Origin: Sandaracinus sp.
Lineage (GTDB): Bacteria > Myxococcota_A > Polyangia > Polyangiales > Houyiibacteriaceae
Reading direction: 5' to 3'
NCBI GenBank assembly: GCA_002699025.1
Contig: PABA01000185.1
Span: 1-57,435 of the forward strand
DNA: 57,435 nucleotides
Shown: positions 1 to 57,435 of the stretch, in pieces
How the letters are laid out: the number at the start of each line of letters is the position of its first letter
Numbering within the stretch: position 1 is the stretch's first letter
Position numbers and translations under genes: made by a program
The notes under the pieces: model-generated
What the model saw: the letters and a program-made list of their open reading frames with translations, nothing else
The model's database searches: none
What the model was told of the DNA's origin: nothing

Positions 1-32
1 ACGCAGGACAGGCCAGAGCCTATTCGAGGAGG

Positions 33-86
33 TCGGCGCGCGACATGCGCGCCGAGGGCCGCAGATACCCGGATCGAACTTCCGGG
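33..86. terminator. two hairpins downstream of moaA
   Basis: Two perfect inverted repeats follow the moaA stop on the minus strand. One has 9-bp arms at 33-41 and 47-55 around a 5-nt loop. The other has 6-bp arms at 68-73 and 81-86 around a 7-nt loop. Neither is followed by a T run, so intrinsic termination is only a guess. Positions 1-94 hold no coding sequence that I can support. Confidence 0.35.
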
Positions 87-94
87 CGGAGGTA

Positions 95-1174
95 CTAGCC
101 CCCGATCAAGCTCATCCCCACGTGCTCGTGCTCGTCCTCGGCCTCGTCCAGGAAGTGGTGGCCGACGTCCTTTGTCGCGAGCGACTGGTGGATGGCCCAG
201 GCCAGGTCCGCGTCGCTGCCGCCCTCGCGCATCACGTCCCGGAGGCTCCGCGCGCGCCGCGAGGCCAGGCAGGCGCGGATGTCGCCCCGCGCCGTCACGC
301 GGACCCGGTTGCAGGTCCCGCAGAACTCGTTGCTCAGCGGCGTGATGAAGCCGACCTTCCGCCCGCTCCCGTCGGCCGCCAGCCGGTAGCGCGCCGGCCC
401 CCGGTCCGCGCCCCCCGCCACGGTCTCGGCGGCGAGCCGCGCGCCGAGCCGCGCGATCACCTCGTCGGCGCCCACCTTCGCGTCCGCCGGCAGCTTCGCC
501 CCCTCGCCGAGCGGCATCAGCTCGATGAAGCGCGGCGTGATGCCGTGCGCCCAGGCCCAGTCGACGAGCTCCGGCGCCTCGTGGTCCGTGACCCCGCGCA
601 TGAGCACGGTGTTCAGCTTCACCTCGAGCCCCTCGTCGAGGGCCGCGTGGATGCCGGCGAGCACGCGCTGCAGATCCCCGCCGCGCGTCGTCCGCCGGAA
701 GGTCTCCGGGTCGAGCGAGTCGAGGCTCACGTTCACGCTCGTCAGCCCCGCCCGCCGCAGCGGTCGCGCCAGCTCGGCGAGGCGCGTCGCGTTCGAGGTG
801 AGGGCCAGCCGCTCGACGGGCGTGCGCCGGGCGACCAGCTCGACCAGGCGCACGACGTCCTTGCGCACCAGCGGCTCGCCGCCCGTGAAGCGCACGCGCC
901 GGATGCCCATGGCCGCGAAGGCGCCGACCAGCCGGGCGGCCTCCTCGAAGGAGAGGAGCTCCTTGCGCACGGCGTGCTCGTCCTCGCCTCCGGGCGGCAT
1001 GCAGTACACGCAGGCGAGGTCGCAGCGGTCGGTCACGCTCAGCCGCAGGTAGCGGTAGGTGCGGCCGCGCGCGTCGCGGAGGGGGGGCGGCGCCGGCTCC
1101 CCCCAGTCGTCGGGCCGGGGTGGGAGCGGCTCGTAGACGGCCATGCGGCTGTCGACGACCGGGAGCGCGCGCAT
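95..1174 (-). CDS. moaA: GTP 3',8-cyclase MoaA (molybdenum cofactor biosynthesis)
   Basis: Radical-SAM enzyme that, with MoaC, converts GTP to cyclic pyranopterin monophosphate, the first step of molybdopterin synthesis in the cytoplasm. The N-terminal cluster motif is CDLACVYC (Cys 51, 55, 58), followed by the GGEPLVRKD SAM-binding segment. The second 4Fe-4S cluster is held by the C-terminal FCGTC motif and a later Cys in RACL. The protein ends in the Gly-Gly tail typical of functional MoaA. At 359 aa it is slightly longer than usual (about 330) because of an N-terminal extension. A start at Met11 (1144) is possible, and neither start has a clear Shine-Dalgarno. No other moa or mog gene lies in the window. 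Family assignment is very secure. Confidence 0.95.
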   Translation of the reverse strand: MRALPVVDSRMAVYEPLPPRPDDWGEPAPPPLRDARGRTYRYLRLSVTDRCDLACVYCMPPGGEDEHAVRKELLSFEEAARLVGAFAAMGIRRVRFTGGEPLVRKDVVRLVELVARRTPVERLALTSNATRLAELARPLRRAGLTSVNVSLDSLDPETFRRTTRGGDLQRVLAGIHAALDEGLEVKLNTVLMRGVTDHEAPELVDWAWAHGITPRFIELMPLGEGAKLPADAKVGADEVIARLGARLAAETVAGGADRGPARYRLAADGSGRKVGFITPLSNEFCGTCNRVRVTARGDIRACLASRRARSLRDVMREGGSDADLAWAIHQSLATKDVGHHFLDEAEDEHEHVGMSLIGG

Positions 1175-1393
1175 GAGTGAACCATCGTCGGCCCCGGGGC
1201 CCCGCGCAAGGGTGCGGCCGTGCGTTTTCCCGCCCCGGGGACGGGGATCGCGCTCCCGGCGCGGGTCGTTCCGCGGGGTGCGGGGACGGCTTCTGCGCGA
1301 TGGTGCGCTCAGCGGGCCCGGCGCCCTCGCCGCTCACGCGTCCCGGGGAGCGGCGAGCTTGACCCGTCCATCGCGGGGCTGCAGCCTCGCGCG

Positions 1394-1645
1394 ATGGCCA
1401 GCGTCGAGGAGTTCGAAGCCGCGATCGCCCGTGTGAACGGGCTGCCGAAGACCCCGCCGAACGACGTGCTCCTGAAGCTCTACGGCCTCTACAAGCAGGC
1501 GACGGCGGGCGACGTCTCGGGCAAGCGCCCGGGGATGCTCGACGTGCGGGGTCGCGCCAAGTACGACGCCTGGGCCGGGCGCGCGGGCATGAGCCGGGAA
1601 GACGCCCGCGCGGCCTACGTGAAGCTCGCCGACTCGCTCGCCTGA
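1394..1645 (+). CDS. acyl-CoA-binding protein
   Basis: An 83-aa ACBP-fold protein expected to bind long-chain acyl-CoA esters in the cytoplasm and so buffer or deliver them. The family signature is unmistakable: YGLYKQATAGD, then KRPGMLD, then KYDAW, the last containing the conserved Lys and Trp of the ligand site. Length matches eukaryotic ACBP (about 86 aa). The ATG at 1394 is chosen because the ACBP fold begins there; upstream in-frame codons read as non-coding Arg/Pro-rich sequence. It is a single gene between moaA (divergent) and a small unknown gene. The fadIJ beta-oxidation genes are 18 kb away, so a metabolic link is only a suggestion. Confidence 0.9.
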   Translation: MASVEEFEAAIARVNGLPKTPPNDVLLKLYGLYKQATAGDVSGKRPGMLDVRGRAKYDAWAGRAGMSREDARAAYVKLADSLA

Positions 1646-1801
1646 CGCGGCGCGCCCTCGGCGGACGGGGACCCGAGCCGCGCGTGAAGGTGGGGGTGCG
1701 TTTTCCCGCCTCTCCGGCGCCGAAGGGTGGCATTCTCGAAGCATGGAACACAGCGGGGTGCGGCCGGCGATCCGGACCGCCGCTCCCCCGGGAGGTGTGC
1801 G

Positions 1802-2143
1802 ATGCGACCGCAGCTGGTCATCGGGCGCTGGCGTCTCGTGGAGGTGGAGTACCTCCCGAGCGACGACGACGGAGGGTTCGCGGACGAGGGCGAGGGGGAC
1901 GTGATGTCCGCCGGTGCGCTCGGCCTCGACGACGGGTTCCTCGAGTTCGCCGGGGATGGGACCTTCCGCGGGCAGTACTGGGGGCCCGAGGAGGGCACCT
2001 GGCGCATCGACGGCGGCAAGGTCGTGCTCGAGCGGGCGCACTACGCGCCGCTCCGCCTCACGGTCCGCGGCGACAGCCTGTGGCGGCCGGACGAGGACGA
2101 GGAGCACGGGCGGGAGATGGAGATCTTCTACGAGAAGCAGTGA
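1802..2143 (+). CDS. small acidic protein of unknown function
   Basis: 113 aa, with no signal peptide or membrane span. The ATG at 1802 is preceded by a good ribosome-binding site (gggaggtg, 1789-1796), which decides this start over one further upstream. The pattern GRWRLVEVEY, then FLEFAGDGTFRGQYWG, GTWRIDGG and LRLTVRGDSLWR resembles the alternating strands of small lipocalin-like or 'lipocalin_4' beta-barrels that bind a hydrophobic ligand. That is an inference from the pattern, not a firm match. It lies immediately after the acyl-CoA-binding protein in the same orientation. Confidence 0.7.
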   Translation: MRPQLVIGRWRLVEVEYLPSDDDGGFADEGEGDVMSAGALGLDDGFLEFAGDGTFRGQYWGPEEGTWRIDGGKVVLERAHYAPLRLTVRGDSLWRPDEDEEHGREMEIFYEKQ

Positions 2144-2215
2144 AGCGGCGGGGCCAGCCGCCTCGCTGCGCTCGCCCCCTTCGCCCGGTGCCGGGGGGAG
2201 GTGAGCCCACGCGTC

Positions 2216-2248
2216 GCGACCCGCGCGCCTCTTCGGCACGCGGGTCGC
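2216..2248. terminator. bidirectional hairpin between convergent genes
   Basis: Perfect 10-bp inverted repeat: GCGACCCGCG at 2216-2225 and CGCGGGTCGC at 2239-2248, with a 13-nt loop. It sits between the 3' ends of two converging genes, where a shared terminator is expected. There is no real T tract on either side. Confidence 0.5.
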
Positions 2249-2269
2249 TTCGCGCGCGAGCTCGCGCCC

Positions 2270-3028
2270 TCAGCGCCAGCAGCTGTCGAGCGCCAGCGCG
2301 AGCTCCTCGGGGAGCGGCGGACAGTACGCGAGCTCCCGGCGGACCTCCGCCACGCAGGGGGCCTGGTCGCCGAAGCAGACGGGCGCGTCGTCGATCGTCG
2401 CCACGAGGCAGGCGGCGTGGTCCACCATGAGCGCGGCGTTGGCCTCCGCGATGGGCGTGGCGCAGGCGAAGTAGGCGTCCTCCTTGGCGACGCAGCCCAC
2501 CCCGTCGGTCTCTGCGAAGCAGGCCTCGCGCAGGAAGCCGGCCATGTAGTCGACGTACCAGCCGGCCGGGTCGTCCTGAACCACGAGGCGCCGCTCGCAG
2601 GCAGCCTGGGCGTCTTCGAACTCCTCCGAGAGAACCGGGCAGCGCGCCAGCGCCACCTCGAGCCGGTCGAGGCAGACGTTGAGCCGGTCCCCGTTGCAGC
2701 CCGCCTCGGCGGCGCAGCGCTCGAGGTCGTGGGCGGCCTCCGCCTGGCAGTCGAAGACGGCGACGTCGTCGGGGACCGCCACCAGCGCCTCCTCGAGGCA
2801 GACGATGGCGTCGGTCGCGCCGACCGTGGCCTCTTCGTAGGTGGGGGCGTCCAGGGCGTCCAGGCACTCGTCGACGCTCCAGTCGAGGGCGGAGGCGCAG
2901 GAGCAGACCGTGTCGGCGGCGGCGCGGCGGGCGTCGAGCGAGCCGGCGAGCCCATCGGGCGGGGCCTCGGCGGCGCAAGCAGAGAGGGTGACGAGCAGGG
3001 CAGAGCAGGCGAGACGGTGCGAGAGCAT
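2270..3028 (-). CDS. cysteine-rich lipoprotein of unknown function
   Basis: 252 aa. The N-terminus is a lipoprotein signal with lipobox LSAC (Cys18), so the protein should be lipid-anchored in the envelope. The mature part contains about 18 further Cys residues spread as C-x(n)-C pairs (for example CSCASALDW, CNGDRLNVC, CATPIAEAN, CFGDQAPC). This suggests a disulfide-stabilised helical repeat. Such Cys-rich 'myxo' lipoproteins are common in Myxococcota and have no known function. The start is preceded by a GGAGGT-type ribosome-binding site on the minus strand. Upstream lie a near-perfect 22-bp palindrome and two sets of repeats (see 3187 and 3301). Confidence 0.85.
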   Translation of the reverse strand: MLSHRLACSALLVTLSACAAEAPPDGLAGSLDARRAAADTVCSCASALDWSVDECLDALDAPTYEEATVGATDAIVCLEEALVAVPDDVAVFDCQAEAAHDLERCAAEAGCNGDRLNVCLDRLEVALARCPVLSEEFEDAQAACERRLVVQDDPAGWYVDYMAGFLREACFAETDGVGCVAKEDAYFACATPIAEANAALMVDHAACLVATIDDAPVCFGDQAPCVAEVRRELAYCPPLPEELALALDSCWR

Positions 3029-3186
3029 GGGGGACCTCCGTGAAAGCGGCGCCCTCTTCGCGCGCCCCCCGGACGAGTTGCGCCCCCACGACTCGGGGTC
3101 CTGCGGACGCGCTCGGGGGAGCCCTGCGGACGCGCTCCGGGCGCGTTCGGGGAGTCCTGCGGACGCGCTCTGGGGAGTCCCGAGAA

Positions 3187-3208
3187 CTGAACTTGACGTC
3201 GAGTTCAG
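3187..3208. promoter_or_regulatory. 22-bp near-perfect palindrome, candidate operator
   Basis: CTGAACT-TGACGTCG-AGTTCAG: the 7-bp arms are perfect and the centre contains the palindrome GACGTC, so only one position pair of the 22 bp is imperfect. It lies about 160 bp upstream of the Cys-rich lipoprotein gene (minus strand) and beyond the 3' end of the sigma-54 activator gene. The size and symmetry are those of a dimeric repressor site, but no regulator can be named. Confidence 0.45.
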
Positions 3209-3300
3209 GTTTGGCGGCCGACACCGACACGCCCCAGCGCAGGCATAAGCTCTCGGAATACATGACGTTTCCTGCCCCCCGCCCGTCGCGCGCGCCCCCC

Positions 3301-3440
3301 AGTGTCCGCAGGACTCGCCCGGTGTCCGCAGGACTCGCCCGGTGTCCGCAGGACTCCCCCGGTGTCCGCAGGACTCCCCCGGTGTCCGCAGGACTCCCCC
3401 GATGCCCGCAGGACTCCCCCGATGTCCGCAGGACTCGCGG
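3301..3440. repeat. seven 20-bp tandem repeats (plus inverted relatives at 3094-3180)
   Basis: Exact period of 20 bp, unit GGTGTCCGCAGGACTCGCCC, with copies starting at 3301, 3321, 3341, 3361, 3381, 3401 and 3421 that differ by one or a few substitutions. The core TCCGCAGGA recurs in reverse complement (TCCTGCGGA) three times between 3094 and 3180. The gene-free region 3029-3495 is thus two oppositely oriented groups of one repeat flanking the palindrome at 3187. No coding sequence is supported there. Confidence 0.85.
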
Positions 3441-3495
3441 TGGGCGTCCGGGGCACTCGCCTTCGGGCTCGCGCGTCCTCCCGGGGCCCGCGCGC

Positions 3496-5211
3496 TCAGC
3501 TCAGGTGGCGGTAGAGCGTGCGCAGGCTGATCCCGAGCGCGGCGGCCGCCGCCTCCCGGTTGCCCTCGTGCGCGTCCAGCACCCGCTGCACGTAGTCCGC
3601 CACGAAGCGCTCCCGCGCCTCCGCCAGCGGCAGGTCGAGCTCCCCGGCCCCGGGCGGCACGCTCGGCCTCGCCGCCCCGAGCTGCAGATCCGCCGGCGTG
3701 ATCGCCTCGCCCTCGCAGAGCAGCGCCGCCCGCCGCATCGCCGCCTTCAGCTCGCGCACGTTCCCCGGCCAGGAGTGCCGCATCAGCGCCTTCTCCGCCG
3801 CCGGCGCCATCGCATGCGGCGGCAGCCCGAGCTCCTTCTCCGCCTGCCGCAAGAAGAGGCTCGCGAGCAGAAGCACGTCCTCGCCGCGCTCGCTCAGCGA
3901 AGGCAGGTGCAGCGTCAGCTCCTGCAGCCGGAAGAGCAGGTCCCGCCGAAAGCGCCCCGCCTCGACCTCGGCCGCCAGGTCCTTGTGCGTCGCCGCCACC
4001 AGCCGGAAGTCCACGGCCCGCGCCTCCCCATCGCCGAGCCGCGTCACCCGCCGCTCCTCGAGCACGCGCAGGAGCGCCGCCTGCATCGCCGCCGGCATGT
4101 CGCCGACCTCGTCGAGGAAGAGCGTCGACCCGTCCGCCCGCTCGATGACGCCCTTCCGGTCGGCCACGGCCCCCGTGTAGGCGCCCTTCTTCGCGCCGAA
4201 GAGCTCCGCCCCGAGCAGGCTCTCGGGCACGGCCGAGCAGTTCAGCGCGACCATCTCCCGACCGGCCCGCGGGCTCGCGTGATGGAGCGCCCGCGCCACC
4301 ATCTCCTTGCCCGTGCCCGTGTCCCCGAGCACCAGCACGCTGAGGCTGCTCGGCCCGACCTTCTGCACGAGCCGCCGCACCTCGGCCATCGAGGGGTGCT
4401 CCCCGACCAGCAGGTACTCGGCGTCGCCGCCCCGCCCGGACGCGCGCCGCAGCTGCGCCAGCAGCGGCAGCACCATCGAGGCGATCACGCGCAGGTCGCT
4501 CGCGTGGTGATCCGCGAAGCGCGCCCGCCCGCCGCGCTTCCCGAGGAAGACGGCGCCCATGGTCGTCCCCCCGAGCACCATGGGCACGCAGAGCACGGAG
4601 CGGAGCTCGAGCGCGGCCACGCTCGGGATCTGCCCGTAGCGCGCGTGGGCCGGCGCGTCGGTCACGCAGACGGCCTCGCCCCGCTCGAGCACGTCGCGCA
4701 CGAGCGTATCCGAGAGCAGCTCGCCGCCCTCCTCCAGGGGCCGCCCCCGCCGGTCCCGCGCCAGCGGCACGCTGTAATCACCCTGCTCGCGGAGGATCAG
4801 CGCCCCGCTGTCGGCGCCGGTCGCCTTCATCAGCTCCGCGAGGAGCGCCTCGAGGGCCTCGTCCGGCGCCCCCGCGTCCCCGAGCGCGAGCGCCAGGCTC
4901 GCCACCGGCAGGCGCTCCGCGTCGTCCTCCGCGGGCGCGTCCGCCGGCCCGCTCGGCCGCTCGAGCACCACCCCGTCGACCTCGAGCCGCGCGCCCGGAG
5001 CGAGGACGTGCGCGTCGCCCGACTCGAGCAGCCGCACCTCGAGCCGATCGCCCCGACGCTTGACGACCGCCCAGTGCCGGGCAACCGTCGTGAGCCGCAC
5101 GTCCGCGCGGGCATCGGCGCCGATGGTGGTGACCATCTTCGCGAGCGTGCGCCGCACCGGCACGGCCCCGGGGCCCGGAACGATGACCAGTTCGACGCTG
5201 CCGTCCGACAT
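3496..5211 (-). CDS. sigma-54-dependent activator with FHA and GAF domains
   Basis: 571 aa. Residues about 1-95 are FHA-like (phospho-Thr binding); about 115-265 look like a GAF sensor. The AAA+ domain has Walker A GDTGTGKE, the sigma-54 contact loop as GAYTGA (canonical GAFTGA) and Walker B TLFLDEVGD. The C-terminus carries a Fis-type helix-turn-helix ending in LGISLRTLYRHL. FHA-bearing activators of this type in myxobacteria are usually controlled by phosphorylation from Hanks kinases, and a kinase gene diverges directly from this one. The start at 5211 (MSDGSVEL) keeps the FHA domain whole; ATGs at 5217 and 5244 are also in frame. Any of them overlaps the 5' end of the kinase gene on the other strand. 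Confidence 0.9.
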   Translation of the reverse strand: MSDGSVELVIVPGPGAVPVRRTLAKMVTTIGADARADVRLTTVARHWAVVKRRGDRLEVRLLESGDAHVLAPGARLEVDGVVLERPSGPADAPAEDDAERLPVASLALALGDAGAPDEALEALLAELMKATGADSGALILREQGDYSVPLARDRRGRPLEEGGELLSDTLVRDVLERGEAVCVTDAPAHARYGQIPSVAALELRSVLCVPMVLGGTTMGAVFLGKRGGRARFADHHASDLRVIASMVLPLLAQLRRASGRGGDAEYLLVGEHPSMAEVRRLVQKVGPSSLSVLVLGDTGTGKEMVARALHHASPRAGREMVALNCSAVPESLLGAELFGAKKGAYTGAVADRKGVIERADGSTLFLDEVGDMPAAMQAALLRVLEERRVTRLGDGEARAVDFRLVAATHKDLAAEVEAGRFRRDLLFRLQELTLHLPSLSERGEDVLLLASLFLRQAEKELGLPPHAMAPAAEKALMRHSWPGNVRELKAAMRRAALLCEGEAITPADLQLGAARPSVPPGAGELDLPLAEARERFVADYVQRVLDAHEGNREAAAAALGISLRTLYRHLS

Positions 5212-7717
5212 CCGCATCGGAGCGTACCAGCTGCGCGAGCGCATCGGTGAGGGCGGCTTCGCCCGCGTCTACCACGCCACCGGTCCGGGCGGCGACGTGG
5301 CGCTCAAGATGCTGGCCCCCATCGACGGCACCCTCGAGGACGACGCCGTCCGCCGCTTCGAGCGCGAGATCGAGACGCTCGCGCGCGTGCGCCACCCGAA
5401 CCTGGTGGCCCTCCTCGACCACGGCGTGGATCCGGCCCACGGGCCCTGGCTGGCCATGCCGCTCCTCGTGGGGCTCACGCTCCGCGACCTGCTCCCCGCG
5501 CCGCAGGGCAGACAGGGCGGACGCGGCGGCCGCGGTGGACTCGGCCCGGAGGGCGCGCTCCGGCTGACCCTGCCCGTCGTGCGCGCGCTCGGAGCCATGC
5601 ACGCCGCCGGGCTCGTCCACCGCGATCTCAAGCCGGAGAACGTGATCGTCTCGACGCGCGGCGAGGTCACCCTCGTCGACCTCGGCCTCGCCATCGGCCT
5701 CGAGCAGTCGCGGCTCACGCAGGCGGGCGCCGTCGCCGGGTCGATCCCCTACATGGCGGCCGAGCGCATCGAGGGCGAGGCGCCGCTCCCGGCGAGCGAC
5801 GTCTTCTCCATCGGCGTGATGCTCTACGAGCTCTGCTGCGGGGCGCGGCCCTTCGCGCGCGAGCGGCAGGGCGAGGAGGTCGCGGCGATCCTCGCAGGCC
5901 AGCACGAGCCCCTCGCCGCCCGCGACCGGCGCGTCTCCCCGGCCCTCGACGCGCTGGTCGAGCGCTGCCTGGCGCCGCGCCCGGCGGACCGGCCGGTGGA
6001 CGCGCACGAGCTCGCCCTCGGCCTCGAAGAGCTCCTCGACTGGGCGCCGCCGAGCGCCCAGCGGCCCGAGGTGGTCGCGCTCCTCACCGATCCGCGCACC
6101 TACCAGGAGGCCCGCGCGGCCGAGCGCGTCGACACGCTGAGCGCGCAGGCCGCCCGCGCGCGCGACGCGGGCGACACCTTCGAGGCGCTCGCGCTCCTCG
6201 ACCGGGCCCTCGCCTACCGCCCCGACGACCCGGCGCTCCTCGCCGCCGTCGAGGAGGCGAGCGCCGGCCCCTCCACGCCGCCGCCCAGCTCCTCCACGCC
6301 ACCGCGCGCGGCCGGGCCCGCGCACCCCGCCCAGCCCACGCCTCGCCCCGCGGAGCCGGAGCGGCGCACGCTCGGCGGCGTCCCCCTCGCCCGCGGCGCG
6401 CTCGGTCGGCGCGTCGACGCCCACGCCCGCACCGAGCACGCGCCGACGCCCCGCCCCGCCGCGCCCCCGTCTCCGGGCCGGGGTCGCGCGCTCGCCCTCG
6501 GCCTCGGCGCTCTCGCCCTCGCCCTGGCGGCCGGGCTCGGCGGCTGGTGGCTCCGGGCGCCCGCCGACGACGCCGAGCCTCCACCCGAGCCCCTCGAGGC
6601 CACCCCGGAGGCCGAGCTCGCCGCGGCCACGCCCGACGCCGGGCCGCCGAAGACCGAGACGCGGCTCCCCACGAGCGGCGCGCCGGCGCGGCCCCTCCCG
6701 GGCCTGGACACGCTGCCGCCGATCCCGCCGGGCGAGCTCGAGGGCGGCGAGGTGCTCGGCATGGAGGACAACGTGCGCCAGGACGGCGAGCCCCTCGTGC
6801 CGCCGCGGATGATCGGCGACCCGCAGGCCGCCCTCGCGCGCGTGGACGCCCACCTCGCGGCGCACCCCGACGACCACCCCTGGAAGGTCAGCCGCGCCGT
6901 CGCCCAGCTCGCCCTCGGCCAGGAGGAGGCCGGCCTGGCCGGGCTCGCCGAGCTCGAGCGGAGCCACCCGGAGGTCCAGGCGCTCTGGGGCGTGCTCGGC
7001 TACGTGCGCATGCGCCAGGGGCGCCTCGAGGAGGCCGAGGCGGCCTTCGACCGCGCCATCCGGCTCGACCCGGCGGACGCGACGGCCCTCCGCAACCGGG
7101 GCATCCTCCGGCACCGGCTCGGGCGGCGCCCCGAGGCCCACGCGGATCTGCGCCGCGCGCTCCGCTACGACCCGAACGACGTCAACGCGCTGGCCGAGCT
7201 CGCGCAGATCTACGAACAGGTCGGTCGGGGGCCGGAGGCGCGCCCGCTCATCGAGCGCATCGTCCGGCTCCAGCCCCGCAACGTGCAGGCTTGGGTCGAC
7301 CTCTCCGTCGCCCAGCCCGATCCGGACGAGGCCCTCGCCAGCCTCGAGCGCGCCCTCGCTCTCGCCCCGGGCTATCCGCGCGCGCTGGTGCGCCGCTGCG
7401 CCGTCCTCGCCCGGGCCCAGCGCGCCGAGGGCGTGACCGCCTGCACGCGCGCCATGGAGGTGGCGCCGGATGACCCCTGGGTGCGCATGCATCGGGGCCT
7501 CGCGCACTACCACCAGGGTCAGAACGAGGCGGCCCTCGTGGACATGGACGCGGCCATCGAGGCCATCCCGAACGACCCGGTGATGCGCACGAACCGCTAC
7601 CTCGTGCTCCAGCACCTCGGCCGCACGGACGGCGCCCGGAACGACCTGCAGGCAGCCTGCGCGATGGACCACGAGCCCGCCTGCAACGAGCTCCGGGACC
7701 TCGGCGTCACGCCCTGA
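5183..7717 (+). CDS. Ser/Thr protein kinase with transmembrane segment and C-terminal TPRs
   Basis: 844 aa. A Hanks-type catalytic domain occupies about residues 10-285: Gly loop IGEGGFARV, Lys in VALKML, catalytic loop HRDLKPEN, a DLG in place of DFG, and a degenerate APE (AAERIEG). A Pro/Ala-rich linker follows, then one hydrophobic span near residue 440 (in ALALGLGALALALAAGLGG), then about 300 residues of TPR repeats outside the membrane. The topology suggests a cytoplasmic kinase with an extracytoplasmic sensor. The likely partner is the divergent FHA-domain activator. The ATG at 5183 is used; the catalytic domain begins only about 11 codons later, so the start cannot lie outside the region overlapping the opposite gene. 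Confidence 0.9.
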   Translation: MTSSTLPSDIRIGAYQLRERIGEGGFARVYHATGPGGDVALKMLAPIDGTLEDDAVRRFEREIETLARVRHPNLVALLDHGVDPAHGPWLAMPLLVGLTLRDLLPAPQGRQGGRGGRGGLGPEGALRLTLPVVRALGAMHAAGLVHRDLKPENVIVSTRGEVTLVDLGLAIGLEQSRLTQAGAVAGSIPYMAAERIEGEAPLPASDVFSIGVMLYELCCGARPFARERQGEEVAAILAGQHEPLAARDRRVSPALDALVERCLAPRPADRPVDAHELALGLEELLDWAPPSAQRPEVVALLTDPRTYQEARAAERVDTLSAQAARARDAGDTFEALALLDRALAYRPDDPALLAAVEEASAGPSTPPPSSSTPPRAAGPAHPAQPTPRPAEPERRTLGGVPLARGALGRRVDAHARTEHAPTPRPAAPPSPGRGRALALGLGALALALAAGLGGWWLRAPADDAEPPPEPLEATPEAELAAATPDAGPPKTETRLPTSGAPARPLPGLDTLPPIPPGELEGGEVLGMEDNVRQDGEPLVPPRMIGDPQAALARVDAHLAAHPDDHPWKVSRAVAQLALGQEEAGLAGLAELERSHPEVQALWGVLGYVRMRQGRLEEAEAAFDRAIRLDPADATALRNRGILRHRLGRRPEAHADLRRALRYDPNDVNALAELAQIYEQVGRGPEARPLIERIVRLQPRNVQAWVDLSVAQPDPDEALASLERALALAPGYPRALVRRCAVLARAQRAEGVTACTRAMEVAPDDPWVRMHRGLAHYHQGQNEAALVDMDAAIEAIPNDPVMRTNRYLVLQHLGRTDGARNDLQAACAMDHEPACNELRDLGVTP

Positions 7718-7770
7718 GAGCGAGCCCGGCCGCCGACGCTCGACGGGACCTGCGCGACGGAGTGCGAGCC

Positions 7771-7799
7771 CGCCGACGTCGCGCTCTCGGGCGTCGGCG
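7771..7799. terminator. hairpin between converging kinase and subtilase genes
   Basis: Perfect 8-bp arms CGCCGACG (7771-7778) and CGTCGGCG (7792-7799) with a 13-nt loop, lying in the 146-bp gap between two convergent 3' ends. No T run follows. Confidence 0.4.
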
Positions 7800-7863
7800 A
7801 CCCTCGGCCTGGGAACGGCAGCCGGCGGGCGCGACGCCTCGCGAGCGCCGCGCCCACCGCCGC

Positions 7864-9942
7864 TCAGGGCCGGTAGATGGGCACGTAGCTGCTCGCCGAC
7901 TGCTTCGCGTCGACCTGCACGGCCAGCTCGCCGTAGCGCTCGTCGGCGGCGATCGGCGGGAGCGCCACGCGCACGGGCCCCCGCTGGGCCATCGGGACGA
8001 GCGCCTCGCCGAGCGCGTAGCTCACGTTGCCGAGGCGCAGCACCGGCGAGACGCTCGGCAGCGCCGGATCGAGCGACATCACGAAGACCGGCTTCAGCGG
8101 GTTCGTCGCGTCGATCATGCACGCCCCGCAGGGATCGACGCCCGGCTGTGAGGAGACGACGTCCGGCTCGCGGATGCCGTTCTCGTAGTCCACCTGCGGG
8201 CAGTAGCGCTGCGTGCCGCTCGCGTAGACGGCGCCCGGGCAGTACTCGAAGCGAACCCACGGGAAGGTCGCGGCGTCCACGCCCGAGTCCCGGCTCGCGG
8301 CGAAGAGGCGCTCCCGGTCGAGGAGCTCGGGCACCTCGCCCTCGTACGCCGGCACCGGCGCGCAGCGGGGCAGGGGCGAGCAGCTCGCCGACTGGCAGAG
8401 CGGCTCGACGACCTCGCGGAGCGCCTGGCAGACGTCGACGCGGCGCATCTCGTCCTCCGCGCATCCGAAGCGGCTGCCGCAGATGCCCGGCTCACGCCCG
8501 AGGGACACGCCGCTCTCGTAGAGCAGCTCGCGCACCTGGTCGGGGCGCAGCCAGGGCCGGTAGGCGCGGACCAGCGTCGCCGCCGCCGCGACGTGCGCCG
8601 CAGCCCAGGAGCTGCCCGTGCCGGCGAAGAGATGATCGGGCGCGCCGCCGAGCCGGTCGGGGTTCGGCGCGACGATGGCCGTCCCCGGGGCGGCGAGCTG
8701 GGCCTCGCCGTTCGCGCGCGCGTTCGGCGCCGGGAGGTCGACGTGGTCGAGGGCGCTCGCTGCGATCACGAGCCGCCGCGCGGGCGTCCGGCCGTTGTCG
8801 CAGGTGCGTCCGCCCTCGGTCTCGAAGCCGCCGGGGAACATCGGGTCGAAGCTCCCGCCCACGTAGTCGGAGCCCTTCTCCGTGTTGCCGGCGGCGGCCA
8901 CGACCACCACGTCCCGGCAGGCGGCGTAGGTCAGCGCCGCGAGCATGACCTCGCCCGCCTCGAAGTAGGCCCACACTTCGTCGCCCCCGGTCTCCCCGAA
9001 CTCCCGATGAAAGCCGAGCGCGAGCACGATCGTGCGCGCGCCCTCGTCCACCGCGTCGCGGATCGCGGCGGCGAGGTCGCCCACGTAGCCGCGGGCGCCC
9101 GGGGCGTCGTCGTACTCGAGGTCGAGCACCCGCTTGGTGCGGAACTCCACGGGGCAGACGCCGCTCCGCCCCTCCGGGCAGAGGATGTCGCGCATCAGGA
9201 GGCCGACGGCGAAGCCGTGCTCGGCGCCCTCGGCGTAGGTCGGCTCCCCGTCGTCCCCCTGGCTCTCCGGGGCGACGTCGAGGATGTGGACGCGCTGGGT
9301 CAGCGGGTAGCTCATCTCGTAGCCCCACCACCGAACGGACGCCGTGGGGAGCCGGTCGACGCGATCGAGCTGCGCCCGCTGCCGCGCGACGTGGCTCGCG
9401 GCCGAGCTGGCGATCACCTCGTCGTCGGAGAGCGGGACGACCACCGGGCAGTCGGGCTCGAGCCACTCCGTGGGCGCCCGGACCGGGCTGAGCTCCTCGC
9501 CGCGGTCGCGGTCCTCCGGGAGCCCGCGGAGGCTGAAGGGGGCCCCGGCCGGGAGCTCGTACGCGCAGAACGTGCCCAGGCCCGCCAGCCGGTCGTCGGC
9601 GAGCCAGTCACCGCCCGGGGCCGGGCACTCGTCGGCGTACCGGAGGTGCCCGATGAGGCGGCGCCGATCGCAGCTCCGCCACGCCGGCGTGCTCGGCAAG
9701 GAGGTCCCGGGCCGGGTGGAGAGGCCCCCCGCGGGCGTGAAGACGCCGGTCCGGGAGCCGACGCCGCTCGCGCTGCTCCCGGAAGAGGAACTCGAGCCGC
9801 CGCCGCTCCCGCTGGAGATGCCGGTGCCGGTGCCGCCGAAGCCGGATGCGATGAGCTCCCCGCGGGCGTCGCCCACGGGCTCGCCCTCGCCCTGGCAGGC
9901 GAGCGCGACGATCAGAACGGGGAAGAGAAGGGTGCGTTTCAT
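7864..9942 (-). CDS. subtilisin-like (S8) serine protease lipoprotein
   Basis: 692 aa. A lipoprotein signal peptide with lipobox LAC (Cys16) is followed by a Gly/Ser-rich linker (about residues 34-65). The subtilase triad is readable: Asp222 in VHILDVAPES, His242 in AEHGFAVG, oxyanion Asn353 in AAAGN and Ser445 in GSSWAAAHVA. The usual Pro after the serine motif is Ala. The fold extends to about residue 480, followed by a roughly 200-aa Cys-containing C-terminal domain that I do not recognise. The protein should act outside the cytoplasm on a membrane anchor. It is the last gene of the ECF-sigma/anti-sigma/CHAT operon, 39 bp after the CHAT gene, which makes it either a co-protease or a target of that system. 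Confidence 0.85.
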   Translation of the reverse strand: MKRTLLFPVLIVALACQGEGEPVGDARGELIASGFGGTGTGISSGSGGGSSSSSGSSASGVGSRTGVFTPAGGLSTRPGTSLPSTPAWRSCDRRRLIGHLRYADECPAPGGDWLADDRLAGLGTFCAYELPAGAPFSLRGLPEDRDRGEELSPVRAPTEWLEPDCPVVVPLSDDEVIASSAASHVARQRAQLDRVDRLPTASVRWWGYEMSYPLTQRVHILDVAPESQGDDGEPTYAEGAEHGFAVGLLMRDILCPEGRSGVCPVEFRTKRVLDLEYDDAPGARGYVGDLAAAIRDAVDEGARTIVLALGFHREFGETGGDEVWAYFEAGEVMLAALTYAACRDVVVVAAAGNTEKGSDYVGGSFDPMFPGGFETEGGRTCDNGRTPARRLVIAASALDHVDLPAPNARANGEAQLAAPGTAIVAPNPDRLGGAPDHLFAGTGSSWAAAHVAAAATLVRAYRPWLRPDQVRELLYESGVSLGREPGICGSRFGCAEDEMRRVDVCQALREVVEPLCQSASCSPLPRCAPVPAYEGEVPELLDRERLFAASRDSGVDAATFPWVRFEYCPGAVYASGTQRYCPQVDYENGIREPDVVSSQPGVDPCGACMIDATNPLKPVFVMSLDPALPSVSPVLRLGNVSYALGEALVPMAQRGPVRVALPPIAADERYGELAVQVDAKQSASSYVPIYRP

Positions 9943-9981
9943 GGCTGCCTCGGAGAAAGAGGGACCCCGGGGGGAGGTCGT

Positions 9982-12546
9982 TCAGGGCACCAGCATCCGG
10001 TAGCGGGACCAGCTGGCGTCGCCGGCCTCGCGGAGCTGCGAGAGCGCGGCGTGAAGCTCGCGAGGGGTGAAGGGGGCGGGCTCGAGCGCGTCGGCCTCGA
10101 GGAGCGCGGCGGCGAAGCGCGCGGCGCTGGCGTCGGGCACGCGCTCGGTCGTGCCGATGACCCGCTCGGCGCCGGCGGCGACCAGCGCCTCGGCCAGGCT
10201 GAGGCGCCCACTCGGCGACGCCCCCCGGGCCGTCTCGCATCCGGAGAGCACGGCGACCCGCGGCGCCTCGCCGAACGCCAGCACGTCGCCGGCCTCGAGG
10301 CGCGCGCCGCCGGCGAGGGGCAGCCCGCTCCGGAGTGGGTCGTCGTCGGCGCGCCCGTGACCCGCGTAGTAGAAGAGGTCGCTCGAGCGGAAGGCGCGGC
10401 TGACCGCGTCCCAGCTCGCCGCCTCACCGCGGAGGAGGGGCGCGCCGAGGTGCGCCGCCGCCTGCTCCCCCTCGAGGGCCGCGGCGACGAGGTCGCCCCG
10501 GGGGTCGGCGATGACGACGGCCTCGCCCGCCGCGCGCGGCCGGGCCGGGGCGCCGAGGTCGACGCCGTGGACGACCGGCAGGTCGCGGAGCACCGGGGCG
10601 ACGTGCAGCGGCCGGGCGCGCCACCGAGGCCCCGACACCAGCCGCACGAGCGACGCGTCCGCGAGGTGCGCGCCGACGTCCGCGAGGGGCCGCTCGGGAT
10701 CCGCGATCGGAACCACCGCGACCTGCTCGGCGGTCGCGACGAAGACCCAGGACGCGAAGGGCACGACGAGCGCCTCGCCCGGCGCCGGCTCGCGCGCGCC
10801 CGACCGCTGACCCGCTCGCTCGCCCAACCGCTCGTTCGCTGGCTCGAGCGCGGCGTAGGCGTCCTCGAGCAGGCCCGAGAGCGCCCGTTCGCGGGCCTCG
10901 CGCCCGGCGTCGCGCGCCTCGAGCTCCGAGGCGGGCCGCTGCCAGTCCTGCGCCGCGTCCGCCGCCGCGTCCGCCCGCTCCTCCAGGTAGCGGCCGAGCG
11001 AGGCCTCCCACGCCCGTCGCCGCGCCCCCTCGAGGCCGGCGATGCGACCGCTCCAGCGCAGCGCCTCGAGGCCCCGCGCTCCGGCCCGGCGAGCGACGCG
11101 CAGCGCCTCCCGGGGCCGCCCCGCCTCGACCAGCGCGCCCACGAGCCGCTCGGCGCTTCGCCCCCGGTAGCCAGCGAAGCCGAGCGCCCCACCCTCGAGC
11201 GGACGCCGACGGGCCTCCTCGTCGAGCAGCGCCTCGGCCCGGCGCCACGCGCGCCGCGCCCCCTCCGCGTCGCCGCGGGCCGCGCGGGCCTCGCCGAGCT
11301 CGAGCGCGAGGCGCCAGCGGAGCGGGGGCGGCGCCGACGCGAAACGTCGCCCGGCCTCGTCGAGGGCGCGCTCCGCGTCTTCCACCTCGCCTCCCCGACG
11401 CGCGAGCCGCGCCGCGAGGATCGCGCGCCAAGCCGCCACCTCCGCGCGGGGGTCGGCGACGGCGTCGAGGATCGAGGCCGCCTCCGCCTCCGCGCCCGCC
11501 CGCAGCCGCGCCAGGGCCAGGTTGAGGCGCGCGTTCGCCAGCTCCGCGTGGGGGCAGGGTCCGGCGTAGAGCGAGACCGCCTCGCGGAGCGCCTCCTCGT
11601 CGACCTCGCCTCCCGCCTCGGCCTCGAGGAGCGAGAGCCAGCCGCGGTTCGCCGCGAGGTGGGCGCGCTCGCAGGGGCCCTCGGCGTCCGTCGCGTCGAG
11701 CAGCGCGCGCGCCTCGGCGAAGCGGCCGAGCCCGTGGAGCACCCGGGCGCGCGCCTGGCGGGCCCACCCCGCGAGCGCGTCCGGGCCGACCTCCTCGGCC
11801 GCGCGCTCGGCGCGCCGGAAGAGACGCAGCGCCGCGCGGAGGTCGCCGACGTCGCGCTGCAAGAGCGCGCGGTGATAGAGGAGCCGCGCCGCCCCCTGCG
11901 GGTGTCCGGGGGGCTGGCCGACGAGCGCCTCCGCCTCGTCGAGCGCGCGCCGGGCCTCCGCGAAGCGCCAGCGGGTGCGGAGCGCCCAGCTCGCGGCCAC
12001 CGCGTCCCGTACGGCGCGGTCGAGCGCGCCGCGATCGGCGTGGTCGGCGCGCGCGCGCTCGAGCCCCGCGAGCCCCCGGGAGACGGCCCCCTCGTCGAGG
12101 TCGAGCCGCGCCGCGAGGCTCCGCGCGGCGATCCCTTCCGCGCCGCCCTGGTGAGCCGCGAGCCGCGCGCGGGCCTCCTCGCGACGCCCCTCGGCGCGCG
12201 CGGCTCGCGCCGCCTCCAGCTCCGTCGGCGCGGGCCGGAGTCGAAGCCTCGCCTCGACGCCGCCTCGGCGCAGGACCCATCGGCCCGGCGCCTCGACGTC
12301 GGCGCGCCAACCGACGCGAACCCGCCGCCACGAGGGATCCCGCGGCGCGCCCTCGAGCTCGACCGCGGGCGGCTCTCCGTGGGGCACGAAGAGGATCGCT
12401 CCGCCCTCGCAGATCCGCTCCCCGTCGACCCACGCGAGCGCGCAGCCGACGCGCAGCTCCAGCGGCGCCCGCGCCGGGGACGCCGGAGCCGGCTCGTCGC
12501 ACCCGAGCGCGCCGACGCCGAGCAGCAGGAGCGCCACGCGCCTCAT
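9982..12546 (-). CDS. TPR-CHAT lipoprotein (caspase-like CHAT protease domain)
   Basis: 854 aa. Signal peptide with lipobox GALGC (Cys16), a roughly 85-aa beta-rich N-terminal domain, then about 450 residues of alpha-helical TPR-like repeats rich in A/R/L/E. The C-terminal CHAT domain retains both catalytic residues of the clan CD (caspase-like) fold: His about 730 in FYYAGHG and Cys about 770 in AVLSGCETA. CHAT proteases act in separase, in Csx29 of type III-E CRISPR and in gasdermin activation. In those systems the enzyme is cytoplasmic, whereas this one carries an export signal. The gene overlaps the upstream anti-sigma-like gene by 4 bp (ATGA), so the two are translationally coupled. Substrates cannot be inferred from sequence. 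Confidence 0.88.
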   Translation of the reverse strand: MRRVALLLLGVGALGCDEPAPASPARAPLELRVGCALAWVDGERICEGGAILFVPHGEPPAVELEGAPRDPSWRRVRVGWRADVEAPGRWVLRRGGVEARLRLRPAPTELEAARAARAEGRREEARARLAAHQGGAEGIAARSLAARLDLDEGAVSRGLAGLERARADHADRGALDRAVRDAVAASWALRTRWRFAEARRALDEAEALVGQPPGHPQGAARLLYHRALLQRDVGDLRAALRLFRRAERAAEEVGPDALAGWARQARARVLHGLGRFAEARALLDATDAEGPCERAHLAANRGWLSLLEAEAGGEVDEEALREAVSLYAGPCPHAELANARLNLALARLRAGAEAEAASILDAVADPRAEVAAWRAILAARLARRGGEVEDAERALDEAGRRFASAPPPLRWRLALELGEARAARGDAEGARRAWRRAEALLDEEARRRPLEGGALGFAGYRGRSAERLVGALVEAGRPREALRVARRAGARGLEALRWSGRIAGLEGARRRAWEASLGRYLEERADAAADAAQDWQRPASELEARDAGREARERALSGLLEDAYAALEPANERLGERAGQRSGAREPAPGEALVVPFASWVFVATAEQVAVVPIADPERPLADVGAHLADASLVRLVSGPRWRARPLHVAPVLRDLPVVHGVDLGAPARPRAAGEAVVIADPRGDLVAAALEGEQAAAHLGAPLLRGEAASWDAVSRAFRSSDLFYYAGHGRADDDPLRSGLPLAGGARLEAGDVLAFGEAPRVAVLSGCETARGASPSGRLSLAEALVAAGAERVIGTTERVPDASAARFAAALLEADALEPAPFTPRELHAALSQLREAGDASWSRYRMLVP

Positions 12547-13304
12547 GGGGCGTCCTCCACAGGGGCGTCCTCCACCTGGATGACGACCCGGTGCACGTGG
12601 GGCGCGTCCGGATCGGGCTCGCCGCCCTCCGCCGCGTCGCCCTCTGCGGCGTCGCCCTCTGCCGCGTCGCCCAAGACGAAGAACACCTCGATGGGGCCGC
12701 GCCGCGCGCCGAAGAGGGAGGCGGCCGTCCCGGCCACACGCACGGCGCCCCCCGGAGCGCGCTCGAGCGGCGCGTCCCAGGCCTCGAGCTCACCGCCCGG
12801 CGCCCGGAGGAACGCCCGGACGGGCACCGGCTCGGACAGCGGCTCGGACGCCGGCTCGAGCGGGCGGAACACCAGCTCCACGCGCGTCTCGGGGAGGAAG
12901 GTCGCCTCCGCGGCCTCGACCCCCTCGGCCCGCTCCTGGGCCGCGCCCCCGTGGACCTCGAGCCGGTAGCTCGGCCACGCCTCCGGCCCGCCGAAGGGCC
13001 GCACGACCAAGAGCAGCGCCGCCGCCGCCGCGAGGCCGACGACCAGCGCGCCGACCCATCGCCGCGGAGCCTTCGCCCCCGACGGCTCGACCTCGGCCTC
13101 GGCCCGCACCTTCGCCGTCAACGCCCCCGCGAGCCGCTCCCGGTAGGCCTCGTCGAGCGGCTCGAACGCCGCGACGCGCTCCTCGCCCTCCTCGCCGGCG
13201 AGGGCCGCGAGCGCCGCCCGCTCCTCCTCGTCGAGCTCGTCCTCGGCGAGCGCGTCCCAGAGCGGATCGTCGAGCTCCGGGAGGCCGTCTTCGTCCGGGC
13301 TCAT
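12543..13304 (-). CDS. single-pass membrane protein, probable anti-sigma factor
   Basis: 253 aa. The first 82 residues are very acidic and helical (starting MSPDEDGLPELDDPLWDAL). One membrane span lies at about 83-102 (VGALVVGLAAAAALLLVV), and about 150 residues are extracytoplasmic. This is the architecture of anti-sigma factors, and the gene directly follows, with a 4-bp overlap, an ECF sigma factor gene. No HxxxCxxC zinc motif is present, so the assignment rests on topology and position. The C-terminal part has three in-register GDAAE repeats (15-bp DNA repeats). The start at 13304 is fixed by the overlap with the sigma gene stop. The downstream CHAT and subtilase products sit on the same side as the C-terminal domain. 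Confidence 0.7.
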   Translation of the reverse strand: MSPDEDGLPELDDPLWDALAEDELDEEERAALAALAGEEGEERVAAFEPLDEAYRERLAGALTAKVRAEAEVEPSGAKAPRRWVGALVVGLAAAAALLLVVRPFGGPEAWPSYRLEVHGGAAQERAEGVEAAEATFLPETRVELVFRPLEPASEPLSEPVPVRAFLRAPGGELEAWDAPLERAPGGAVRVAGTAASLFGARRGPIEVFFVLGDAAEGDAAEGDAAEGGEPDPDAPHVHRVVIQVEDAPVEDAP

Positions 13305-13930
13305 CCCGCCCCCTCTCCCGCGGGCGTGCGCTCCGCGCCGCTGGCGATCTCCTGCGCCGCCTGCCGGATGCGCGTCCGCCACATGTAGACCGCTCCGCGG
13401 CTCATCCCGAGCTCCGCGGCGACCTCGTCGGCCGGGAGCCCCCGACAGAGCAAGAGCTCGTACACGCGCAGCCCCTTCGGGCTGAGGCGCTCCCGGAGCC
13501 CCGCGTGGATCGCGCGCATGGTGCTGCGCGCCGTGACGAGCCGCTCCGCCCGCGCCGAGGGCAGCTCGAGCACCTGCGGCGCGACCGGCTCCTCCGCGTA
13601 GGGGCTCCGGCGCCGGCTCCGGAGCACGGTGGCGACGTGACGCTGGGCGACCAGGCGCACGAACCCGCGGAGCGTCCGGCCGCGCGCCGGGTCCCAGCTC
13701 GCGAGCGTCCGCCCGCCGTTCTCGAGGAGCCGCTCGAAGACCTCCTGCGTGAGGTCCTCCACGTCGGCCCGGATGCCCCGGCCCGAGCGCGCCGCCGGCA
13801 GGAGGGCCCGCGCCACCGTCGCCTGGATCACCGGCGTCAGCGCGTCGACGAGCGCGCGCATGGCCGCCGCGTCGCCGGCCAGCGCCGCGTCGATGGTCTC
13901 CCTCCCGGGCGACGAGCCGGGTCCCACCAT
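13301..13930 (-). CDS. ECF-family RNA polymerase sigma factor
   Basis: 209 aa. Region 2 is seen as the DVEDLTQEVFERLLEN segment followed by RGTLRGFVRLVAQRHV-like helices (here written GRTLRGFVRLVAQ). Region 4 is a helix-turn-helix in LPADEVAAELGMSRGAVYMWRTR. The start at 13930 is chosen because GAGGAGG lies 5 nt upstream; a longer in-frame start at 14023 adds an unlikely Cys-rich segment. It is the first gene of a four-gene unit (sigma, anti-sigma-like, CHAT, subtilase) with two 4-bp overlaps. Control is expected through the membrane protein, possibly released by proteolysis. Confidence 0.85.
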   Translation of the reverse strand: MVGPGSSPGRETIDAALAGDAAAMRALVDALTPVIQATVARALLPAARSGRGIRADVEDLTQEVFERLLENGGRTLASWDPARGRTLRGFVRLVAQRHVATVLRSRRRSPYAEEPVAPQVLELPSARAERLVTARSTMRAIHAGLRERLSPKGLRVYELLLCRGLPADEVAAELGMSRGAVYMWRTRIRQAAQEIASGAERTPAGEGAG

Positions 13931-14016
13931 GGCCTCCTCGACCTGCGGCGGCGGTGCACACCACGAGCACGCGCGCGCCGAGCGGGCGAAAGGTAGCGGT
14001 CTGGTCGAAAGGTGCC

Positions 14017-14062
14017 AGAACATGAACTCAATTCACCACAAAAAGGCCAACATTGGCGCAGC
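14017..14062 (-). promoter_or_regulatory. AT-richer patch, likely promoter region of the sigma/CHAT operon
   Basis: The only AT-rich stretch upstream of the ECF sigma gene, reading on the minus strand. It contains the inverted repeat GCCAA-CA-TTGGC (14046-14057). No -35/-10 pair is convincing. A TGGCACC at 14017-14011 resembles a sigma-54 -24 element but lacks the matching -12 GC. Confidence 0.3.
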
Positions 14063-14253
14063 CAGAGCTGAATCCTGCAGCCGGAACGAAGCGAAAGGGC
14101 TCTTCGCCCCGGCCGTCTCTCGCTCCTTCGCGCCGAGCCGCCCGGATCTCACAACCGATCGTCCCGCCCGGCTCGACGCGCATGGTCCGCGGGCAGCGCC
14201 CGCCTCTCGCGCCCGGTCGAGCGAGAGCGAACGGACCAGGACGCATGGGGGGC

Positions 14254-14348
14254 AGCTCCCTTGCTGGACGAGGGCTCCCTTGCAGGGCAGGAGCTCCCTT
14301 GCTGGGCAGGAGCTCCCTTGCTGGGCAGGAGCTCCCTTGCTGGGCAGG
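14254..14348. repeat. five 19-bp tandem repeats
   Basis: Exact 19-bp period, unit AGCTCCCTTGCTGGGCAGG, with copies starting at 14254, 14273, 14292, 14311 and 14330; the first two are diverged. The array is followed by the 10-bp palindrome GGCACGTGCC (14350-14359). The region 13931-14560 between the sigma operon and the next lipoprotein gene holds this array and no supportable gene. Confidence 0.85.
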
Positions 14349-14560
14349 AGGCACGTGCCCCCGGCGGCACGAACGGCGCTCGCCCCCGCGCGCCCCGACC
14401 AGCGCGTCGCGAGCTGCGTTCAGCTCCCCCACGCCGCGCCTCCCACCGTGATCCGTCGTTCACGGGGGCCCCACGGCGCGAGGCGCTGGACGGACGGACG
14501 CACGTCGGGCGCGCGAGAAGCCCGCGCGCCCGACGATGCGAGACGAAGAAGGAGCCGGGG

Positions 14561-15262
14561 CTACTCGGCGGCCTCGGCGCCTTCCTCTTCCTCCTCTTCG
14601 AACCAGCGCGGCTTGCCCATGTAGCGGACCACCGCGTCCTCGAAGGTGCCGACGGCGTAGCTGTTCTCGAAGTCACCGCTCCCGCGGAAGACGGCCACGA
14701 CGCGGCCCGAGGCCTTGCCGGCCTCCTGGAACATGCGCGCCTCCGGGTCGTACTCGCCGGCGGTCCACTCGGTGATCTCGAGCACGTAGGCCATGGACGT
14801 GTTCCAGCTGGTGGTGCTCTCCGGATCGTCCGGCTGGGCGATCTGGAAGAAGCCGCCGCCGGACTCGTCGATGCCCATCTCGTAGGTGCCGACGCCCATC
14901 TCCTGCGGGAGCTTCGTCAGGTGCACGGCCTGGTCGCCGGTGATGATGTCCGTCGGCTCCTCGAGCTCCGCCGTCGAGATGCGCATGGACCAGTTGTCGA
15001 AGCGCGGCTGGAAGACGATCGAGTTGATCTCGAGGCGCGTGCCGTTCCCCATCGCGTAGACGGGCGTGTTCGGGATGCTCTCGAGGGTGGGCGATTCGGT
15101 CCACTCGAATTCGGCGGGCGCGGCCTCGGCGCTCTCCTCGGCGGCGGCGCCCTCCTCGGCGGCGGCCCCCTCCTCGGCGCCCTCGGCGCCCTGGGCCTCT
15201 TCGTCCCCGGAGCAGCCAGCGAGGGCGAGCAGCAGGGCGGTCACGAGCGTGAAGCGGGTCAT
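14561..15262 (-). CDS. acidic lipoprotein of unknown function
   Basis: 233 aa with a clear lipoprotein signal (lipobox LAGC, Cys17). An Ala/Glu-rich low-complexity linker (about residues 20-50) precedes a roughly 170-aa globular domain rich in beta-type segments, and the protein ends in an acidic tail (EEEEEEG). A purine-rich ribosome-binding site (GGAGAGGAGAAAAA) precedes the ATG on the minus strand. I do not recognise the family. The neighbouring plus-strand genes encode small membrane proteins, and the two groups diverge from a 674-bp gene-free region. Confidence 0.8.
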   Translation of the reverse strand: MTRFTLVTALLLALAGCSGDEEAQGAEGAEEGAAAEEGAAAEESAEAAPAEFEWTESPTLESIPNTPVYAMGNGTRLEINSIVFQPRFDNWSMRISTAELEEPTDIITGDQAVHLTKLPQEMGVGTYEMGIDESGGGFFQIAQPDDPESTTSWNTSMAYVLEITEWTAGEYDPEARMFQEAGKASGRVVAVFRGSGDFENSYAVGTFEDAVVRYMGKPRWFEEEEEEGAEAAE

Positions 15263-15936
15263 GTCTTTTTCTCCTCTCCTGTGGGCGGCCGCCTCGCGAC
15301 CGCCGGCTCCCGCAGACGTCGGGGAGCTGAGGCCCGAGACTACACGCTCCGTGCCAAGAGCTGGGCGGGGCGCTTCCCGCGACGACCGAGACGGCGGTGA
15401 CGCGGGCGTCCGTCAGGGCTGTCGCGGGCGTCAGCGCACCGGTCCGGCGAGCGCACGCGCCGGGCCGCCGATCGCTGCCCGCACACGCGTCCATCCGGCC
15501 TGTCGCAGGCGTCGACGGGGCCAGTTCAGCGGGCGCATGCGTCGGCCCGTCGTTCGCTCGGCCGCGCACGCGCGCACGCGCGCCAGGACCTGTCGCGAAC
15601 CACGGCGCACCGGCCCCGACCGGCTCGACGAGCACCGGCGCGCACCGCTCGATCGCGAGGCCGCCCGTACGCCCGGGCGCACGCACGCCCGGACACACGC
15701 ACGCGCCCACACAGGGAGGCGCTCCTCGCTTCGGCGCCGACGGGCTCCCGCTGGCAGGGCTGTCCGTCAACGCTGACGCGCCCCCACACGGCGTCGACCG
15801 ATCCGCCCCGTCCCGCCCCTGGCACGCTCCGTGGAGTGTCTCTCCGCATCCCGCCGCGGCGCATCCGCGGCTTTCCCTCTCGCCGCCACCCGCGGCCCAC
15901 ACGCCGCTCCGGCGGCTCGATACGGAGACACACACC
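15263..15936. other. gene-free divergent intergenic region
   Basis: No coding sequence is supported here. The region contains long alternating purine-pyrimidine runs (for example near 15566-15590) and many GCAC/CGCG motifs. The 11-mer CACGCTCCGTG occurs twice in the same orientation, at 15343-15353 near the minus-strand lipoprotein promoter and at 15823-15833 near the plus-strand membrane gene. The copies could be shared regulatory sites. Confidence 0.4.
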
Positions 15937-16359
15937 ATGGACAAGATCGGTTCCCTCGACGCCAAGTTCGTCTGGCTCTTCGCCCTCGCCGCCGTGCTCC
16001 TCGGCGCCGGCAGCGGCTACGTCACCTCCGGCATGGGCGGCTCCGTCGCCAGCGCCGTCTACTTCGGCATCTTCTCGGTGTCCGGCTTCCTCGCGACGCT
16101 CCTCACCCGCTCCAAGGTCGGCATGGCCATCGGCGCCTTCGCCCTCGCCTCGCTCCTCTCGGCCGGCGGCTACTACTTCCTCGTCGCCAGCGCGACCCAG
16201 GAGGCCACCGAGGCCCTCGGCGCCACCGGCGACACCGGCGCGCTCGGCGCCTTCATGGGCGGCTTCGTCGCCGTCATCGTGCTCGTCGGCACGCTCGTCG
16301 CGGGCATCGCCGGGACCGTCACGGGCGGCCGCTTCCGCAAGAAGCTCGCCGCGGCGTGA
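15937..16359 (+). CDS. small polytopic membrane protein (paralogue 1)
   Basis: 140 aa. Four hydrophobic segments are visible: FVWLFALAAVLLGAGSGYV, AVYFGIFSVSGFLATLL, AIGAFALASLLSAGGYYFLV and GAFMGGFVAVIVLVGTLVAGIAG. The C-terminus is basic (RFRKKLAAA). The ATG at 15937 follows ggaga at 15924-15928. The order and spacing of spans and the opening K-VWLFALA pattern are shared with the next gene, so the two are probably tandem duplicates. Function unknown. Confidence 0.8.
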   Translation: MDKIGSLDAKFVWLFALAAVLLGAGSGYVTSGMGGSVASAVYFGIFSVSGFLATLLTRSKVGMAIGAFALASLLSAGGYYFLVASATQEATEALGATGDTGALGAFMGGFVAVIVLVGTLVAGIAGTVTGGRFRKKLAAA

Positions 16360-16378
16360 GCCCTGCGTTTGCGCACGA

Positions 16379-16415
16379 GGAGAGGGCGGCGGGGGAATTT
16401 CCCTCGCCGCTCTCC
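16379..16415 (+). terminator. intercistronic hairpin
   Basis: Long imperfect stem: 6 bp (GGAGAG with CTCTCC), a 2-nt bulge, then about 9 bp closing on an AATTT loop. It lies between the two paralogous membrane protein genes and could terminate or attenuate transcription. No T run follows. Confidence 0.45.
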
Positions 16416-16482
16416 GTAGAGAAGCCTCGTCAGAGTGGAGGGGACCGGCGCCCCGCAATCGCCGGAAAAGGATGAAGTCACG

Positions 16483-16926
16483 ATGAAGCCTGGTTCGATG
16501 TCTGCTGGAAAGGTCTGGCTCTTCGCCCTCGCGGGCGCGCTCCTCGTCGCCGGGGGCTCCATGGCGCACGTCGCCGTCGGCGGCCTGCTCGCCGCCGTGC
16601 TCGGGTTCCTCTCGACCTTCCTGACCCAGTCCGGCAAGGGCATGGCCTGCGGCGCCTGGGCCCTGGGGAGCGTCATCAACGCGATCGCGATGTTCGTGAT
16701 CCTCATGTTCTTCGTCACGGGCGTCGCGTCCGAGGCGGCCAGCGCCAGCGGCGCGACCGCCGATGGCCAGGCCATGGCCGAGGCCGCCGGGAGCGCCATC
16801 GGCGCCTTCGCCGGCGTGGTCGGCGCCATCGTCGGCTTCTTCACGACGCTCGTGCCCAGCTACGTCGGCCTCTTCGTCGGCGCGGCGGCCCGCGGCAACA
16901 ACGGCGCGGCCCCCGCCGCCGCCTGA
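16483..16926 (+). CDS. small polytopic membrane protein (paralogue 2)
   Basis: 147 aa with hydrophobic segments at KVWLFALAGALLVAGGSMA, GGLLAAVLGFLSTFL, NAIAMFVILMFFVTGVAS and GAFAGVVGAIVGFFTTLVPS, ending in an Ala-rich tail. The start at 16483 (MKPGSMSAGKVWLF) fits the preceding aaaagga (16465-16471). It is homologous in layout to the gene just upstream, and the pair is closed by a strong terminator. No known family is recognised. Confidence 0.8.
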   Translation: MKPGSMSAGKVWLFALAGALLVAGGSMAHVAVGGLLAAVLGFLSTFLTQSGKGMACGAWALGSVINAIAMFVILMFFVTGVASEAASASGATADGQAMAEAAGSAIGAFAGVVGAIVGFFTTLVPSYVGLFVGAAARGNNGAAPAAA

Positions 16927-16949
16927 GCGACGCACGCTTCGATGGAGGA

Positions 16950-16980
16950 GGGCTCGGGACCTTGGTCCCGGGCCCTTTTT
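16950..16980 (+). terminator. intrinsic terminator
   Basis: A 12-pair stem GGGCTCGGGACC/GGTCCCGGGCCC (one G-T pair) with a 2-nt loop, followed directly by five T residues (16976-16980). This is the best rho-independent terminator in the window and closes the membrane-protein pair. Confidence 0.85.
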
Positions 16981-16989
16981 CCGTGCCCG

Positions 16990-17054
16990 TCTTCTCCGCG
17001 AACGCGGCACGGGCTGGGGACTCCAGACGGCACGGAAAGCGGAGAGCGGAGAGC
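16990..17054 (+). repeat. member of a dispersed intergenic repeat family
   Basis: Begins CTCCGCGAACGCGGCA (16993-17008) and ends GCACGGAAAGCGGAGAGCGG plus AGAGC (17030-17054). The same two blocks in the same order occur at 30571-30640 and 23198-23270, and in inverted form within 22801-23180 and 30240-30400. See findings. Confidence 0.6.
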
Positions 17055-17192
17055 ATCCTGACCGAAGGGAGGGATCCGATCCCGCGTTCGCGGAGCTCGT
17101 CGACCTGCGGGCAGGGGCAGGGGCACGGGCACGGGTTCGTGCCGGGTCTTCGGGGTTCGACTTCGCGCCGGGCTGCGTCCAAGCTCCGCGGC

Positions 17193-17621
17193 GTGCGCCT
17201 CGCCGTCTTCCTCTGCGCCTCGCTCGGCGCCGCCGCGACCGGCCTCATGGGCATGTACATGGTCGGCAGCAGCTACGCGCGCGGCGACCAGCTCGCCCGC
17301 GCCGAGCGCTGGAGCCGCGACAGCCCCGCGCGCCGCGCCAGCGTCCGCGGCCTCGAGCGCGAAGCCGATCGCCAACGCGCCGGCGCCTACGCCCTCCTCG
17401 CCGCCTGCGCCCTCGGCGTCCTCGGCACCGTCCTCGCTCGCCGCGAGCGCGAGCGCCTCGCCGCCCCCTTCCTCCTCGCCGGCGGCGTCGCCCCCGCCTT
17501 CCTCTGGTGGCCCGGCCTCTTCGCCTCCGGCCTGCTCCTGCTCGCCGGCGCCCTCGCCGTGACGGTCAAGAGTGGAGCGCCTCGAAGCCCTCCAGCCGAT
17601 CCGCCACCAGCAACCCCATGA
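17193..17621 (+). CDS. small membrane protein of unknown function
   Basis: 142 aa from a GTG at 17193, the first start compatible with the N-terminal hydrophobic segment (RLAVFLCASLGAAATGLMG). Further spans are AYALLAACALGVLGTVLA and the AAPFLLAGG through ALAVTV region; between them is a charged loop (RAERWSRDSPARRASVRGL). Its last 56 bp overlap the 3' end of the convergent gene on the other strand, which is unusual. Codon use and the hydrophobicity pattern support it being real. Confidence 0.6.
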   Translation: MRLAVFLCASLGAAATGLMGMYMVGSSYARGDQLARAERWSRDSPARRASVRGLEREADRQRAGAYALLAACALGVLGTVLARRERERLAAPFLLAGGVAPAFLWWPGLFASGLLLLAGALAVTVKSGAPRSPPADPPPATP

Positions 17622-18915
17622 GGTAGCCCTGCACGCCGGCGACGTAGCCGAAGCTCGCCGCCATCGCGATCAGCCAGACGAGCGCGCCGAGGGGCCCGAA
17701 GACGGCCGCCAGGAGACCCCCGGCGAGGGCGAGGCCGCCGAGGCTCACCCAGCCCACGGCGACCACCGCCAAATACGCCCAGCCGCCCGCCCGGAAGCCC
17801 TTCCAGAGGAGCGTCAGGTCCACCAGCGCCGTGAAGCGCCCGGTGAGCCCGAGCGCGGTCAGCGCCATGGGCCAGTAGGCGTAGGGCACGAGCCCGACCA
17901 GCACCGCCGCCCAGTGCGGCGCCCCGCGATGCGCCACGAAGCCGGGCAAGCCGAAGAGCACCAGCGCGACCACGCCGAGCACGACCCCGTGGCCCACGGT
18001 CGTCGACTTGTCGGGGAGCGCCCAGCGGACCCGCGGCGCGGCGCCCTCCTCGTCGTGGAGCCCGTTCTGCGCGGCCTGCGTGAAGAAAGTACCGAGCAGC
18101 CCGAGGTAGCCGCCGAAGGCGATGGGCGCGAGGAGCAGGCCGAGGCAAGGCGCCGCCAGGACCATGAAGGCGATGGCCATCGCGATCGCGAGCCCGCCGA
18201 CCCAGAGCACGCCGCCACCGAGGAAGGGCACGAGGAAGGCCCAGCCGAAGCGCGGCCAGAAGCCCGGATGCGGCGCCTCCGGGGTCGTCGAGCGCGGCGC
18301 CGAGGACCCGGGCCCTGACGGCGCTCCGAACGCCGAAGGGCCTGGCGCCGGGCCGCGCGCAGGTCCGGGAGCCGGGGCGGGCCCGGAAGCCCTCGGGCCG
18401 ACACCGAGCCCCGCGGGGATCCGCGCCGGGTCGAGCCCCGCCGCCGCCGCCGCCGCGCGCGCCCGCTCCTCGTGCGTCCCCGCGATCGCCTGCCGGGCCC
18501 GCGCCCGCGGGTCCGCCCCGGCGCCGCCCACCTCGCCGCCCTCGGGCTGGAGCTGCACGTCCCCGCCCGCCTCGCGCAGCGTCGCCTCGAGGGCCATCGC
18601 GACCTCCCGCGTCGCGTGCCGCCTCACGACCGAGGGCAGGTTCTGGAAGACCGCCTCCGCCGTGATCGCGTCCAGGCCGAGCGCCCGCTCGAGCGCCTCC
18701 ACCGCCGCCGCCGGATCGCCGCCGAAGCCGAGCACCCGCACGGCGTAGAGCGGCCCTGCGCTCGCGTCGTCGAGCGCGAGCGCGCCCGGGGGCGCAGAGG
18801 GAGCGGATCGCGCGGATGGCGCAGGCGAGGCCGCGGCCGGCGGCGACGCGGGGAGGTCCAGCTCGCCGAGCTCCGGCGCGCCGAAGTCCGGCAGCGGGAG
18901 CTCGTCGTCATCCAC
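17566..18915 (-). CDS. membrane protein with L7/L12-CTD-like N-terminal domain
   Basis: 449 aa. After an acidic N-terminus, residues about 57-125 (VRVLGFGGDPAAAVEALER, ending in LREAGGDVQLQ) follow the pattern of the ribosomal protein L7/L12 C-terminal domain: a GFG turn, alpha, LP..V, alpha, LE..G..V.L. A Pro/Gly-rich linker leads to about 210 residues with five or six membrane spans (from FGWAFLVPFLGGGVLW to AMAASFGYVAGVQG). The role is unknown. Other 'L7/L12 CTD-like' domains in bacteria also occur as fusions in membrane proteins, possibly for protein binding. It starts at 18915 and converges on, and overlaps, the 17193 gene. Confidence 0.75.
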   Translation of the reverse strand: MDDDELPLPDFGAPELGELDLPASPPAAASPAPSARSAPSAPPGALALDDASAGPLYAVRVLGFGGDPAAAVEALERALGLDAITAEAVFQNLPSVVRRHATREVAMALEATLREAGGDVQLQPEGGEVGGAGADPRARARQAIAGTHEERARAAAAAAGLDPARIPAGLGVGPRASGPAPAPGPARGPAPGPSAFGAPSGPGSSAPRSTTPEAPHPGFWPRFGWAFLVPFLGGGVLWVGGLAIAMAIAFMVLAAPCLGLLLAPIAFGGYLGLLGTFFTQAAQNGLHDEEGAAPRVRWALPDKSTTVGHGVVLGVVALVLFGLPGFVAHRGAPHWAAVLVGLVPYAYWPMALTALGLTGRFTALVDLTLLWKGFRAGGWAYLAVVAVGWVSLGGLALAGGLLAAVFGPLGALVWLIAMAASFGYVAGVQGYLMGLLVADRLEGFEALHS

Positions 18916-19148
18916 GGCGGCGCCTCGGCGCGATGACCCGGGCGGACGAGAGGGAGAGCGTGTCCATCGGGACCGGGCCGATTGCGAGATCCCTGCCTGG
19001 CCGCTCGCCAGCCCAGCGCCCGCCCTTCCGCCCCGATCGCGCGAAGCCGCGATTCATCGCGCCCGGCAACATTCCCCGCCCGGACCGCATCGCTCTCCCG
19101 AAGCCACGCCTCACGCCCGCATGATGCCACCCTCGGCTCCCCCCGTGT

Positions 19149-19177
19149 TTGACACGGCGCGTCAAGCGCCGTAGGTG
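19149..19177 (+). promoter_or_regulatory. fadIJ promoter with operator between -35 and -10
   Basis: A perfect -35 hexamer TTGACA (19149-19154) and a weak -10-like TAGGTG (19172-19177) are 17 bp apart. Overlapping both is the inverted repeat ACGGCGC-GTCAA-GCGCCGT (19154-19172), positioned as a repressor site would be. A TetR- or GntR-type fatty-acid regulator is the natural guess, but none is encoded nearby. Otherwise the 18916-19267 region shows no gene. Confidence 0.55.
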
Positions 19178-19267
19178 AAGAAACTGAATCGCCATTCACT
19201 CGCCCGCAGGCCGACCCGGACGGGATGCCGCCGGCGCGGGCGACACGACCGATCGGGAGGTCAGCAC

Positions 19268-20596
19268 ATGGGCAACTCAGCGAGCACCCAGGCCGAGCGC
19301 CTGGGCAAGAAGGGGGAGCGCGTCGCCATCGTGGCGGGCCTCAGGACCCCCTTCGCCAAGCAGTGGACCGCGTACCGCGACATCTCCGCCCTCGAGCTCG
19401 CGAAGCTCGTCGTCGCCGAGATGCTCACGCGCGTCGAGCTCGACCCGCACGAGATCGAGCAGGTCGTCTACGGCCAGGTCGTCCCCTCCGTGCACGCGCC
19501 GAACATCGCCCGCGAGGTCGTCCTCGGGACGGGCATGCCGCACGACATCGAGGCCTACAGCGTCAGCCGCGCCTGCGCGACGAGCTACCAGTCGGCCGTG
19601 AACATCGTCGAGGCCATCGCCACCGGCACCATCTCCGTGGGCCTCGCCGGCGGCGCCGACAGCGCCTCGGACGTGCCCATCACCGTCTCCAAGCGCCTCG
19701 CCGCCGCCCTCATCGAGGCGAGCAAGGCGCGCACGGTGAAGGACAAGCTCCAGGCCTTCCTCGACCTGAAGCCGAAGGACCTCGCGCCGGTCCCGCCCGC
19801 CATCAAGGAGCCCTCCACGGGCCTGACCATGGGCGAGAGCGCCGAGAAGATGGCGCAGGAGAACGGCATCGGCCGCGCGGCCCAGGACGAGCTCGCGCAT
19901 CGCAGCCACCAGCTCGCCGCGAAGGCCTGGGACGAGGGGAAGTTCGCGGACGAGGTGATGGAGGTCTTCGTCCCGCCCCGCTACGAGAAGGCCATCGCCG
20001 AGGACAACCTCGTCCGGGGCGACGGCGAGCTCGCCGGCTACGCCAAGCTCAAGCCGGTCTTCGACCGCAAGCACGGCACCATCACCGCCGCCAACGCCTC
20101 GCCCCTCACGGACGGCGCCTCGGCGCTCCTGCTCATGCGCGAGGACAAGGCCGAAGCGCTCGGCCTCACGCCCCTCGGCTTCGTGCGGAGCTACGCCTTC
20201 GCCGCCCTCGACCCGAAGGGCCAGATGCTCATGGGCCCGAGCTACGCGAGCCCCAAGGCCCTCGATCGCGCCGGCCTGACGCTGAAGGACATCGACCTCG
20301 TCGACATGCACGAGGCCTTCGCCGCGCAGGTCCTCTCCAACACGCAGGCCTTCGAGTCGAAGCAGTGGGCGCAGGAGCACCTCGGCAAGGACGAGGCCAT
20401 CGGCGAGATCGACTGGGATCGCTTCAACGTGACCGGCGGCTCCATCGCCATCGGTCACCCCTTCGCCGCGACCGGCGCGCGGCAGATCACCCAGACGTTG
20501 AACGAGCTGCGGCGCCGCGGCGGCGGCCTCGGCCTCTGCACGGCCTGCGCGGCCGGCGGGCTCGGCGCGGCCATGGTCCTGGAGGTGGAGTCGTGA
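19268..20596 (+). CDS. fadI: acetyl-CoA C-acyltransferase (3-ketoacyl-CoA thiolase) FadI
   Basis: 442 aa. Catalyses thiolytic cleavage of 3-ketoacyl-CoA in the last step of beta-oxidation. The active-site Cys103 lies in [10 protein letters not shown], the His in the [16 protein letters not shown] motif, and the second catalytic Cys in [14 protein letters not shown] ribosome-binding site (GGGAGGT, 19256-19262) precedes the ATG. It overlaps the next gene by 4 bp (GTGA), as expected for subunits of one trifunctional complex. The FadI rather than FadA type is suggested by the length, the gene order (thiolase first) and the 730-aa FadJ partner. Confidence 0.93.
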
Positions 20597-22794
20597 GCGA
20601 CGAGAAGAAGAGCGCCCTGAGCATCGACGAGCGCGACGACGGCGTCGCCATCCTCTGGATGGACGTGCCCGGCGAGTCGATGAACACCCTGAAGGAGGAC
20701 TTCGCGCAGGAGTTCGCCGAAGCCTTCGCCCACCTCGAGACCAACGCGAACGTGAAGGCCGTGGTCTTCGCCTCCGGCAAGAAGGGCTCGTTCATCGCCG
20801 GCGCGAACATCGACATGCTCGCCCGCGCGAAGAGCGCGGCCGAGGCGAGCGAGCTCTCGCGCCAGGGCCAGAAGGCCATGGACCGCATCGAGGCCTTCCC
20901 GAAGCCGGTGGTCGCGGCCATCGACGGAGCCTGCCTCGGCGGCGGCCTCGAGGTCGCCCTCGCCTGCCACGGCCGCGTCGCCTCGAGCTCGCGGAAGACC
21001 AAGCTCGGCCTCCCCGAGAGCCAGCTCGGTCTGCTCCCGGGCGCCGGCGGCACGCAGCGCTGCCCGGAGCTGATCGGCGTCCAGGCCGCCCTCGACCTGA
21101 TGCTCACGGGCAAGCAGGTCGACGCGCGGAAGGCGAAGAAGCTGGGCCTCGTCGACGAGGTCGTGCCCTCGGCCATCGTGGTCGAGGTCGCCGCGAAGCA
21201 CGCGAAGAAGTACGCCGAGGAGGGCGTGCCGAAGCGCGAGGTGGGCCTGCTCGAGCAGCTCCAGGACTCGAGCGAGCTCACGGAGCTGGCGCTGACGAAG
21301 AACCCGCTCGGGCGGAAGGTCCTCTTCGACCAGGCGCGCAAGAAGCTCCACGAGAAGACGCGCGGGAACTACCCGGCGCAGGACCGGATCCTCGACGTGG
21401 TGAAGATCGGCCTCGAGAAGGGCCGCGCCGCCGGCCTCGAGGCGGAGGCGACGCACTTCGGCGAGCTGGTCATGAGCCCCGAGTCGGCGGCGCTCCGCAG
21501 CATCTACTTCGCCACGCAGGCGATGAAGAAGGACAGCGGCGTCGATGACCCCGAGGTGAAGCCGCGCGAGGTGAGCCACGTGGGCATGCTCGGCGCCGGC
21601 CTGATGGGCGCGGGCATCGCCTACGTGACGACGGCCCTCGCCAAGACGCCCGTGCGCCTGAAGGACCGCGACGCCGACGGCGTGCTGAGTGGCCTGCAGT
21701 ACGTCCGCGGGATCATCGACAAGCGCGTGCAGCGCAAGAAGATGACGCCGATGGATGCCGACGAGCTGATGCTCCAGACGACCGGCACCGTCGACTACAG
21801 CGGCTTCCACCGCTGCGAGGTGGTCATCGAGGCGGTCTTCGAGGACCTCGAGCTCAAGCGCAAGATGGTGAAGGAGGTCGAGGCCGCCGGGCCGGAGGAC
21901 GTGATCTTCGCGTCCAACACCTCGTCGCTGCCGATCGGCGAGATCGCCGAGGCCTCCATGCACCCCGAGACCGTCATCGGGATGCACTACTTCTCGCCGG
22001 TCCACAAGATGCCGCTGCTCGAGATCATCGTGACCGAGAAGACGGCCGATTGGGTCACGGCGACCTGCGTCGAGCTCGGCAAGAAGCAGGGCAAGACGGT
22101 GATCGTCGTCGGCGACGGACCGGGCTTCTACACGACGCGGATCCTCGCGCCGCTGATGAACGAGGCGGCCCACATCCTCGCCGAGGGCGCGCCCATCGAG
22201 GAGATCGACGAGGCCATGTTGGACTTCGGCTTCCCCGTCGGGCCCATCAAGCTCACGGACGAGGTCGGCATCGACGTCGGCGCGAAGGTCGGCAAGGTCA
22301 TGCAGAAGGCCTTCGGCGACCGCATGACGCCGCCGGCGGGCATGGAGAAGCTGGTCGCCGACGACCGGAAGGGCCGCAAGAACGGGCGCGGCTTCTACCT
22401 CTACGGCGACAAGAAGAAGGGCGTCGACGAGAGCGTCTACGGCGTGCTCGGCGTGAAGCCGAAGCCCGGCGCGCTGAGCGCCGAGGAGATCGCCTGGCGC
22501 TGCACGCTCCAGATGGTGAACGAGGCCTGCCTCTGCTTCGGCCAGGGCATCCTGCGCTCGGCGCGGGACGGCGACATCGGCGCCATCTTCGGGCTGGGCT
22601 TCCCGCCCTTCCGCGGTGGCCCCTTCCGCTTCGTCGACGCCGTCGGCGCGCGGGAGGTCGTGCGCAAGCTGCAGAACTTCGAGAAGCGCGTCGGCCCCCG
22701 CTTCGCCCCCGCGCCCATCCTCCTCGCCATGGCGGAGAAGAACCTCACCTTCCACGGCGAGAACACGGTCACGCCGGGCGAGATCCCCACGTAG
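20593..22794 (+). CDS. fadJ: multifunctional enoyl-CoA hydratase / 3-hydroxyacyl-CoA dehydrogenase FadJ
   Basis: 733 aa. Residues about 1-190 form the crotonase domain, with oxyanion-hole segments [11 protein letters not shown] and [17 protein letters not shown] and the catalytic Glu region [19 protein letters not shown]. From about residue 330 the NAD-binding dehydrogenase domain shows [13 protein letters not shown], then ASNTSSLPI, the catalytic [15 protein letters not shown] segment and [17 protein letters not shown] second C-terminal 3HCDH domain follows ([15 protein letters not shown]). It starts at the GTG at 20593, overlapping the fadI stop. Together they carry out hydration, oxidation and thiolysis of acyl-CoAs. 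Confidence 0.94.
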
Positions 22795-22800
22795 CCGCTC

Positions 22801-23270
22801 GTCGCGGGCCTTCGGCCCGGCGGCCCTCCGCCGTCCGCTCTCCGCCGTCCGTGCTCACGCTCGACTTCACGGTCCATGCGCCAGCCGGCGGGGAGCGGAC
22901 GCGACGCGTCGCGGGCCTTCGGCCCGGCGGCCCTCCGCCGTCCGCTCTCCGCCGTCCGTGCGGTTGCTCGACTTCACGGTCCATGCCGCTCTCGCGGAGC
23001 CGGCGGGGAGCGGACTGCGCGACGCGTCGCCGGTCTTCGGTCCGGCGGCCCTCCGCCTTCCGCTCTCCGCCGTCCGCGCTGGCGCTCGACCTCACGGTCC
23101 ACACCGCTCTCGCGGAGCCTGCGGGGAGCGGACTGCGCGACGCGTCGCGGGCCTTCGGTCCGGCGGCCCTCCGTCATCGCCGCCGACTGCCCCTTTCCTC
23201 CGCGGAGGCGGCATGGACCCTGGCGTCGAGCAACCGCACGGAAAGCGGAAAGCGGAAAGCGGATCGCGTC
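22801..23270. repeat. array of 106-119-bp repeats ending in an inverted copy
   Basis: Four partial to full copies begin with GTCGCGGGCCTTCGG-type sequence at 22801, 22907, 23026 and 23144 (spacings 106, 119, 118). Each contains CCGCTCTCCGCCGTCCG and CACGGTCCATGC. The segment 23198-23270 carries the reverse complement of the same blocks (GGCATGGACC, then GAGCAACCGCACGGA). The 499-bp gap between fadJ and cydB is thus entirely repeat DNA, and any encoded peptides are incidental. Confidence 0.8.
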
Positions 23271-23293
23271 TAGACCGCGTGGCGCGAGCCCCG

Positions 23294-24310
23294 TCAGTAG
23301 CTGAAGTCGTCGAGCTTCGTCTTCCCGCGGAAGACCCAGTAGACGATCACCGTGTAGGTGAGCACGAAGGGCATGCCGAGGAAGGCGATGTTGCGCATCA
23401 GCGCCAGCGTCGCCTCCGAGCTCGAGGCGTTGCGGATGGTCAGGCTGAAGCTCGGGTCGAGGCTCGAGACGACCAGGTTCGGGAAGAGCGCCATCCCGAA
23501 GTCGAAGACCAGCCCCATGATCGTCCCGCAGGAGCTCAGGAAGGCGAGCCCCGGCTGCCCCTTCACGATGGCCCGCGGGATGTTCGCGATGGCCAGCACC
23601 GTCAGCGCGACCACGACCCAGGCGAGCGGGTACTGCTCGAAGTTCCGGAGCGCGTGCGGATGCCGCGCGAGCGTCGCGATGGTCACGCCCATGAAGGCGA
23701 CGAGGAAGAGCCCGAAGGCCGGCCAGCGCCAGGCGGCGATGCGCTCCTGCAGCGCGCCCTCGGTCTTCAGGTGCAGGTAGAGCGCGCCGTGCATGGCCGC
23801 CGCGATCGCCGCGAAGAGGCCGACGGCGAGCGGGTACCACCCGACGAGGTCGCCGAGCTGCCCCGCGAACTCGCGGTCGGCGCCGATGGGGATGCCCTCG
23901 ATGGCGTTGCCCGCCGCGACGCCGAAGAGGAAGACCACCATGAAGCTCGAGAAGGCGAAGCTCCAGTCCCAGTAGCGGCGCCAGAAGCGGGACTTCTGCT
24001 TGCTCCGGAACTCGATCGACACCGCGCGCCCGATCAGCGCGAAGAGCAGGATCATGATCGGCAGGTAGAAGGCGCTGAGGAAGGTCGCGTAGGCCTCGGG
24101 GAAGGCCGCGAAGAGCGCGCCGCCGAAGGTCACGAGCCAGACCTCGTTGCCGTCCCAGAGCGGGCCGATGCTGTTGATGACGATGCGCCGCTCCCGGTCG
24201 CCCTTCACCAGCGGGTGGAGGATGCCGACGCCGAGGTCGAAGCCGTCGAGGATGGCGTAGCCCGCGACGAGCACGCCGAGCAGCCCGAACCAGAAGACCT
24301 GGAGGTCCAT
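23294..24310 (-). CDS. cydB: cytochrome bd ubiquinol oxidase subunit II
   Basis: 338 aa, polytopic. Partner of CydA in the quinol-oxidising, non-proton-pumping bd oxidase of the inner membrane, used at low oxygen or under oxidative or nitrosative stress. The family N-terminus is typical (DLQVFWFGLLGVLVAGYAILDG, with the conserved GFDLGVG), as is the IGPLWDGNEVWL motif. About eight hydrophobic spans are visible. The start at 24310 overlaps the cydA stop by one base (TGATG), so the two subunits are translationally coupled. Confidence 0.95.
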   Translation of the reverse strand: MDLQVFWFGLLGVLVAGYAILDGFDLGVGILHPLVKGDRERRIVINSIGPLWDGNEVWLVTFGGALFAAFPEAYATFLSAFYLPIMILLFALIGRAVSIEFRSKQKSRFWRRYWDWSFAFSSFMVVFLFGVAAGNAIEGIPIGADREFAGQLGDLVGWYPLAVGLFAAIAAAMHGALYLHLKTEGALQERIAAWRWPAFGLFLVAFMGVTIATLARHPHALRNFEQYPLAWVVVALTVLAIANIPRAIVKGQPGLAFLSSCGTIMGLVFDFGMALFPNLVVSSLDPSFSLTIRNASSSEATLALMRNIAFLGMPFVLTYTVIVYWVFRGKTKLDDFSY

Positions 24311-25749
24311 CACGCCTCCTCCGGCGCCGCGCGCCCGGTCAGGTGGTGCGGCGAGGCCGGGTCGAGCACGTCGGCCGCCACCGCGATCTGCCCTTCGTGC
24401 CCCTCGGCGTCGCCGCCCTCCGGGTCCTCGGGCCCGTGCTGGATCTTCGAGTTCATCACGACGACCCAGAGCGCCCCGAGCGCCAGGTAGATCAGCGAGA
24501 AGAGCACGATGGACGCGAAGATCTGCTCGCCCGGCACGCTCGGCGACGCCGCGTCCTGCGTCTTCAGGAGCCCGTAGACCACCCAGGGCTGGCGCCCCAC
24601 CTCGGCCGCGACCCAGCCGGTCTGGTTCGCGATGTAGGGCCCGGCGACGGCGACGACGAAGACCTTCAAGAGCCAGCGCTGGTCCCAGAGCGTCCCGCGC
24701 CACCGCAGGAAGAGGGCCAGCGAGGTCACGCCGATGAAGAACATCCCGAGCGCGACCATCAGGTGGTAGGTGACGAAGGGCACGGCGACCGGCGGCTCCT
24801 CGTCGTCGGGGATCCGATCGAGCCCCTTCACCGGCGTCTCCGTGTCGCCGTGGATGAGGAAGCTGAGCATCCCCGGGAGGGCCACGCCGAGCTTCACCTC
24901 GCGCGCCTCCTCGTCGGGCCAGCCGAAGAGGTAGAGGTCCGCGCCCCCCTCCCCGGTCTCGAAGTGCCCCTCGAAGGCCGCGAGCTTCGCCGGCTGGTTC
25001 TCGGCGACGGCGTTCGCCTGCGCGTGGCCGCTGATCAGGATGGTGATGCTCGAGACGAAACCGAGCACGAGCGCCACCGTGAAGGTGCGCTTGGCGAAGC
25101 CCACGTGGCGCTTCTTCAGGAGGTAGAAGGCGCTCAGGCTCATCACGAAGAAGGCGCCCTGGAGCAGCGAGCCGAGGAGCACGTGGTTGAGCCGGTGCAT
25201 GGCCGAGGGGTTGAAGACCATCGCCCAGAAGTCGGTGATCTCCGCGCGCATGGCCGCGCCCTCGCCGACGAGATGAAAGCCCGCGGGCGTCTGCTGCCAG
25301 CTGTTGGCGATGACGATCCAGACGGCCGAGAAGGTCGAGCCGAGGAAGACCATCAGAGTCGAGAAGAAGTGCATCTTCTTGCCGACCCGGTCCCAGCCGA
25401 AGACGAGCACGGCGAGGAAGCCCGACTCGAGGAAGAACGCGAAGATGCCCTCGGCGGCGAGGGCCGAGCCGAAGACGTCGCCGACGAAGCGCGAGTAGGT
25501 GCTCCAGTTGGTGCCGAACTGGAACTCCATGACGATGCCGGTCGCGACGCCGACGGCGAAGTTCACGGCGAAGAGCTTGGTGAAGAAGCGGGTCGCGGCC
25601 TCGTAGCGGCGGTCGCCGGTCTTCAGGTAGGTGCCCTCGAGGAGCACCATGATCGCGCCGAGCCCGATGCTGAGCGGCGGGAAGAGGTAGTGGAACATCA
25701 CCGTCAGCGCGAACTGGACGCGCGAGAGGGTGACGGGATCGAAGTCCAT
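24310..25749 (-). CDS. cydA: cytochrome bd ubiquinol oxidase subunit I
   Basis: 479 aa. Binds the three haems. The b595 axial ligand His20 lies in [12 protein letters not shown], the b558 His near [15 protein letters not shown], and the quinol-binding region contains [21 protein letters not shown]. The Q-loop is short, so this resembles the CioA/short-loop type rather than E. coli CydA. The ATG at 25749 is preceded by AAAGGAG on the minus strand; an upstream in-frame ATG at 25938 is rejected. No cydC, cydD or cydX is seen in the window. Confidence 0.95.
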
Positions 25750-26073
25750 GGGGGCGCTCCTTTCGAAACGCGGGAGGTGTCGGTGCCGGCCGAGGCCGCG
25801 GGTGCGTTCGCGTCGCGCGCGGAGTGCCTCGGTCGCGTCGGTGAGGGGGGGCGCGCCGGGAAGACCCTGGCGCCCGCCGGGCGGAGAATCGAGCCGCCCA
25901 GGGTGCTGTGATCGGGACGCTGGGGTGAGCCTGCGCACGGGTCAGCGTGGCAATTCGTCGCGCCGCGGGGCGCGAGCGCGCGCTCTGGGGGCGACTGGCG
26001 ACGAGGGCGGCGAGGCGGGCGCTCGCGGAGGCGGGGCTGGACGGGAGCCCACGGCGAGCTAGAGAGTTCTGCC
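25750..26073. other. gene-free region between cydA and a divergent gene
   Basis: 324 bp that must hold the cydAB promoter (minus) and that of the 26074 gene (plus). I see no convincing promoter, repeat or RNA structure. Confidence 0.4.
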
Positions 26074-26496
26074 GTGAGCACCGTTCGCCGCAAGCTCCAC
26101 GACTCGCCCTACTACCGGATCGACCTGGTCGAGCCGGGCGTCGTGTGGGTGTGCCGGACCGCCGCGGCCTACCCGGACCTGGACGCGCTCGACGCGGAGC
26201 ACGTCGCGGTCGAGCGGGCCCTCGAGCCGGTGCGGGGCCACGGGCTGCTCGTCGACCTGCGCGAGACGGCGGGGCGGAACGACCCGGCCTTCGAGGAGCG
26301 CATGCGCACGCACCGCGCGATGATCTTCCGCGACTTCGCGCGGGCGGCGGTGGTGGTGCGGACGGCGATCGGGGCGCTCCAGGTGAAGCGCCACATGAGC
26401 GAGGACGGCTTCTCGGACCGCGTGCGGGTCACCAGCGACGAGGCCGAGGCGCTCGCGCATCTGGGCCAGCCGCGGCGAAGCCGCACCGGTCGCTGA
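26074..26496 (+). CDS. small STAS/SpoIIAA-like protein of unknown function
   Basis: 140 aa from a GTG start. The pattern resembles the SpoIIAA/STAS-like proteins frequent in myxobacteria: a short N-terminal beta pair (YYRIDLVEPGVVWVCRT), then helix, then GHGLLVDLRETAGRNDPAFEE, then a long helix and AAVVVRTAIGALQV. These often bind nucleotides or anti-sigma partners. The match is by secondary-structure pattern only. It is divergent from cydA and converges on the marC-like gene. Confidence 0.6.
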   Translation: MSTVRRKLHDSPYYRIDLVEPGVVWVCRTAAAYPDLDALDAEHVAVERALEPVRGHGLLVDLRETAGRNDPAFEERMRTHRAMIFRDFARAAVVVRTAIGALQVKRHMSEDGFSDRVRVTSDEAEALAHLGQPRRSRTGR

Positions 26497-26555
26497 GCGT
26501 CGCTGAGCACCGTCGATGAGCACCGGTCGCCGCATCGCGTCGCCGTCGGCCGAGC

Positions 26556-27188
26556 TCAGCCGCGCCAGGCCGTGAGGCCCCCGTCGAGCACGAACTGCAC
26601 GGCGATGGCCGCGAGGAGCAGCCCGAAGAGGCGGGTGACGACGTTCACGCCCGTCCGACCGAGGACGCGCGCGAGCCGGTCGGCGACGCGGAAGACCAGG
26701 TAGGTCGCGAGGACCGTGACGAGCACGACGCCGTAGACGCTGAGGAGCTCGAAGGTGGTCTCGGCGCGCGAGGCGAGGAGGATCACCGAGGCGATGGCGC
26801 CGGGCCCGGCGATGAGCGGGATGCCGAGGGGCATGATGGCGACGTCGTCGCGGCGCTCCTCGCGCTCCTCCGTCGTGCCCTTCGAGTCGCGCGGGTGGGC
26901 GCGGAGCATCTCGAGCGCGACGAGGAAGAGGAGCAGGCCGCCCGCGATCTGGAAGGCCGGCATGGAGATGCCGAAGAACGCGAAGATGTGCCGGCCGCCG
27001 GCCGTGAACGCGGCGAGGACGCCGAGGGCGAGGAGGCACGCGCGGGCGGCCGTACGCTTGCGCTCGGCCGGGGCCATGTCCGCCGTGACGCCGAGGAAGG
27101 GCCCGACGTTGCCGACGGGGTCGACGATGGCGAAGAGCGTGCTGAAGCCGGTGAGCGCGAAGGCGAGCGTGGAGTCGAGCGCGGGCAT
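26556..27188 (-). CDS. MarC-family integral membrane protein
   Basis: 210 aa with six hydrophobic segments. Family hallmarks are FAIVDPVGNVGPFLGVTADM at the first span and MPLGIPLIAGPGAIASVILLAS in the middle. The start at 27188 (MPALDST) follows GGAGGTCTCCCC. MarC/SNARE-like proteins are inner-membrane proteins of unclear function; the historic link to antibiotic resistance has not held up. It is not in an obvious operon. Confidence 0.88.
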   Translation of the reverse strand: MPALDSTLAFALTGFSTLFAIVDPVGNVGPFLGVTADMAPAERKRTAARACLLALGVLAAFTAGGRHIFAFFGISMPAFQIAGGLLLFLVALEMLRAHPRDSKGTTEEREERRDDVAIMPLGIPLIAGPGAIASVILLASRAETTFELLSVYGVVLVTVLATYLVFRVADRLARVLGRTGVNVVTRLFGLLLAAIAVQFVLDGGLTAWRG

Positions 27189-27326
27189 GGGGAGACCTCC
27201 CGAATCCGGGGCCGCCCCCCTTAGCGCACGCGACGCGGCGGGCAAGCCTGGGGCGCGTCGCGACCGGGGTCCCACGCAGCCCATGCCCCCCGAACGGTGC
27301 CCACACGAGCCCAGGCCCGACGCGAG

Positions 27327-27357
27327 AAGGCCCGCGCTCGGGGGGAGCGCGGGCCTT
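27327..27357. terminator. terminator of the BamE-like gene
   Basis: Perfect 12-bp inverted repeat: AAGGCCCGCGCT (27327-27338) and AGCGCGGGCCTT (27346-27357), with a 7-nt loop. Read on the minus strand it lies just beyond the stop of the 27386-27964 gene and ends in TTCTC. Confidence 0.7.
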
Positions 27358-27385
27358 CGAGGAGGTCGCGGAGCGCGGGCTCGGC

Positions 27386-27964
27386 TCAGTTGCGGATGCC
27401 GGTGACGAAGCCGTTGGTGAAGTAGACCTCGAAGCTGTTCACGCGGTTCCGCCAGTAGCGCCAGATGTCCCCCTCGAGGCTCGGCGTCTCGTGCTCGGGC
27501 GGGTAGCCGATGGCCATGATGACGCCCTGCTTGCTCATGCCCTGGTAGACCTGCCCCTGCTGGACGCCGGCCTGGTCCTCGGGGGAGAGCTGGGAGATGT
27601 CCGGGCAGCCGGTGCCGAAGTAGCGCTGCACGTGCGACTGAACGCCCGAGCGGGCGGAGCGGTGCATGATGTAGCGGTACCGACGGTGGCTGTTGAGGTC
27701 GCGGAAGGTGATCACGCGATCGGTGACCTCCTCGAGCTGCACCGGGGTGCAGATCGGGAGGAGCGCGCCCTGGGGCGGGGCCGAGTACATCACCGAGTGG
27801 ATGTGGTTCCGGCCGTCGGGGCGCATGTTCGTCAGCGTGTAGAGTTGCTCGCCCTGCGGGACGGCGTAGCGCTGACCGCCGCCGCCACAGGCGGGGAGCG
27901 CGGCGAGGGCGAGGAGGGCGGCGAGGACGAGGGAGAGCGGGGAGGGAAGTCGGTGCCAGTTCAT
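27386..27964 (-). CDS. lipoprotein with BamE/SmpA-like C-terminal domain
   Basis: 192 aa. Lipoprotein signal with lipobox LPAC (Cys26). Residues about 140-190 (GMSKQGVIMAIGYPPEHETP, then WRYWRNRVNSFEVYFTNGFV) follow the BamE/SmpA/OmlA pattern of a G-M/S-K..V..aiG.P motif, then W.Y and a terminal beta-strand pair. BamE is a lipoprotein of the outer-membrane protein assembly complex; here the domain is fused to an extra N-terminal region, so the role may differ. A sigma-54-like element lies 17 nt before the start codon (27980-27995). Confidence 0.8.
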   Translation of the reverse strand: MNWHRLPSPLSLVLAALLALAALPACGGGGQRYAVPQGEQLYTLTNMRPDGRNHIHSVMYSAPPQGALLPICTPVQLEEVTDRVITFRDLNSHRRYRYIMHRSARSGVQSHVQRYFGTGCPDISQLSPEDQAGVQQGQVYQGMSKQGVIMAIGYPPEHETPSLEGDIWRYWRNRVNSFEVYFTNGFVTGIRN

Positions 27965-27979
27965 CGCGCGTCGGAAGCT

Positions 27980-27995
27980 AGCATGGCACGTGCCA
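27980..27995 (-). promoter_or_regulatory. -24/-12 (sigma-54-like) promoter before the BamE-like lipoprotein
   Basis: On the minus strand TGGCACG-TGCC-ATGCT matches TGGCACG-N4-TTGCW with one mismatch. It starts with the 12-bp palindrome TGGCACGTGCCA (27984-27995). The C of the -12 GC is 17 nt before the ATG, implying a 5-nt leader. At 28026-28040, 31 bp upstream, GGGCC-GCGAT-TCCAC is a degenerate version of the GNGGC-N5-GCCNC element found in the 42-55 kb regulon. Confidence 0.5.
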
Positions 27996-28214
27996 CCCGG
28001 GCTCTTCCGGCCGATCCGACGCGCAGGGCCGCGATTCCACGTGAACTGACCTTCACGCGTCGGGCGCCGAAGCGCATCTGGGGGCGCCCCGCTCGGGGGA
28101 GACGCCGGGGGACCTCCGCGCATTCACGCGCCCTCCGCGAAGCCCGTGACCGACTCGTGACGGCCGGGGGCCGCGGGGTGACAGGCCGCAGCGCGCGTGC
28201 GAGAAACGGCGGCC

Positions 28215-29699
28215 ATGGCGTACCTCGAGCAGCTCGCGCCGATCCTCATCCTCCTCACCGTCGTCGCCGTCGTCATCGGGCGCCTCCCGAAGATCGACCT
28301 CGGGCACTCGGACGCCTTCCGCCGCCGCCGCGTGCTGAACTGGCTCCCCCTCGGCCTGACCTACGCGTTCCTCTACATGGGGCGCTACAACGTGAAGGTC
28401 AGCAAGCTGAAGCTCGGCGACCTCACGGACGCCGAGGGCCTGCCGCTGATGAGCAACGCGGACTTCGCGACCATCTTCGGCTACGGGACGCTCGTCTACG
28501 GCATGTCGTTCGTCCTGAACGGCCCGATGACCGACCGCATCGGCGGCAAGCGCGCCATCCTCATCGGCGCCGGCGGCGCGCTGACGGCCAACGCCGCCAT
28601 GGGCCTGTGCACGCAGCTCGTGCTCGGCGACCGGGACGGCTGGCTCGCGAACAACCTCACGCTGATGTTCTCGCTGCTCTACGCGGCGAACATGTACTTC
28701 CAGAGCTTCGGCGCCGTCGCCATCGTCAAGGTGAACGCGCCCTGGTTCCACGTGCGCGAGCGCGGCGTCTTCGGCGCCATCTTCGGCGTCCTCATCTCGC
28801 TCGGGATCTACTTCGCCTTCGACTGGGGCAAGCTGATCCTCGACCACGTCGGGCTGACCTGGGTCTTCTACGTCCCGGCGATCCTCCTGGCGCTCTTCTT
28901 CGGGATCGTCACCGTCTTCGTGAGGAACACGCCCGGCGAAGCGGGGCACGTGGACTTCGACACGGCCGACGCCTCGAGCGGTGACGACGGCGAGCGCCTC
29001 CCGGTGAAGGACATCTTCCTGATGATGCTCCGGAACCCGATCATCGTGACGATCGCCTTCGTCGAGTTCTGCAGCGGCTTCCTCCGCCAGGCGATCATGC
29101 AGTGGTACCGGGAGTTCGCGAAGCAGACCGACGGCACCCTCGATCTCGCCGGGAGCTTCGTCTACGACAACTGGGGCCTGCTCCTCTGCTGCGCGGGCAT
29201 CCTGGGCGGCGTCGTCGCCGGTGTGATCTCGGACCGGCTCTTCGACTCGCGCCGCGGGCCGGTCGCCGCGCTCCTCTACGGCGTGATGCTCGTCGGCGCC
29301 GTCGTGCTCCTCTTCGCCTACCAGGAGCCCTTCGTCGGTTGGCTGGTGATCCTGATGAGCATGGCCGTCATCGGCGTGCACGGGATGCTCAGCGGCACGG
29401 CGAGCATGGACTTCGGCGGCAAGAAGAACGTCGGCACCGCCGTCGGCATCATCGACGGCTTCGTCTATCTCGGCACCTTCGTGATGTCGATGACCTACGG
29501 CGTGCTCTTGCCGGACGACAAGCACCACCCGGAGCAGGCCGCCGACCCGGACAACTGGATCTGGTGGCCGGGCGCGATGATCCCGATGGCGCTGATCGGC
29601 CTGGTGCTCGCGAGCCGGCTCTGGAACGCGAAGCCCAAGCCGAAGACGCCGAGCGCGCCGAAGGCGCCGAAGAAGGAAGGCGAGCCGGCGACCTTCTGA
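28215..29699 (+). CDS. MFS transporter, organophosphate:phosphate antiporter-like
   Basis: 494 aa with about 12 membrane spans. Features of the GlpT/UhpT-type (OPA) family include the RRRVLNWLPLGLTYAFLYMGRYN entry, GKRAILIG after the second span, and NAPWFHVRERGVFGAIFGVLISLG. A hexose- or glycerol-phosphate or related organic anion substrate is likely but not determined. ATG 28215 is used; a GTG at 28197 adds six residues. The C-terminal tail is Lys/Pro/Ala-rich. It converges on the YqeY gene 44 bp away. Confidence 0.85.
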   Translation: MAYLEQLAPILILLTVVAVVIGRLPKIDLGHSDAFRRRRVLNWLPLGLTYAFLYMGRYNVKVSKLKLGDLTDAEGLPLMSNADFATIFGYGTLVYGMSFVLNGPMTDRIGGKRAILIGAGGALTANAAMGLCTQLVLGDRDGWLANNLTLMFSLLYAANMYFQSFGAVAIVKVNAPWFHVRERGVFGAIFGVLISLGIYFAFDWGKLILDHVGLTWVFYVPAILLALFFGIVTVFVRNTPGEAGHVDFDTADASSGDDGERLPVKDIFLMMLRNPIIVTIAFVEFCSGFLRQAIMQWYREFAKQTDGTLDLAGSFVYDNWGLLLCCAGILGGVVAGVISDRLFDSRRGPVAALLYGVMLVGAVVLLFAYQEPFVGWLVILMSMAVIGVHGMLSGTASMDFGGKKNVGTAVGIIDGFVYLGTFVMSMTYGVLLPDDKHHPEQAADPDNWIWWPGAMIPMALIGLVLASRLWNAKPKPKTPSAPKAPKKEGEPATF

Positions 29700-29743
29700 G
29701 CGGGCGCCGGCTCGAGCGCTGCCTCAGGAGAGCATCCGGCGCG

Positions 29744-30187
29744 TCAGGAGAGCAGGCCGCCGGCGATCTTGGACGCGAGCTTGCCGTCGATGCGGCCGCG
29801 GTACTCGTCCATGACCGCGCTCATGAGCTGCCCCATCTGCTTCTTCTCGCTGACGCCGAGCTTCTTCGCGAGCGCCTCGATGGCCTCGCGCGCCTCGTCC
29901 TCCGTGAGCGGCTGCGGGAGGTAGCCCTCGATGATGGCGACCTCGGCGCGCTCCGTGTCGGCGAGGTCCTTGCGGCCGCCCTCGTCGTACTGCGTCGCCG
30001 AGTCCTTCCGGCTCTTCACGGCGCGGATGAGCACCTGGAGCTCCTCGTCCTCGTCGAGCGCGGCGCCCTTCTGGAGCTCGGCGTCCGTGAGATCCTTCTT
30101 GAGCATGCGGAGCACGTCGCGCGCGACGACGTCCTTCGCCTTCATGGCCGCCTTGAGATCCTCCTGGAGCTGCTTCTGCAGAGACAT
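29744..30187 (-). CDS. GatB/YqeY domain protein
   Basis: 147 aa, the typical length of stand-alone YqeY proteins, which resemble the tRNA-binding tail of GatB. Conserved segments: KAAMKAKDVVARDVLRMLK near the N-terminus, IEGYLPQPLTEDE, and DGKLASKIAGGLLS at the C-terminus. The start at 30187 (MSLQKQ) is the first residue of the family; longer reading through the upstream repeats is rejected. Proposed roles concern tRNA amidation or quality control, but none is proven. Confidence 0.9.
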   Translation of the reverse strand: MSLQKQLQEDLKAAMKAKDVVARDVLRMLKKDLTDAELQKGAALDEDEELQVLIRAVKSRKDSATQYDEGGRKDLADTERAEVAIIEGYLPQPLTEDEAREAIEALAKKLGVSEKKQMGQLMSAVMDEYRGRIDGKLASKIAGGLLS

Positions 30188-30229
30188 GCGCGGCACAGTG
30201 CGTCCGGCGCGCGCCCCGCGCAACCACGG

Positions 30230-30640
30230 GCGCTCGCTCTCGCTCGCTCCGGCTGTCCGCCGTCCGCTCTCCGCCATCGTCCGCGCGGACGACGGCGTGG
30301 TCGGCGGGATGCGCTCGCTTCGCTCGCTCCGGCTGTCCGCCGTCCGCCTTCCGCTGGCGAGGCTGGCGCTCGACATCACGGTCCATGCCGCGTCCGCGGA
30401 GAACGGCGTGGTCGGCTGGGCGGCGGGAGGCTCGCTTCGCTCGCGCCGGCTGTCCGCCGTCCGCTCATCGCGGCTCGGCGACCGCGAGGGGCGAGGCGCG
30501 CACCGAGGTCCACCCGCGGGCCGAGCACGCGGTGAGAACGCAACCGTTGCTGCGGGCACCACCCCGGCTACTCCGCGAACGCGGCATGGACCGCGGTGGC
30601 GAGCGCCAGCACGGACGGCGGATCAGCGGACGGCGGATCG
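30230..30640. repeat. dispersed-repeat cluster upstream of yqeY
   Basis: GCTCGCTCCGGCTGTCCGCC-type segments recur near 30235, 30322 and 30442 (the last with GCGCCGG). CGACATCACGGTCCATGCCG (30371-30390) matches the array at 22.8-23.2 kb. At 30571-30640 the inverted form (CTCCGCGAACGCGGCATGG, then GCACGGACGGCGGA) closes the cluster. The 473-bp gap 30188-30660 shows no gene of its own. Confidence 0.7.
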
Positions 30641-30641
30641 C

Positions 30642-30661
30642 ATCACGACGACAGTCGTGAT
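30642..30661. terminator. perfect hairpin at the stop of the second ECF gene
   Basis: ATCACGAC (30642-30649), loop GACA, GTCGTGAT (30654-30661). It begins at the stop codon of the minus-strand ECF sigma gene, as a terminator would, but lacks a T tract. Confidence 0.45.
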
Positions 30662-31359
30662 CAGGCGGGCATCAGCGCGGCGATCGCGGCTTCGAGGCGC
30701 ACGGCCTCGTGCTCCCGGCTGATCTTCCGCGCGCGCTGCCGGATGTGCGTCGGCGTGGGCTCCTTCTGGAGCCGCTCCATGTGCTTGCGGAGCTGCCGCC
30801 GCGCCTCGTGCACGCGCCACGCGACCGTGCCCTCGCTCGTGTCGAGCACCACCGCGACCTCCTTGTAGGAGAGGCCCTGCAGCGTCGTCAGCACGACCGT
30901 GGTCCGGAGCAGCCTCGAGAGCCGGTCGAAGGCCGCGAGCAGGTGCGCGTAGCTCTCCTGCAGCTCGAGCGCGCGGCGCGGATCGCCGGCCGCGTCGACG
31001 GCGACGGCAGCGGTCACGCGCGGATCGTCCAGGCCCACGGTCCGCCTTCGACCCCGGTCGCGCTTCACGTTCAGCGCGCGGTGCAGCGCGATCCGATAGA
31101 GCCAGGTGAAGAACTCGCTGCGCCCCTCGAAGGAGTCGAGCTTGCGGTAGGCCTTGAGGAAGGCGTCCTGCGTGATGTCGTCCGCGTCCGAGGGCTTGCC
31201 CGTCAGATGCAGCGCCAGGGCGTAGATGCGCGGCTGGTAGCGCCGGTACAGCTCCTCGAAGGCGCGCGCGTCGCCTCGCTGGGCTGCCTCGACGAGCGCC
31301 GCCGCCTCACGCCCCCGGCGCGCGGCGTCGGTGCCCGGTTCGGTCCGCTCATCCACCAT
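30661..31359 (-). CDS. ECF-family sigma factor (RpoE-like)
   Basis: 232 aa. Region 2: FEELYRRYQPRIYALALHLTG and DADDITQDAFLKAYRKL, then SEFFTWLYRIALHRALN. Region 4: LQGLSYKEVAVVLDTSEGTV and WRVHEARRQLRKHM. The C-terminal extension of about 35 residues (from KEPTPTHIRQ) is longer than in most ECFs and could have a regulatory role. Unlike the sigma gene at 13.3 kb, no anti-sigma-like gene adjoins it; repeats and yqeY follow downstream. Confidence 0.9.
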   Translation of the reverse strand: MVDERTEPGTDAARRGREAAALVEAAQRGDARAFEELYRRYQPRIYALALHLTGKPSDADDITQDAFLKAYRKLDSFEGRSEFFTWLYRIALHRALNVKRDRGRRRTVGLDDPRVTAAVAVDAAGDPRRALELQESYAHLLAAFDRLSRLLRTTVVLTTLQGLSYKEVAVVLDTSEGTVAWRVHEARRQLRKHMERLQKEPTPTHIRQRARKISREHEAVRLEAAIAALMPA

Positions 31360-32890
<1,531 letters not shown>

Positions 32891-33098
32891 GCGCGCCGGC
32901 GTTCGGGCGCGCCGAAAAACCCCGCCGCGGGTGGCGCGCCGGCCGCTCGCCGGGCAATTTCCCCTCCCTCCCGCGTCGGCGTCGGCGCGCGCGGGGTGAC
33001 GCGCTCGCACCTCTTCCCATCGCGCGCGCGGAAGCCTCGCGCCCCCTCGCGCGTTCCGTCCCTCCTCGGAGCGCTCTCGCCGCGGGCCTCGCACGACG

Positions 33099-33974
33099 AT
33101 GAACTACTTCCGCCGATTTCGGGACGCCGCCGGCAGCGTGGTGCTGCTCGTGCTCCCGTTCTTCTTCTTGAGCGCCAACCTCAAGGACCCGGCGGAGACG
33201 AACGTCTTCGACCAGACGCTCCTGCAGATCAGCGGCCCGCTCCAGTACGTGGCGACGGAGGCCGCGACGGCCGTGAGCGGCGTCGTCGAGGACTACGTCT
33301 ATCTCGTCGACGTGCAGCGCGACAACGACCGGCTCCGCCTGCGCAACGACCGGCTCGAGGAGGAGAACCGGCTGCTCCGCATCCAGTCCGCGGAGAACGA
33401 GCGGCTCCGCGACCTGCTCCAGCTGCGCCAGCGCCTCGGCACGGAGACGATCAGCGCGGAGGTCGTCGCCAAGGACATCTCGCCCTTCTTCCGCGTGATG
33501 CGCATCCGCCTCGACCGCGGCGCCCGCGACCGGGTGCGCGCCGGCATGCCCGTCGTCTCCTCGCAGGGGCTCGTGGGGCAGATCCGCCGCACGGCCGGCC
33601 GGCACAGCGACGTGCTGCTCACGGTCGATCAGGAGAGCGCCATCGACGTCATCGTCCAGCGCACGGGCGCCCGCGGCATGCTCCGCGGGACGGGCGAGAC
33701 CAACCGCTACCTGGCGCGCATGCAGTACCTGCAGCGGGACGACGAGGTGGAGGTCGGCGACGAGGTCTACACCTCGGGCCTCGGCCGGCGCTTCCCCGCG
33801 GCGATCCTCATCGGGCGCATCACGCGCGTCGAGCGCGAGGAGTTCGGCCTCTACCAGCAGGTCGAGGTCACGCCCTCGGTCGACTTCAGCGCCCTCGAGG
33901 AGGTGCTCGTCCTGACCGCGGGCTCGCGCGAGCAAGCCCGGCGCGCGCGCACGGGCGAGGACGAGGAGCCCTGA
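33099..33974 (+). CDS. mreC: rod-shape-determining protein MreC
   Basis: 291 aa: short cytoplasmic N-terminus, one membrane span (VVLLVLPFFFLSA), a coiled coil rich in R/L/E/N (about residues 70-115, starting VDVQRDNDRLRLRNDRLEEE), then the beta-barrel periplasmic domain with VVSSQGLVGQIRR and DEVYTSGLGRRFP. MreC links MreB/MreD to PBP2. 208 bp separate it from mreB, including a GCGCGCC/GGCGCGC hairpin at 32891-32912. It overlaps mreD by one base. Confidence 0.94.
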   Translation: MNYFRRFRDAAGSVVLLVLPFFFLSANLKDPAETNVFDQTLLQISGPLQYVATEAATAVSGVVEDYVYLVDVQRDNDRLRLRNDRLEEENRLLRIQSAENERLRDLLQLRQRLGTETISAEVVAKDISPFFRVMRIRLDRGARDRVRAGMPVVSSQGLVGQIRRTAGRHSDVLLTVDQESAIDVIVQRTGARGMLRGTGETNRYLARMQYLQRDDEVEVGDEVYTSGLGRRFPAAILIGRITRVEREEFGLYQQVEVTPSVDFSALEEVLVLTAGSREQARRARTGEDEEP

Positions 33975-34510
33975 TGCAGCCCACGCTGCGCAGCCTCGCC
34001 CTCCTCGCCCTCGGCTTCGGCCTGCTCCTGCTGCAGTCGATGCTCGGGAGCGTCGTGCCCCTGCACCCCTTCGCGCCGAACCTCCTGCTGCCGATCGTGC
34101 TCTTCCTCGGCGTCGCGCCGGACGTGCACCTGCTCCGCGGCGCCGTGCTCGCCTTCGTCCTCGGCTACCTGCTGGACCTCTTCAGCGGCAACCGGATGAG
34201 CCTGCACACCTTCATCTGCGTGGCGACCTTCATGCTCGCCCGCGGCGCGGGCCTCCGCCTCTTCCTCCGCGGCCCGGGCTTCCAGGTCGCCCTCACCTTC
34301 GTCGTCGCCCTCGTCGCGGGCGGCGCCATGATGGCCCTCCGCGCCATCTTCTCGCGCCCGGCGCCCTTCCCCGCCGGCACCGCCGCCGAGACCGCCATCG
34401 CCCTCGGCGCCCCGGCCGTCGCCACGGCGCTGACCGCCCCCCTCGTCTTCGCCGCGACCACGAAGATCGACCAGAGCGTGGGCACCAAACGCGAGGAGAG
34501 CACCGCGTGA
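33974..34510 (+). CDS. mreD: rod-shape-determining protein MreD
   Basis: 178 aa, polytopic (about five or six spans: SLALLALGFGLLLLQSML, LLLPIVLFLGV, GAVLAFVLGYLLDLF, then VALTFVVALVAGGAMM and others). The conserved segment GYLLDLFSGNRMSLHTF is typical of MreD. The ATG at 33974 overlaps the mreC stop (TGATG), and its own stop overlaps the start of mrdA, so the genes are translationally coupled. Confidence 0.9.
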   Translation: MQPTLRSLALLALGFGLLLLQSMLGSVVPLHPFAPNLLLPIVLFLGVAPDVHLLRGAVLAFVLGYLLDLFSGNRMSLHTFICVATFMLARGAGLRLFLRGPGFQVALTFVVALVAGGAMMALRAIFSRPAPFPAGTAAETAIALGAPAVATALTAPLVFAATTKIDQSVGTKREESTA

Positions 34511-36384
34511 TCATGCTCTCCCCGCGCCGCGAGGTCGGCGAGTTCCGCAAGCGCTACAAGTGGATGGCGCTCGTGGTGCTGCTCACCTTCCTCGTGCTGC
34601 TCGGCCGCATGGCCCAGCTCCAGCTCGCGCAGCACGACGAGTGGGCCGCGATCGCGCGGGAGAACATCACCAAGACCATCCGCCTGCCGGCCACGCGCGG
34701 CATCGTCCGCGACGCGCGCGGCCGCGTCATCGCGACCAACCGGCCGAGCTACGACGTCTACCTCACGCCCCAGCTGCTCAGCGACGAGGACGTGGACCTG
34801 GTCTCGGAGCTGATGGGCCTGGCGCCCGAGCAGCGCGCCTACCTCGTGCAGCGCCTCGCCGACGTGCCGCTCCGGCGCCGCATGCACCAGATCGAGATGT
34901 TCCGGGACATCACCCGGGACCAGCTCGCGGCCCTCGAGACGCACGACGCCGAGCTGCCGGGCGTGGACGTGGTCTCGCGGCCGGTGCGCACCTACCCCTA
35001 CGGGCGCCTCGGCGCGCATGCGGTCGGCTACCTGAACGAGGTCAGCGCCGAGGACCTCGAACGCGCCGGGCCCGAGGCCGACTACCGGGCCGGCGATCAC
35101 ATCGGGCGCATGGGCGTGGAGCGCGGCTGGGAGGCCTACCTGCGCGGTCAGCGGGGGCGGCGGCGCGTACTCGTCGACGCGCGGGGGCGGCGCCAGCGGA
35201 ACGCGACGGCGCTCGCGGCGGAGCGCGAAGAGGTCACCCCGCCGACGCCGGGGCACGACCTCGTGCTCACGCTCGACATGGAGCTGATGCGCTCCATCGA
35301 CCGGGCGCTCGCCGGCCACCCCTCGGGCGCGGTGGTGGTGGTCGACGTGAAGAGCGGCCGGGTGCGCGCGCTCTACTCGAAGCCCTCCTACGACCTGAAC
35401 GACATCAGCGGGGGCATGAGCCGCGGCGCCTACCGGGAGCTCCTCGAGGATCCCTTCCGCCCGCTCATCGACAAGACCATCTTCGAGTCCTACTTCCCGG
35501 GCTCGACCTTCAAGCCGATCAGCGCGCTCGCCGCCCTCGAGGGCGAGCTCATCGACCCGAGCGAGCGGGTCGAGTGCATCGGCTACTACCAGATCGGCAC
35601 GGACCGGAAGCGCTGCACCTCGGCCCACGGCGAGGTCGACATGCACGACGCGCTGGTGCAGTCGTGCAACGTCTACTTCTACGCGCTGGCCGAGCGGGTC
35701 GGCCTCGAGCGCCTGAACCTCTTCGCGCGCGAGTTCGGGCTGGCGCAGCGGACGGGCATCGGCATCAACAGCGAGGCGCGGGGCTTCCTCGCGACGCGCC
35801 AGTGGTACGAGGAGCGCTTCGGCCGCTTCCGCGTCGGCGACACGCTCAACACGGCCATCGGTCAGGGCAACACGCGCGCGACGTTGCTCCAGCTGGCGCT
35901 CGCCTACGGCGCGCTCGCGAACGGCGGGACGCTCTACCGGCCGCAGCTCGTCGAGAGCATCCGCGAGCCGGACGGGGCGCTGATCGAAGAGTTCCCGCCG
36001 CAGGTGAACCGCCAGGTGGCCGTCGCGGAGGAGTACATCGAGCTCGTCTCCCGCGGCCTCTGGGGCGTCGTGAACGCGCCGGCGGGCACGGCCCACGAGG
36101 CGCGCATCGAGGGCGGCGTGGAGGTCTCGGGCAAGACGGGCACGGCCGAGATCGCGCCGGGCACGCCACGGACGGACGTCGACCCGCGGCGGGCCTGGTA
36201 CTTCAACCGCTCCCACGCCTGGTTCGCGGGCTACGCGCCGGCGAGCGATCCGGAGGTCGCCATCGTCGTCCTCATCGAGCACGGCGGCGCGGGCGGTCGG
36301 GCCGCGGCGCCCCCGGCCATGCGCATCCTGCAGGATTACCTCGGCGGCCAGACGACCACGGCCATGCTCGGGGGAGGCCGCTGA
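34507..36384 (+). CDS. mrdA: penicillin-binding protein 2 (peptidoglycan transpeptidase)
   Basis: 625 aa. One N-terminal span (ALVVLLTFLVLLG), a pedestal domain, and the transpeptidase domain with catalytic SxxK as STFK (in PGSTFKPI), SxN as SCN (VQSCNVYFYAL) and KTG in SGKTGTAE. It crosslinks peptidoglycan in the elongasome with RodA as glycosyltransferase. GTG 34507 overlaps the mreD stop; ATG 34513 is the alternative. Its own stop overlaps the mrdB start. Confidence 0.95.
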   Translation: MIMLSPRREVGEFRKRYKWMALVVLLTFLVLLGRMAQLQLAQHDEWAAIARENITKTIRLPATRGIVRDARGRVIATNRPSYDVYLTPQLLSDEDVDLVSELMGLAPEQRAYLVQRLADVPLRRRMHQIEMFRDITRDQLAALETHDAELPGVDVVSRPVRTYPYGRLGAHAVGYLNEVSAEDLERAGPEADYRAGDHIGRMGVERGWEAYLRGQRGRRRVLVDARGRRQRNATALAAEREEVTPPTPGHDLVLTLDMELMRSIDRALAGHPSGAVVVVDVKSGRVRALYSKPSYDLNDISGGMSRGAYRELLEDPFRPLIDKTIFESYFPGSTFKPISALAALEGELIDPSERVECIGYYQIGTDRKRCTSAHGEVDMHDALVQSCNVYFYALAERVGLERLNLFAREFGLAQRTGIGINSEARGFLATRQWYEERFGRFRVGDTLNTAIGQGNTRATLLQLALAYGALANGGTLYRPQLVESIREPDGALIEEFPPQVNRQVAVAEEYIELVSRGLWGVVNAPAGTAHEARIEGGVEVSGKTGTAEIAPGTPRTDVDPRRAWYFNRSHAWFAGYAPASDPEVAIVVLIEHGGAGGRAAAPPAMRILQDYLGGQTTTAMLGGGR

Positions 36385-37496
36385 TGGCGCTCGTCCGCAC
36401 CTTCCGCGACCAGTTCGACTGGCCGCTCTTCGTCACGACCTGCGCCATCGCCGTGCTCGGCGTGGTGAACCTCTACTCGGCGACGAGCGCGAGCGGGGCC
36501 TACGGCGAGGCCTACATCCAGCAGATCTACTGGCTGACCCTCGGCGCCGGCGCGGCCGTGCTCATCGCGGCCATCGACTACCGGCACTACGAGCGGAACG
36601 CCTGGGTCATCTACGGCGTGGGCATCGCGCTGCTGATCCTCGTCTTCCTGCTCGGGCGGAGCATCCGCGGCTCGACCCGCTGGATCAGCCTCGGCGGCTT
36701 CTCGCTCCAGCCGAGCGAGCTGATGAAGATCTTCCTCATCGTCGCGCTCGCGAAGTACCTCCACAACGACCCGAAGACCGACGGGCGGACGCTCAAGGAT
36801 CTGGTCATCCCGGGGCTGATCCTCGCCGTGCCCATGACGCTGATCCTGGCGCAGCCGGACCTCGGCACGGCGCTGATCTGCGCCTTCATCTTCGGCAGCA
36901 TCATGGTGCTGACGAACCTGAAGCTCCGCTCGCTGCTCACGCTCGCGGCGGCCTTCCTCTTCAGCGCCCCGCTCACCTGGACCTACCTGCTCCGCGACTA
37001 CCAGAAGGGCCGCATCCTCGCCTTCTGGGAGCAGTGGGTCGGCGACTCGCAGGACATCCTCGACACGGGCTGGCATGCGCACCAGTCGCAGGTCGCCATC
37101 GGGAGCGGCGGCACCTGGGGCAAGGGGTTCATGGCCGGCACGCAGAACCAGTTCCGCTTCCTGCCGGACCAGCACTCGGACTTCCCCTTCAGCGTCTGGG
37201 CCGAGGAGCAGGGCTTCATGGGCTCGCTGCTCCTGCTCGGCCTCTACTTCTTCCTGGTCATCTGGGGTCTGAAGATCGCCTCGCAGGCGAAGGACCGCTT
37301 CGGCGCGGTCGTGAGCGTCGGCGTGAGCGCCATGATCTTCTGGCAGGCGATCATCAACCTGGGCATGGTGAGCGGCCTGCTGCCGGTCGTGGGCATGACC
37401 CTCCCGCTCTTCAGCTACGGCGGCTCGAGCGTGCTCACCGTCATGATGGGCGTCGGCCTCCTGATGAACGTCTCGATCCGCCGCTTCAACTACTGA
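36384..37496 (+). CDS. mrdB: peptidoglycan glycosyltransferase RodA
   Basis: 370 aa SEDS-family protein with about ten spans. Polymerises lipid II during elongation in complex with PBP2. Signature segments: RGSTRWISLGGFSLQPSELM, LAQPDLGTALI, and the conserved catalytic-site region EQGFMGSLLL preceded by DQHSDFPFSVWAE. It ends FNY with no obvious terminator; a 15-16-bp tandem array follows directly. Confidence 0.95.
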   Translation: MALVRTFRDQFDWPLFVTTCAIAVLGVVNLYSATSASGAYGEAYIQQIYWLTLGAGAAVLIAAIDYRHYERNAWVIYGVGIALLILVFLLGRSIRGSTRWISLGGFSLQPSELMKIFLIVALAKYLHNDPKTDGRTLKDLVIPGLILAVPMTLILAQPDLGTALICAFIFGSIMVLTNLKLRSLLTLAAAFLFSAPLTWTYLLRDYQKGRILAFWEQWVGDSQDILDTGWHAHQSQVAIGSGGTWGKGFMAGTQNQFRFLPDQHSDFPFSVWAEEQGFMGSLLLLGLYFFLVIWGLKIASQAKDRFGAVVSVGVSAMIFWQAIINLGMVSGLLPVVGMTLPLFSYGGSSVLTVMMGVGLLMNVSIRRFNY

Positions 37497-37514
37497 CGCG
37501 CGCGCCCCGCGCGG

Positions 37515-37608
37515 CGAAGGCCGCCCGAGCGAAGGCCGCCCGAGCGAAAGCCAGCCCGAGCGAAAGCCAGCCCGAGTGAAGGCCAGCCCGAGTGAAGGCC
37601 AGCCCGTG
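37515..37608. repeat. six 15-16-bp tandem repeats after mrdB
   Basis: Unit CGAAGGCCGCCCGAG (15 bp) twice, then CGAAAGCCAGCCCGAG and TGAAGGCCAGCCCGAG (16 bp) four times, starting at 37515, 37530, 37545, 37561, 37577 and 37593. The gradual drift in unit sequence suggests stepwise slippage. Confidence 0.8.
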
Positions 37609-37664
37609 CGACGAAAAGCCACGTCCCTTTCGCTCGCGATTCCACTACCCTTGCCGCGCAGACG

Positions 37665-39176
37665 ATGAAGCTCAGTGAGCACCTGACCCTGACGGGGGGC
37701 GTGGGCATCGCGGTCGCGGCCGTGATGATCCTCCTGCTCCCCCTCGTCCTCCCGAAGGGCGAGCGGGGTCGGACGAAGCTCCCGCTCATCCTCCTGCTCC
37801 TCTACGTGGCCATCGTCGCGAGCCGCTCCTTCCTCGACGACGACAGCCCGAGTCACGAGCCGCTGAAGGTCGCCGGGGTCTTCTTCCTCGGCAGCTCCAT
37901 GGCGCGAAGCGGCTTCCTGCTCGTGCTCCACTCGGTGATCACGCGGACCCTCGGCGGGAACGTCCCGCGGATCGTCCGCGACCTGGTCCAGGCGCTCCTC
38001 TTCATGGGCGTCCTCATGCTCACGCTGCGCGCGGCGGGCGTGGAGCCGAGCTCGCTCCTGACGACCTCGGCGCTCCTGACGGCGGTCATCGGTCTCTCGC
38101 TCCAGGACACGCTCGGCAACCTCTTCGCCGGGCTCGCCATCCAGGCGCAGCGGCCCTTCCGAGTCGGCGACTGGATCCAGTACGACGACACGGAGCACCA
38201 CATCGGGCGCATCGTCGAGATGAACTGGCGCGCCGTGAAGGTGGAGACGCTCGACAAGGTCGAGATGACGGTGCCGAACGCGACGCTCGCGAAGAGCTCG
38301 CTCCAGAACTACTCGATGCCCACGCGGGTGGCGCGGCGCCACGCCTACGTGGAGGCGCCCTACGACCGGCCCCCCGAGCGCGTGATCCCGCAGCTCGTGG
38401 ACGCGGTCCGAGGCGTGGCCGGCGTGCTCCCGCGGCCGCCGGCCGACGCGGTGGTGAAGGACTTCACGGAGCGGGGCGTGCGCTACGACGTGCGCTACTA
38501 CATCGACGACTTCGAGCAGCGCGAGCTGATCGGCGGGCAGGTGCGCGAGCGCCTCTGGTACGCGCTTCAGCGCATGGGCGTGGAGATCCCCGTGCCGCAG
38601 CGGCTCGTGCGGATGTTCGACTACACGGAGGAGCGGCTCGAGCACGAGGCGGAGGCGCGGGTCGACGAGCGGGACCGGGCGCTCAAGCGGGTCGACTTCC
38701 TGCGGGCGCTGCCCGACGAGGCGCGGCACCGGCTCGCCGAGGGGACGCATACCCGCATGTACGCGCCGGGCGAGACGATCATCGTCGAGGGAGAGGCCGG
38801 CGAGGAGCTCTTCATCGTGCGGAGCGGCGAGGTGCGCGTGGAGATCGGCCGGCGGAAGCGGCACGAGGTGGCGCGGCTCGGGCCCGGGCAGTTCTTCGGG
38901 GAGATGTCGCTCATGACCGGCGAGCACCGGAAGGCGAGCGTGCGAGCGGTGCGCGAGTCGGAGATCCTGGTGATCGATCGGGAGGCGCTCCGGCCCGTGC
39001 TCGAGGAGGCGCCGGAGCTGGCGGAGACGATCAGCCGCGTGCTCGCCGAGCGCGAGGAGATGCTCGACGAGGCGGACGACGCGAGCACGAGCGACATGGG
39101 CGTGAAGAAGAGCGTGGAGCGCGAGACCAGCGTGCTGCTGGGGCGCATCCGGAAGCTCTTCTCGCTGAAGGATTGA
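37665..39176 (+). CDS. MscS-type mechanosensitive channel with cyclic-nucleotide-binding domain
   Basis: 503 aa. N-terminal spans (ILLLPLVLPKG, LPLILLLLYVAIVAS, VFFLGSSMARSGFLLVLH) are followed by an MscS pore/beta domain: LLTTSALLTAVIGLSLQDTL, then GLAIQAQRPFRVGDWIQ and VPNATLAKSSLQNYS. Residues about 365-470 form a cNMP-binding fold (GETIIVEGEAGEELFIVRSG, then PGQFFGEMSLMTGEHRKASV). Such MscS-CNBD fusions may couple channel gating to a nucleotide ligand. The phosphate-binding-cassette Arg/Thr pattern (GEMSLMTGEHRKASV) is only partly canonical, so ligand binding is uncertain. Confidence 0.9.
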   Translation: MKLSEHLTLTGGVGIAVAAVMILLLPLVLPKGERGRTKLPLILLLLYVAIVASRSFLDDDSPSHEPLKVAGVFFLGSSMARSGFLLVLHSVITRTLGGNVPRIVRDLVQALLFMGVLMLTLRAAGVEPSSLLTTSALLTAVIGLSLQDTLGNLFAGLAIQAQRPFRVGDWIQYDDTEHHIGRIVEMNWRAVKVETLDKVEMTVPNATLAKSSLQNYSMPTRVARRHAYVEAPYDRPPERVIPQLVDAVRGVAGVLPRPPADAVVKDFTERGVRYDVRYYIDDFEQRELIGGQVRERLWYALQRMGVEIPVPQRLVRMFDYTEERLEHEAEARVDERDRALKRVDFLRALPDEARHRLAEGTHTRMYAPGETIIVEGEAGEELFIVRSGEVRVEIGRRKRHEVARLGPGQFFGEMSLMTGEHRKASVRAVRESEILVIDREALRPVLEEAPELAETISRVLAEREEMLDEADDASTSDMGVKKSVERETSVLLGRIRKLFSLKD

Positions 39177-39341
39177 GGGGCGGCTCCGTCGGGCTCGGAG
39201 GCTGTGGGCGAGGCGGCGGGCGAGCTCGGGGTCGAGACGGCCAGGTGGTTCGCTTCGAGCCGGCTCGATGGGGAGCTGCCCGTGCATCCGGTCCGCCCAT
39301 TCTCCCTTCGGGGAGGGGCAGGGGCAGGGGTCCTCGGGGCG

Positions 39342-40175
39342 CTACAGCTTGCGGTGCCGGAGGCTCGGGAGGGTCGCGCGGACCTTCTCGAGGTAGGCCG
39401 GATCGAGGGTGGCGACGGCGCAGCCCTCCCCCTCGCCGCACTCGGCGAGCACCGTGCCCCAGGGGTCGGCGATGAGCGCGTGGCCGTAGGAGACGCGGCG
39501 ACCGCGGCCGTCCGACTGGACGTGGCGGCCGGTCTGCGCGGCGGCGAGGACGTAGCACTGGGACTCGATGGCGCGCGCGCGGAGGAGCACGTGCCAGTGG
39601 TCCTTGCCCGTGTGGAGCGTGAAGGCGGCGGGCACGGCGACCGCGGTCGCGCCGAGGTCGACGAGGCGCCGGTAGAGCTCGGGGAAGCGGACGTCGTAGC
39701 AGACCGTCAGGCCGAGCTTGCCGGCCACCGTGTCCGCCACGACCGGGGCCTCGCCGGCGGCGACGGTCTCGGACTCGCGGAGGGTCGTTCCGTCGGAGAG
39801 CTCGACGTCGAAGAGGTGGATCTTCCGGTAGACGGCGCCGACGGATCCGTCGGCCGCGAGGTGCACGCAGGCGTTGTAGGCGCGGCCCGGGTCCTGCGGG
39901 TGCTTCTCCCAGAAGCCGCCGAGGACCAGCTCGACGCCGTGCTCGCGCGCCAGGGCCCGGCAACGCTCGAGGATCGGCCCGCCGGGCGCCGCGCCCTCGG
40001 GGAGCGCCTCGGCGATCTCGAGCTTGCCCTCCTCGCGGCCGAGGTGGGCGAAGCACTCGGGCACGACCACGAGCTCGGCCCCCTCGCGCACGGCCTGGGC
40101 CGTGGTCCGCTCGACGGCTTCGAGGTTGCGGTCGACCTCGTCGTTCGAGGTCAGCTGGAGCACTCCGACGCGCAT
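39342..40175 (-). CDS. Nit1/Nit2-type carbon-nitrogen hydrolase
   Basis: 277 aa, nitrilase superfamily. The catalytic triad is in place: Glu in VVVPECFAHLG, Lys in YRKIHLFDVEL and Cys in GLTVCYDVRFPELYR. The YRKIHLFDV and CYDVRFPE contexts point to the Nit1/Nit2 branch, meaning deaminated-glutathione or omega-amidase repair enzymes. Start at 40175 (MRVGVLQLTS), the universal beginning of the fold; upstream in-frame sequence is repeat DNA. It stands alone between the MscS gene (convergent) and a repeat region. Confidence 0.9.
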   Translation of the reverse strand: MRVGVLQLTSNDEVDRNLEAVERTTAQAVREGAELVVVPECFAHLGREEGKLEIAEALPEGAAPGGPILERCRALAREHGVELVLGGFWEKHPQDPGRAYNACVHLAADGSVGAVYRKIHLFDVELSDGTTLRESETVAAGEAPVVADTVAGKLGLTVCYDVRFPELYRRLVDLGATAVAVPAAFTLHTGKDHWHVLLRARAIESQCYVLAAAQTGRHVQSDGRGRRVSYGHALIADPWGTVLAECGEGEGCAVATLDPAYLEKVRATLPSLRHRKL

Positions 40176-40261
40176 GGGCCGGGAGCGTAGCAGGCCACCG
40201 GACGGCACCGGGCGGCACCGGGCGGTGCCGAGAGGGCTGCCTCCGGCGCTTCGCGGGGGAT

Positions 40262-40480
40262 GTCCAGGCGGACGCGAGGCCGGACCGACGCGAGGCCGGA
40301 CGACGCCGCGCAGGACGACGCGAACGCGACGACGCAGAGCGCGACGACGCAGCGCACGACGACGCAGCGCAGGACGACGCAAACGCGACGACGCAGGGCA
40401 CGACGACGCAGCGCACGACGACGCAAACGCGACGCAGAGCACGACGAGGCAGGCACGACGACGCAGGACGCGACGGCGAA
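40262..40480. repeat. irregular GACGACGCA repeats
   Basis: About 215 bp built from GACGACGCA, GCGCACGACGACGCA and GACGCGAGGCCGGAC units of variable spacing. Open frames across it give only Arg/Ala/Ser low-complexity peptides. The gap 40176-40528 holds nothing else I can support. Confidence 0.7.
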
Positions 40481-40528
40481 CGCCCCCGCTCCGAGGGAGC
40501 GAGGGCGCGATGGGCGGCGCGGGCGCGC

Positions 40529-41959
40529 TCAGCCGAGGCCGGCGGAGCGGAGCACGTCGTCCGAGCTCTGCTCGCGCTGGGCCTCGCGCTCGCGGGCCTT
40601 CTTGTCCTGCTTCTCCCAGCGCGCGAGCTTCCGGTAGAGCGTGCGCCGGTCGATGCCGAGCACCTTCGCCGCCTGCGTCTTGTTGCCGCCGACGACCTGC
40701 AGGACCTTGCGGACGAAGCGCCGCTCGAGCGTCTCCAGCGTCGGCAGCTCGGAGGGGTCCTGCGTGTCGACGAGCAAGCGCGAGCTCTCGTGCGTGCGCA
40801 CGCGCTCGGGCAGGTCGTCGGTCGTGATCTGCTCGAAGCGCGCGAGGGTGACGGCCCGCTCGATGCAGTTCTCGAGCTCGCGCACGTTGCCGGGCCAGTC
40901 GTAGGCGAGGAGGCGCTCGGCGGCCGGCTCGCTCAGGCCCTTCACGTCGCGGCCCATGCGCTCGGCGTTGTCCTCCACGAAGCGCTGGGCGAGGCGGAGG
41001 ATGTCGTGGCCGCGGGCGCGGAGCGGCGGCAGGTGCACGTTCACGACGTTGATCCGGTAGAAGAGATCCTCGCGGAAGCGATCCTCGGCGACGTCGTCCT
41101 CGAGGTCCCTATTGGTGGCCGCGATGATGCGCGTGTCGAAGGCGCGCTCCTGGCTCGAGCCGACCGGGCGCACCTTCCGCTCCTGCAGCGCGCGGAGGAG
41201 CTTGGCCTGCATCTCGGGCGCCATCTCGCCGATCTCGTCGAGGAAGAGGGTGCCGCCATCGGCCTCGATGAAGAGGCCCTCGCGGGAGCGCTTGGCGTCG
41301 GTGAAGGCGCCGCGCACGTGGCCGAAGAGCTCGCTCTCGAGGAGGTTCGCGGGCATCGCCGCGCAATTCACGGCGACGAAGCGACCCTCGCGGCCGCTCT
41401 GACGGTGGAGGGCGCGGGCGACGAGCTCCTTACCGGTGCCGCTCTCGCCGGTGACGAGGACCGTGGCGTCGCTGTCGCCGACGCGCTCGATGAGGTCGAA
41501 GACGCGGCGCATGGAGGGGCTGCGGCCGACCATGTCGAACTCGGCGACGGGGCCGTCGACCTCGCGGCGGAGGCGCTTGACCTCCTGGGAGAGGGCGCGG
41601 TGCTGGGTGGCGCGGCGGATGGCGGCGCGGAGCGGCTCGAGCTCGAGGGGCTTGGGGAGGAAGTCCCAGGCGCCGGCGCGGAGGGCGCCGATGGCGGCGT
41701 CCATGCTCGTGTAGCCGGTCATGACGATCACCGGCACGTCGGGGCGGATGTCGAGCACGCTCTGGCAGACTTCGAGGCCGTCGTCCTCGCCGATGCGCAG
41801 GTCGGTGAGCACGACGTCGAGCTGACCGAGGTTGCGGACGAAGCGCTCGGCCTCGGCCTGGGTGGTGGCGGTCTTGACGGTATGACCGTCCTTCTTCAGC
41901 GCGGCCTCGGCGAGGTCGCGGATCTCGGCTTCATCATCGACGACGAGGATGTGCGGCAA
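40529..41959 (-). CDS. NtrC-family sigma-54 response regulator
   Basis: 476 aa. Receiver domain 1-115 with the acidic pair in LVVDDEAE, phospho-acceptor Asp in VLTDLRIG and Thr/Lys at MTGYT and LPKPLE. The AAA+ domain has Walker A GESGTGKE, a variant sigma-54 loop GAFTDA (canonical GAFTGA) and Walker [11 protein letters not shown]. The Fis-type HTH is [17 protein letters not shown]. The start is a TTG at 41959, favoured by AAGGAG just upstream and by the receiver fold starting PHILVVDDE. No cognate histidine kinase adjoins; the nearest is the stressosome-linked kinase at 50.1-51.7 kb. It is the best candidate activator of the promoters described at 42-55 kb. Confidence 0.9.
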
Positions 41960-42040
41960 GGGGCTCCTTGTGTCCGGCTGGACGTGTGGGGGTCGGTGGG
42001 ATGCGGCGCGCTGGGGCGCCGCGGCTCGCCCCTCGAACCT

Positions 42041-42056
42041 TGCGAGCACTGTGCCA
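42041..42056 (-). promoter_or_regulatory. possible -24/-12 promoter of the NtrC-type gene
   Basis: Minus strand TGGCACA-GTGC-TCGCA matches the sigma-54 consensus with two mismatches and keeps both GG and GC. It lies 83 nt before the TTG start. The palindromic element at 42063 is only 7 bp upstream of it, too close for the usual spacing, so this promoter is less certain than the others. Confidence 0.35.
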
Positions 42057-42062
42057 CGCGTC

Positions 42063-42077
42063 GCGGCGTTCTGCCCC
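42063..42077. promoter_or_regulatory. activator-site candidate A (GNGGC-N5-GCCNC)
   Basis: GCGGC-GTTCT-GCCCC. It shares the 14-mer GGCGTTCTGCCCCA with sites at 42177 (next to the kinase promoter) and 54732 (stressosome promoter). It sits in the 289-bp divergent region between the NtrC-type gene and the kinase. The adjacent 14-bp palindrome CGGGCGATCGCCCG is at 42080-42093. Confidence 0.5.
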
Positions 42078-42174
42078 AACGGGCGATCGCCCGGGATTCC
42101 GGGGGGTTCGGCTGAAGATCATGGGCCGTGAGGCGACGGGCGAGGTAACCGGGGCGCGCGCCTCTGCCCCACCT

Positions 42175-42189
42175 GTGGCGTTCTGCCCC
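42175..42189 (+). promoter_or_regulatory. activator-site candidate B upstream of the kinase
   Basis: GTGGC-GTTCT-GCCCC, ending 31 bp before the kinase -24 element. A further partial copy, CTCTGCCCCA, lies at 42162-42171, 19 bp from the equivalent half of this site. Confidence 0.55.
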
Positions 42190-42219
42190 AGCCGATTGGC
42201 CGCGCGGGCTCGGCGGCGC

Positions 42220-42235
42220 TCGCACGACTCTTGCT
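42220..42235 (+). promoter_or_regulatory. -24/-12 promoter of the kinase gene
   Basis: TCGCACG-ACTC-TTGCT: perfect -12 part and one mismatch overall, though that mismatch falls in the normally invariant GG. The C of the -12 is 15 nt before the GTG at 42249, which supports that start codon. Confidence 0.5.
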
Positions 42236-42248
42236 CGTCCTCTCGGGC

Positions 42249-43121
42249 GTGGGACCACGCATCGAACCGCCCGAGGGGCTTCGCCTCGAAGGGCTGCTCG
42301 GCCGGGGCGCGCACGGCACCGTCTTCGCCGCGCGCTGCCCGCGGCGGGGTCCGCTCGCGCTGAAGCTCGGGCGGCCCGGGGACCCGCTCGCGCCCTTCCT
42401 CGCGGAGGCCCGCTGCATGGGCGCCGTGTCCCACCCGCGCGTCCCCCGTGTGGTCGACGTGAGCCGGACCGGGCGCGGGACCCCCTACCTGATGATGCAG
42501 CGCGCCCCCGGGCGGAGCCTGAGGCCGCTCTTGCCGCGCCTCTCGCGCCGCCGCGCGACCGCGCTCGTCGACGACCTCCTGGGCGTGCTGACCGAGGTCC
42601 ACGCCTCGGGCATCGTCCACTGCGACGTGAAGGCGAGCAACCTGCGCGTCGCCGAGGGCGAGGTCTGGCTGCTCGACTTCGGGATCGCGCGCCGAGGCGC
42701 CCGCCGCTGGACGCGGCAGGAGCGCGCGCGCGGCACACCGGCCTACATGGCGCCGGAGCAGCTCGAGGGCCGCCGCGTCGACGCGCGCACGGACCTCTAC
42801 GCCGTCGGCGTGCTGCTCTACCGCGCGTGGTTCGGCGTGCTGCCCTTCCCGCGCGAGGGCTTCGGCCTGCTGCGCCGAAAGCGGCGCGCGCTCTACGTTC
42901 CCCCGAGCATCCGCGACCCGCGCTTCGAGCCGGCGGACGACCTCTTCCGGCGCCTCCTCGCCGGGTCCGCCCGCGCGCGGCTCGCCAGCGCCCGAAAGGC
43001 GCGCGCGGCGCTCGCGACGATCCGCCGGCGCCTGCCTCGGACCATCCTGGCGTGCGCCCCCGATGGAGAACCGTCGGCGACCCGGCGCACGCGCCACACC
43101 CTGGAGACCCACCCCGCATGA
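42249..43121 (+). CDS. small Hanks-type Ser/Thr protein kinase
   Basis: 290 aa and almost only a catalytic domain: Gly loop LLGRGAHGTVFAA, Lys in ALKLGRP, catalytic loop HCDVKASN (HRD replaced by HCD), DFG in LLDFGIARRG, and APE as YMAPEQLEG. No membrane span. The HCD change removes the Arg that usually contacts a phosphorylated activation loop, so the kinase may not need loop phosphorylation. GTG 42249 is preferred over TTG 42231 because of the promoter spacing. It overlaps the following 55-aa gene by 4 bp and diverges from the NtrC-type regulator. Confidence 0.85.
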   Translation: MGPRIEPPEGLRLEGLLGRGAHGTVFAARCPRRGPLALKLGRPGDPLAPFLAEARCMGAVSHPRVPRVVDVSRTGRGTPYLMMQRAPGRSLRPLLPRLSRRRATALVDDLLGVLTEVHASGIVHCDVKASNLRVAEGEVWLLDFGIARRGARRWTRQERARGTPAYMAPEQLEGRRVDARTDLYAVGVLLYRAWFGVLPFPREGFGLLRRKRRALYVPPSIRDPRFEPADDLFRRLLAGSARARLASARKARAALATIRRRLPRTILACAPDGEPSATRRTRHTLETHPA

Positions 43122-43285
43122 GCTTCGACGACTCGATCCAGCAGCTTCCCGAACCCATCCGCGCCAAGGCGCGCGAGCTCTACGCCGAGCTCCGCGAGAA
43201 GGGGCTCGACCCTGCCGAGGCGGAGGAGCAGACGGTGAAGCAAGCACACAAGTGGATGGACGAGCGCGCGCCCAGCCGCGACTGA
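43118..43285 (+). CDS. 55-aa protein, possibly ChaB-like
   Basis: Translationally coupled (ATGA) to the kinase gene. The sequence is helical and charged: LPEPIRAKARELYAELREKG, then AEEQTVKQAHKWMDERA. The 'LP..I...A.ELY...' opening and the terminal A..W recall the small ChaB-like family, but the match is weak. As a kinase-coupled small protein it could be a substrate or adaptor. Confidence 0.6.
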   Translation: MSFDDSIQQLPEPIRAKARELYAELREKGLDPAEAEEQTVKQAHKWMDERAPSRD

Positions 43286-43330
43286 CCGCCGACGCGGCGC
43301 CGCTCGCGCGGCGCCACATCGGCGGTGGGG

Positions 43331-43604
43331 CGCTCGCTCCGCTCGCTGAGGGGGGACGCTCGCTCCGCTCGCTTTTCGGGGTCGGGGAACTGGGCCACGC
43401 CCGAGCGTCCGTCCTGCACGACGCTCCTTCGACCCTCGGCACCGCCGCTGGGGCTCGGGCTCGCGCTCGAGCCACCGCGCGGGCTCGGGTACGGGCTGTC
43501 GCTCGCGCTCGGGCGGGCTGTCGCTCGGGCTCGGGCTGTCGCTCGGACTCGGGCTGTCGCTCGGACTCGGGCTGTCGCTCGGACTCGGGCTGTTGCTCGC
43601 GCTC
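43331..43604. repeat. two short repeat arrays in the kinase-dps gap
   Basis: CGCTCGCTCCGCTCGCT occurs at 43331-43347 and 43357-43373. From 43515 to 43604 there are five units of 18 bp (GGGCTGTCGCTCGGACTC), with a diverged first copy at 43493. The gap 43286-43759 has no supported gene; reading frames across the array give only (A/V)-R-A-T peptides. Confidence 0.8.
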
Positions 43605-43759
43605 GGACCACGGCTCGCGCACCAGGCAGTCGCTCGCCCTCCCCCTCTCCGCTCTCCCAGTCCCGCGCGCCCCGGCCCGCGGGCGTCCCGACGGAACGAC
43701 GGCGCCCCCGCCGGCTTCGGCCAGCGGGAGCGCCGTCGTGCGTGCCCTCGTTCGGTGTC

Positions 43760-44095
43760 TCAGGTGCGGGGGGCCTCGATGCGCCACGCGAGGCGGCGCG
43801 AGTCCGGCCCGCCGCGGGGCTCTCCGGGGTAGCGGAGGAAGCCCCGGCCCTCGAGCTGCGCGACGAGCCGCTCGGCGCGGACGTCGGAGCAGCCGAGGTG
43901 CGCGGCCAGCGCGTCGCGGAACGCCGTGCGTCCGAGCACGTAGCCGCGCGGGGGACGCCCCTCGAAGCGCGCCTGGAGCGCGCCGGCGAGCTCGGCGAGA
44001 TCGAGCGGCGCGTCCTCCGGCGAGGCGTCCGCTCCCGCGCCCATCTCGACGCGGCGGCTCTCGACGAAGCGCGCGGGGGCGTCCTTCTCGCTCAC
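43760..44095 (-). CDS. small winged-helix-like protein downstream of dps
   Basis: 111 aa. The C-terminal half, TAFRDALAAHLGCSDVRAER then LVAQLEGRGFLRY, reads as a winged helix (helix, turn, recognition helix, wing). It aligns by eye with the 92-aa protein encoded at 44827 (SFAHQLVERLGISYKRARQL, then VRSLERGGYLR). It overlaps the dps stop by 4 bp, so the two are co-translated. It could bind DNA or regulate dps; an N-terminal acidic stretch precedes the fold. Confidence 0.7.
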   Translation of the reverse strand: MSEKDAPARFVESRRVEMGAGADASPEDAPLDLAELAGALQARFEGRPPRGYVLGRTAFRDALAAHLGCSDVRAERLVAQLEGRGFLRYPGEPRGGPDSRRLAWRIEAPRT

Positions 44096-44664
44096 GAGGC
44101 GGCCGCTCCGATGCGCGGCTTCGCGGCCGAGCCGTTGGCCGACTTCGGCTCGCGCTTCGCGTCCGCGGCGCTCTCGGCGGTGCCGGTCATGGACTGGGCC
44201 TGGAGCATCCAGGCCTGCTCCTCGAGGCCGGCGAGGATCTCGAGCAGGAGGTCCTCACTCGCCGGGTCGAGGTCGGCGAGACGCTCGGCGCGCTCGCGGA
44301 CGTGCTTGGCGGCGAGCAAGACGCGCTCGGCCATGGCCTCGGCCACCACCATGTCGGGCTGGAAGCCGCTCGGACACTGGGGCAGGCCGCTGTGGTCGCT
44401 GATGTACCCCGCCGTCCCGTCGGGCGCGACGCCGAGCGCCGTGCAGCGCTCCGCGAGGTCGTCGCTCCAGCCGCGGTAGGTGTCGACGAGCTCGTCGAGG
44501 AACTCGTGGATGCTCTGGAAGCGGGGACCGACGATGTTCCAGTGGAGCTGCTTGCCCTGGAGCGCGAGGTCGATCATCTCGGCCATCGAGGCGTGGAGCT
44601 CGACCACGACGGCGTCGCGGGTGGGGGTGGCGAGGGTGGTCTGAAAACGAGGGTTGGGTGTCAT
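44092..44664 (-). CDS. dps: Dps-family DNA-binding ferritin-like protein
   Basis: 190 aa. Ferroxidase motif spread over two subunits: His in KQLHWNIVGPRFQSIHEFLD, with the Asp/Glu of HEFLDELVD. Dps dodecamers store iron, remove peroxide and coat DNA in stress or stationary phase. A C-terminal tail of about 25 residues rich in Lys/Ala/Ser (after MTGTAESAAD) may provide DNA contact. The start at 44664 follows GGGAGGG. A -24/-12-like element ends 15 nt before the ATG. Confidence 0.92.
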   Translation of the reverse strand: MTPNPRFQTTLATPTRDAVVVELHASMAEMIDLALQGKQLHWNIVGPRFQSIHEFLDELVDTYRGWSDDLAERCTALGVAPDGTAGYISDHSGLPQCPSGFQPDMVVAEAMAERVLLAAKHVRERAERLADLDPASEDLLLEILAGLEEQAWMLQAQSMTGTAESAADAKREPKSANGSAAKPRIGAAAS

Positions 44665-44677
44665 GCCCTCCCTACGC

Positions 44678-44693
44678 TGCAACGCCCGATCCA
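44678..44693 (-). promoter_or_regulatory. -24/-12 promoter of dps
   Basis: Minus strand TGGATCG-GGCG-TTGCA: perfect -12, two mismatches in -24. The flanks (to GCGTAGGGAGGG) closely resemble those of the lipoprotein promoter at 47293-47308. The C of the -12 is 15 nt from the ATG. Confidence 0.5.
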
Positions 44694-44727
44694 GGTCGCC
44701 GCGCCGCTCCGCCGACCGCGCCCCACC

Positions 44728-44762
44728 GAGGCGCGATGCCTCGCTTCGGGCCGATTCGCCAC
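44728..44762. promoter_or_regulatory. activator-site candidates between dps and the divergent gene
   Basis: GAGGC-GCGAT-GCCTC (44728-44742) is a perfect 5-5-5 inverted repeat placed 35 bp upstream of the dps -24. GGGCC-GATTC-GCCAC (44748-44762) is a one-mismatch relative ending 34 bp before the -24 of the divergent winged-helix-like gene. Confidence 0.5.
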
Positions 44763-44795
44763 GACTCGTCCCCGCGCGTCTCGCGCCACGCGTGC

Positions 44796-44811
44796 TGGCA
44801 CGTGTTTCGCT
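44796..44811 (+). promoter_or_regulatory. -24/-12 promoter of the winged-helix-like gene
   Basis: TGGCACG-TGTT-TCGCT: perfect -24 and a one-mismatch -12. The C of the -12 is 17 nt before the ATG at 44827, the same distance as at 27964 and 47277. Confidence 0.55.
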
Positions 44812-44826
44812 GTTTCCTCGCGCGTC

Positions 44827-45105
44827 ATGGACGTCGAGTATCACCGCGCCGCCGACCCGCGGGTGGTGCACCGGCGCGGCCGCCTCGGCCTGCGCCGCTT
44901 CGCCGCGCTCCTCCAAGAGCGCTTCGGCGAGCACTTCCGCGGCGGCCGCCGCAAGGCCCGCTCCTCTTTCGCGCACCAGCTCGTCGAGCGCCTGGGCATC
45001 TCCTACAAGCGCGCGCGTCAGCTGGTCCGCAGCCTCGAACGGGGCGGCTACCTGCGCCCGGAGCGCCGCGGCGTTCGCATCGCGCGAGCGCCCACGAGGA
45101 GCTGA
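44827..45105 (+). CDS. small winged-helix-like basic protein
   Basis: 92 aa, strongly basic. A helix-turn-helix-like core (SSFAHQLVERLGISYKRARQ, then LVRSLERGGYLRPERRG) matches the paralogue downstream of dps. The ATG at 44827 is supported by the promoter position. The last 13-15 codons (PERRGVRIARAPTRS) are part of a DNA segment repeated five more times after the stop codon. It probably binds nucleic acid; partner and target are unknown. Confidence 0.7.
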   Translation: MDVEYHRAADPRVVHRRGRLGLRRFAALLQERFGEHFRGGRRKARSSFAHQLVERLGISYKRARQLVRSLERGGYLRPERRGVRIARAPTRS

Positions 45106-45370
45106 AGGCGCCCGGAGCGCCGCGGCGTTCGCATCGCGCGAGCGCCTACGAGGAGCTGAGCGCCCACGAAGAGCCGAGGGCGCCTCGAGCGTCGGGGCGT
45201 TCGCATCGCGCGTGCGCCTACGAGGAGCTGAGCGCCCACGGCCGAGGGCGCCTGGAGCGTCGTGGCGTTCGCATCGCGCGTGCGCCCACGAAGAGCCGAG
45301 GGCGCCTCGAGCGTCGGGGCGTTCGCATCGCGCGGGCGCCCGGAGCACCGCGGCGTTCGCATCGCGCGGG
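45065..45370. repeat. amplified copies of a gene 3' end
   Basis: GCGTTCGCATCGCGCG starts at 45071 (inside the 44827 gene), 45125, 45197, 45265, 45319 and 45353. Each copy is flanked by GGAGCGCCG- and CCCACGAGGAGCTGAG-like sequence in variable amounts (spacings 54, 72, 68, 54, 34). The repeats include the stop codon, so the extra copies are non-coding. The 45106-45548 gap has no other content recognised. Confidence 0.8.
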
Positions 45371-45548
45371 CGCCGACGAGCGGAGAACGCCCGCCATCGC
45401 GGCGGAGCTCGAAGGCCCGGGGCGCGGCCCCAGCGCCTGCGATCCGTCGCGCACCTCGAGGCCGCTCCCGAACGCGGACGAGGCCGCGGAGCATCCTCCC
45501 CGGCCTCGTCGTCCTCGCGTTGCCCGTCTCGCCGGCAGGGCGCCGCCC

Positions 45549-46715
45549 TCAGTAGCGCAGCGTCGCGGCGATGGGCTGGTCCGCGGGCATCTGCTCCGGG
45601 TCGAGGACGTGCACCATCGCGCCCATCTCCCAGGCCTTCGTCGCCGCCTCGCCGAAGAGCTCGCGCTCGCTCCGCGGAGGGCTCTCGTCGAAGCGCACCT
45701 CGCGCGTCCCGGGCTCCCAGCGCCCGAAGCGCCTCGCCCCGCGCGTCAGGAAGAAGTGCGCGACGCGCCCGTCCATGGCCGCTCGCACGACCTCCGCGGC
45801 GTCCGTCGCCACGGCGTCCCGCGGCGCCTCCTCGAGCCGCCGGCGCGGCTCGTCGCCTTCGGCCTGCGCGTACGCCTCCCAGGCTTCGCGCCGGAGCGCC
45901 TCGACGCTCTCGAAGGCGCTCGGCTCCTTCGCGACGACGGCGACGATGCGATCGGCGAGGTGGCTCGCGTCCCGGTAGAGGGCGGCGAGGTGCTCCTGGC
46001 CGACCAGCACGATCGGACGCGCGTCGTCGCCGAGGGCGGCCTTCACGCGGCGGTCGAGCTCGCGGAAGTACTTGCGGGCCTCGCGCTTGCGCTCCTCGGG
46101 CGCGCCCTCGCCGTGGCCGTGGAAGGCGGCCGCGCTCGAGGGGTCCCCGGGGCGCGGGGAGGTGCTGTGCGCGTTGAGCTGGGGCTCGCTCAGCTCGTGG
46201 CCGAGCACGTCCTCGAGGGGCCGGTCGATGTCGGCCTCCTCCGGGACGATGCCCCAGCGCGTCGCGAGGTGGAGGGCGCCACCGCCGAGCCCGATCGCGA
46301 GCACGTGGTAGCTCTCCCCGGGCACGTAGCGAAGGAGCGGCGCGACGTGGAAGCGGGCGCCCACGAGCGCGAGATCCTCGGTGGGCTCGGGCAGCACGAT
46401 CACGCGCGTGAAGCAGCCCCCCGCGCCGCTTTCGTCCCGCGCGACGAAGGCCGCGACGGAGGCCTCGGGGCGCGTGCCGAGCGCCTCCCGCAGGGGCGTC
46501 TCGAGCGCGTCCAGGAGCGACGCGGCGCCGGGCGTCCCGACGTCCTCGAGCGCCTCCCGGGCGCGCTCCATGGCGGCGCGCGCCACCAGCCGGGGCGCCT
46601 CGAGGGGCTCGGGCGGGGGCGCGACGTAGAGCGAGAGGCAGGGGCCGGGCGCGTGGTGCGCCACGAGCTCCCGGAGGTGGTTCTCGGTGACGGGGTGGAG
46701 GCGGCGTTCGAACAT
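45549..46715 (-). CDS. baeRF-family (eRF1-like) protein
   Basis: 388 aa. Matches the bacterial archaeo-eukaryotic release-factor-like families (baeRF3/7 type): the central VPGESYHVLAIGLGGGALHL block, then ERKREARKYFRELDRRVKAA, PIVLVGQEHLAALYRDASHL, and the C-terminal Rossmann-like block with MVHVLDPEQMPADQPIAATL. These proteins resemble eRF1/Pelota and are suspected to act on stalled ribosomes or in stress, though function is unproven. Met at 46715 (MFERRLHP) is chosen because a -24/-12-like element ends 15 nt before it; ATG 46745 would lie on top of the promoter. Confidence 0.8.
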   Translation of the reverse strand: MFERRLHPVTENHLRELVAHHAPGPCLSLYVAPPPEPLEAPRLVARAAMERAREALEDVGTPGAASLLDALETPLREALGTRPEASVAAFVARDESGAGGCFTRVIVLPEPTEDLALVGARFHVAPLLRYVPGESYHVLAIGLGGGALHLATRWGIVPEEADIDRPLEDVLGHELSEPQLNAHSTSPRPGDPSSAAAFHGHGEGAPEERKREARKYFRELDRRVKAALGDDARPIVLVGQEHLAALYRDASHLADRIVAVVAKEPSAFESVEALRREAWEAYAQAEGDEPRRRLEEAPRDAVATDAAEVVRAAMDGRVAHFFLTRGARRFGRWEPGTREVRFDESPPRSERELFGEAATKAWEMGAMVHVLDPEQMPADQPIAATLRY

Positions 46716-46728
46716 CGTCGTGGAAGGG

Positions 46729-46744
46729 TGCACGCCGCGTTCCA
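46729..46744 (-). promoter_or_regulatory. -24/-12 promoter of the baeRF gene
   Basis: Minus strand TGGAACG-CGGC-GTGCA, with two mismatches and both GG and GC kept. The C of the -12 is 15 nt from the ATG at 46715. Confidence 0.5.
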
Positions 46745-46777
46745 CGGCGGAGGGGGGCGCGGGCGAGGGGAGGTGTC

Positions 46778-46792
46778 GTGGCAGCTCGCCTC
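46778..46792. promoter_or_regulatory. activator-site candidate upstream of the baeRF gene
   Basis: GTGGC-AGCTC-GCCTC fits GNGGC-N5-GCCNC at every fixed position and lies 34 bp upstream of the -24 element. Confidence 0.5.
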
Positions 46793-46800
46793 GACGCGTC

Positions 46801-46828
46801 GACGGCGCCCCGCTCTCGGGACGCCGTC
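46801..46828. terminator. hairpin after the 46852 lipoprotein gene
   Basis: GACGGCG (46801-46807) and CGCCGTC (46822-46828) with a 14-nt loop, just beyond the lipoprotein stop on the minus strand. No T run. Confidence 0.35.
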
Positions 46829-46851
46829 GGGGGGCTCGGGGGATGGGGGGC

Positions 46852-47277
46852 TCAGCGCCGCTCGGGGCGAGGCCAGGGACCCGCCTGGCCGAGCTCTTCC
46901 TCGGTGAAGACGGTCCACGCGGGGACCTGGTCGACGACCGTGCAGTTCGTGTTGCCGTCGGGGTCGACGCACTCGCCGGTGGTCGGGCAGCAGAACTCGC
47001 CGGGCTCGCAGCGCTCGACGCCGCAGGCGCTCAGGTCCTCGGAGCCGCCGAGGCCGGGGCCGGGGTCGAGGGGGCCGACGCGCGCGTCGATGGGGAGGCC
47101 GGCGTCGTAGGCGCCGTCGTCGACCTCACCGGGCAGGGCGGGCGCGGGCTCATCGAGCGCGGGGGGCACGGTGGCGCCCGCGAGCGCCGTCCGGCCGGGC
47201 TCCGACGCGTCCGCCGCGCATCCGGCGAGGGCGAGGAGGGAGGAAGCGAAGAGGGCGATGGAAGTCGATGTGCGCAT
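46852..47277 (-). CDS. small lipoprotein with Cys-rich C-terminal motif
   Basis: 141 aa. Signal peptide with lipobox LAGC (Cys20), a Pro/Asp-rich spacer, then CGVERCEPGEFCCPTTGECV, a short disulfide-rich knot (pattern C-x4-C-x5-CC-x5-C) seen repeatedly in myxobacterial surface lipoproteins, followed by another Cys (NCTVV). A strong GGAGGGGGG ribosome-binding site precedes the ATG. A sigma-54-like element and activator-site candidate lie directly upstream. Confidence 0.85.
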   Translation of the reverse strand: MRTSTSIALFASSLLALAGCAADASEPGRTALAGATVPPALDEPAPALPGEVDDGAYDAGLPIDARVGPLDPGPGLGGSEDLSACGVERCEPGEFCCPTTGECVDPDGNTNCTVVDQVPAWTVFTEEELGQAGPWPRPERR

Positions 47278-47292
47278 GTCCCCCCTCCACGG

Positions 47293-47308
47293 TGCAGCGC
47301 CCGTTCCA
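47293..47308 (-). promoter_or_regulatory. -24/-12 promoter of the 46852 lipoprotein gene
   Basis: Minus strand TGGAACG-GGCG-CTGCA. The C of the -12 is 17 nt from the ATG. The surrounding 30 bp (CTGGAWCGGGCGYTGCA, then SCGTRGRGRGGG) are nearly the same as in front of dps. Confidence 0.5.
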
Positions 47309-47342
47309 GCGCCGGGGCCGGGGGCGCGGGGCCGGAGCCCGC

Positions 47343-47357
47343 GAGGCGCCCTGCCTC
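47343..47357. promoter_or_regulatory. activator-site candidate upstream of the 46852 gene
   Basis: GAGGC-GCCCT-GCCTC, a perfect 5-5-5 inverted repeat 35 bp upstream of the -24. A weaker second copy, CCGGC-GCCCT-GCCCC, follows at 47363-47377, 20 bp on. Confidence 0.5.
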
Positions 47358-47393
47358 GTGGCCCGGCGCCCTGCCCCATCAACCCACCGGGCG

Positions 47394-47705
47394 TCATTCG
47401 CTCGGATCGGCGGGCACGTGCTCCTCGGGGGGAGGCAGCGGCTCGGTGCGCTCGGGCGCGACGATGGCCTCCTCGATGGTCTCCGGATCGGCCTCCACGT
47501 CGACGGCCAGCTCGGCCTGCTTCTCGGCGACCTCCTCGGCGATCTCCTCGTCGAGGGGACCCCGATCGAGCGCCTCGGCGCGGGCTTCGGCCGTCTCCTC
47601 GGCGAGGTCGCCGGCCACGTCGGCGGCGTCGTCCTCGCAGCCGAGGGCGAGCGAGAGGGCGACGCCGAGGATGAAGAAGGGGCGCAAGGTATTCGTTCGG
47701 TTCAT
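47394..47705 (-). CDS. small acidic lipoprotein
   Basis: 103 aa. Lipobox LGC (Cys23, in SLALGCEDD), then a highly acidic helical segment rich in Glu/Ala (EETAEARAEALDRGPLDEEI). No family is recognised; the composition suggests an extended or coiled anchor in the envelope. It is divergent from the VTT-amidoligase gene, and their putative -24/-12 promoters lie back to back. Confidence 0.75.
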   Translation of the reverse strand: MNRTNTLRPFFILGVALSLALGCEDDAADVAGDLAEETAEARAEALDRGPLDEEIAEEVAEKQAELAVDVEADPETIEEAIVAPERTEPLPPPEEHVPADPSE

Positions 47706-47718
47706 GGGGGAGCGGTCG

Positions 47719-47734
47719 TGCAAGCGAGGTTCCA
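47719..47734 (-). promoter_or_regulatory. -24/-12 promoter of the acidic lipoprotein gene
   Basis: Minus strand TGGAACC-TCGC-TTGCA: perfect -12, two mismatches in -24. The C of the -12 is 15 nt from the ATG at 47705. Only a half-site (GCGGC, 47770-47774) is seen at the activator-site distance. Confidence 0.45.
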
Positions 47735-47770
47735 TCCGCCTGGCGCTCTCGAGGGGCGCGACGCCGATCG

Positions 47771-47786
47771 CGGCACGGTAAGTGCA
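47771..47786 (+). promoter_or_regulatory. -24/-12 promoter of the VTT-amidoligase gene
   Basis: CGGCACG-GTAA-GTGCA, two mismatches. The C of the -12 is 15 nt before the ATG at 47800, which favours that start over the GTG at 47782. No full activator site is evident. Confidence 0.4.
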
Positions 47787-47799
47787 ACCTCGCCAGCGC

Positions 47800-49488
47800 A
47801 TGGCCTCGAGCGCCTCTCCCCATCGCGACCTCCTCCACGCGCGCCAGTCCGGCGGCCGCGCGCCGCTCACCCGCTGGCTGGGCCTGGCGGTCTTCGCGGC
47901 GGCCGCGGTGATCGTCGCGCTCTACGGCGAGGCGATCTTCGTGGCCTTCGACGCAGCCCGCGCATCCCTGGGCCCCTGGCGCATCCCCGTCGCCGCGGTG
48001 CTCGTCGCCCTCGCCGTCGTCCTCGCGGTCCCGGGCAGCGTCGCCTTCGCCGCCGTCGGCATGAGCCTCGGCATGGGCGAGGGCTTCCTCGCGGCCTTCC
48101 TCGGCGCCGGCGCCGGCTCGCTCGTCGCCTACGAGCTCGCGAGACACCTCCGGCCGAGCCGCCTCGAGCGCTGGCTCCGCGCGCGCCCCCGCCTGACGCG
48201 CTTCGGGGCGGTGCTCCGCGAGCACGGCACGCTCCTCATGGCCGCGCTCCGCCTCTCGCCCTTCGCCCCGCTCGCCGCCGTCAACTACGGGGCCGGCATG
48301 CTCCGCGTGCGCCGGCGCGACGTGCTCGTCACGCTCCCCGCGCAGGCGCTCCCGGTCGCCCTCTACGTCGGCGCCGGCGCCCTCGTGCGCGGCAGCTGGA
48401 GCGGCGAGCTCGAGCTCCTCGAGAGCCTGACGGCCGCCACCGGCCTCCTGATGTCCGGCGCGGCGCTCTTCCTCGCCACGCGCGCGGCTCGCCGGAGCCT
48501 CTTCGCGCCCCTCGTGCCGGCCGAGCCGCCGCTCCGCCTCGCGCCGAACGCGCCGCCGAAGGATCGGCGGGTCGGCGTGGAGATCGAGCTGCTCGGCCTC
48601 GACGCGGGCGAGGTGGCGGAGCTCGTCGCCCAGACCCTCGGCGGCCAGACGCGGCGCACGGACCCGCTCGAGCTCGAGGTCGACACGCCCCTCGGCCCCT
48701 TCCGCGTCGAGCGCGACTCCGAGCCCCTCAAGCGCGCGCAGGCCGCCGACGAGGGCGACGCGCCCCGGACCCTGCCCCAAGAGCTCGGCGACCGCCTCCT
48801 GCTCGACGTCGTCGAGCGCTGGGTGCCCTGCGAGATCGTCAGCCCGCCCCTCCGCGAGGCCGACCTCGACCAGCTCGACGCGCTCGTCGACGCGCTCCGG
48901 CGCCGGGGCGGCGAGGGCACGGGCTCCTCGCTCCTCCACGCCCTCGGCGTCCACTTCAACCCGGAGCTCGAGGCCCCGAGCGCCGAGGCCATCCTGCGCC
49001 ACCTCCGCGCCTTCTTCCTCCTCCGCGACTGGCTCCGCCGCGTCGGCGGCACGGACCTCTCGCGGCGCCTGAGCCCCTACATCGGCAAGCACCCCCACCG
49101 CTACGTCGCCCGTGTCCTCGACCCGAGCTACGCGCCCGACCTCGAGACGCTCATCGACGACTACCTCGAGGCCAACCCGACGCGGAACCGGGACCTCGAC
49201 ATGCTCCCGCTCTTCGCGCACCTCGACGAGGCGCGCGTGCGCGCGGCGGTCGGCGAGGACACGAAGGTGCAAGCCCGACCGACCTTCCACTTCCGCCTCC
49301 CGAACAGCGAGGTCGACGAGCCCGGCTGGTCCATCGGCGAGGAGTGGGCGCGCTGGCGCCTCGTCGAGGAGCTCGCCGCGGACGAGGCGCGGCTCGGCCG
49401 CTGGATGCGCGACTGGCGCGAGGCCCTCGACCACGGGGAGGCCTTCGAGCGCTGGGTCGACGAGGTCGAGCGGCGGGTGGAGCGATGA
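47800..49488 (+). CDS. fusion of VTT/DedA-like membrane domain and amidoligase
   Basis: 562 aa. Residues about 25-215 form a VTT (TVP38/DedA) domain: several spans, the GMGEGFLAAFLGAGAGSLVA glycine motif and the RLSPFAPLAAVNYGAGML signature. From about residue 245 it is an amidoligase-type enzyme of the glutamine-synthetase fold: GVEIELLGLD (metal-binding Glu pair), LGVHFNPE, YIGKHPHRY, PTRNRDLDMLPLFAHLDE and ARPTFHFRLPNS. Amidoligases with a class-I amidotransferase neighbour are predicted to make or modify gamma-glutamyl/isopeptide-linked compounds. The fusion to a membrane domain is unusual and places the reaction at the inner membrane. It overlaps the amidotransferase gene by 4 bp. Confidence 0.82.
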   Translation: MASSASPHRDLLHARQSGGRAPLTRWLGLAVFAAAAVIVALYGEAIFVAFDAARASLGPWRIPVAAVLVALAVVLAVPGSVAFAAVGMSLGMGEGFLAAFLGAGAGSLVAYELARHLRPSRLERWLRARPRLTRFGAVLREHGTLLMAALRLSPFAPLAAVNYGAGMLRVRRRDVLVTLPAQALPVALYVGAGALVRGSWSGELELLESLTAATGLLMSGAALFLATRAARRSLFAPLVPAEPPLRLAPNAPPKDRRVGVEIELLGLDAGEVAELVAQTLGGQTRRTDPLELEVDTPLGPFRVERDSEPLKRAQAADEGDAPRTLPQELGDRLLLDVVERWVPCEIVSPPLREADLDQLDALVDALRRRGGEGTGSSLLHALGVHFNPELEAPSAEAILRHLRAFFLLRDWLRRVGGTDLSRRLSPYIGKHPHRYVARVLDPSYAPDLETLIDDYLEANPTRNRDLDMLPLFAHLDEARVRAAVGEDTKVQARPTFHFRLPNSEVDEPGWSIGEEWARWRLVEELAADEARLGRWMRDWREALDHGEAFERWVDEVERRVER

Positions 49489-50264
49489 GCCCCCGAGCCA
49501 CCCGCGCCCCCCGCGTCGCCGTGACCGGCCCCCGCCGCGGCAACCCGGCGCCCTGGTTGGCGACGCGCCGCTGCCTCGCGCGGGCCGGCGCGCGGGCCAT
49601 CCGCTGGAGGGGGCGGGCCGCGCCAGAGGGCCCGATCGACGCGCTCGTCCTCGGCGGCGGCTCGCACGTCCACCCGGCGCGCTACGGCGCGACGCCCCTC
49701 GACGGCCCCGGCGCCTACGACCCGGACCGGGACGCCTTCGAGCTCCGCGCCATCGACGCCGCGCTCCGCGCCGGGCTCCCGATCCTCGGCATCTGCCGCG
49801 GCATGCAGCTGCTCCACGTGCGCTTCGGCGGGAAGCTCAGCCAGCGCGCCTTCGAAGGCCGTCGCCGCCCGCGCCGGACCCTCTTCGCGCGGAGGCCCGT
49901 GACCATCCGCGAGGGCACGAAGCTCGCGCGGGTGGTCGGCCCGGAGCCCCTCGCCGTGAACACGCTGCACTCGCAGGCCATCGAGGGCGTCGCCGCGCCC
50001 CTGCGCATCACGGCCCGCGACCGCGACGGGATCCCCCAGGCGCTCGAGCATCCCGAGGCCCCCTTCTTGCTCGGCGTCCAGTGGCACCCGGAGTACCTCG
50101 GCCGCCGGCCGCGCCATCAGGCGCTCTTCACCGCGCTCGTCAGGGCTGCGGGATCCCGTTCGATGGCCGGGCAGGCAGCGCCACCCGGAACGTGGTCCCT
50201 GCCGACTCCGTCGACTCGACGCGCACGCGCCCGCCGTGCGCCTCGACGACGCGCGCGACGATGA
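49485..50264 (+). CDS. class-I glutamine amidotransferase / gamma-glutamyl hydrolase (C26) like PuuD
   Basis: 259 aa. Nucleophile Cys in LGICRGMQLLHV, His-Glu in VQWHPEYLG, and the VLGGGSHVHP turn typical of PuuD-like peptidase C26 members. Translationally coupled to the amidoligase (ATGA), with which it probably forms a ligase/hydrolase or amide-supply pair. The last 125 bp overlap the 3' end of the convergent histidine kinase gene; the resulting tail (from about GSRSMAGQ) is Arg/Pro-rich and may be a run-on. Confidence 0.85.
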   Translation: MSPRATRAPRVAVTGPRRGNPAPWLATRRCLARAGARAIRWRGRAAPEGPIDALVLGGGSHVHPARYGATPLDGPGAYDPDRDAFELRAIDAALRAGLPILGICRGMQLLHVRFGGKLSQRAFEGRRRPRRTLFARRPVTIREGTKLARVVGPEPLAVNTLHSQAIEGVAAPLRITARDRDGIPQALEHPEAPFLLGVQWHPEYLGRRPRHQALFTALVRAAGSRSMAGQAAPPGTWSLPTPSTRRARARRAPRRRARR

Positions 50265-51660
50265 AGAGGCCCAGGCCGAGGCTGGCGCGCCCGCCCTCGG
50301 CCGGGTCGCCTTGGCGGAGCGGCTCGAAGAGGCGCGGAAGGAGCGCCTCCGGGATCGGCTCCCCCTCGTTGTGCACCTCGATGACGAGCTCGCCCCCCTC
50401 GCGCGCGCATCGCACGGTCACCGGGCGCCCCTCGGCGCCGTGACGGAGCGCGTTGCTGATGAGGTTGTCGACGACCTGAGCCAGCCGCGTCGCGTCCACC
50501 TCCGCGCGCGCAGGCCCCTCGTGCTCGAAGCGGATCTCCGCCCCCGGCGCCGTCAGACGCGCCTGCTCCACGGCGTCCTTCACGACGGCCACGGCGTCCT
50601 GCCGCTTCCGGTGCACGGGGATGCCGCTCCCGAGGTGAGCGCGGGTGTAGTCGAGCAGGTCGTGCACGAGCCGCTTGGCGCGCTGGGCCGAGCGCCGCAC
50701 GCGCCCGAGCACGTCCTGGCCGTCCGCGTCGAGATCCTCGGCGAGCAGGCTCGTGCCCATGAGGATCGCGCCGAGCGGGCCCTTCAGGTCGTGGCTGACG
50801 ATGCCGATGAGCTGCTCCTCGAACTCGAGGCGCAGCCGGGCCTCCTCGAGCAGGTGCTGGCGTTCGGTCACGTCGACGGCGGTGCCGATGATTCGATGTC
50901 CGTCCCGGCTCCGGAGCCGGCTCCCGTCGAAGGCGACCCAGGCCTCCCGCTGGCGGAGGCCGCTCGTGAGGCCGAGGGGCGTCCCTTCGGCCTCGAGCTC
51001 GGCCAGCGCCTCGCGGAAGGCCTCGCCCTCGTCGAGGCGCGCGACCACGGCGTCGAGCGGGGCCCGTTCGGGGAGGTCGAGGAGCCGGCCGGCGCGCTCG
51101 GAGAGGAGGAGGTGCCCCCGCTCGAGCTCCCAGGTCCCGAGCCCGGCGGCCTCCGCGGCGAGCCGGAGCCGCTCCTCGCTCGCCCCGAGGGCCTGCTCGT
51201 AACGTTCGCGCTCGTGAAGCGCGCGCACGAGTTCGGCGTTCTGCCGCTGGAGCTCCTGGAGCGCCTCGTCCGGGTCGCTCGCGAGGAGCTCGAGGCGGAG
51301 CGCGGCGAGCTCGTCCGGAGGCGGCGGCCGCTCGGGGAGCGCCTTGCGGAGCCGCACCGACCCCGCGTCGACGTCGGCCCCATCGACGAGGCGGAGCGCC
51401 CCCTCGAGGGCCTCGTCGGGCTCGCCTCCCGGCCGCGCGTCGAAGCGGGCCTCCACGACCAGCGCCTGACCGTCGACCCCCATGAGGAGCCGCCCCTCGC
51501 CCCGATGATGGGCGTGCCGGGCGAGCTCGCTCGCGGCCGCGGCGAAGCGCGTGCGGTCCTGCGCGGACAGACCCAGGCGCTCGCCGAGCCGATGGGCGCG
51601 GCGGCGGGTGTACATGACGTCGGCGGGGGATTCGAGGTGGACCTCGAGGACGGGGGTCAT
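50140..51660 (-). CDS. PAS-domain sensor histidine kinase of the stressosome cluster
   Basis: 506 aa, soluble. Residues about 1-90 look like a degenerate RsbT/RsbW-type ATPase fold (HRLGERLGLSAQDRTRFAAA), followed by a coiled coil and a PAS domain ending GHRIIGTAVDVTERQ. The HisKA box is IVSHDLKGPLGAIL with the phospho-acceptor His. The HATPase part shows NLISNALRHGAEG (N box) and LGLGLFIV (G box). No partner response regulator adjoins; the orphan NtrC-type regulator at 40.5 kb is a candidate. It overlaps the upstream gene by 4 bp. Confidence 0.88.
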   Translation of the reverse strand: MTPVLEVHLESPADVMYTRRRAHRLGERLGLSAQDRTRFAAAASELARHAHHRGEGRLLMGVDGQALVVEARFDARPGGEPDEALEGALRLVDGADVDAGSVRLRKALPERPPPPDELAALRLELLASDPDEALQELQRQNAELVRALHERERYEQALGASEERLRLAAEAAGLGTWELERGHLLLSERAGRLLDLPERAPLDAVVARLDEGEAFREALAELEAEGTPLGLTSGLRQREAWVAFDGSRLRSRDGHRIIGTAVDVTERQHLLEEARLRLEFEEQLIGIVSHDLKGPLGAILMGTSLLAEDLDADGQDVLGRVRRSAQRAKRLVHDLLDYTRAHLGSGIPVHRKRQDAVAVVKDAVEQARLTAPGAEIRFEHEGPARAEVDATRLAQVVDNLISNALRHGAEGRPVTVRCAREGGELVIEVHNEGEPIPEALLPRLFEPLRQGDPAEGGRASLGLGLFIVARVVEAHGGRVRVESTESAGTTFRVALPARPSNGIPQP

Positions 51661-52694
51661 GGCGCGGTGGTGGAGAGCGGTTGAACGATCACGGTGGCGT
51701 CGTCGCGATCCTTCGCGGCGTCTCGATAGAGGATGCCCAATACCACGGGCGCGGCCAGCCGGACACGGCGCTCCGGGAGGTTCCAGCGCGAGTCGAGCCC
51801 GTCCGAGTGCATGACGAGCCAGCGCTCCTCGGGCGCGCGCTCGATGGTCTGCTCGTGGATGCTCGGGCGCCGGTCGCCGAGGAGCCCGTCGCGGCCGCCG
51901 AGCGAGCGCGAGCCGCCGGGGCGGAGGACCCGCGTCCGGATGTTGCCGACGCCGGCGTAGCGGATGAGGTCGCCCTCCAGGCGCGCGCAGGCCGCGACCG
52001 CCCCGCGCGTCCCGACGAGCGCCTCGTGGACCGCCCCCAGGACCGCCGCCGGGCCCCGGGCCGCGCAGGCCCGGTCGAAGACCGCGAGCGCCGCGCGCGC
52101 CGCCTCCTCCGCCTTGGCGCCGTGCCCGAGCCCGTCCACGACCAGCCAGCTGCGCGCCCCGCTCGGCTCCTCCACGAGGGCCCAGCCGTCCCCGCAGGGC
52201 TCCCCGCGCGTCGGCGGGGGCGCACGCCAGGGCCGGGCGAGCGCCGCCCAGGGCGCAGGCGGGTCCGCGCCGAGCTCGGCCGAGACCACCGTGCCCTCGC
52301 CCGCGTCGGTCGCGATGCCGACCCAGCTCGCGAGGCGCTGCACGGCGCCGAGGCCGTGACCGAGCGAGCCGGCGGTCGAGATCCCGTCCCGGAGCGCGGC
52401 GCGCACGTCGGCGATGCCGGGGCCGCGATCGACCGCGAGCACGCCCATGGAGCCCGGGCTCTCGCCCTGGCCATCCGTCCAGACGTGGAGCTCACCCCCG
52501 CCGGCATGCCGCCAGGCGTTCGACGCGAGCTCGGTCGCGACCAGCGCCGCCCGCTCCCGGCCGTCGATGTCCACACCGGCGCGCATGGCGACCTCGCGCG
52601 CCGCGTAGCGCGCCGCGGCCACCCCCGAGGCGTCCTCGATGCGCACCAGCGCGGCCGTGCGGCGGAGCGAGCTCCAGAGCCCGGCGCCACTCAT
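51657..52694 (-). CDS. RsbT/RsbW-type ATPase fused to SpoIIE/RsbX-type phosphatase
   Basis: 345 aa. Residues about 1-145: GHKL ATPase with ELASNAWRHAGGGEL (N box), DRGPGIAD (G1) and TAGSLGHGLGAVQRL. Residues about 165-340: PP2C-like phosphatase of the SpoIIE/RsbX group (SWLVVDGLGHGAKAEEA, GVGNIRTRV, MHSDGL), retaining the metal-binding Asp residues of the DGLGHG and SDG motifs. In stressosomes RsbX resets phosphorylated RsbR/RsbS. The fusion fits the RsbX position of an R-S-T-X module and is coupled to the histidine kinase. Confidence 0.88.
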   Translation of the reverse strand: MSGAGLWSSLRRTAALVRIEDASGVAAARYAAREVAMRAGVDIDGRERAALVATELASNAWRHAGGGELHVWTDGQGESPGSMGVLAVDRGPGIADVRAALRDGISTAGSLGHGLGAVQRLASWVGIATDAGEGTVVSAELGADPPAPWAALARPWRAPPPTRGEPCGDGWALVEEPSGARSWLVVDGLGHGAKAEEAARAALAVFDRACAARGPAAVLGAVHEALVGTRGAVAACARLEGDLIRYAGVGNIRTRVLRPGGSRSLGGRDGLLGDRRPSIHEQTIERAPEERWLVMHSDGLDSRWNLPERRVRLAAPVVLGILYRDAAKDRDDATVIVQPLSTTAP

Positions 52695-52788
52695 CGGCGC
52701 GGCCCCGCCGGAGCACCGACCGGACGCGAGCGAGGGGCCGGTCGAAGGAGGGCGGGGCGCGCGGAGGCGAGGTCTCCGGGGCGCGCGG

Positions 52789-52877
52789 TCACGAGCGCTT
52801 CCACACGACCACCGTCACACAGGTGCCCGTGCCTTTCCCACTCTCGAGGGAGAGCTCGCCCTCGAGCCGGCGCGCGC
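52789..52877 (-). pseudogene. duplicated 3' end of rsbT
   Basis: 89 bp immediately downstream of the rsbT stop repeat its last 29 codons or so in the same frame, including a stop codon. The remnant reads ARRLEGELSLESGKGTGTCV then TVVVWKRS-stop, against ARRLVDEFALESGKGTGTCV then TVIVWKRP-stop in rsbT. Divergence is about 10-15% at the DNA level. No start or ATPase core is present, so it cannot be functional. Confidence 0.8.
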
Positions 52878-53279
52878 TCACGGGCGCTTCCACACGATCA
52901 CCGTCACGCAGGTGCCCGTGCCTTTCCCACTCTCGAGGGCGAACTCGTCGACGAGCCGGCGCGCTCCCCCGAGCCCCACGCCCATGCTCCCGGCCGTCGA
53001 GAAACCGTCCCGGAGCGCCTCCTCGACGTCCTCGATGCCCCGGCCGTGGTCCCAGACGCGGAGGCGCACGCCCCGCCCCTCGACCAGCTCCACCTCCGCC
53101 TCGCCGCCGCCCCCATGCGTCAGGGCGTTGCGGGCGATCTCGCTGGCGGCCGTCAGCAGCTTCGTGCGGCGCACCGGATCGAGCCCCACGGCGTCCGCGG
53201 CGACCCCGAGCGCGCGACGCACGCGCACCAGGTCGTGGTGATGCGCGATGGCCAGCGTCGACTCGACTTCGTCCCGCAC
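52878..53279 (-). CDS. rsbT: RsbT-type switch kinase
   Basis: 133 aa GHKL-fold protein-serine/threonine kinase. N box SEIARNALTHGGGGE, G1 DHGRGIED, and STAGSMGVGLGGARRLVDEF, then ESGKGTGTCVTVIVWKR, the typical RsbT ending. In stressosomes RsbT phosphorylates RsbR and RsbS and is then released to an output protein. The GTG start at 53279 has GAGGAG 2 nt before it. It lies 23 bp after rsbS; a partial second copy of its 3' end follows it. Confidence 0.93.
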   Translation of the reverse strand: MRDEVESTLAIAHHHDLVRVRRALGVAADAVGLDPVRRTKLLTAASEIARNALTHGGGGEAEVELVEGRGVRLRVWDHGRGIEDVEEALRDGFSTAGSMGVGLGGARRLVDEFALESGKGTGTCVTVIVWKRP

Positions 53280-53302
53280 GGCTCCTCGCCCGACCGACTC
53301 CC

Positions 53303-53662
53303 TCAGCCGGGCGGCTCCAGACCCAGGGCCCGGAAGCCCCGATCGACGTTGAGCGCCGTCTCGATGCCGGGCAGATCCATGCCGAGCTCGACGAGCGTGA
53401 TGGCCACCGCCGGGCGCATCCCGACGAGGACGACGCGCGACCCCATGAGCCGCGCGAGCTGAGCGATGTGGCCGAGGACGCGTCCGATGAAGGTGTCGAC
53501 CACCTCGACGCCGGAGATGTCGATCAGGACGCCCTTCGGGTCGTGCTTGGCCACGGCGTCGGCGACGTCTCCGGCGAGGCGCTCGGCGAGCTGGTCGTGC
53601 AGGTCGACCTGGATGCTCACCATGAGCACGTCCCCGACGCGCAGGATCGGCACCGCCTCCAC
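53303..53662 (-). CDS. rsbS: RsbS-type STAS scaffold protein
   Basis: 119 aa single STAS domain. Strong RsbS signatures: VLIDISGVEVVDTFIGRVLG, GMRPAVAITLVELGMDLPGI and TALNVDRG. The residue phosphorylated by RsbT in Bacillus RsbS (Ser59) is Thr here (VDTFIGR). The GTG at 53662 is used, two bases after the rsbR stop, with GGGGGAGG upstream. It forms the stressosome core with RsbR and sequesters RsbT. Confidence 0.92.
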   Translation of the reverse strand: MEAVPILRVGDVLMVSIQVDLHDQLAERLAGDVADAVAKHDPKGVLIDISGVEVVDTFIGRVLGHIAQLARLMGSRVVLVGMRPAVAITLVELGMDLPGIETALNVDRGFRALGLEPPG

Positions 53663-53664
53663 GC

Positions 53665-54531
53665 TCAGGCCTCCCCCGTGGCCACGACCTTCCGGCCCCG
53701 ACGCGAGAAGGCGACCCGGAGCGCGCCGGCCATGGTGGAGCGCGACTCGACCTGACCGAGGTCGATGCCGAGCGTGACCATGGTCTGCGCGATCTGCGGG
53801 CGGATGCCCGAGATGATGCACTCGGCGCCGATGAGCCGGGCGGCGCGCATGGTGCGCACCAGGTGCTGCGCCGTGGCCGAGTCGACCGTCGGCACGCCGG
53901 TGATGTCGAGGATGGCCACGGAGGCCTCCTGGTCGACGATCTCCTGGAGGAGGACCTCCATCACCTGCTGCGTGCGCTGCGAGTCGAGCGTGCCGATGAG
54001 CGGGAGCGCCAGGATGCCCTCCCAGAGGGTCACCACCGGCGTGGAGAGCTCGAGCAGCTCCTCGCGCTGGCGGGCGATGACCTCCTCCTTCGCGCGGGCG
54101 TAGACCTGCGTCGTGTAGAGGCCGAGCCGATCCATGAGCCGGGTGGCGTCCCAGACCGCGTCGACGAGCTTCGCCGGATCCTCGCCGAGCTCCTTCTGCA
54201 GCGCTTCGAAGAGCGGGAGCTTGAAGAGGAGCAGGAACTCGGCGACCTCGTCCGGCTCGAAGCCGCGCTGGGCGCGCGAGCGGAAGAGGGCCGCCAAGAA
54301 GGCACGCATGCCCTCCCAGGGCTCGCCGTCGAGCGTGGCCTCCGGGTCGACCGCCCCCGAGCGCTCCAGCGATTCGCAGAGCTGCGAGACGAAGGCGCTC
54401 GACTCCTCGCGCACCTGCTCCGGGGCGAGGAGGTCGGCCCGGAAGAGCACCGACTCCGTCTGGAGCGATACCCATCGGTCGACGAGCTCCTCGCCCGCAC
54501 CGTTCAAGACCTCGACGAGCACGGACGTCAT
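53665..54531 (-). CDS. rsbR: RsbR-type stressosome sensor
   Basis: 288 aa. N-terminal helical, globin-like sensor domain (about residues 1-150, with GFEPDEVAEFLLLFKLPLFE) and C-terminal STAS domain (LDITGVPTVDSATAQHLVRT, GIRPQIAQTMVTLGIDL). The first RsbT target site (Thr171 in Bacillus) is Ser in VDSATA; the second (Thr205) is kept in IAQT. First gene of the rsbR-rsbS-rsbT-phosphatase-kinase cluster. The start at 54531 is the first Met of the family fold; a leader of about 140 nt follows the putative sigma-54 promoter. Confidence 0.92.
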   Translation of the reverse strand: MTSVLVEVLNGAGEELVDRWVSLQTESVLFRADLLAPEQVREESSAFVSQLCESLERSGAVDPEATLDGEPWEGMRAFLAALFRSRAQRGFEPDEVAEFLLLFKLPLFEALQKELGEDPAKLVDAVWDATRLMDRLGLYTTQVYARAKEEVIARQREELLELSTPVVTLWEGILALPLIGTLDSQRTQQVMEVLLQEIVDQEASVAILDITGVPTVDSATAQHLVRTMRAARLIGAECIISGIRPQIAQTMVTLGIDLGQVESRSTMAGALRVAFSRRGRKVVATGEA

Positions 54532-54682
54532 GGTCGGCGGGTGTAGCAGATGTTCGGTGGAGCCGAATACCCGAGGCGGGGGAACGCTCGGTTTCGTTCG
54601 CCGGGAGGGGGCCGCAGCGTGCGGCTCTGGCGAACGGCGCCGGGTGGGCAGGGTCGGGGGGCACCACGATGCGCCCGGACGC

Positions 54683-54698
54683 TGCAAGCCCGGTGCCC
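54683..54698 (-). promoter_or_regulatory. -24/-12 promoter of the stressosome operon
   Basis: Minus strand GGGCACC-GGGC-TTGCA: perfect -12 (TTGCA), two mismatches in the -24. The C of the -12 is 153 nt before the rsbR ATG, so unlike its relatives it would give an ordinary leader. Confidence 0.55.
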
Positions 54699-54729
54699 GG
54701 GGCGCGCGCGGGTCACCGCGAGGCCGGCC

Positions 54730-54744
54730 GGGGCGTTCTGCCCC
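54730..54744. promoter_or_regulatory. activator-site candidate C upstream of the stressosome operon
   Basis: GGGGC-GTTCT-GCCCC, a perfect 5-5-5 inverted repeat, 32 bp upstream of the -24. Its core GGCGTTCTGCCCCA (54732-54745) is identical to sites A and B next to the NtrC-type regulator and kinase genes. Confidence 0.6.
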
Positions 54745-54845
54745 AGGTGGGTCATGGGGGCCCCGGACGCCCGCGGCGAGGTCGACGGGAACGCGAGGTC
54801 GATGCCGATGCGCCGCGGCGGGGCGACCACCGACGGGGCGAACAC

Positions 54846-54950
54846 ACCGGCAGGGCGTAGGCCGGCGAAGCGAACGCCGGCGAAGCGAACGCCGGCAGGG
54901 CGGACGCCGGCGAAGCGAACGCCGGCAGGGCGGAGGCCAGCGAAGCGAAC
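54846..54950. repeat. seven 15-bp tandem repeats
   Basis: Unit GCCGGCGAAGCGAAC, copies from 54846 at exact 15-bp steps, alternating between GAAGCGAAC and CAGGGCGGA endings; the last copy has CCAG in place of CCGG. It lies between the stressosome promoter and the next gene (gap 54532-54962), where I support no other gene. Confidence 0.8.
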
Positions 54951-54962
54951 GCCAGCCGGTCC

Positions 54963-55634
54963 TCAGCGCACCATCACGGTGGTGCTCCGGCCCCGACCTC
55001 GGCCGCGGCGACGGCGATCGTCGTCGTCGTCCGTGCGGACGCGCGTTCGCCCGCGACCCCGGCGCATGGTCGTGGTGCGCGTGCGGGTGGTGCCGTTGCG
55101 GCGGCGCACCGTGGTCCGCGTGCGGGTCGTGCCGTCGCGACGCCGCGTCGTGGTGCTGCGCCGGCGCGTGGTGGTGCCGCGGTTCGTCCGCACGGTCGTG
55201 CCCCGCCGGCGCGTCGTCGTGCCCCGGTTCGTCCGCACGGTCGTGCCCCGCCGGCGCGTCGTCGTGCCCCGGTTCGTCCGCACGCGCGTCGTGCCGCGGC
55301 GGGAGCGCACCCGCACCGTGCCCCGGTCGCGCCAGCGCCCCTGCCGGTAGACCCAGCCTCGTCCGCGCCGCTCCCAGCGCCCGCGCACCCAGACCCGCCC
55401 GGGCCGCGGCCGCAGCCAGCGCCCCTCCACCCAGACGTAGCGCCCGCCGCGATGCGCCCAGTGACCGTGCGCCCAGACCGCGCCGGCGAAGGGCGGCGGC
55501 CCCGGGTTCACGACGCGCGGGGGCGGGGGCTCCGCGTAGACGACGGTCGCGGTCGGGCGCGTCGCGCGGACGCTGGCCGAGCAGCCGGCGGCCACCATGG
55601 AGAGGGCGAGGATCGAAGGAACGAAGGCACGCAT
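54963..55634 (-). CDS. lipoprotein with WxGxW repeats and an Arg/Thr-rich repeat tail
   Basis: 223 aa. Lipobox AAGC (Cys18). Residues about 52-105 contain four or five YxWxxGxW-type repeats (WAHGHW, WVEGRWLRPRPG, WVRGRW, YRQGRW), a motif family of unknown function in envelope proteins. The last 120 residues are almost only Arg, Thr, Gly and Asn, with a 15-residue unit (RTNRGTTTRRRGTTV) repeated three times, encoded by 45-bp DNA repeats at about 55170-55300. The high positive charge outside the cell suggests binding to an anionic polymer (LPS, DNA or polysaccharide). Confidence 0.75.
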   Translation of the reverse strand: MRAFVPSILALSMVAAGCSASVRATRPTATVVYAEPPPPRVVNPGPPPFAGAVWAHGHWAHRGGRYVWVEGRWLRPRPGRVWVRGRWERRGRGWVYRQGRWRDRGTVRVRSRRGTTRVRTNRGTTTRRRGTTVRTNRGTTTRRRGTTVRTNRGTTTRRRSTTTRRRDGTTRTRTTVRRRNGTTRTRTTTMRRGRGRTRVRTDDDDDRRRRGRGRGRSTTVMVR

Positions 55635-55746
55635 ACCCTCACACCATGGGGAGATCGCGGCGCTTCGCCACCTTTGCGCCCCGACGAGCGGGGTCTGTCG
55701 GCGTTCTCACTTGGCGTTGGCCCGCAGCTTCTCCACAGTCGGGGGG

Positions 55747-57294
55747 ATGAACGACGAACAGGAAGCCCGCCTCGTCGTCCGGCAGCTCGAGCCGGACGAC
55801 ATCGACGCCGTGGTGGAGCTGCAGCGCCGCTGCTTCCCGGACATCGAGCCGTGGAACCGCAAGCACCTCGAGGACCACGTGCGGACCTTCCCCGAGGGGC
55901 AGATCGGCGTGGAGCTCGACGGAGAGCTGGTGGCGAGCTCGAGCTCCCTCATCGTCTCCTCCAAGGAGTACGACGACGCGCACACCTTCACGGACATCGT
56001 CCCCAAGGGGCTGCTCACGCACCACGATCCCTCCGGCGACGTGCTCTACGGCATCGACATCGTGGTCAGCCCGGACGCCCGCGGCATGCGCCTCGCGCGG
56101 CGCATTTACGACGCGCGCAAGGAGCTCGTGCAGAAGCTCGAGCTCCGCAAGATCGTCATCGCCGGCCGCATGCCGCGCTATCACGAGCATGCCGAGGCGC
56201 TCTCGGCGCGCGAGTACGTGCGCCGGGCCGTGCGCAAGGAGATCGAGGATCCGGTGCTGACGGCCCAGCTCGCGAACGGCTTCGTCATCCGAGCCGTGCT
56301 CGACGACTACCTGCCGAGCGACCAGGAGTCGCGGGGCCACGCCGTGCTCATGGAGTGGCTCAACCCGCGCTACGCCCCCTCGGCCAAGCCGCGGGCGCGC
56401 TCCACCGTGCGCGTCGCCGCGGTGCAGTACCAGATGCGCCCCATCGAGAGCTTCGAGGACTTCGCGAAGCAGACCGAGTTCTTCGCGGAGACGGCGAGCG
56501 AGTACCGCGCCGACTTCCTCGTCTTCCCCGAGCTGCTCACGAACCAGCTCCTCGGCCTCATCGAGCCGGACCGGCCCGGCGTGGTCGTGCGCGAGCTCGC
56601 GAAGCGCTTCACCGAGCCCTACGTCGAGCACTTCTCGCGGCTCGCGATTCGCTACAACGTGAACATCATCGGCGGCACGCACCTCGTGCTCGAGGACGAC
56701 CGGCTCTACAACGACGCCTTCCTCTTCCAGCGCGACGGCGCCATCGACCGGCAGCGGAAGATCCACGTCACGCCGGCGGAGGCGCGCTGGTGGGGCGTCG
56801 AGCCGGGGAACGAGGTGCGCGTCTTCGACACGGACCGGGGCAAGGTGGCGATCGCCATCTGCTACGACGTCGAGTTCCCGGAGGTGGCGCGGCGGGCCAA
56901 GGAGCTCGGCGCGCGGCTGCTCTTCGTGCCCTACAACACCGACATCCGCTCGGGGCACATCCGCGTGCGGACCTGCGCGCACGCGCGGGCGATCGAGAAC
57001 CACCTCTACGCGGTGCTCAGCGGCGCTTGCGGCAACCTCCCCTTCGTCGAGGGCGCGGACATCCACTGGGCGCAGAGCTGCATCCTCACGCCCTCGGACC
57101 TCGCCTTCGATCGGGACGGCGTGGCGGTCGAGGCGACGCCGAACGTGGAGGCGATGCTGGTGCACGAGCTCGACCTCGAGAAGCTCAAGCGCACGGAGCG
57201 GACGGGCACGGTGCGCACCTGGGTGGACCGGCGCGACGACCTCTACGGCATCGAGTGGCGGCCGCCCGCGGCGCGCGACGGGAAGGTGAGCTGA
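55747..57294 (+). CDS. GNAT acetyltransferase fused to carbon-nitrogen hydrolase
   Basis: 515 aa. Residues about 8-215 carry a GNAT fold (VVRQLEPDDIDAVVELQRRC, then YGIDIVVSPDARGMRLARRI as the acetyl-CoA loop region). About 225-500 is a nitrilase-superfamily amidase with Glu in FLVFPELLTN, Lys in RQRKIHVTP and Cys in AIAICYDVEFPEVAR. This two-domain architecture is a known, widespread family; the reaction is not established. The start at 55747 follows a ggggg tract. A hairpin follows the stop. Confidence 0.92.
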   Translation: MNDEQEARLVVRQLEPDDIDAVVELQRRCFPDIEPWNRKHLEDHVRTFPEGQIGVELDGELVASSSSLIVSSKEYDDAHTFTDIVPKGLLTHHDPSGDVLYGIDIVVSPDARGMRLARRIYDARKELVQKLELRKIVIAGRMPRYHEHAEALSAREYVRRAVRKEIEDPVLTAQLANGFVIRAVLDDYLPSDQESRGHAVLMEWLNPRYAPSAKPRARSTVRVAAVQYQMRPIESFEDFAKQTEFFAETASEYRADFLVFPELLTNQLLGLIEPDRPGVVVRELAKRFTEPYVEHFSRLAIRYNVNIIGGTHLVLEDDRLYNDAFLFQRDGAIDRQRKIHVTPAEARWWGVEPGNEVRVFDTDRGKVAIAICYDVEFPEVARRAKELGARLLFVPYNTDIRSGHIRVRTCAHARAIENHLYAVLSGACGNLPFVEGADIHWAQSCILTPSDLAFDRDGVAVEATPNVEAMLVHELDLEKLKRTERTGTVRTWVDRRDDLYGIEWRPPAARDGKVS

Positions 57295-57299
57295 GCGCG

Positions 57300-57331
57300 G
57301 CGCCGGAGCTCCTGGGGAGGGGCTCCGGCGC
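57300..57331 (+). terminator. hairpin after the GNAT-nitrilase gene
   Basis: GCGCCGGAGC (57300-57309) and GCTCCGGCGC (57322-57331), a perfect 10-bp stem with a 12-nt loop, directly after the stop codon. No T run. Confidence 0.5.
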
Positions 57332-57435
57332 GTTCGAACACGGGCGCGTTCGAACACGGGCGCGTTCGAACACGGGCGCGTTCGAACACGGGCGCGTTCG
57401 AACACGGGCGCGTTCGAACACGGGCGCACGTTCGA
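57332..57435. repeat. 16-bp tandem repeats at the window edge
   Basis: GTTCGAACACGGGCGC, at least six copies with exact 16-bp period (57332, 57348, 57364, 57380, 57396, 57412) and a diverged partial copy at 57430. Each holds the palindrome TTCGAA. The array runs off the end of the window, so its full length is unknown. Confidence 0.85.

Follow-up and report, generated by a model that had tools for sequence, protein, structure and literature searches.

The gene encoding a BamE-like lipoprotein in the window, i.e. the whole stretch of 57,435 nt analyzed here, is probably transcribed from a sigma-54 promoter that nearly abuts its ATG codon and responds to an activator bound at an upstream dyad, and it would belong to an envelope regulon distinct from the block of similar promoters located 14 kb away. 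The window corresponds to contig C196 in a genome of 9.24 Mb and 238 contigs; its GC content is 74%. The features on which this reading is based are listed in Table 1. Taken jointly, the predicted promoter, its distance to the start codon, the length of its spacer and the presence of the dyad are far from chance.

Table 1. Predicted features of the lipoprotein gene, its upstream region and the NtrC-type block.
Feature	Position	Strand	Remarks
Lipoprotein gene	27386-27964	-	Coding 27389-27964, stop to 27386; ATG at 27964; 192 aa
Predicted leader	27965-27969	-	4-5 nt, deduced from the usual promoter-start distances
Extended -10-like element TGCTAGCTT	27983-27975	-	Matches TGnTAnnnT; TGC common with the -12 element
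-24/-12 (sigma-54-type) element TGGCACGTGCCATGCT	27995-27980	-	One mismatch to TGGCAC-N5-TTGCW; 15 nt before the ATG
Enhancer-like perfect dyad CGTGAAGGTCAGTTCACG (CGTGAA-N6-TTCACG)	28057-28040	-	0 mismatches; 44 bp upstream of -24
NtrC-type response regulator	40529-41965	-	Response_reg, Sigma54_activat and HTH_8 domains
Block motif TGGGGCAGAACGCC	42065-42078	-	Different enhancer candidate; absent upstream of 27995
Block motif TGGGGCAGGGCGCC	47365-47378	-	Upstream of the 47308 promoter

The GG and GC cores of TGGCACGTGCCATGCT are 10 bp apart within TGGCAC-N5-TTGCW. The element had been presented in the initial annotation as the best -24/-12 match; its single mismatch was confirmed, but six sites in the window have one mismatch to that pattern, and the site at 47734-47719 has no mismatch if TGGMAC is allowed. 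Taking the C of the -12 GC (27981) and the A of the ATG as end points, we obtained exactly the reported spacing of 17 nt, which was said to be common with the block and is indeed found at two block-side sites (44796 and 47293), but four others have 15 nt. Loose matching, with up to three mismatches, yielded 120 matches in the window versus 119.43 expected; a -24/-12 match by itself is therefore weak proof, and loose matches were not used as evidence.

A more restrictive pattern, TGGMAC-N6-TGCW followed by ATG after 12-16 nt, identified 20 distinct sites in the genome versus one match for the reversed pattern, which is an imperfect control, spacer variation being a better one. The sites are located at the starts of open reading frames, and 10 of the 20 genes encode lipoproteins while four more encode proteins with signal peptides, as judged by eye. 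The spacer was examined among the matches listed (150 of 368, the reversed control summing to 138 over all spacers), from which 14 (G019 and G024) and four repeats, two of them due to a second ATG and two to identical copies on different contigs, were left out, giving 132 rows from 12 genomes of the family. Spacers N4, N5, N6, N7 and N8 were represented by 12, 7, 98, 8 and 8 rows, respectively; one row fits two spacers and was entered under both, and the counts therefore total 133. N6, the spacing required by sigma-54, was the sole enriched spacer in the family among the matches listed. In the 98 N6 rows among these matches, the element was separated from the ATG by 12 nt in 45, 13 nt in 24, 14 nt in six, 15 nt in 15 and 16 nt in eight. 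The sigma-54 N-terminal domain (PF00309) is found once in the genome.

Transcription from sigma-54 promoters starts 12 nt after the -12 GC, and leaders of about 2-6 nt would be expected for this near-ATG class, a layout that is noteworthy. Usual sigma-54 promoters differ from it, as the -12 element is here only 12-16 nt from the ATG, by the pattern searched; at many of the dyad-linked sites described below, this distance is longer. Because the lipoprotein gene is a member of this genome-wide class of near-start-codon promoters, its promoter is not a local repeat effect. This part of the earlier argument holds, but a common regulon with the block is not supported. In the open-access literature, we found nothing joining the terms leaderless, sigma54 and Deltaproteobacteria, and no report on leaderless transcription starts in Myxococcus xanthus addresses this topic by title. 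A transcript-start study in Sinorhizobium may already describe short-leader sigma-54 transcripts.

A degenerate activator dyad had been claimed 31 bp upstream of the promoter. It could not be reproduced: within 200 bp upstream of 27995, the best match to the block motif TGGGGCAGNNCGCC has four mismatches (shuffle P 0.99), and within the nearest 60 bp it has five, and the motif was rejected as the activator site of this gene. The perfect dyad CGTGAAGGTCAGTTCACG is instead located at the edge of the interval singled out previously, and the arrangement proposed for the regulon, in which a dyad precedes the -24/-12 promoter of a gene for an exported protein, is found here. Exact copies of the dyad number 35 in 13 of the 33 family genomes (three reversed-control sites), and 24 copies with at most one mismatch are present in this genome (one control site). 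A second dyad in the window, with one mismatch (14447-14464), has no good -24/-12 site nearby. The dyad was not found in the open-access literature in any of four spellings.

The linkage between dyads and promoters was analyzed by searching 160 bp on both sides of each of the 35 family dyads for the best match to TGGCAC-N6-TGCW retaining GG and GC, and by comparison with shuffled sequences. Exact matches were found near seven dyads (shuffle mean 0.02), matches with at most one mismatch near 16 (0.37) and with at most two near 23 (3.2), whereas at three mismatches the excess was small (26 versus 13.8). When incorrect spacers (N3, N4, N5, N7, N8 and N9) were used at up to two mismatches, only 2, 5, 3, 4, 3 and 0 of the 35 dyads, respectively, were linked. 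The distance from the end of the dyad to the -24 element ranged from 29 to 117 bp in the 23 linked cases. These include the lipoprotein gene and two of its orthologues, without which the linkage is 20/32, and they are not independent, several groups being one gene in related genomes. In this genome, five of the 24 dyads with at most one mismatch have a promoter at the same tolerance (0.20 expected). An additional motif upstream of the -24 element, TGATYT, was recognized at no more than three of 21 loci, which represent 20 distinct promoters, and was therefore dropped.

The 23 family genes behind linked promoters were sorted by inspection. Three encode the BamE-like lipoprotein, six encode barrel-type proteins in which AQC is close to the N-terminus of the mature form (L095, L105, L109, L122, L125 and L128), and four encode cysteine-rich lipoproteins (L094, L107, L108 and L121); small barrel-like proteins (L124 and L130), CAP-like proteins (L129 and L133), a barrel-like pair (L127 and L131), a lipoprotein pair (L104 and L132) and two further targets (L106 and L123) make up the others. 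The one-mismatch dyads of this genome precede the same gene groups (L142, L147, L152 and L153). A Pfam run on ten target proteins matched OMP_b-brl in L095 above the cut-off and in L152 just below it, Dickkopf_N and DUF7107 in L094, L121 and L147, and CAP in L153; L104, L106, L127 and L142 had no match. The common theme of the dyad targets is the cell envelope, and their role may be outer-membrane homeostasis. Sigma-54 has been described as a controller of the bacterial exterior (PMC3162934), a theme that resembles ours, as it places surface structures and lipoproteins under the control of sigma-54; the part of that article available to us deals with broad gene associations across phyla, and the CGTGAA dyad and its target set do not appear in it.

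The search was extended to 144 genomes of the order, including the 33 of the family. The dyad was found in 58 genomes, 45 of them outside the family, where the excess is weaker than within it (71 dyads in 111 genomes versus 13 control sites). At 17 extra-family dyad loci, a promoter with at most one mismatch was observed in eight (0.10 expected) and with at most two mismatches in 11 (1.52 expected). Seven of the eight promoters at one mismatch or fewer precede lipoproteins, as judged by eye; four of the proteins begin with CPVW or CPIY, two of these loci (L167 and L169) being from one genus. The dyad delimits a regulon that can be tested across several families of one large-genome order; it ties sigma-54 to the make-up of the outer membrane through recognizable target families, and it could be used as a bait sequence for the activator.

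Sigma-54 promoters need an activator, and from the sequences we infer sigma-54 binding, an activator at the dyad and the start site. An enhancer-binding protein would most likely bind the CGTGAA-N6-TTCACG dyad, reach the sigma-54 RNA polymerase at TGGCAC-N6-TGCT by DNA looping and open the promoter with ATP, and the resulting mRNA would have a leader of roughly 4-5 nt. A conserved envelope regulon comprising lipoproteins, outer-membrane barrels and CAP proteins would include the lipoprotein gene among its targets, and the inducing signal is perhaps the state of the envelope or of outer-membrane proteins. The canonical GG/GC spacing, the dyad 29-117 bp upstream and the sigma-54 domain encoded in the genome are shared with sigma-54 promoters that have upstream enhancers. 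The TyrR/PhhR box is TGTAAA-N6-TTTACA, and PhhR-type proteins activate sigma-54 promoters. The dyad resembles this box in arm length, in its 6-nt spacer and in its GTRAA/TTYAC arms, but differs from it in having CGTGAA arms and envelope-protein targets. The TyrR-type domain HTH_50 was discarded as a marker of the activator, as it is present in 33 of the 33 family genomes and singles out none. A motif scan for enhancer-binding proteins near the targets found none in 20 stretches of 7-20 kb. To our knowledge, most sigma-54 activators of Myxococcota have no known targets. Many such enhancer-binding proteins are described in this phylum, together with an enrichment of cell-wall and secretion functions in Myxococcia, in the part of PMC12316311 available to us, where rpoN is also reported to be essential in Myxococcus xanthus.

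The analysis was continued with relatives of the lipoprotein gene. Its predicted product (P0001) alone recovered no locus in a scan of genome contigs, and a scan with the alignment recovered 11. Relatives of the gene were present in 11 named records, which are labelled Myxococcota, Myxococcales or Polyangiaceae (seven), Deltaproteobacteria (two), Brevundimonas (one, UBA2388) and Hahellaceae (one). Nine of the 33 family genomes hold the gene, and these, the lipoprotein gene included, together with UBA2388 (L083) represent the ten close orthologues scored; L090 (anchor not found) and L047-L051 were left out, and the distant homologue L091, which has neither the -24/-12 element nor the dyad, was scored outside the ten. 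TGGCAC-N6-TGCW with 0-2 mismatches is present in 8 of 10 close orthologues, and is absent in G005 and G003; C replaces T at its first base in five of these eight. The dyad is exact in G000, G007 and G014 (44, 72 and 92 bp from the -24 element) and has one mismatch in G015 and UBA2388 (43 bp in both), whereas it has at least three mismatches in the other five (G010, G006, G005, G009 and G003).

The -24/-12 element overlaps a putative extended -10 element of the sigma-70 type, TGCTAGCTT. Of the eight orthologues with a retained -24/-12 element, six have TAnnnT at this register, with varying middle bases, and this motif is more constant than expected of a pure sigma-54 promoter. It is found in 2 of the 98 sigma-54-type sites of the family among the matches listed, one of them being the present site, and in none of the 20 other dyad-linked promoters, and is therefore particular to this gene. 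Sigma-70 transcription starts 7 nt after the -10 hexamer, and the starts predicted for the sigma-54 and sigma-70 promoters are 27969 and 27968. We propose, as the simplest reading, that both promoters exist and overlap. They would be interlocked through the shared TGC with starts within one nucleotide; basal transcription would depend on sigma-70, and induced transcription on sigma-54 with the activator bound at the dyad. We hold this arrangement tentatively, at somewhat below even chances; it adds to the best explanation and does not oppose it. Both sets of conserved columns are observed in G000, G015, UBA2388, G010, G007 and G014; only the -24/-12 element is retained in G006 and G009, and only a -10-like one in G005 and G003. 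Against it, no clear -35 element can be seen by eye, and a family scan for GGCAC-N4-8-TGCTAnnnT near an ATG gave 12 N6 rows among 27 distinct rows (N4 six, N5 six, N7 two and N8 one), four of the 12 being the lipoprotein gene and its orthologues; with so mild an N6 excess, interlocking was rejected as a general class. A wider proposal, in which one sigma-54 activator would run an outer-membrane homeostasis regulon, a task of sigma-E-type factors elsewhere, partly through near-leaderless transcripts and with an interlocked sigma-70 promoter using the same start base at the BamE-like gene, is offered more speculatively, with perhaps one chance in three of being correct.

No -24/-12 match at two mismatches or fewer was found within 160 bp of 12 of the 35 family dyads, which would fit a dyad bound by a repressor or another regulator instead of an enhancer-binding protein. 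Five of these dyads are near cysteine-rich lipoproteins (L096-L099 and L101), two precede small exported proteins judged similar by eye (L093 and L134), and the remaining five are L100, L102, L103, L120 and L126; L093 and L134 perhaps represent another way of using the dyad. We regard a repressor or other regulator as unlikely, since the linked dyads end at a distance from -24 that is the usual enhancer range and sigma-54 promoters depend on activation.

The possibility that the extended -10 element alone drives the gene, the likeness to -24/-12 being partly due to chance and TGC serving also as the -12 core, is about as improbable or slightly more so. It would be in line with 59 TGCTAnnnT-N4-12-ATG sites in the genome, 27983-27975 among them, versus 26 for the reversed control, with the constancy of TAnnnT described above, and with the orthologous sequences TGCTAGGTT (G005) and CGCTAAACT (G003), which both lack a -24 element. 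However, in the eight orthologues, which were picked for their match, both G residues of the -24 element are conserved in all eight, as is the next C, and the next A in seven, whereas G occupies those two positions in only 14 and 10 of 30 TGCTAnnnT sites; moreover, G006 has TGGCACGCGCCGTGCA, without TAnnnT, and the dyad is associated with -24/-12 sites of the correct spacing. The 59 sites (one at 40192-40173) suggest in their own right that near-leaderless sigma-70 genes are common in this genome.

A lipobox can be recognized by eye in the translation of the 192-aa product, for which Pfam gave no match at an E-value cut-off of 0.1 or 5. Weak matches to PF04355 (BamE) were obtained for 8 of 11 members of the protein family (E up to 5, best E 0.0085), P0001 not being among them. 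The structure predicted for P0001 (mean pLDDT 85.6) comprises an SH3-like N-terminal part (approximately residues 36-120) and a C-terminal part aligning to BamE: residues 135-192 aligned to Neisseria gonorrhoeae BamE 5wam_B with Z 5.9 and rmsd 2.9 over 56 residues (27% identity), and to 7tsz_E with Z 5.8 and rmsd 2.7 over 55 residues (26%). SH3 domains made up most of the VIA structure matches of the model, BamE being represented by three of the 50 entries listed, and Foldseek found no match in the PDB at E 0.001 or better. Since the Z scores do not reach 8 and the Foldseek search was negative at that threshold, we use "BamE-like", which seems a fair label for the modelled product, rather than plain "BamE", which goes further. 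The lipobox and the C-terminal alignment resemble BamE, the outer-membrane protein assembly lipoprotein, but the product carries the additional SH3-like part and P0001 itself has no Pfam match.

The block of -24/-12-type sites is compact (40529-47786) and surrounds the NtrC-type regulator. Its genes encode protein-kinase-like (by eye), ferritin-like and baeRF family 3 proteins, two small lipoproteins (by eye) and an amidoligase. In the genome, TGGGGCAGNNCGCC was found 15 times versus four times for the reversed control, four of the 15 being in the window (42065, 42177, 47365 and 54732). At nine block-side promoters it is exact in four and has two or three mismatches in five, and CGTGAA-N6-TTCACG is present in none of the nine (4-5 mismatches). 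The link of TGGGGCAGNNCGCC to the regulator is an assumption. The lipoprotein gene, which has the dyad and lacks TGGGGCAGNNCGCC, shows the reverse, and is therefore probably part of a separate envelope regulon; of the earlier view that it is a distant member of the block's promoter class, the class is indeed shared, but the candidate activator site differs. That the NtrC-type regulator also activates the lipoprotein gene is highly improbable, for despite the common promoter class and similar ATG distance, the block motif is missing at this gene and the dyad at the block. Two small proteins encoded in the block (43760-44044 and 44826-45105), for which Pfam gave no match, resemble each other by eye, and the second comes after the -24/-12 site at 44796. 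The window also contains short direct or tandem repeats, at 14246-14350, 43456-43607, 45054-45428, 54829-54974 and 57311-57422.

Follow-up and report, generated by a model that had tools for sequence, protein, structure and literature searches.

A gene of Sandaracinus sp. joins a VTT membrane domain to an amidoligase and is followed by a gene for a hydrolase of the class-I amidotransferase fold. The question raised by this locus is which bond such a pair could make and cut, and why the ligase should be attached to a membrane protein. The locus lies in contig PABA01000185.1, whose whole analysed stretch of 57,435 nucleotides is referred to below as the window. The first-pass annotation of this DNA had described the fusion, the enzyme families, the coupling to the hydrolase, conserved Glu residues, a membrane link and a stress-type promoter; all of these stand except the promoter, and the lipid-linked or exported product that it suggested is a possibility.

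The fused gene

The fused ORF (47782..49488, + strand) encodes a VTT domain of the DedA superfamily (COG0398-like) followed by Amidoligase_2, as identified by Pfam and by homologous fusions (L030, L031, L032). It contains no internal stops and comprises 562 aa from ATG 47800, the start taken in the first-pass annotation, or 568 aa from the alternative GTG 47782. The VTT domain (aa 83–200 of 568; 48028..48381, +) matches positions 1–122 of the 123 in PF09335 (E 5.1e-17). According to hydropathy, hydrophobic segments begin at about aa 20 of the ATG form; the last of them, together with an Arg/Pro-rich linker, precedes the amidoligase (48382..48558, +; sequence and hydropathy). The Amidoligase_2 domain (aa 260–525 of 568; 48559..49356, +) covers nearly the whole of PF12224 (positions 1–243 of 245; E 2.2e-57), with 195.2 bits against a curated cut-off of 22, and represents the sole Amidoligase_2 match found in the host genome.

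A sequencing or assembly error, the danger to which the first-pass annotation had pointed, could have produced such a frame. It is ruled out by the frame being intact in four genomes and by a uniform GC3 (0.92–1.0 throughout the fused ORF, junction included). No sigma-70-like promoter was found in 47500–50400. In-frame GTG/ATG codons occur in or near the linker (48385, 48451 and 48514), and internal initiation of a separate amidoligase from such codons would be formally possible; nothing points to it.

Distribution and origin of the fusion

The fusion also occurs in three other genomes of the host's family (G008, G010 and G015), and therefore it is not an assembly error. The whole fused proteins of these genomes are 39–44% identical to the window protein, and their VTT parts are 33–37% identical to the window VTT. 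When 130 amidoligases are placed in a tree, the four fused ones group as a single clade (97 SH-aLRT), which would fit one fusion event. Amidoligase_2 is present in 21 of the 184 genomes of the host's order, and only 4 of these carry the fusion. In the order's other families (G035, G039, G054) the ligase is unfused and has C26 downstream; no VTT gene was found near these ligases in the stretch fetched. Further Amidoligase_2 copies in the order (e.g., L163–L166) belong to another subfamily, with neither C26 nor VTT within 1.5 kb.

Fold and conserved residues of the amidoligase domain

The amidoligase domain of the AF2 model mostly has pLDDT above 90. All 50 matches listed by VIA-align are glutamine synthetases (Z 12–12.9), the human enzyme being aligned at 3.2 A over 200 residues. 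With the whole model, the top Foldseek ranks went to YbdK, glutamine synthetase and plant glutamate-cysteine ligase; the E-values are weak (only 0.03) because the model includes the poorly predicted VTT part. As modelled, the amidoligase domain has a glutamine-synthetase-like fold.

Domain residues E18 and E20 (the E-x-E motif), D63, E102, R250, H254, R256 and E280 are invariant in an alignment of 43 sequences. Numbered from ATG 47800, the motif corresponds to E261 and E263 and the other invariant residues to D306, E345, R493, H497, R499 and E523; N387, E389, R462 and R464 are further conserved. Thus, the Glu residues called metal-binding in the first-pass annotation are conserved, their loss in homologues was not seen among the 43 sequences, and a role in metal binding would be in keeping with their place in the fold. 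By strand position, the invariant residues may correspond to those with which glutamine synthetase binds metal and substrate. Sequence profiles gave no usable alignment of the ligase to GlnA or YbdK, and hmmsearch against the PDB returned chance matches only. Since profiles fail to align these families, the proposed equivalences to glutamine synthetase are based on the fold and the order of motifs. ATP-dependent amide ligase activity is the most likely prediction for this domain. We know of no biochemistry for this Amidoligase_2 subfamily.

The C26 hydrolase

The next gene (49485..50264, +) encodes a PuuD-type Peptidase_C26 protein, a hydrolase of the class-I GATase fold (Pfam E 8.8e-44), and with it both enzyme families named in the first-pass annotation are recovered by Pfam. 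The stop of the fused gene and the start of the C26 gene form an ATGA overlap (49485–49488), and across the combined set C26 directly adjoins the amidoligase in 119 of 130 loci, which supports the coupling of the two. The catalytic residues Cys104, His201 and Glu203 are kept in 65/66, 63/63 and 63/63 aligned relatives, respectively. Among solved structures, the protein is closest to Lin1909, labelled 'probable glutamine amidotransferase' (7d4r and related entries), and to PuuD, which is among the best of those with a named function; E. coli PuuD is 38% identical over 167 aa. The curated PuuD model NF008471 gives 78.5 bits with the window protein and its cut-off of 266 is not reached; therefore, the protein is PuuD-like and not PuuD itself.

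A true glutamine amidotransferase subunit could also occupy this position, feeding ammonia to the amidoligase, which would then amidate a carboxylate. The Cys-His-Glu triad, a match to the GATase model of Pfam (E 2.8e-17) and the strict adjacency of ligase and C26 genes are compatible with such a role. It nevertheless appears unlikely, as PuuD outranks TrpG/GuaA-type subunits by score, the NxLHxQ motif (159–164) is common to the window C26 and PuuD, and glutamine synthetases are able to use free ammonia.

At its end the C26 ORF overlaps, over 125 bp (50140–50264), the 3' end of a histidine kinase gene on the opposite strand. GC3 of the C26 frame falls to 0.72 in this segment, so either the true C-terminus is unusual or the stop is shifted.

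Type and orientation of the VTT domain

An HMM built from the four fused VTT domains scored the E. coli DedA proteins in the order YdjZ (42.1 bits), YdjX (34.9), DedA (9.8), YqjA (4.8) and YqaA (4.4), with the COG0398 members far above COG0586-type DedA and YqjA. By these profile scores, the fused VTT is assigned to the YdjX/YdjZ/TVP38 proteins (COG0398 branch). In the AF2 model this part, which would be expected to hold the two reentrant helices of a VTT fold, is poor, mostly with pLDDT 45–65 from a shallow alignment. Membrane tethering of the ligase by the fused VTT follows from the anatomy of the protein. The positive charges of an Arg-rich stretch past the last hydrophobic segment suggest a cytosolic position of the enzyme, on the side where it would find ATP and glutamate.

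Flippases of COG0586 (DedA/UptA type) carry acidic residues at the tip of the first reentrant segment and paired basic residues at the second (PMC10127716). By eye, the fused VTT has no acidic residue near VPGSVAFAAVGMSLG and a single Arg in LRLSPFAPL. The same survey describes bacterial COG0398 and COG1238 proteins as relatives of the eukaryotic scramblases TMEM41B and VMP1 without established function: for COG0398 phospholipid scrambling is proposed, only putatively in bacteria, and COG1238 is a proposed mover of uncharged or positively charged lipids. Both proposals would be compatible with an amine-bearing lipid or a lipophilic amine.

VTT genes beside amidoligase-C26 pairs

The scan of representative genomes gave at least 547 relatives of the amidoligase, and the best 80 of 547 were examined. 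The amidoligase-C26 pair is old and widespread. After C26, the next most recurrent family among downstream neighbours is a VTT protein. In many Gammaproteobacteria and one Desulfobacterales genome a YqaA-type gene of about 140–180 aa directly follows C26, and in Aquibaculum and Fodinicurvata a TVP38-type gene overlaps the C26 end. A TVP38-type gene directly upstream reproduces the order of the fusion in two loci (L157, with an ATGA overlap, and L204), and in Kordiimonas (L057) such a gene is divergent. The arrangements comprise the fusion, upstream VTT genes (L157, L204), downstream genes of the YqaA type, downstream genes of the TVP38 type (L051, L078) and the divergent gene of L057. In Rhodovibrionaceae, the amidoligase-C26-VTT triplet sits between trpE and trpG (L051 2413–12518; L078 2513–12891).

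Separate genes, whose adjacency the first-pass annotation had suggested surveying, were counted in two unbiased samples. The ligase was present in 15 of 274 gammaproteobacterial genomes, 8 of these 15 having a VTT gene within 1.5 kb; in Alphaproteobacteria (385 genomes) the ligase was present in 25 and a VTT gene lay within the same distance in 3. Background density in 42 host genomes is 0.91 VTT genes per Mb, or 0.0027 expected per locus. Both samples together would be expected to contain about 0.11 VTT-adjacent loci; 11 of 40 were seen, with a binomial tail of about 1e-19 when the relatedness of the genomes is left uncorrected. Chance adjacency is ruled out by this background. On the tree of 130 amidoligases the VTT state changes at least 16 times, a count that may include losses. 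No other recurrent third partner was found, with no family in more than 4 of 83 neighbours.

Because VTT genes adjoin the amidoligase-C26 pair elsewhere far above chance, a functional link between the ligase and the VTT domain is supported, and with it the membrane connection already seen in the first-pass annotation. VTT is the recurrent third part of the amidoligase-C26 system, which is new here.

The VTT neighbour is absent within reach in 63 of 130 loci, and 34 more have too little flank to tell; with so many pairs lacking it, VTT is not obligatory in cis. The domain could then be a mere membrane anchor, or an incidental neighbour, that takes no part in the chemistry, and the fact that most pairs have no detectable VTT in cis is in line with this. 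Such a reading is very improbable, because in several lineages the linkage greatly exceeds background and it involves two VTT subfamilies in several arrangements.

Many VTT domains of the 42 host genomes reside in ORFs of about 690–770 aa, and these hosts may therefore commonly fuse VTT to other enzymes. As a raw tally, most amidoligase loci come from marine or saline hosts, but a link to halophily or osmolytes would be speculative.

YqaA, gshA and the surroundings of the gene

The separate downstream VTT proteins of Gammaproteobacteria have their best score with YqaA; that of L040 is 41% identical to the E. coli protein. E. coli has yqaA 72 bp upstream of the glutamate-cysteine ligase gene gshA, on the same strand (L146 4384–6441). 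A YqaA-type gene also adjoins gshA in 13 of 30 sampled GshA loci (L219–L248; GTDB order around Salinivibrio). One VTT subfamily thus neighbours two different glutamate ligases, Amidoligase_2 and GshA. A literature search for YqaA together with gshA found no paper.

The stress-type promoter of the first-pass annotation was not upheld. The window contains 24 copies of the motif GGAAC-N15-19-TC, where 26.7 would be expected, and the copy at 47710–47733, the sole ECF-like site near the fused gene, faces away from it, towards a divergent lipoprotein gene. The latter (47394–47708, −) encodes a small acidic protein with a LALGC lipobox and has no Pfam match. Also on this side, a protein of the bacterial archaeo-eukaryotic release factor type (baeRF family 3) is encoded at 45549–46745 (−).

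The setting within 10 kb of the fused gene includes STAS/RsbRD, anti-sigma-type and SpoIIE-like proteins, a histidine kinase and a Dps-type ferritin. The stressosome or partner-switching cluster (51657–54687, −) comprises RsbRD_N-STAS, STAS, HATPase_c_2 anti-sigma-type and HATPase_c_2/SpoIIE-like proteins, and the histidine kinase beside it (50140–51660) is encoded opposite to the C26 gene. A ferritin, a histidine kinase and a PP2C gene are also found near the fused gene of G010. As a raw count, 6 of 86 loci have a Dps/ferritin-like gene of one BLAST cluster no more than about 5.5 kb from the amidoligase (window 44095–44829, −; L031 3420–4454; L048 237–758; L049 1608–2114; L057 2127–3035; L098 5406–5915); PF00210 was checked by Pfam in three of these six genes (window, L031 and L098). 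Directly upstream of the pair in G054 (L035 6804–8162) is a phospholipase D/cardiolipin-synthase-like gene. Upstream in L034 are a CdsA-like cytidylyltransferase gene and a gene which by eye resembles that of glutamate dehydrogenase.

The system could belong to thiol metabolism or to oxidative or metal stress metabolism, with a gamma-glutamyl thiol or a protectant of this kind as the product of the ligase and the cargo of the VTT protein, in parallel to YqaA and GshA. The adjacency of yqaA and gshA, the ferritin genes near six amidoligase loci and the stressosome-like cluster of the window are consistent with this, as is the finding that the commonest fusion partners of COG0398 VTT domains are glutathione-reductase-like enzymes (PMC10127716). 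It remains quite improbable, since the 83 neighbours include no recurrent gene specific to cysteine or thiols, the promoter motif is at chance level and the PuuD-type partner points to amines.

Proposed function

The fused protein and its partner are probably a membrane-tethered ligase and hydrolase for gamma-glutamyl-type amides, working with a VTT translocator on an amine that is borne by the membrane or crosses it. This proposal starts from the observed domain identities, the glutamine-synthetase fold of the model, the intact catalytic residues, the conserved C26 operon and the recurrent VTT linkage, from which we infer the gamma-glutamyl chemistry, the cytosolic orientation and the role of VTT. 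In an ATP-dependent reaction, the ligase would link the amine to glutamate through its gamma-carboxyl, or to a similar carboxylate, and the PuuD-type hydrolase would cut the same kind of bond. The VTT domain would keep the ligase on the inner side of the membrane and could move the amine substrate, or the modified and perhaps lipid-borne product, across or within the bilayer.

Amidoligases are said, in Pfam and by Iyer and colleagues, to be associated with a GATase-like thiol peptidase in proteobacteria and with an AIG2-type cyclotransferase in fungi. Since each of these partners acts on gamma-glutamyl bonds, gamma-glutamyl chemistry is the first choice.

The main rival is a soluble amine (polyamine, ethanolamine or similar) that is imported, trapped as a gamma-glutamyl amide and released by C26, with no lipid product. 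The nearest relatives of C26 are PuuD-type hydrolases, and puuP-puuA-puuD of E. coli has the same make-up of transporter, ligase and hydrolase. This route is nonetheless rather unlikely: PuuB and PuuC do not recur beside the pair (DAO family in 3 of 83), and the best-known role of VTT proteins is that of lipid flippases or scramblases (PMC10127716). A full Puu-type putrescine pathway was also sought and not found, with no recurrent oxidase or dehydrogenase (PuuB/PuuC) among the 83 neighbours.

The membrane-bound gamma-glutamyl reading can, tentatively, be taken further. The three-part system may perhaps put a glutamate-type amide on and off a membrane lipid or membrane-crossing amine, with VTT moving it between leaflets, and partnership with glutamate-amine ligases (Amidoligase_2, GshA) may be a general role of COG0398/COG1238 VTT proteins. 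Two puzzles, the substrate of Amidoligase_2/C26 and the function of COG0398/COG1238, would then point at each other. The fusion in one lineage together with repeated adjacency elsewhere provides a pairing that could be tested in cultured gammaproteobacteria (Spongiibacter, Zhongshania, Teredinibacter).

Comparison with known systems

The neighbourhood of amidoligase and GATase was reportedly already noted and predicted by Iyer, Aravind and colleagues in 2009. The system described here has the same ligase family and the same C26 partner as that pair of Amidoligase_2 and class-I GATase-like neighbour; unlike it, the window system has VTT fused, and some of its relatives have VTT adjacent. To our knowledge, a VTT partner of the amidoligase-C26 pair has not been reported, and a literature search for amidoligase together with a VTT domain or DedA found no paper.

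COG0398 fusions are mainly with oxidoreductases, and 99% of COG1238 members are single-domain proteins, as summarized in the PMC10127716 survey; an amidoligase fusion is not mentioned in its account of such fusions.

The gamma-glutamyl-putrescine pathway of PuuA and PuuD, with the importer PuuP, likewise combines a ligase of the glutamine synthetase fold with a C26 hydrolase. The window ligase differs in belonging to another family of this fold, and VTT stands where E. coli has a permease.

The yqaA-gshA pair of Enterobacterales resembles the system in placing a YqaA-type VTT gene beside a ligase that joins glutamate to an amine or thiol, whereas GshA belongs to another ligase family and the E. 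coli pair is without a C26 gene. This linkage suggests that the pairing of VTT proteins with glutamate ligases may extend into E. coli.
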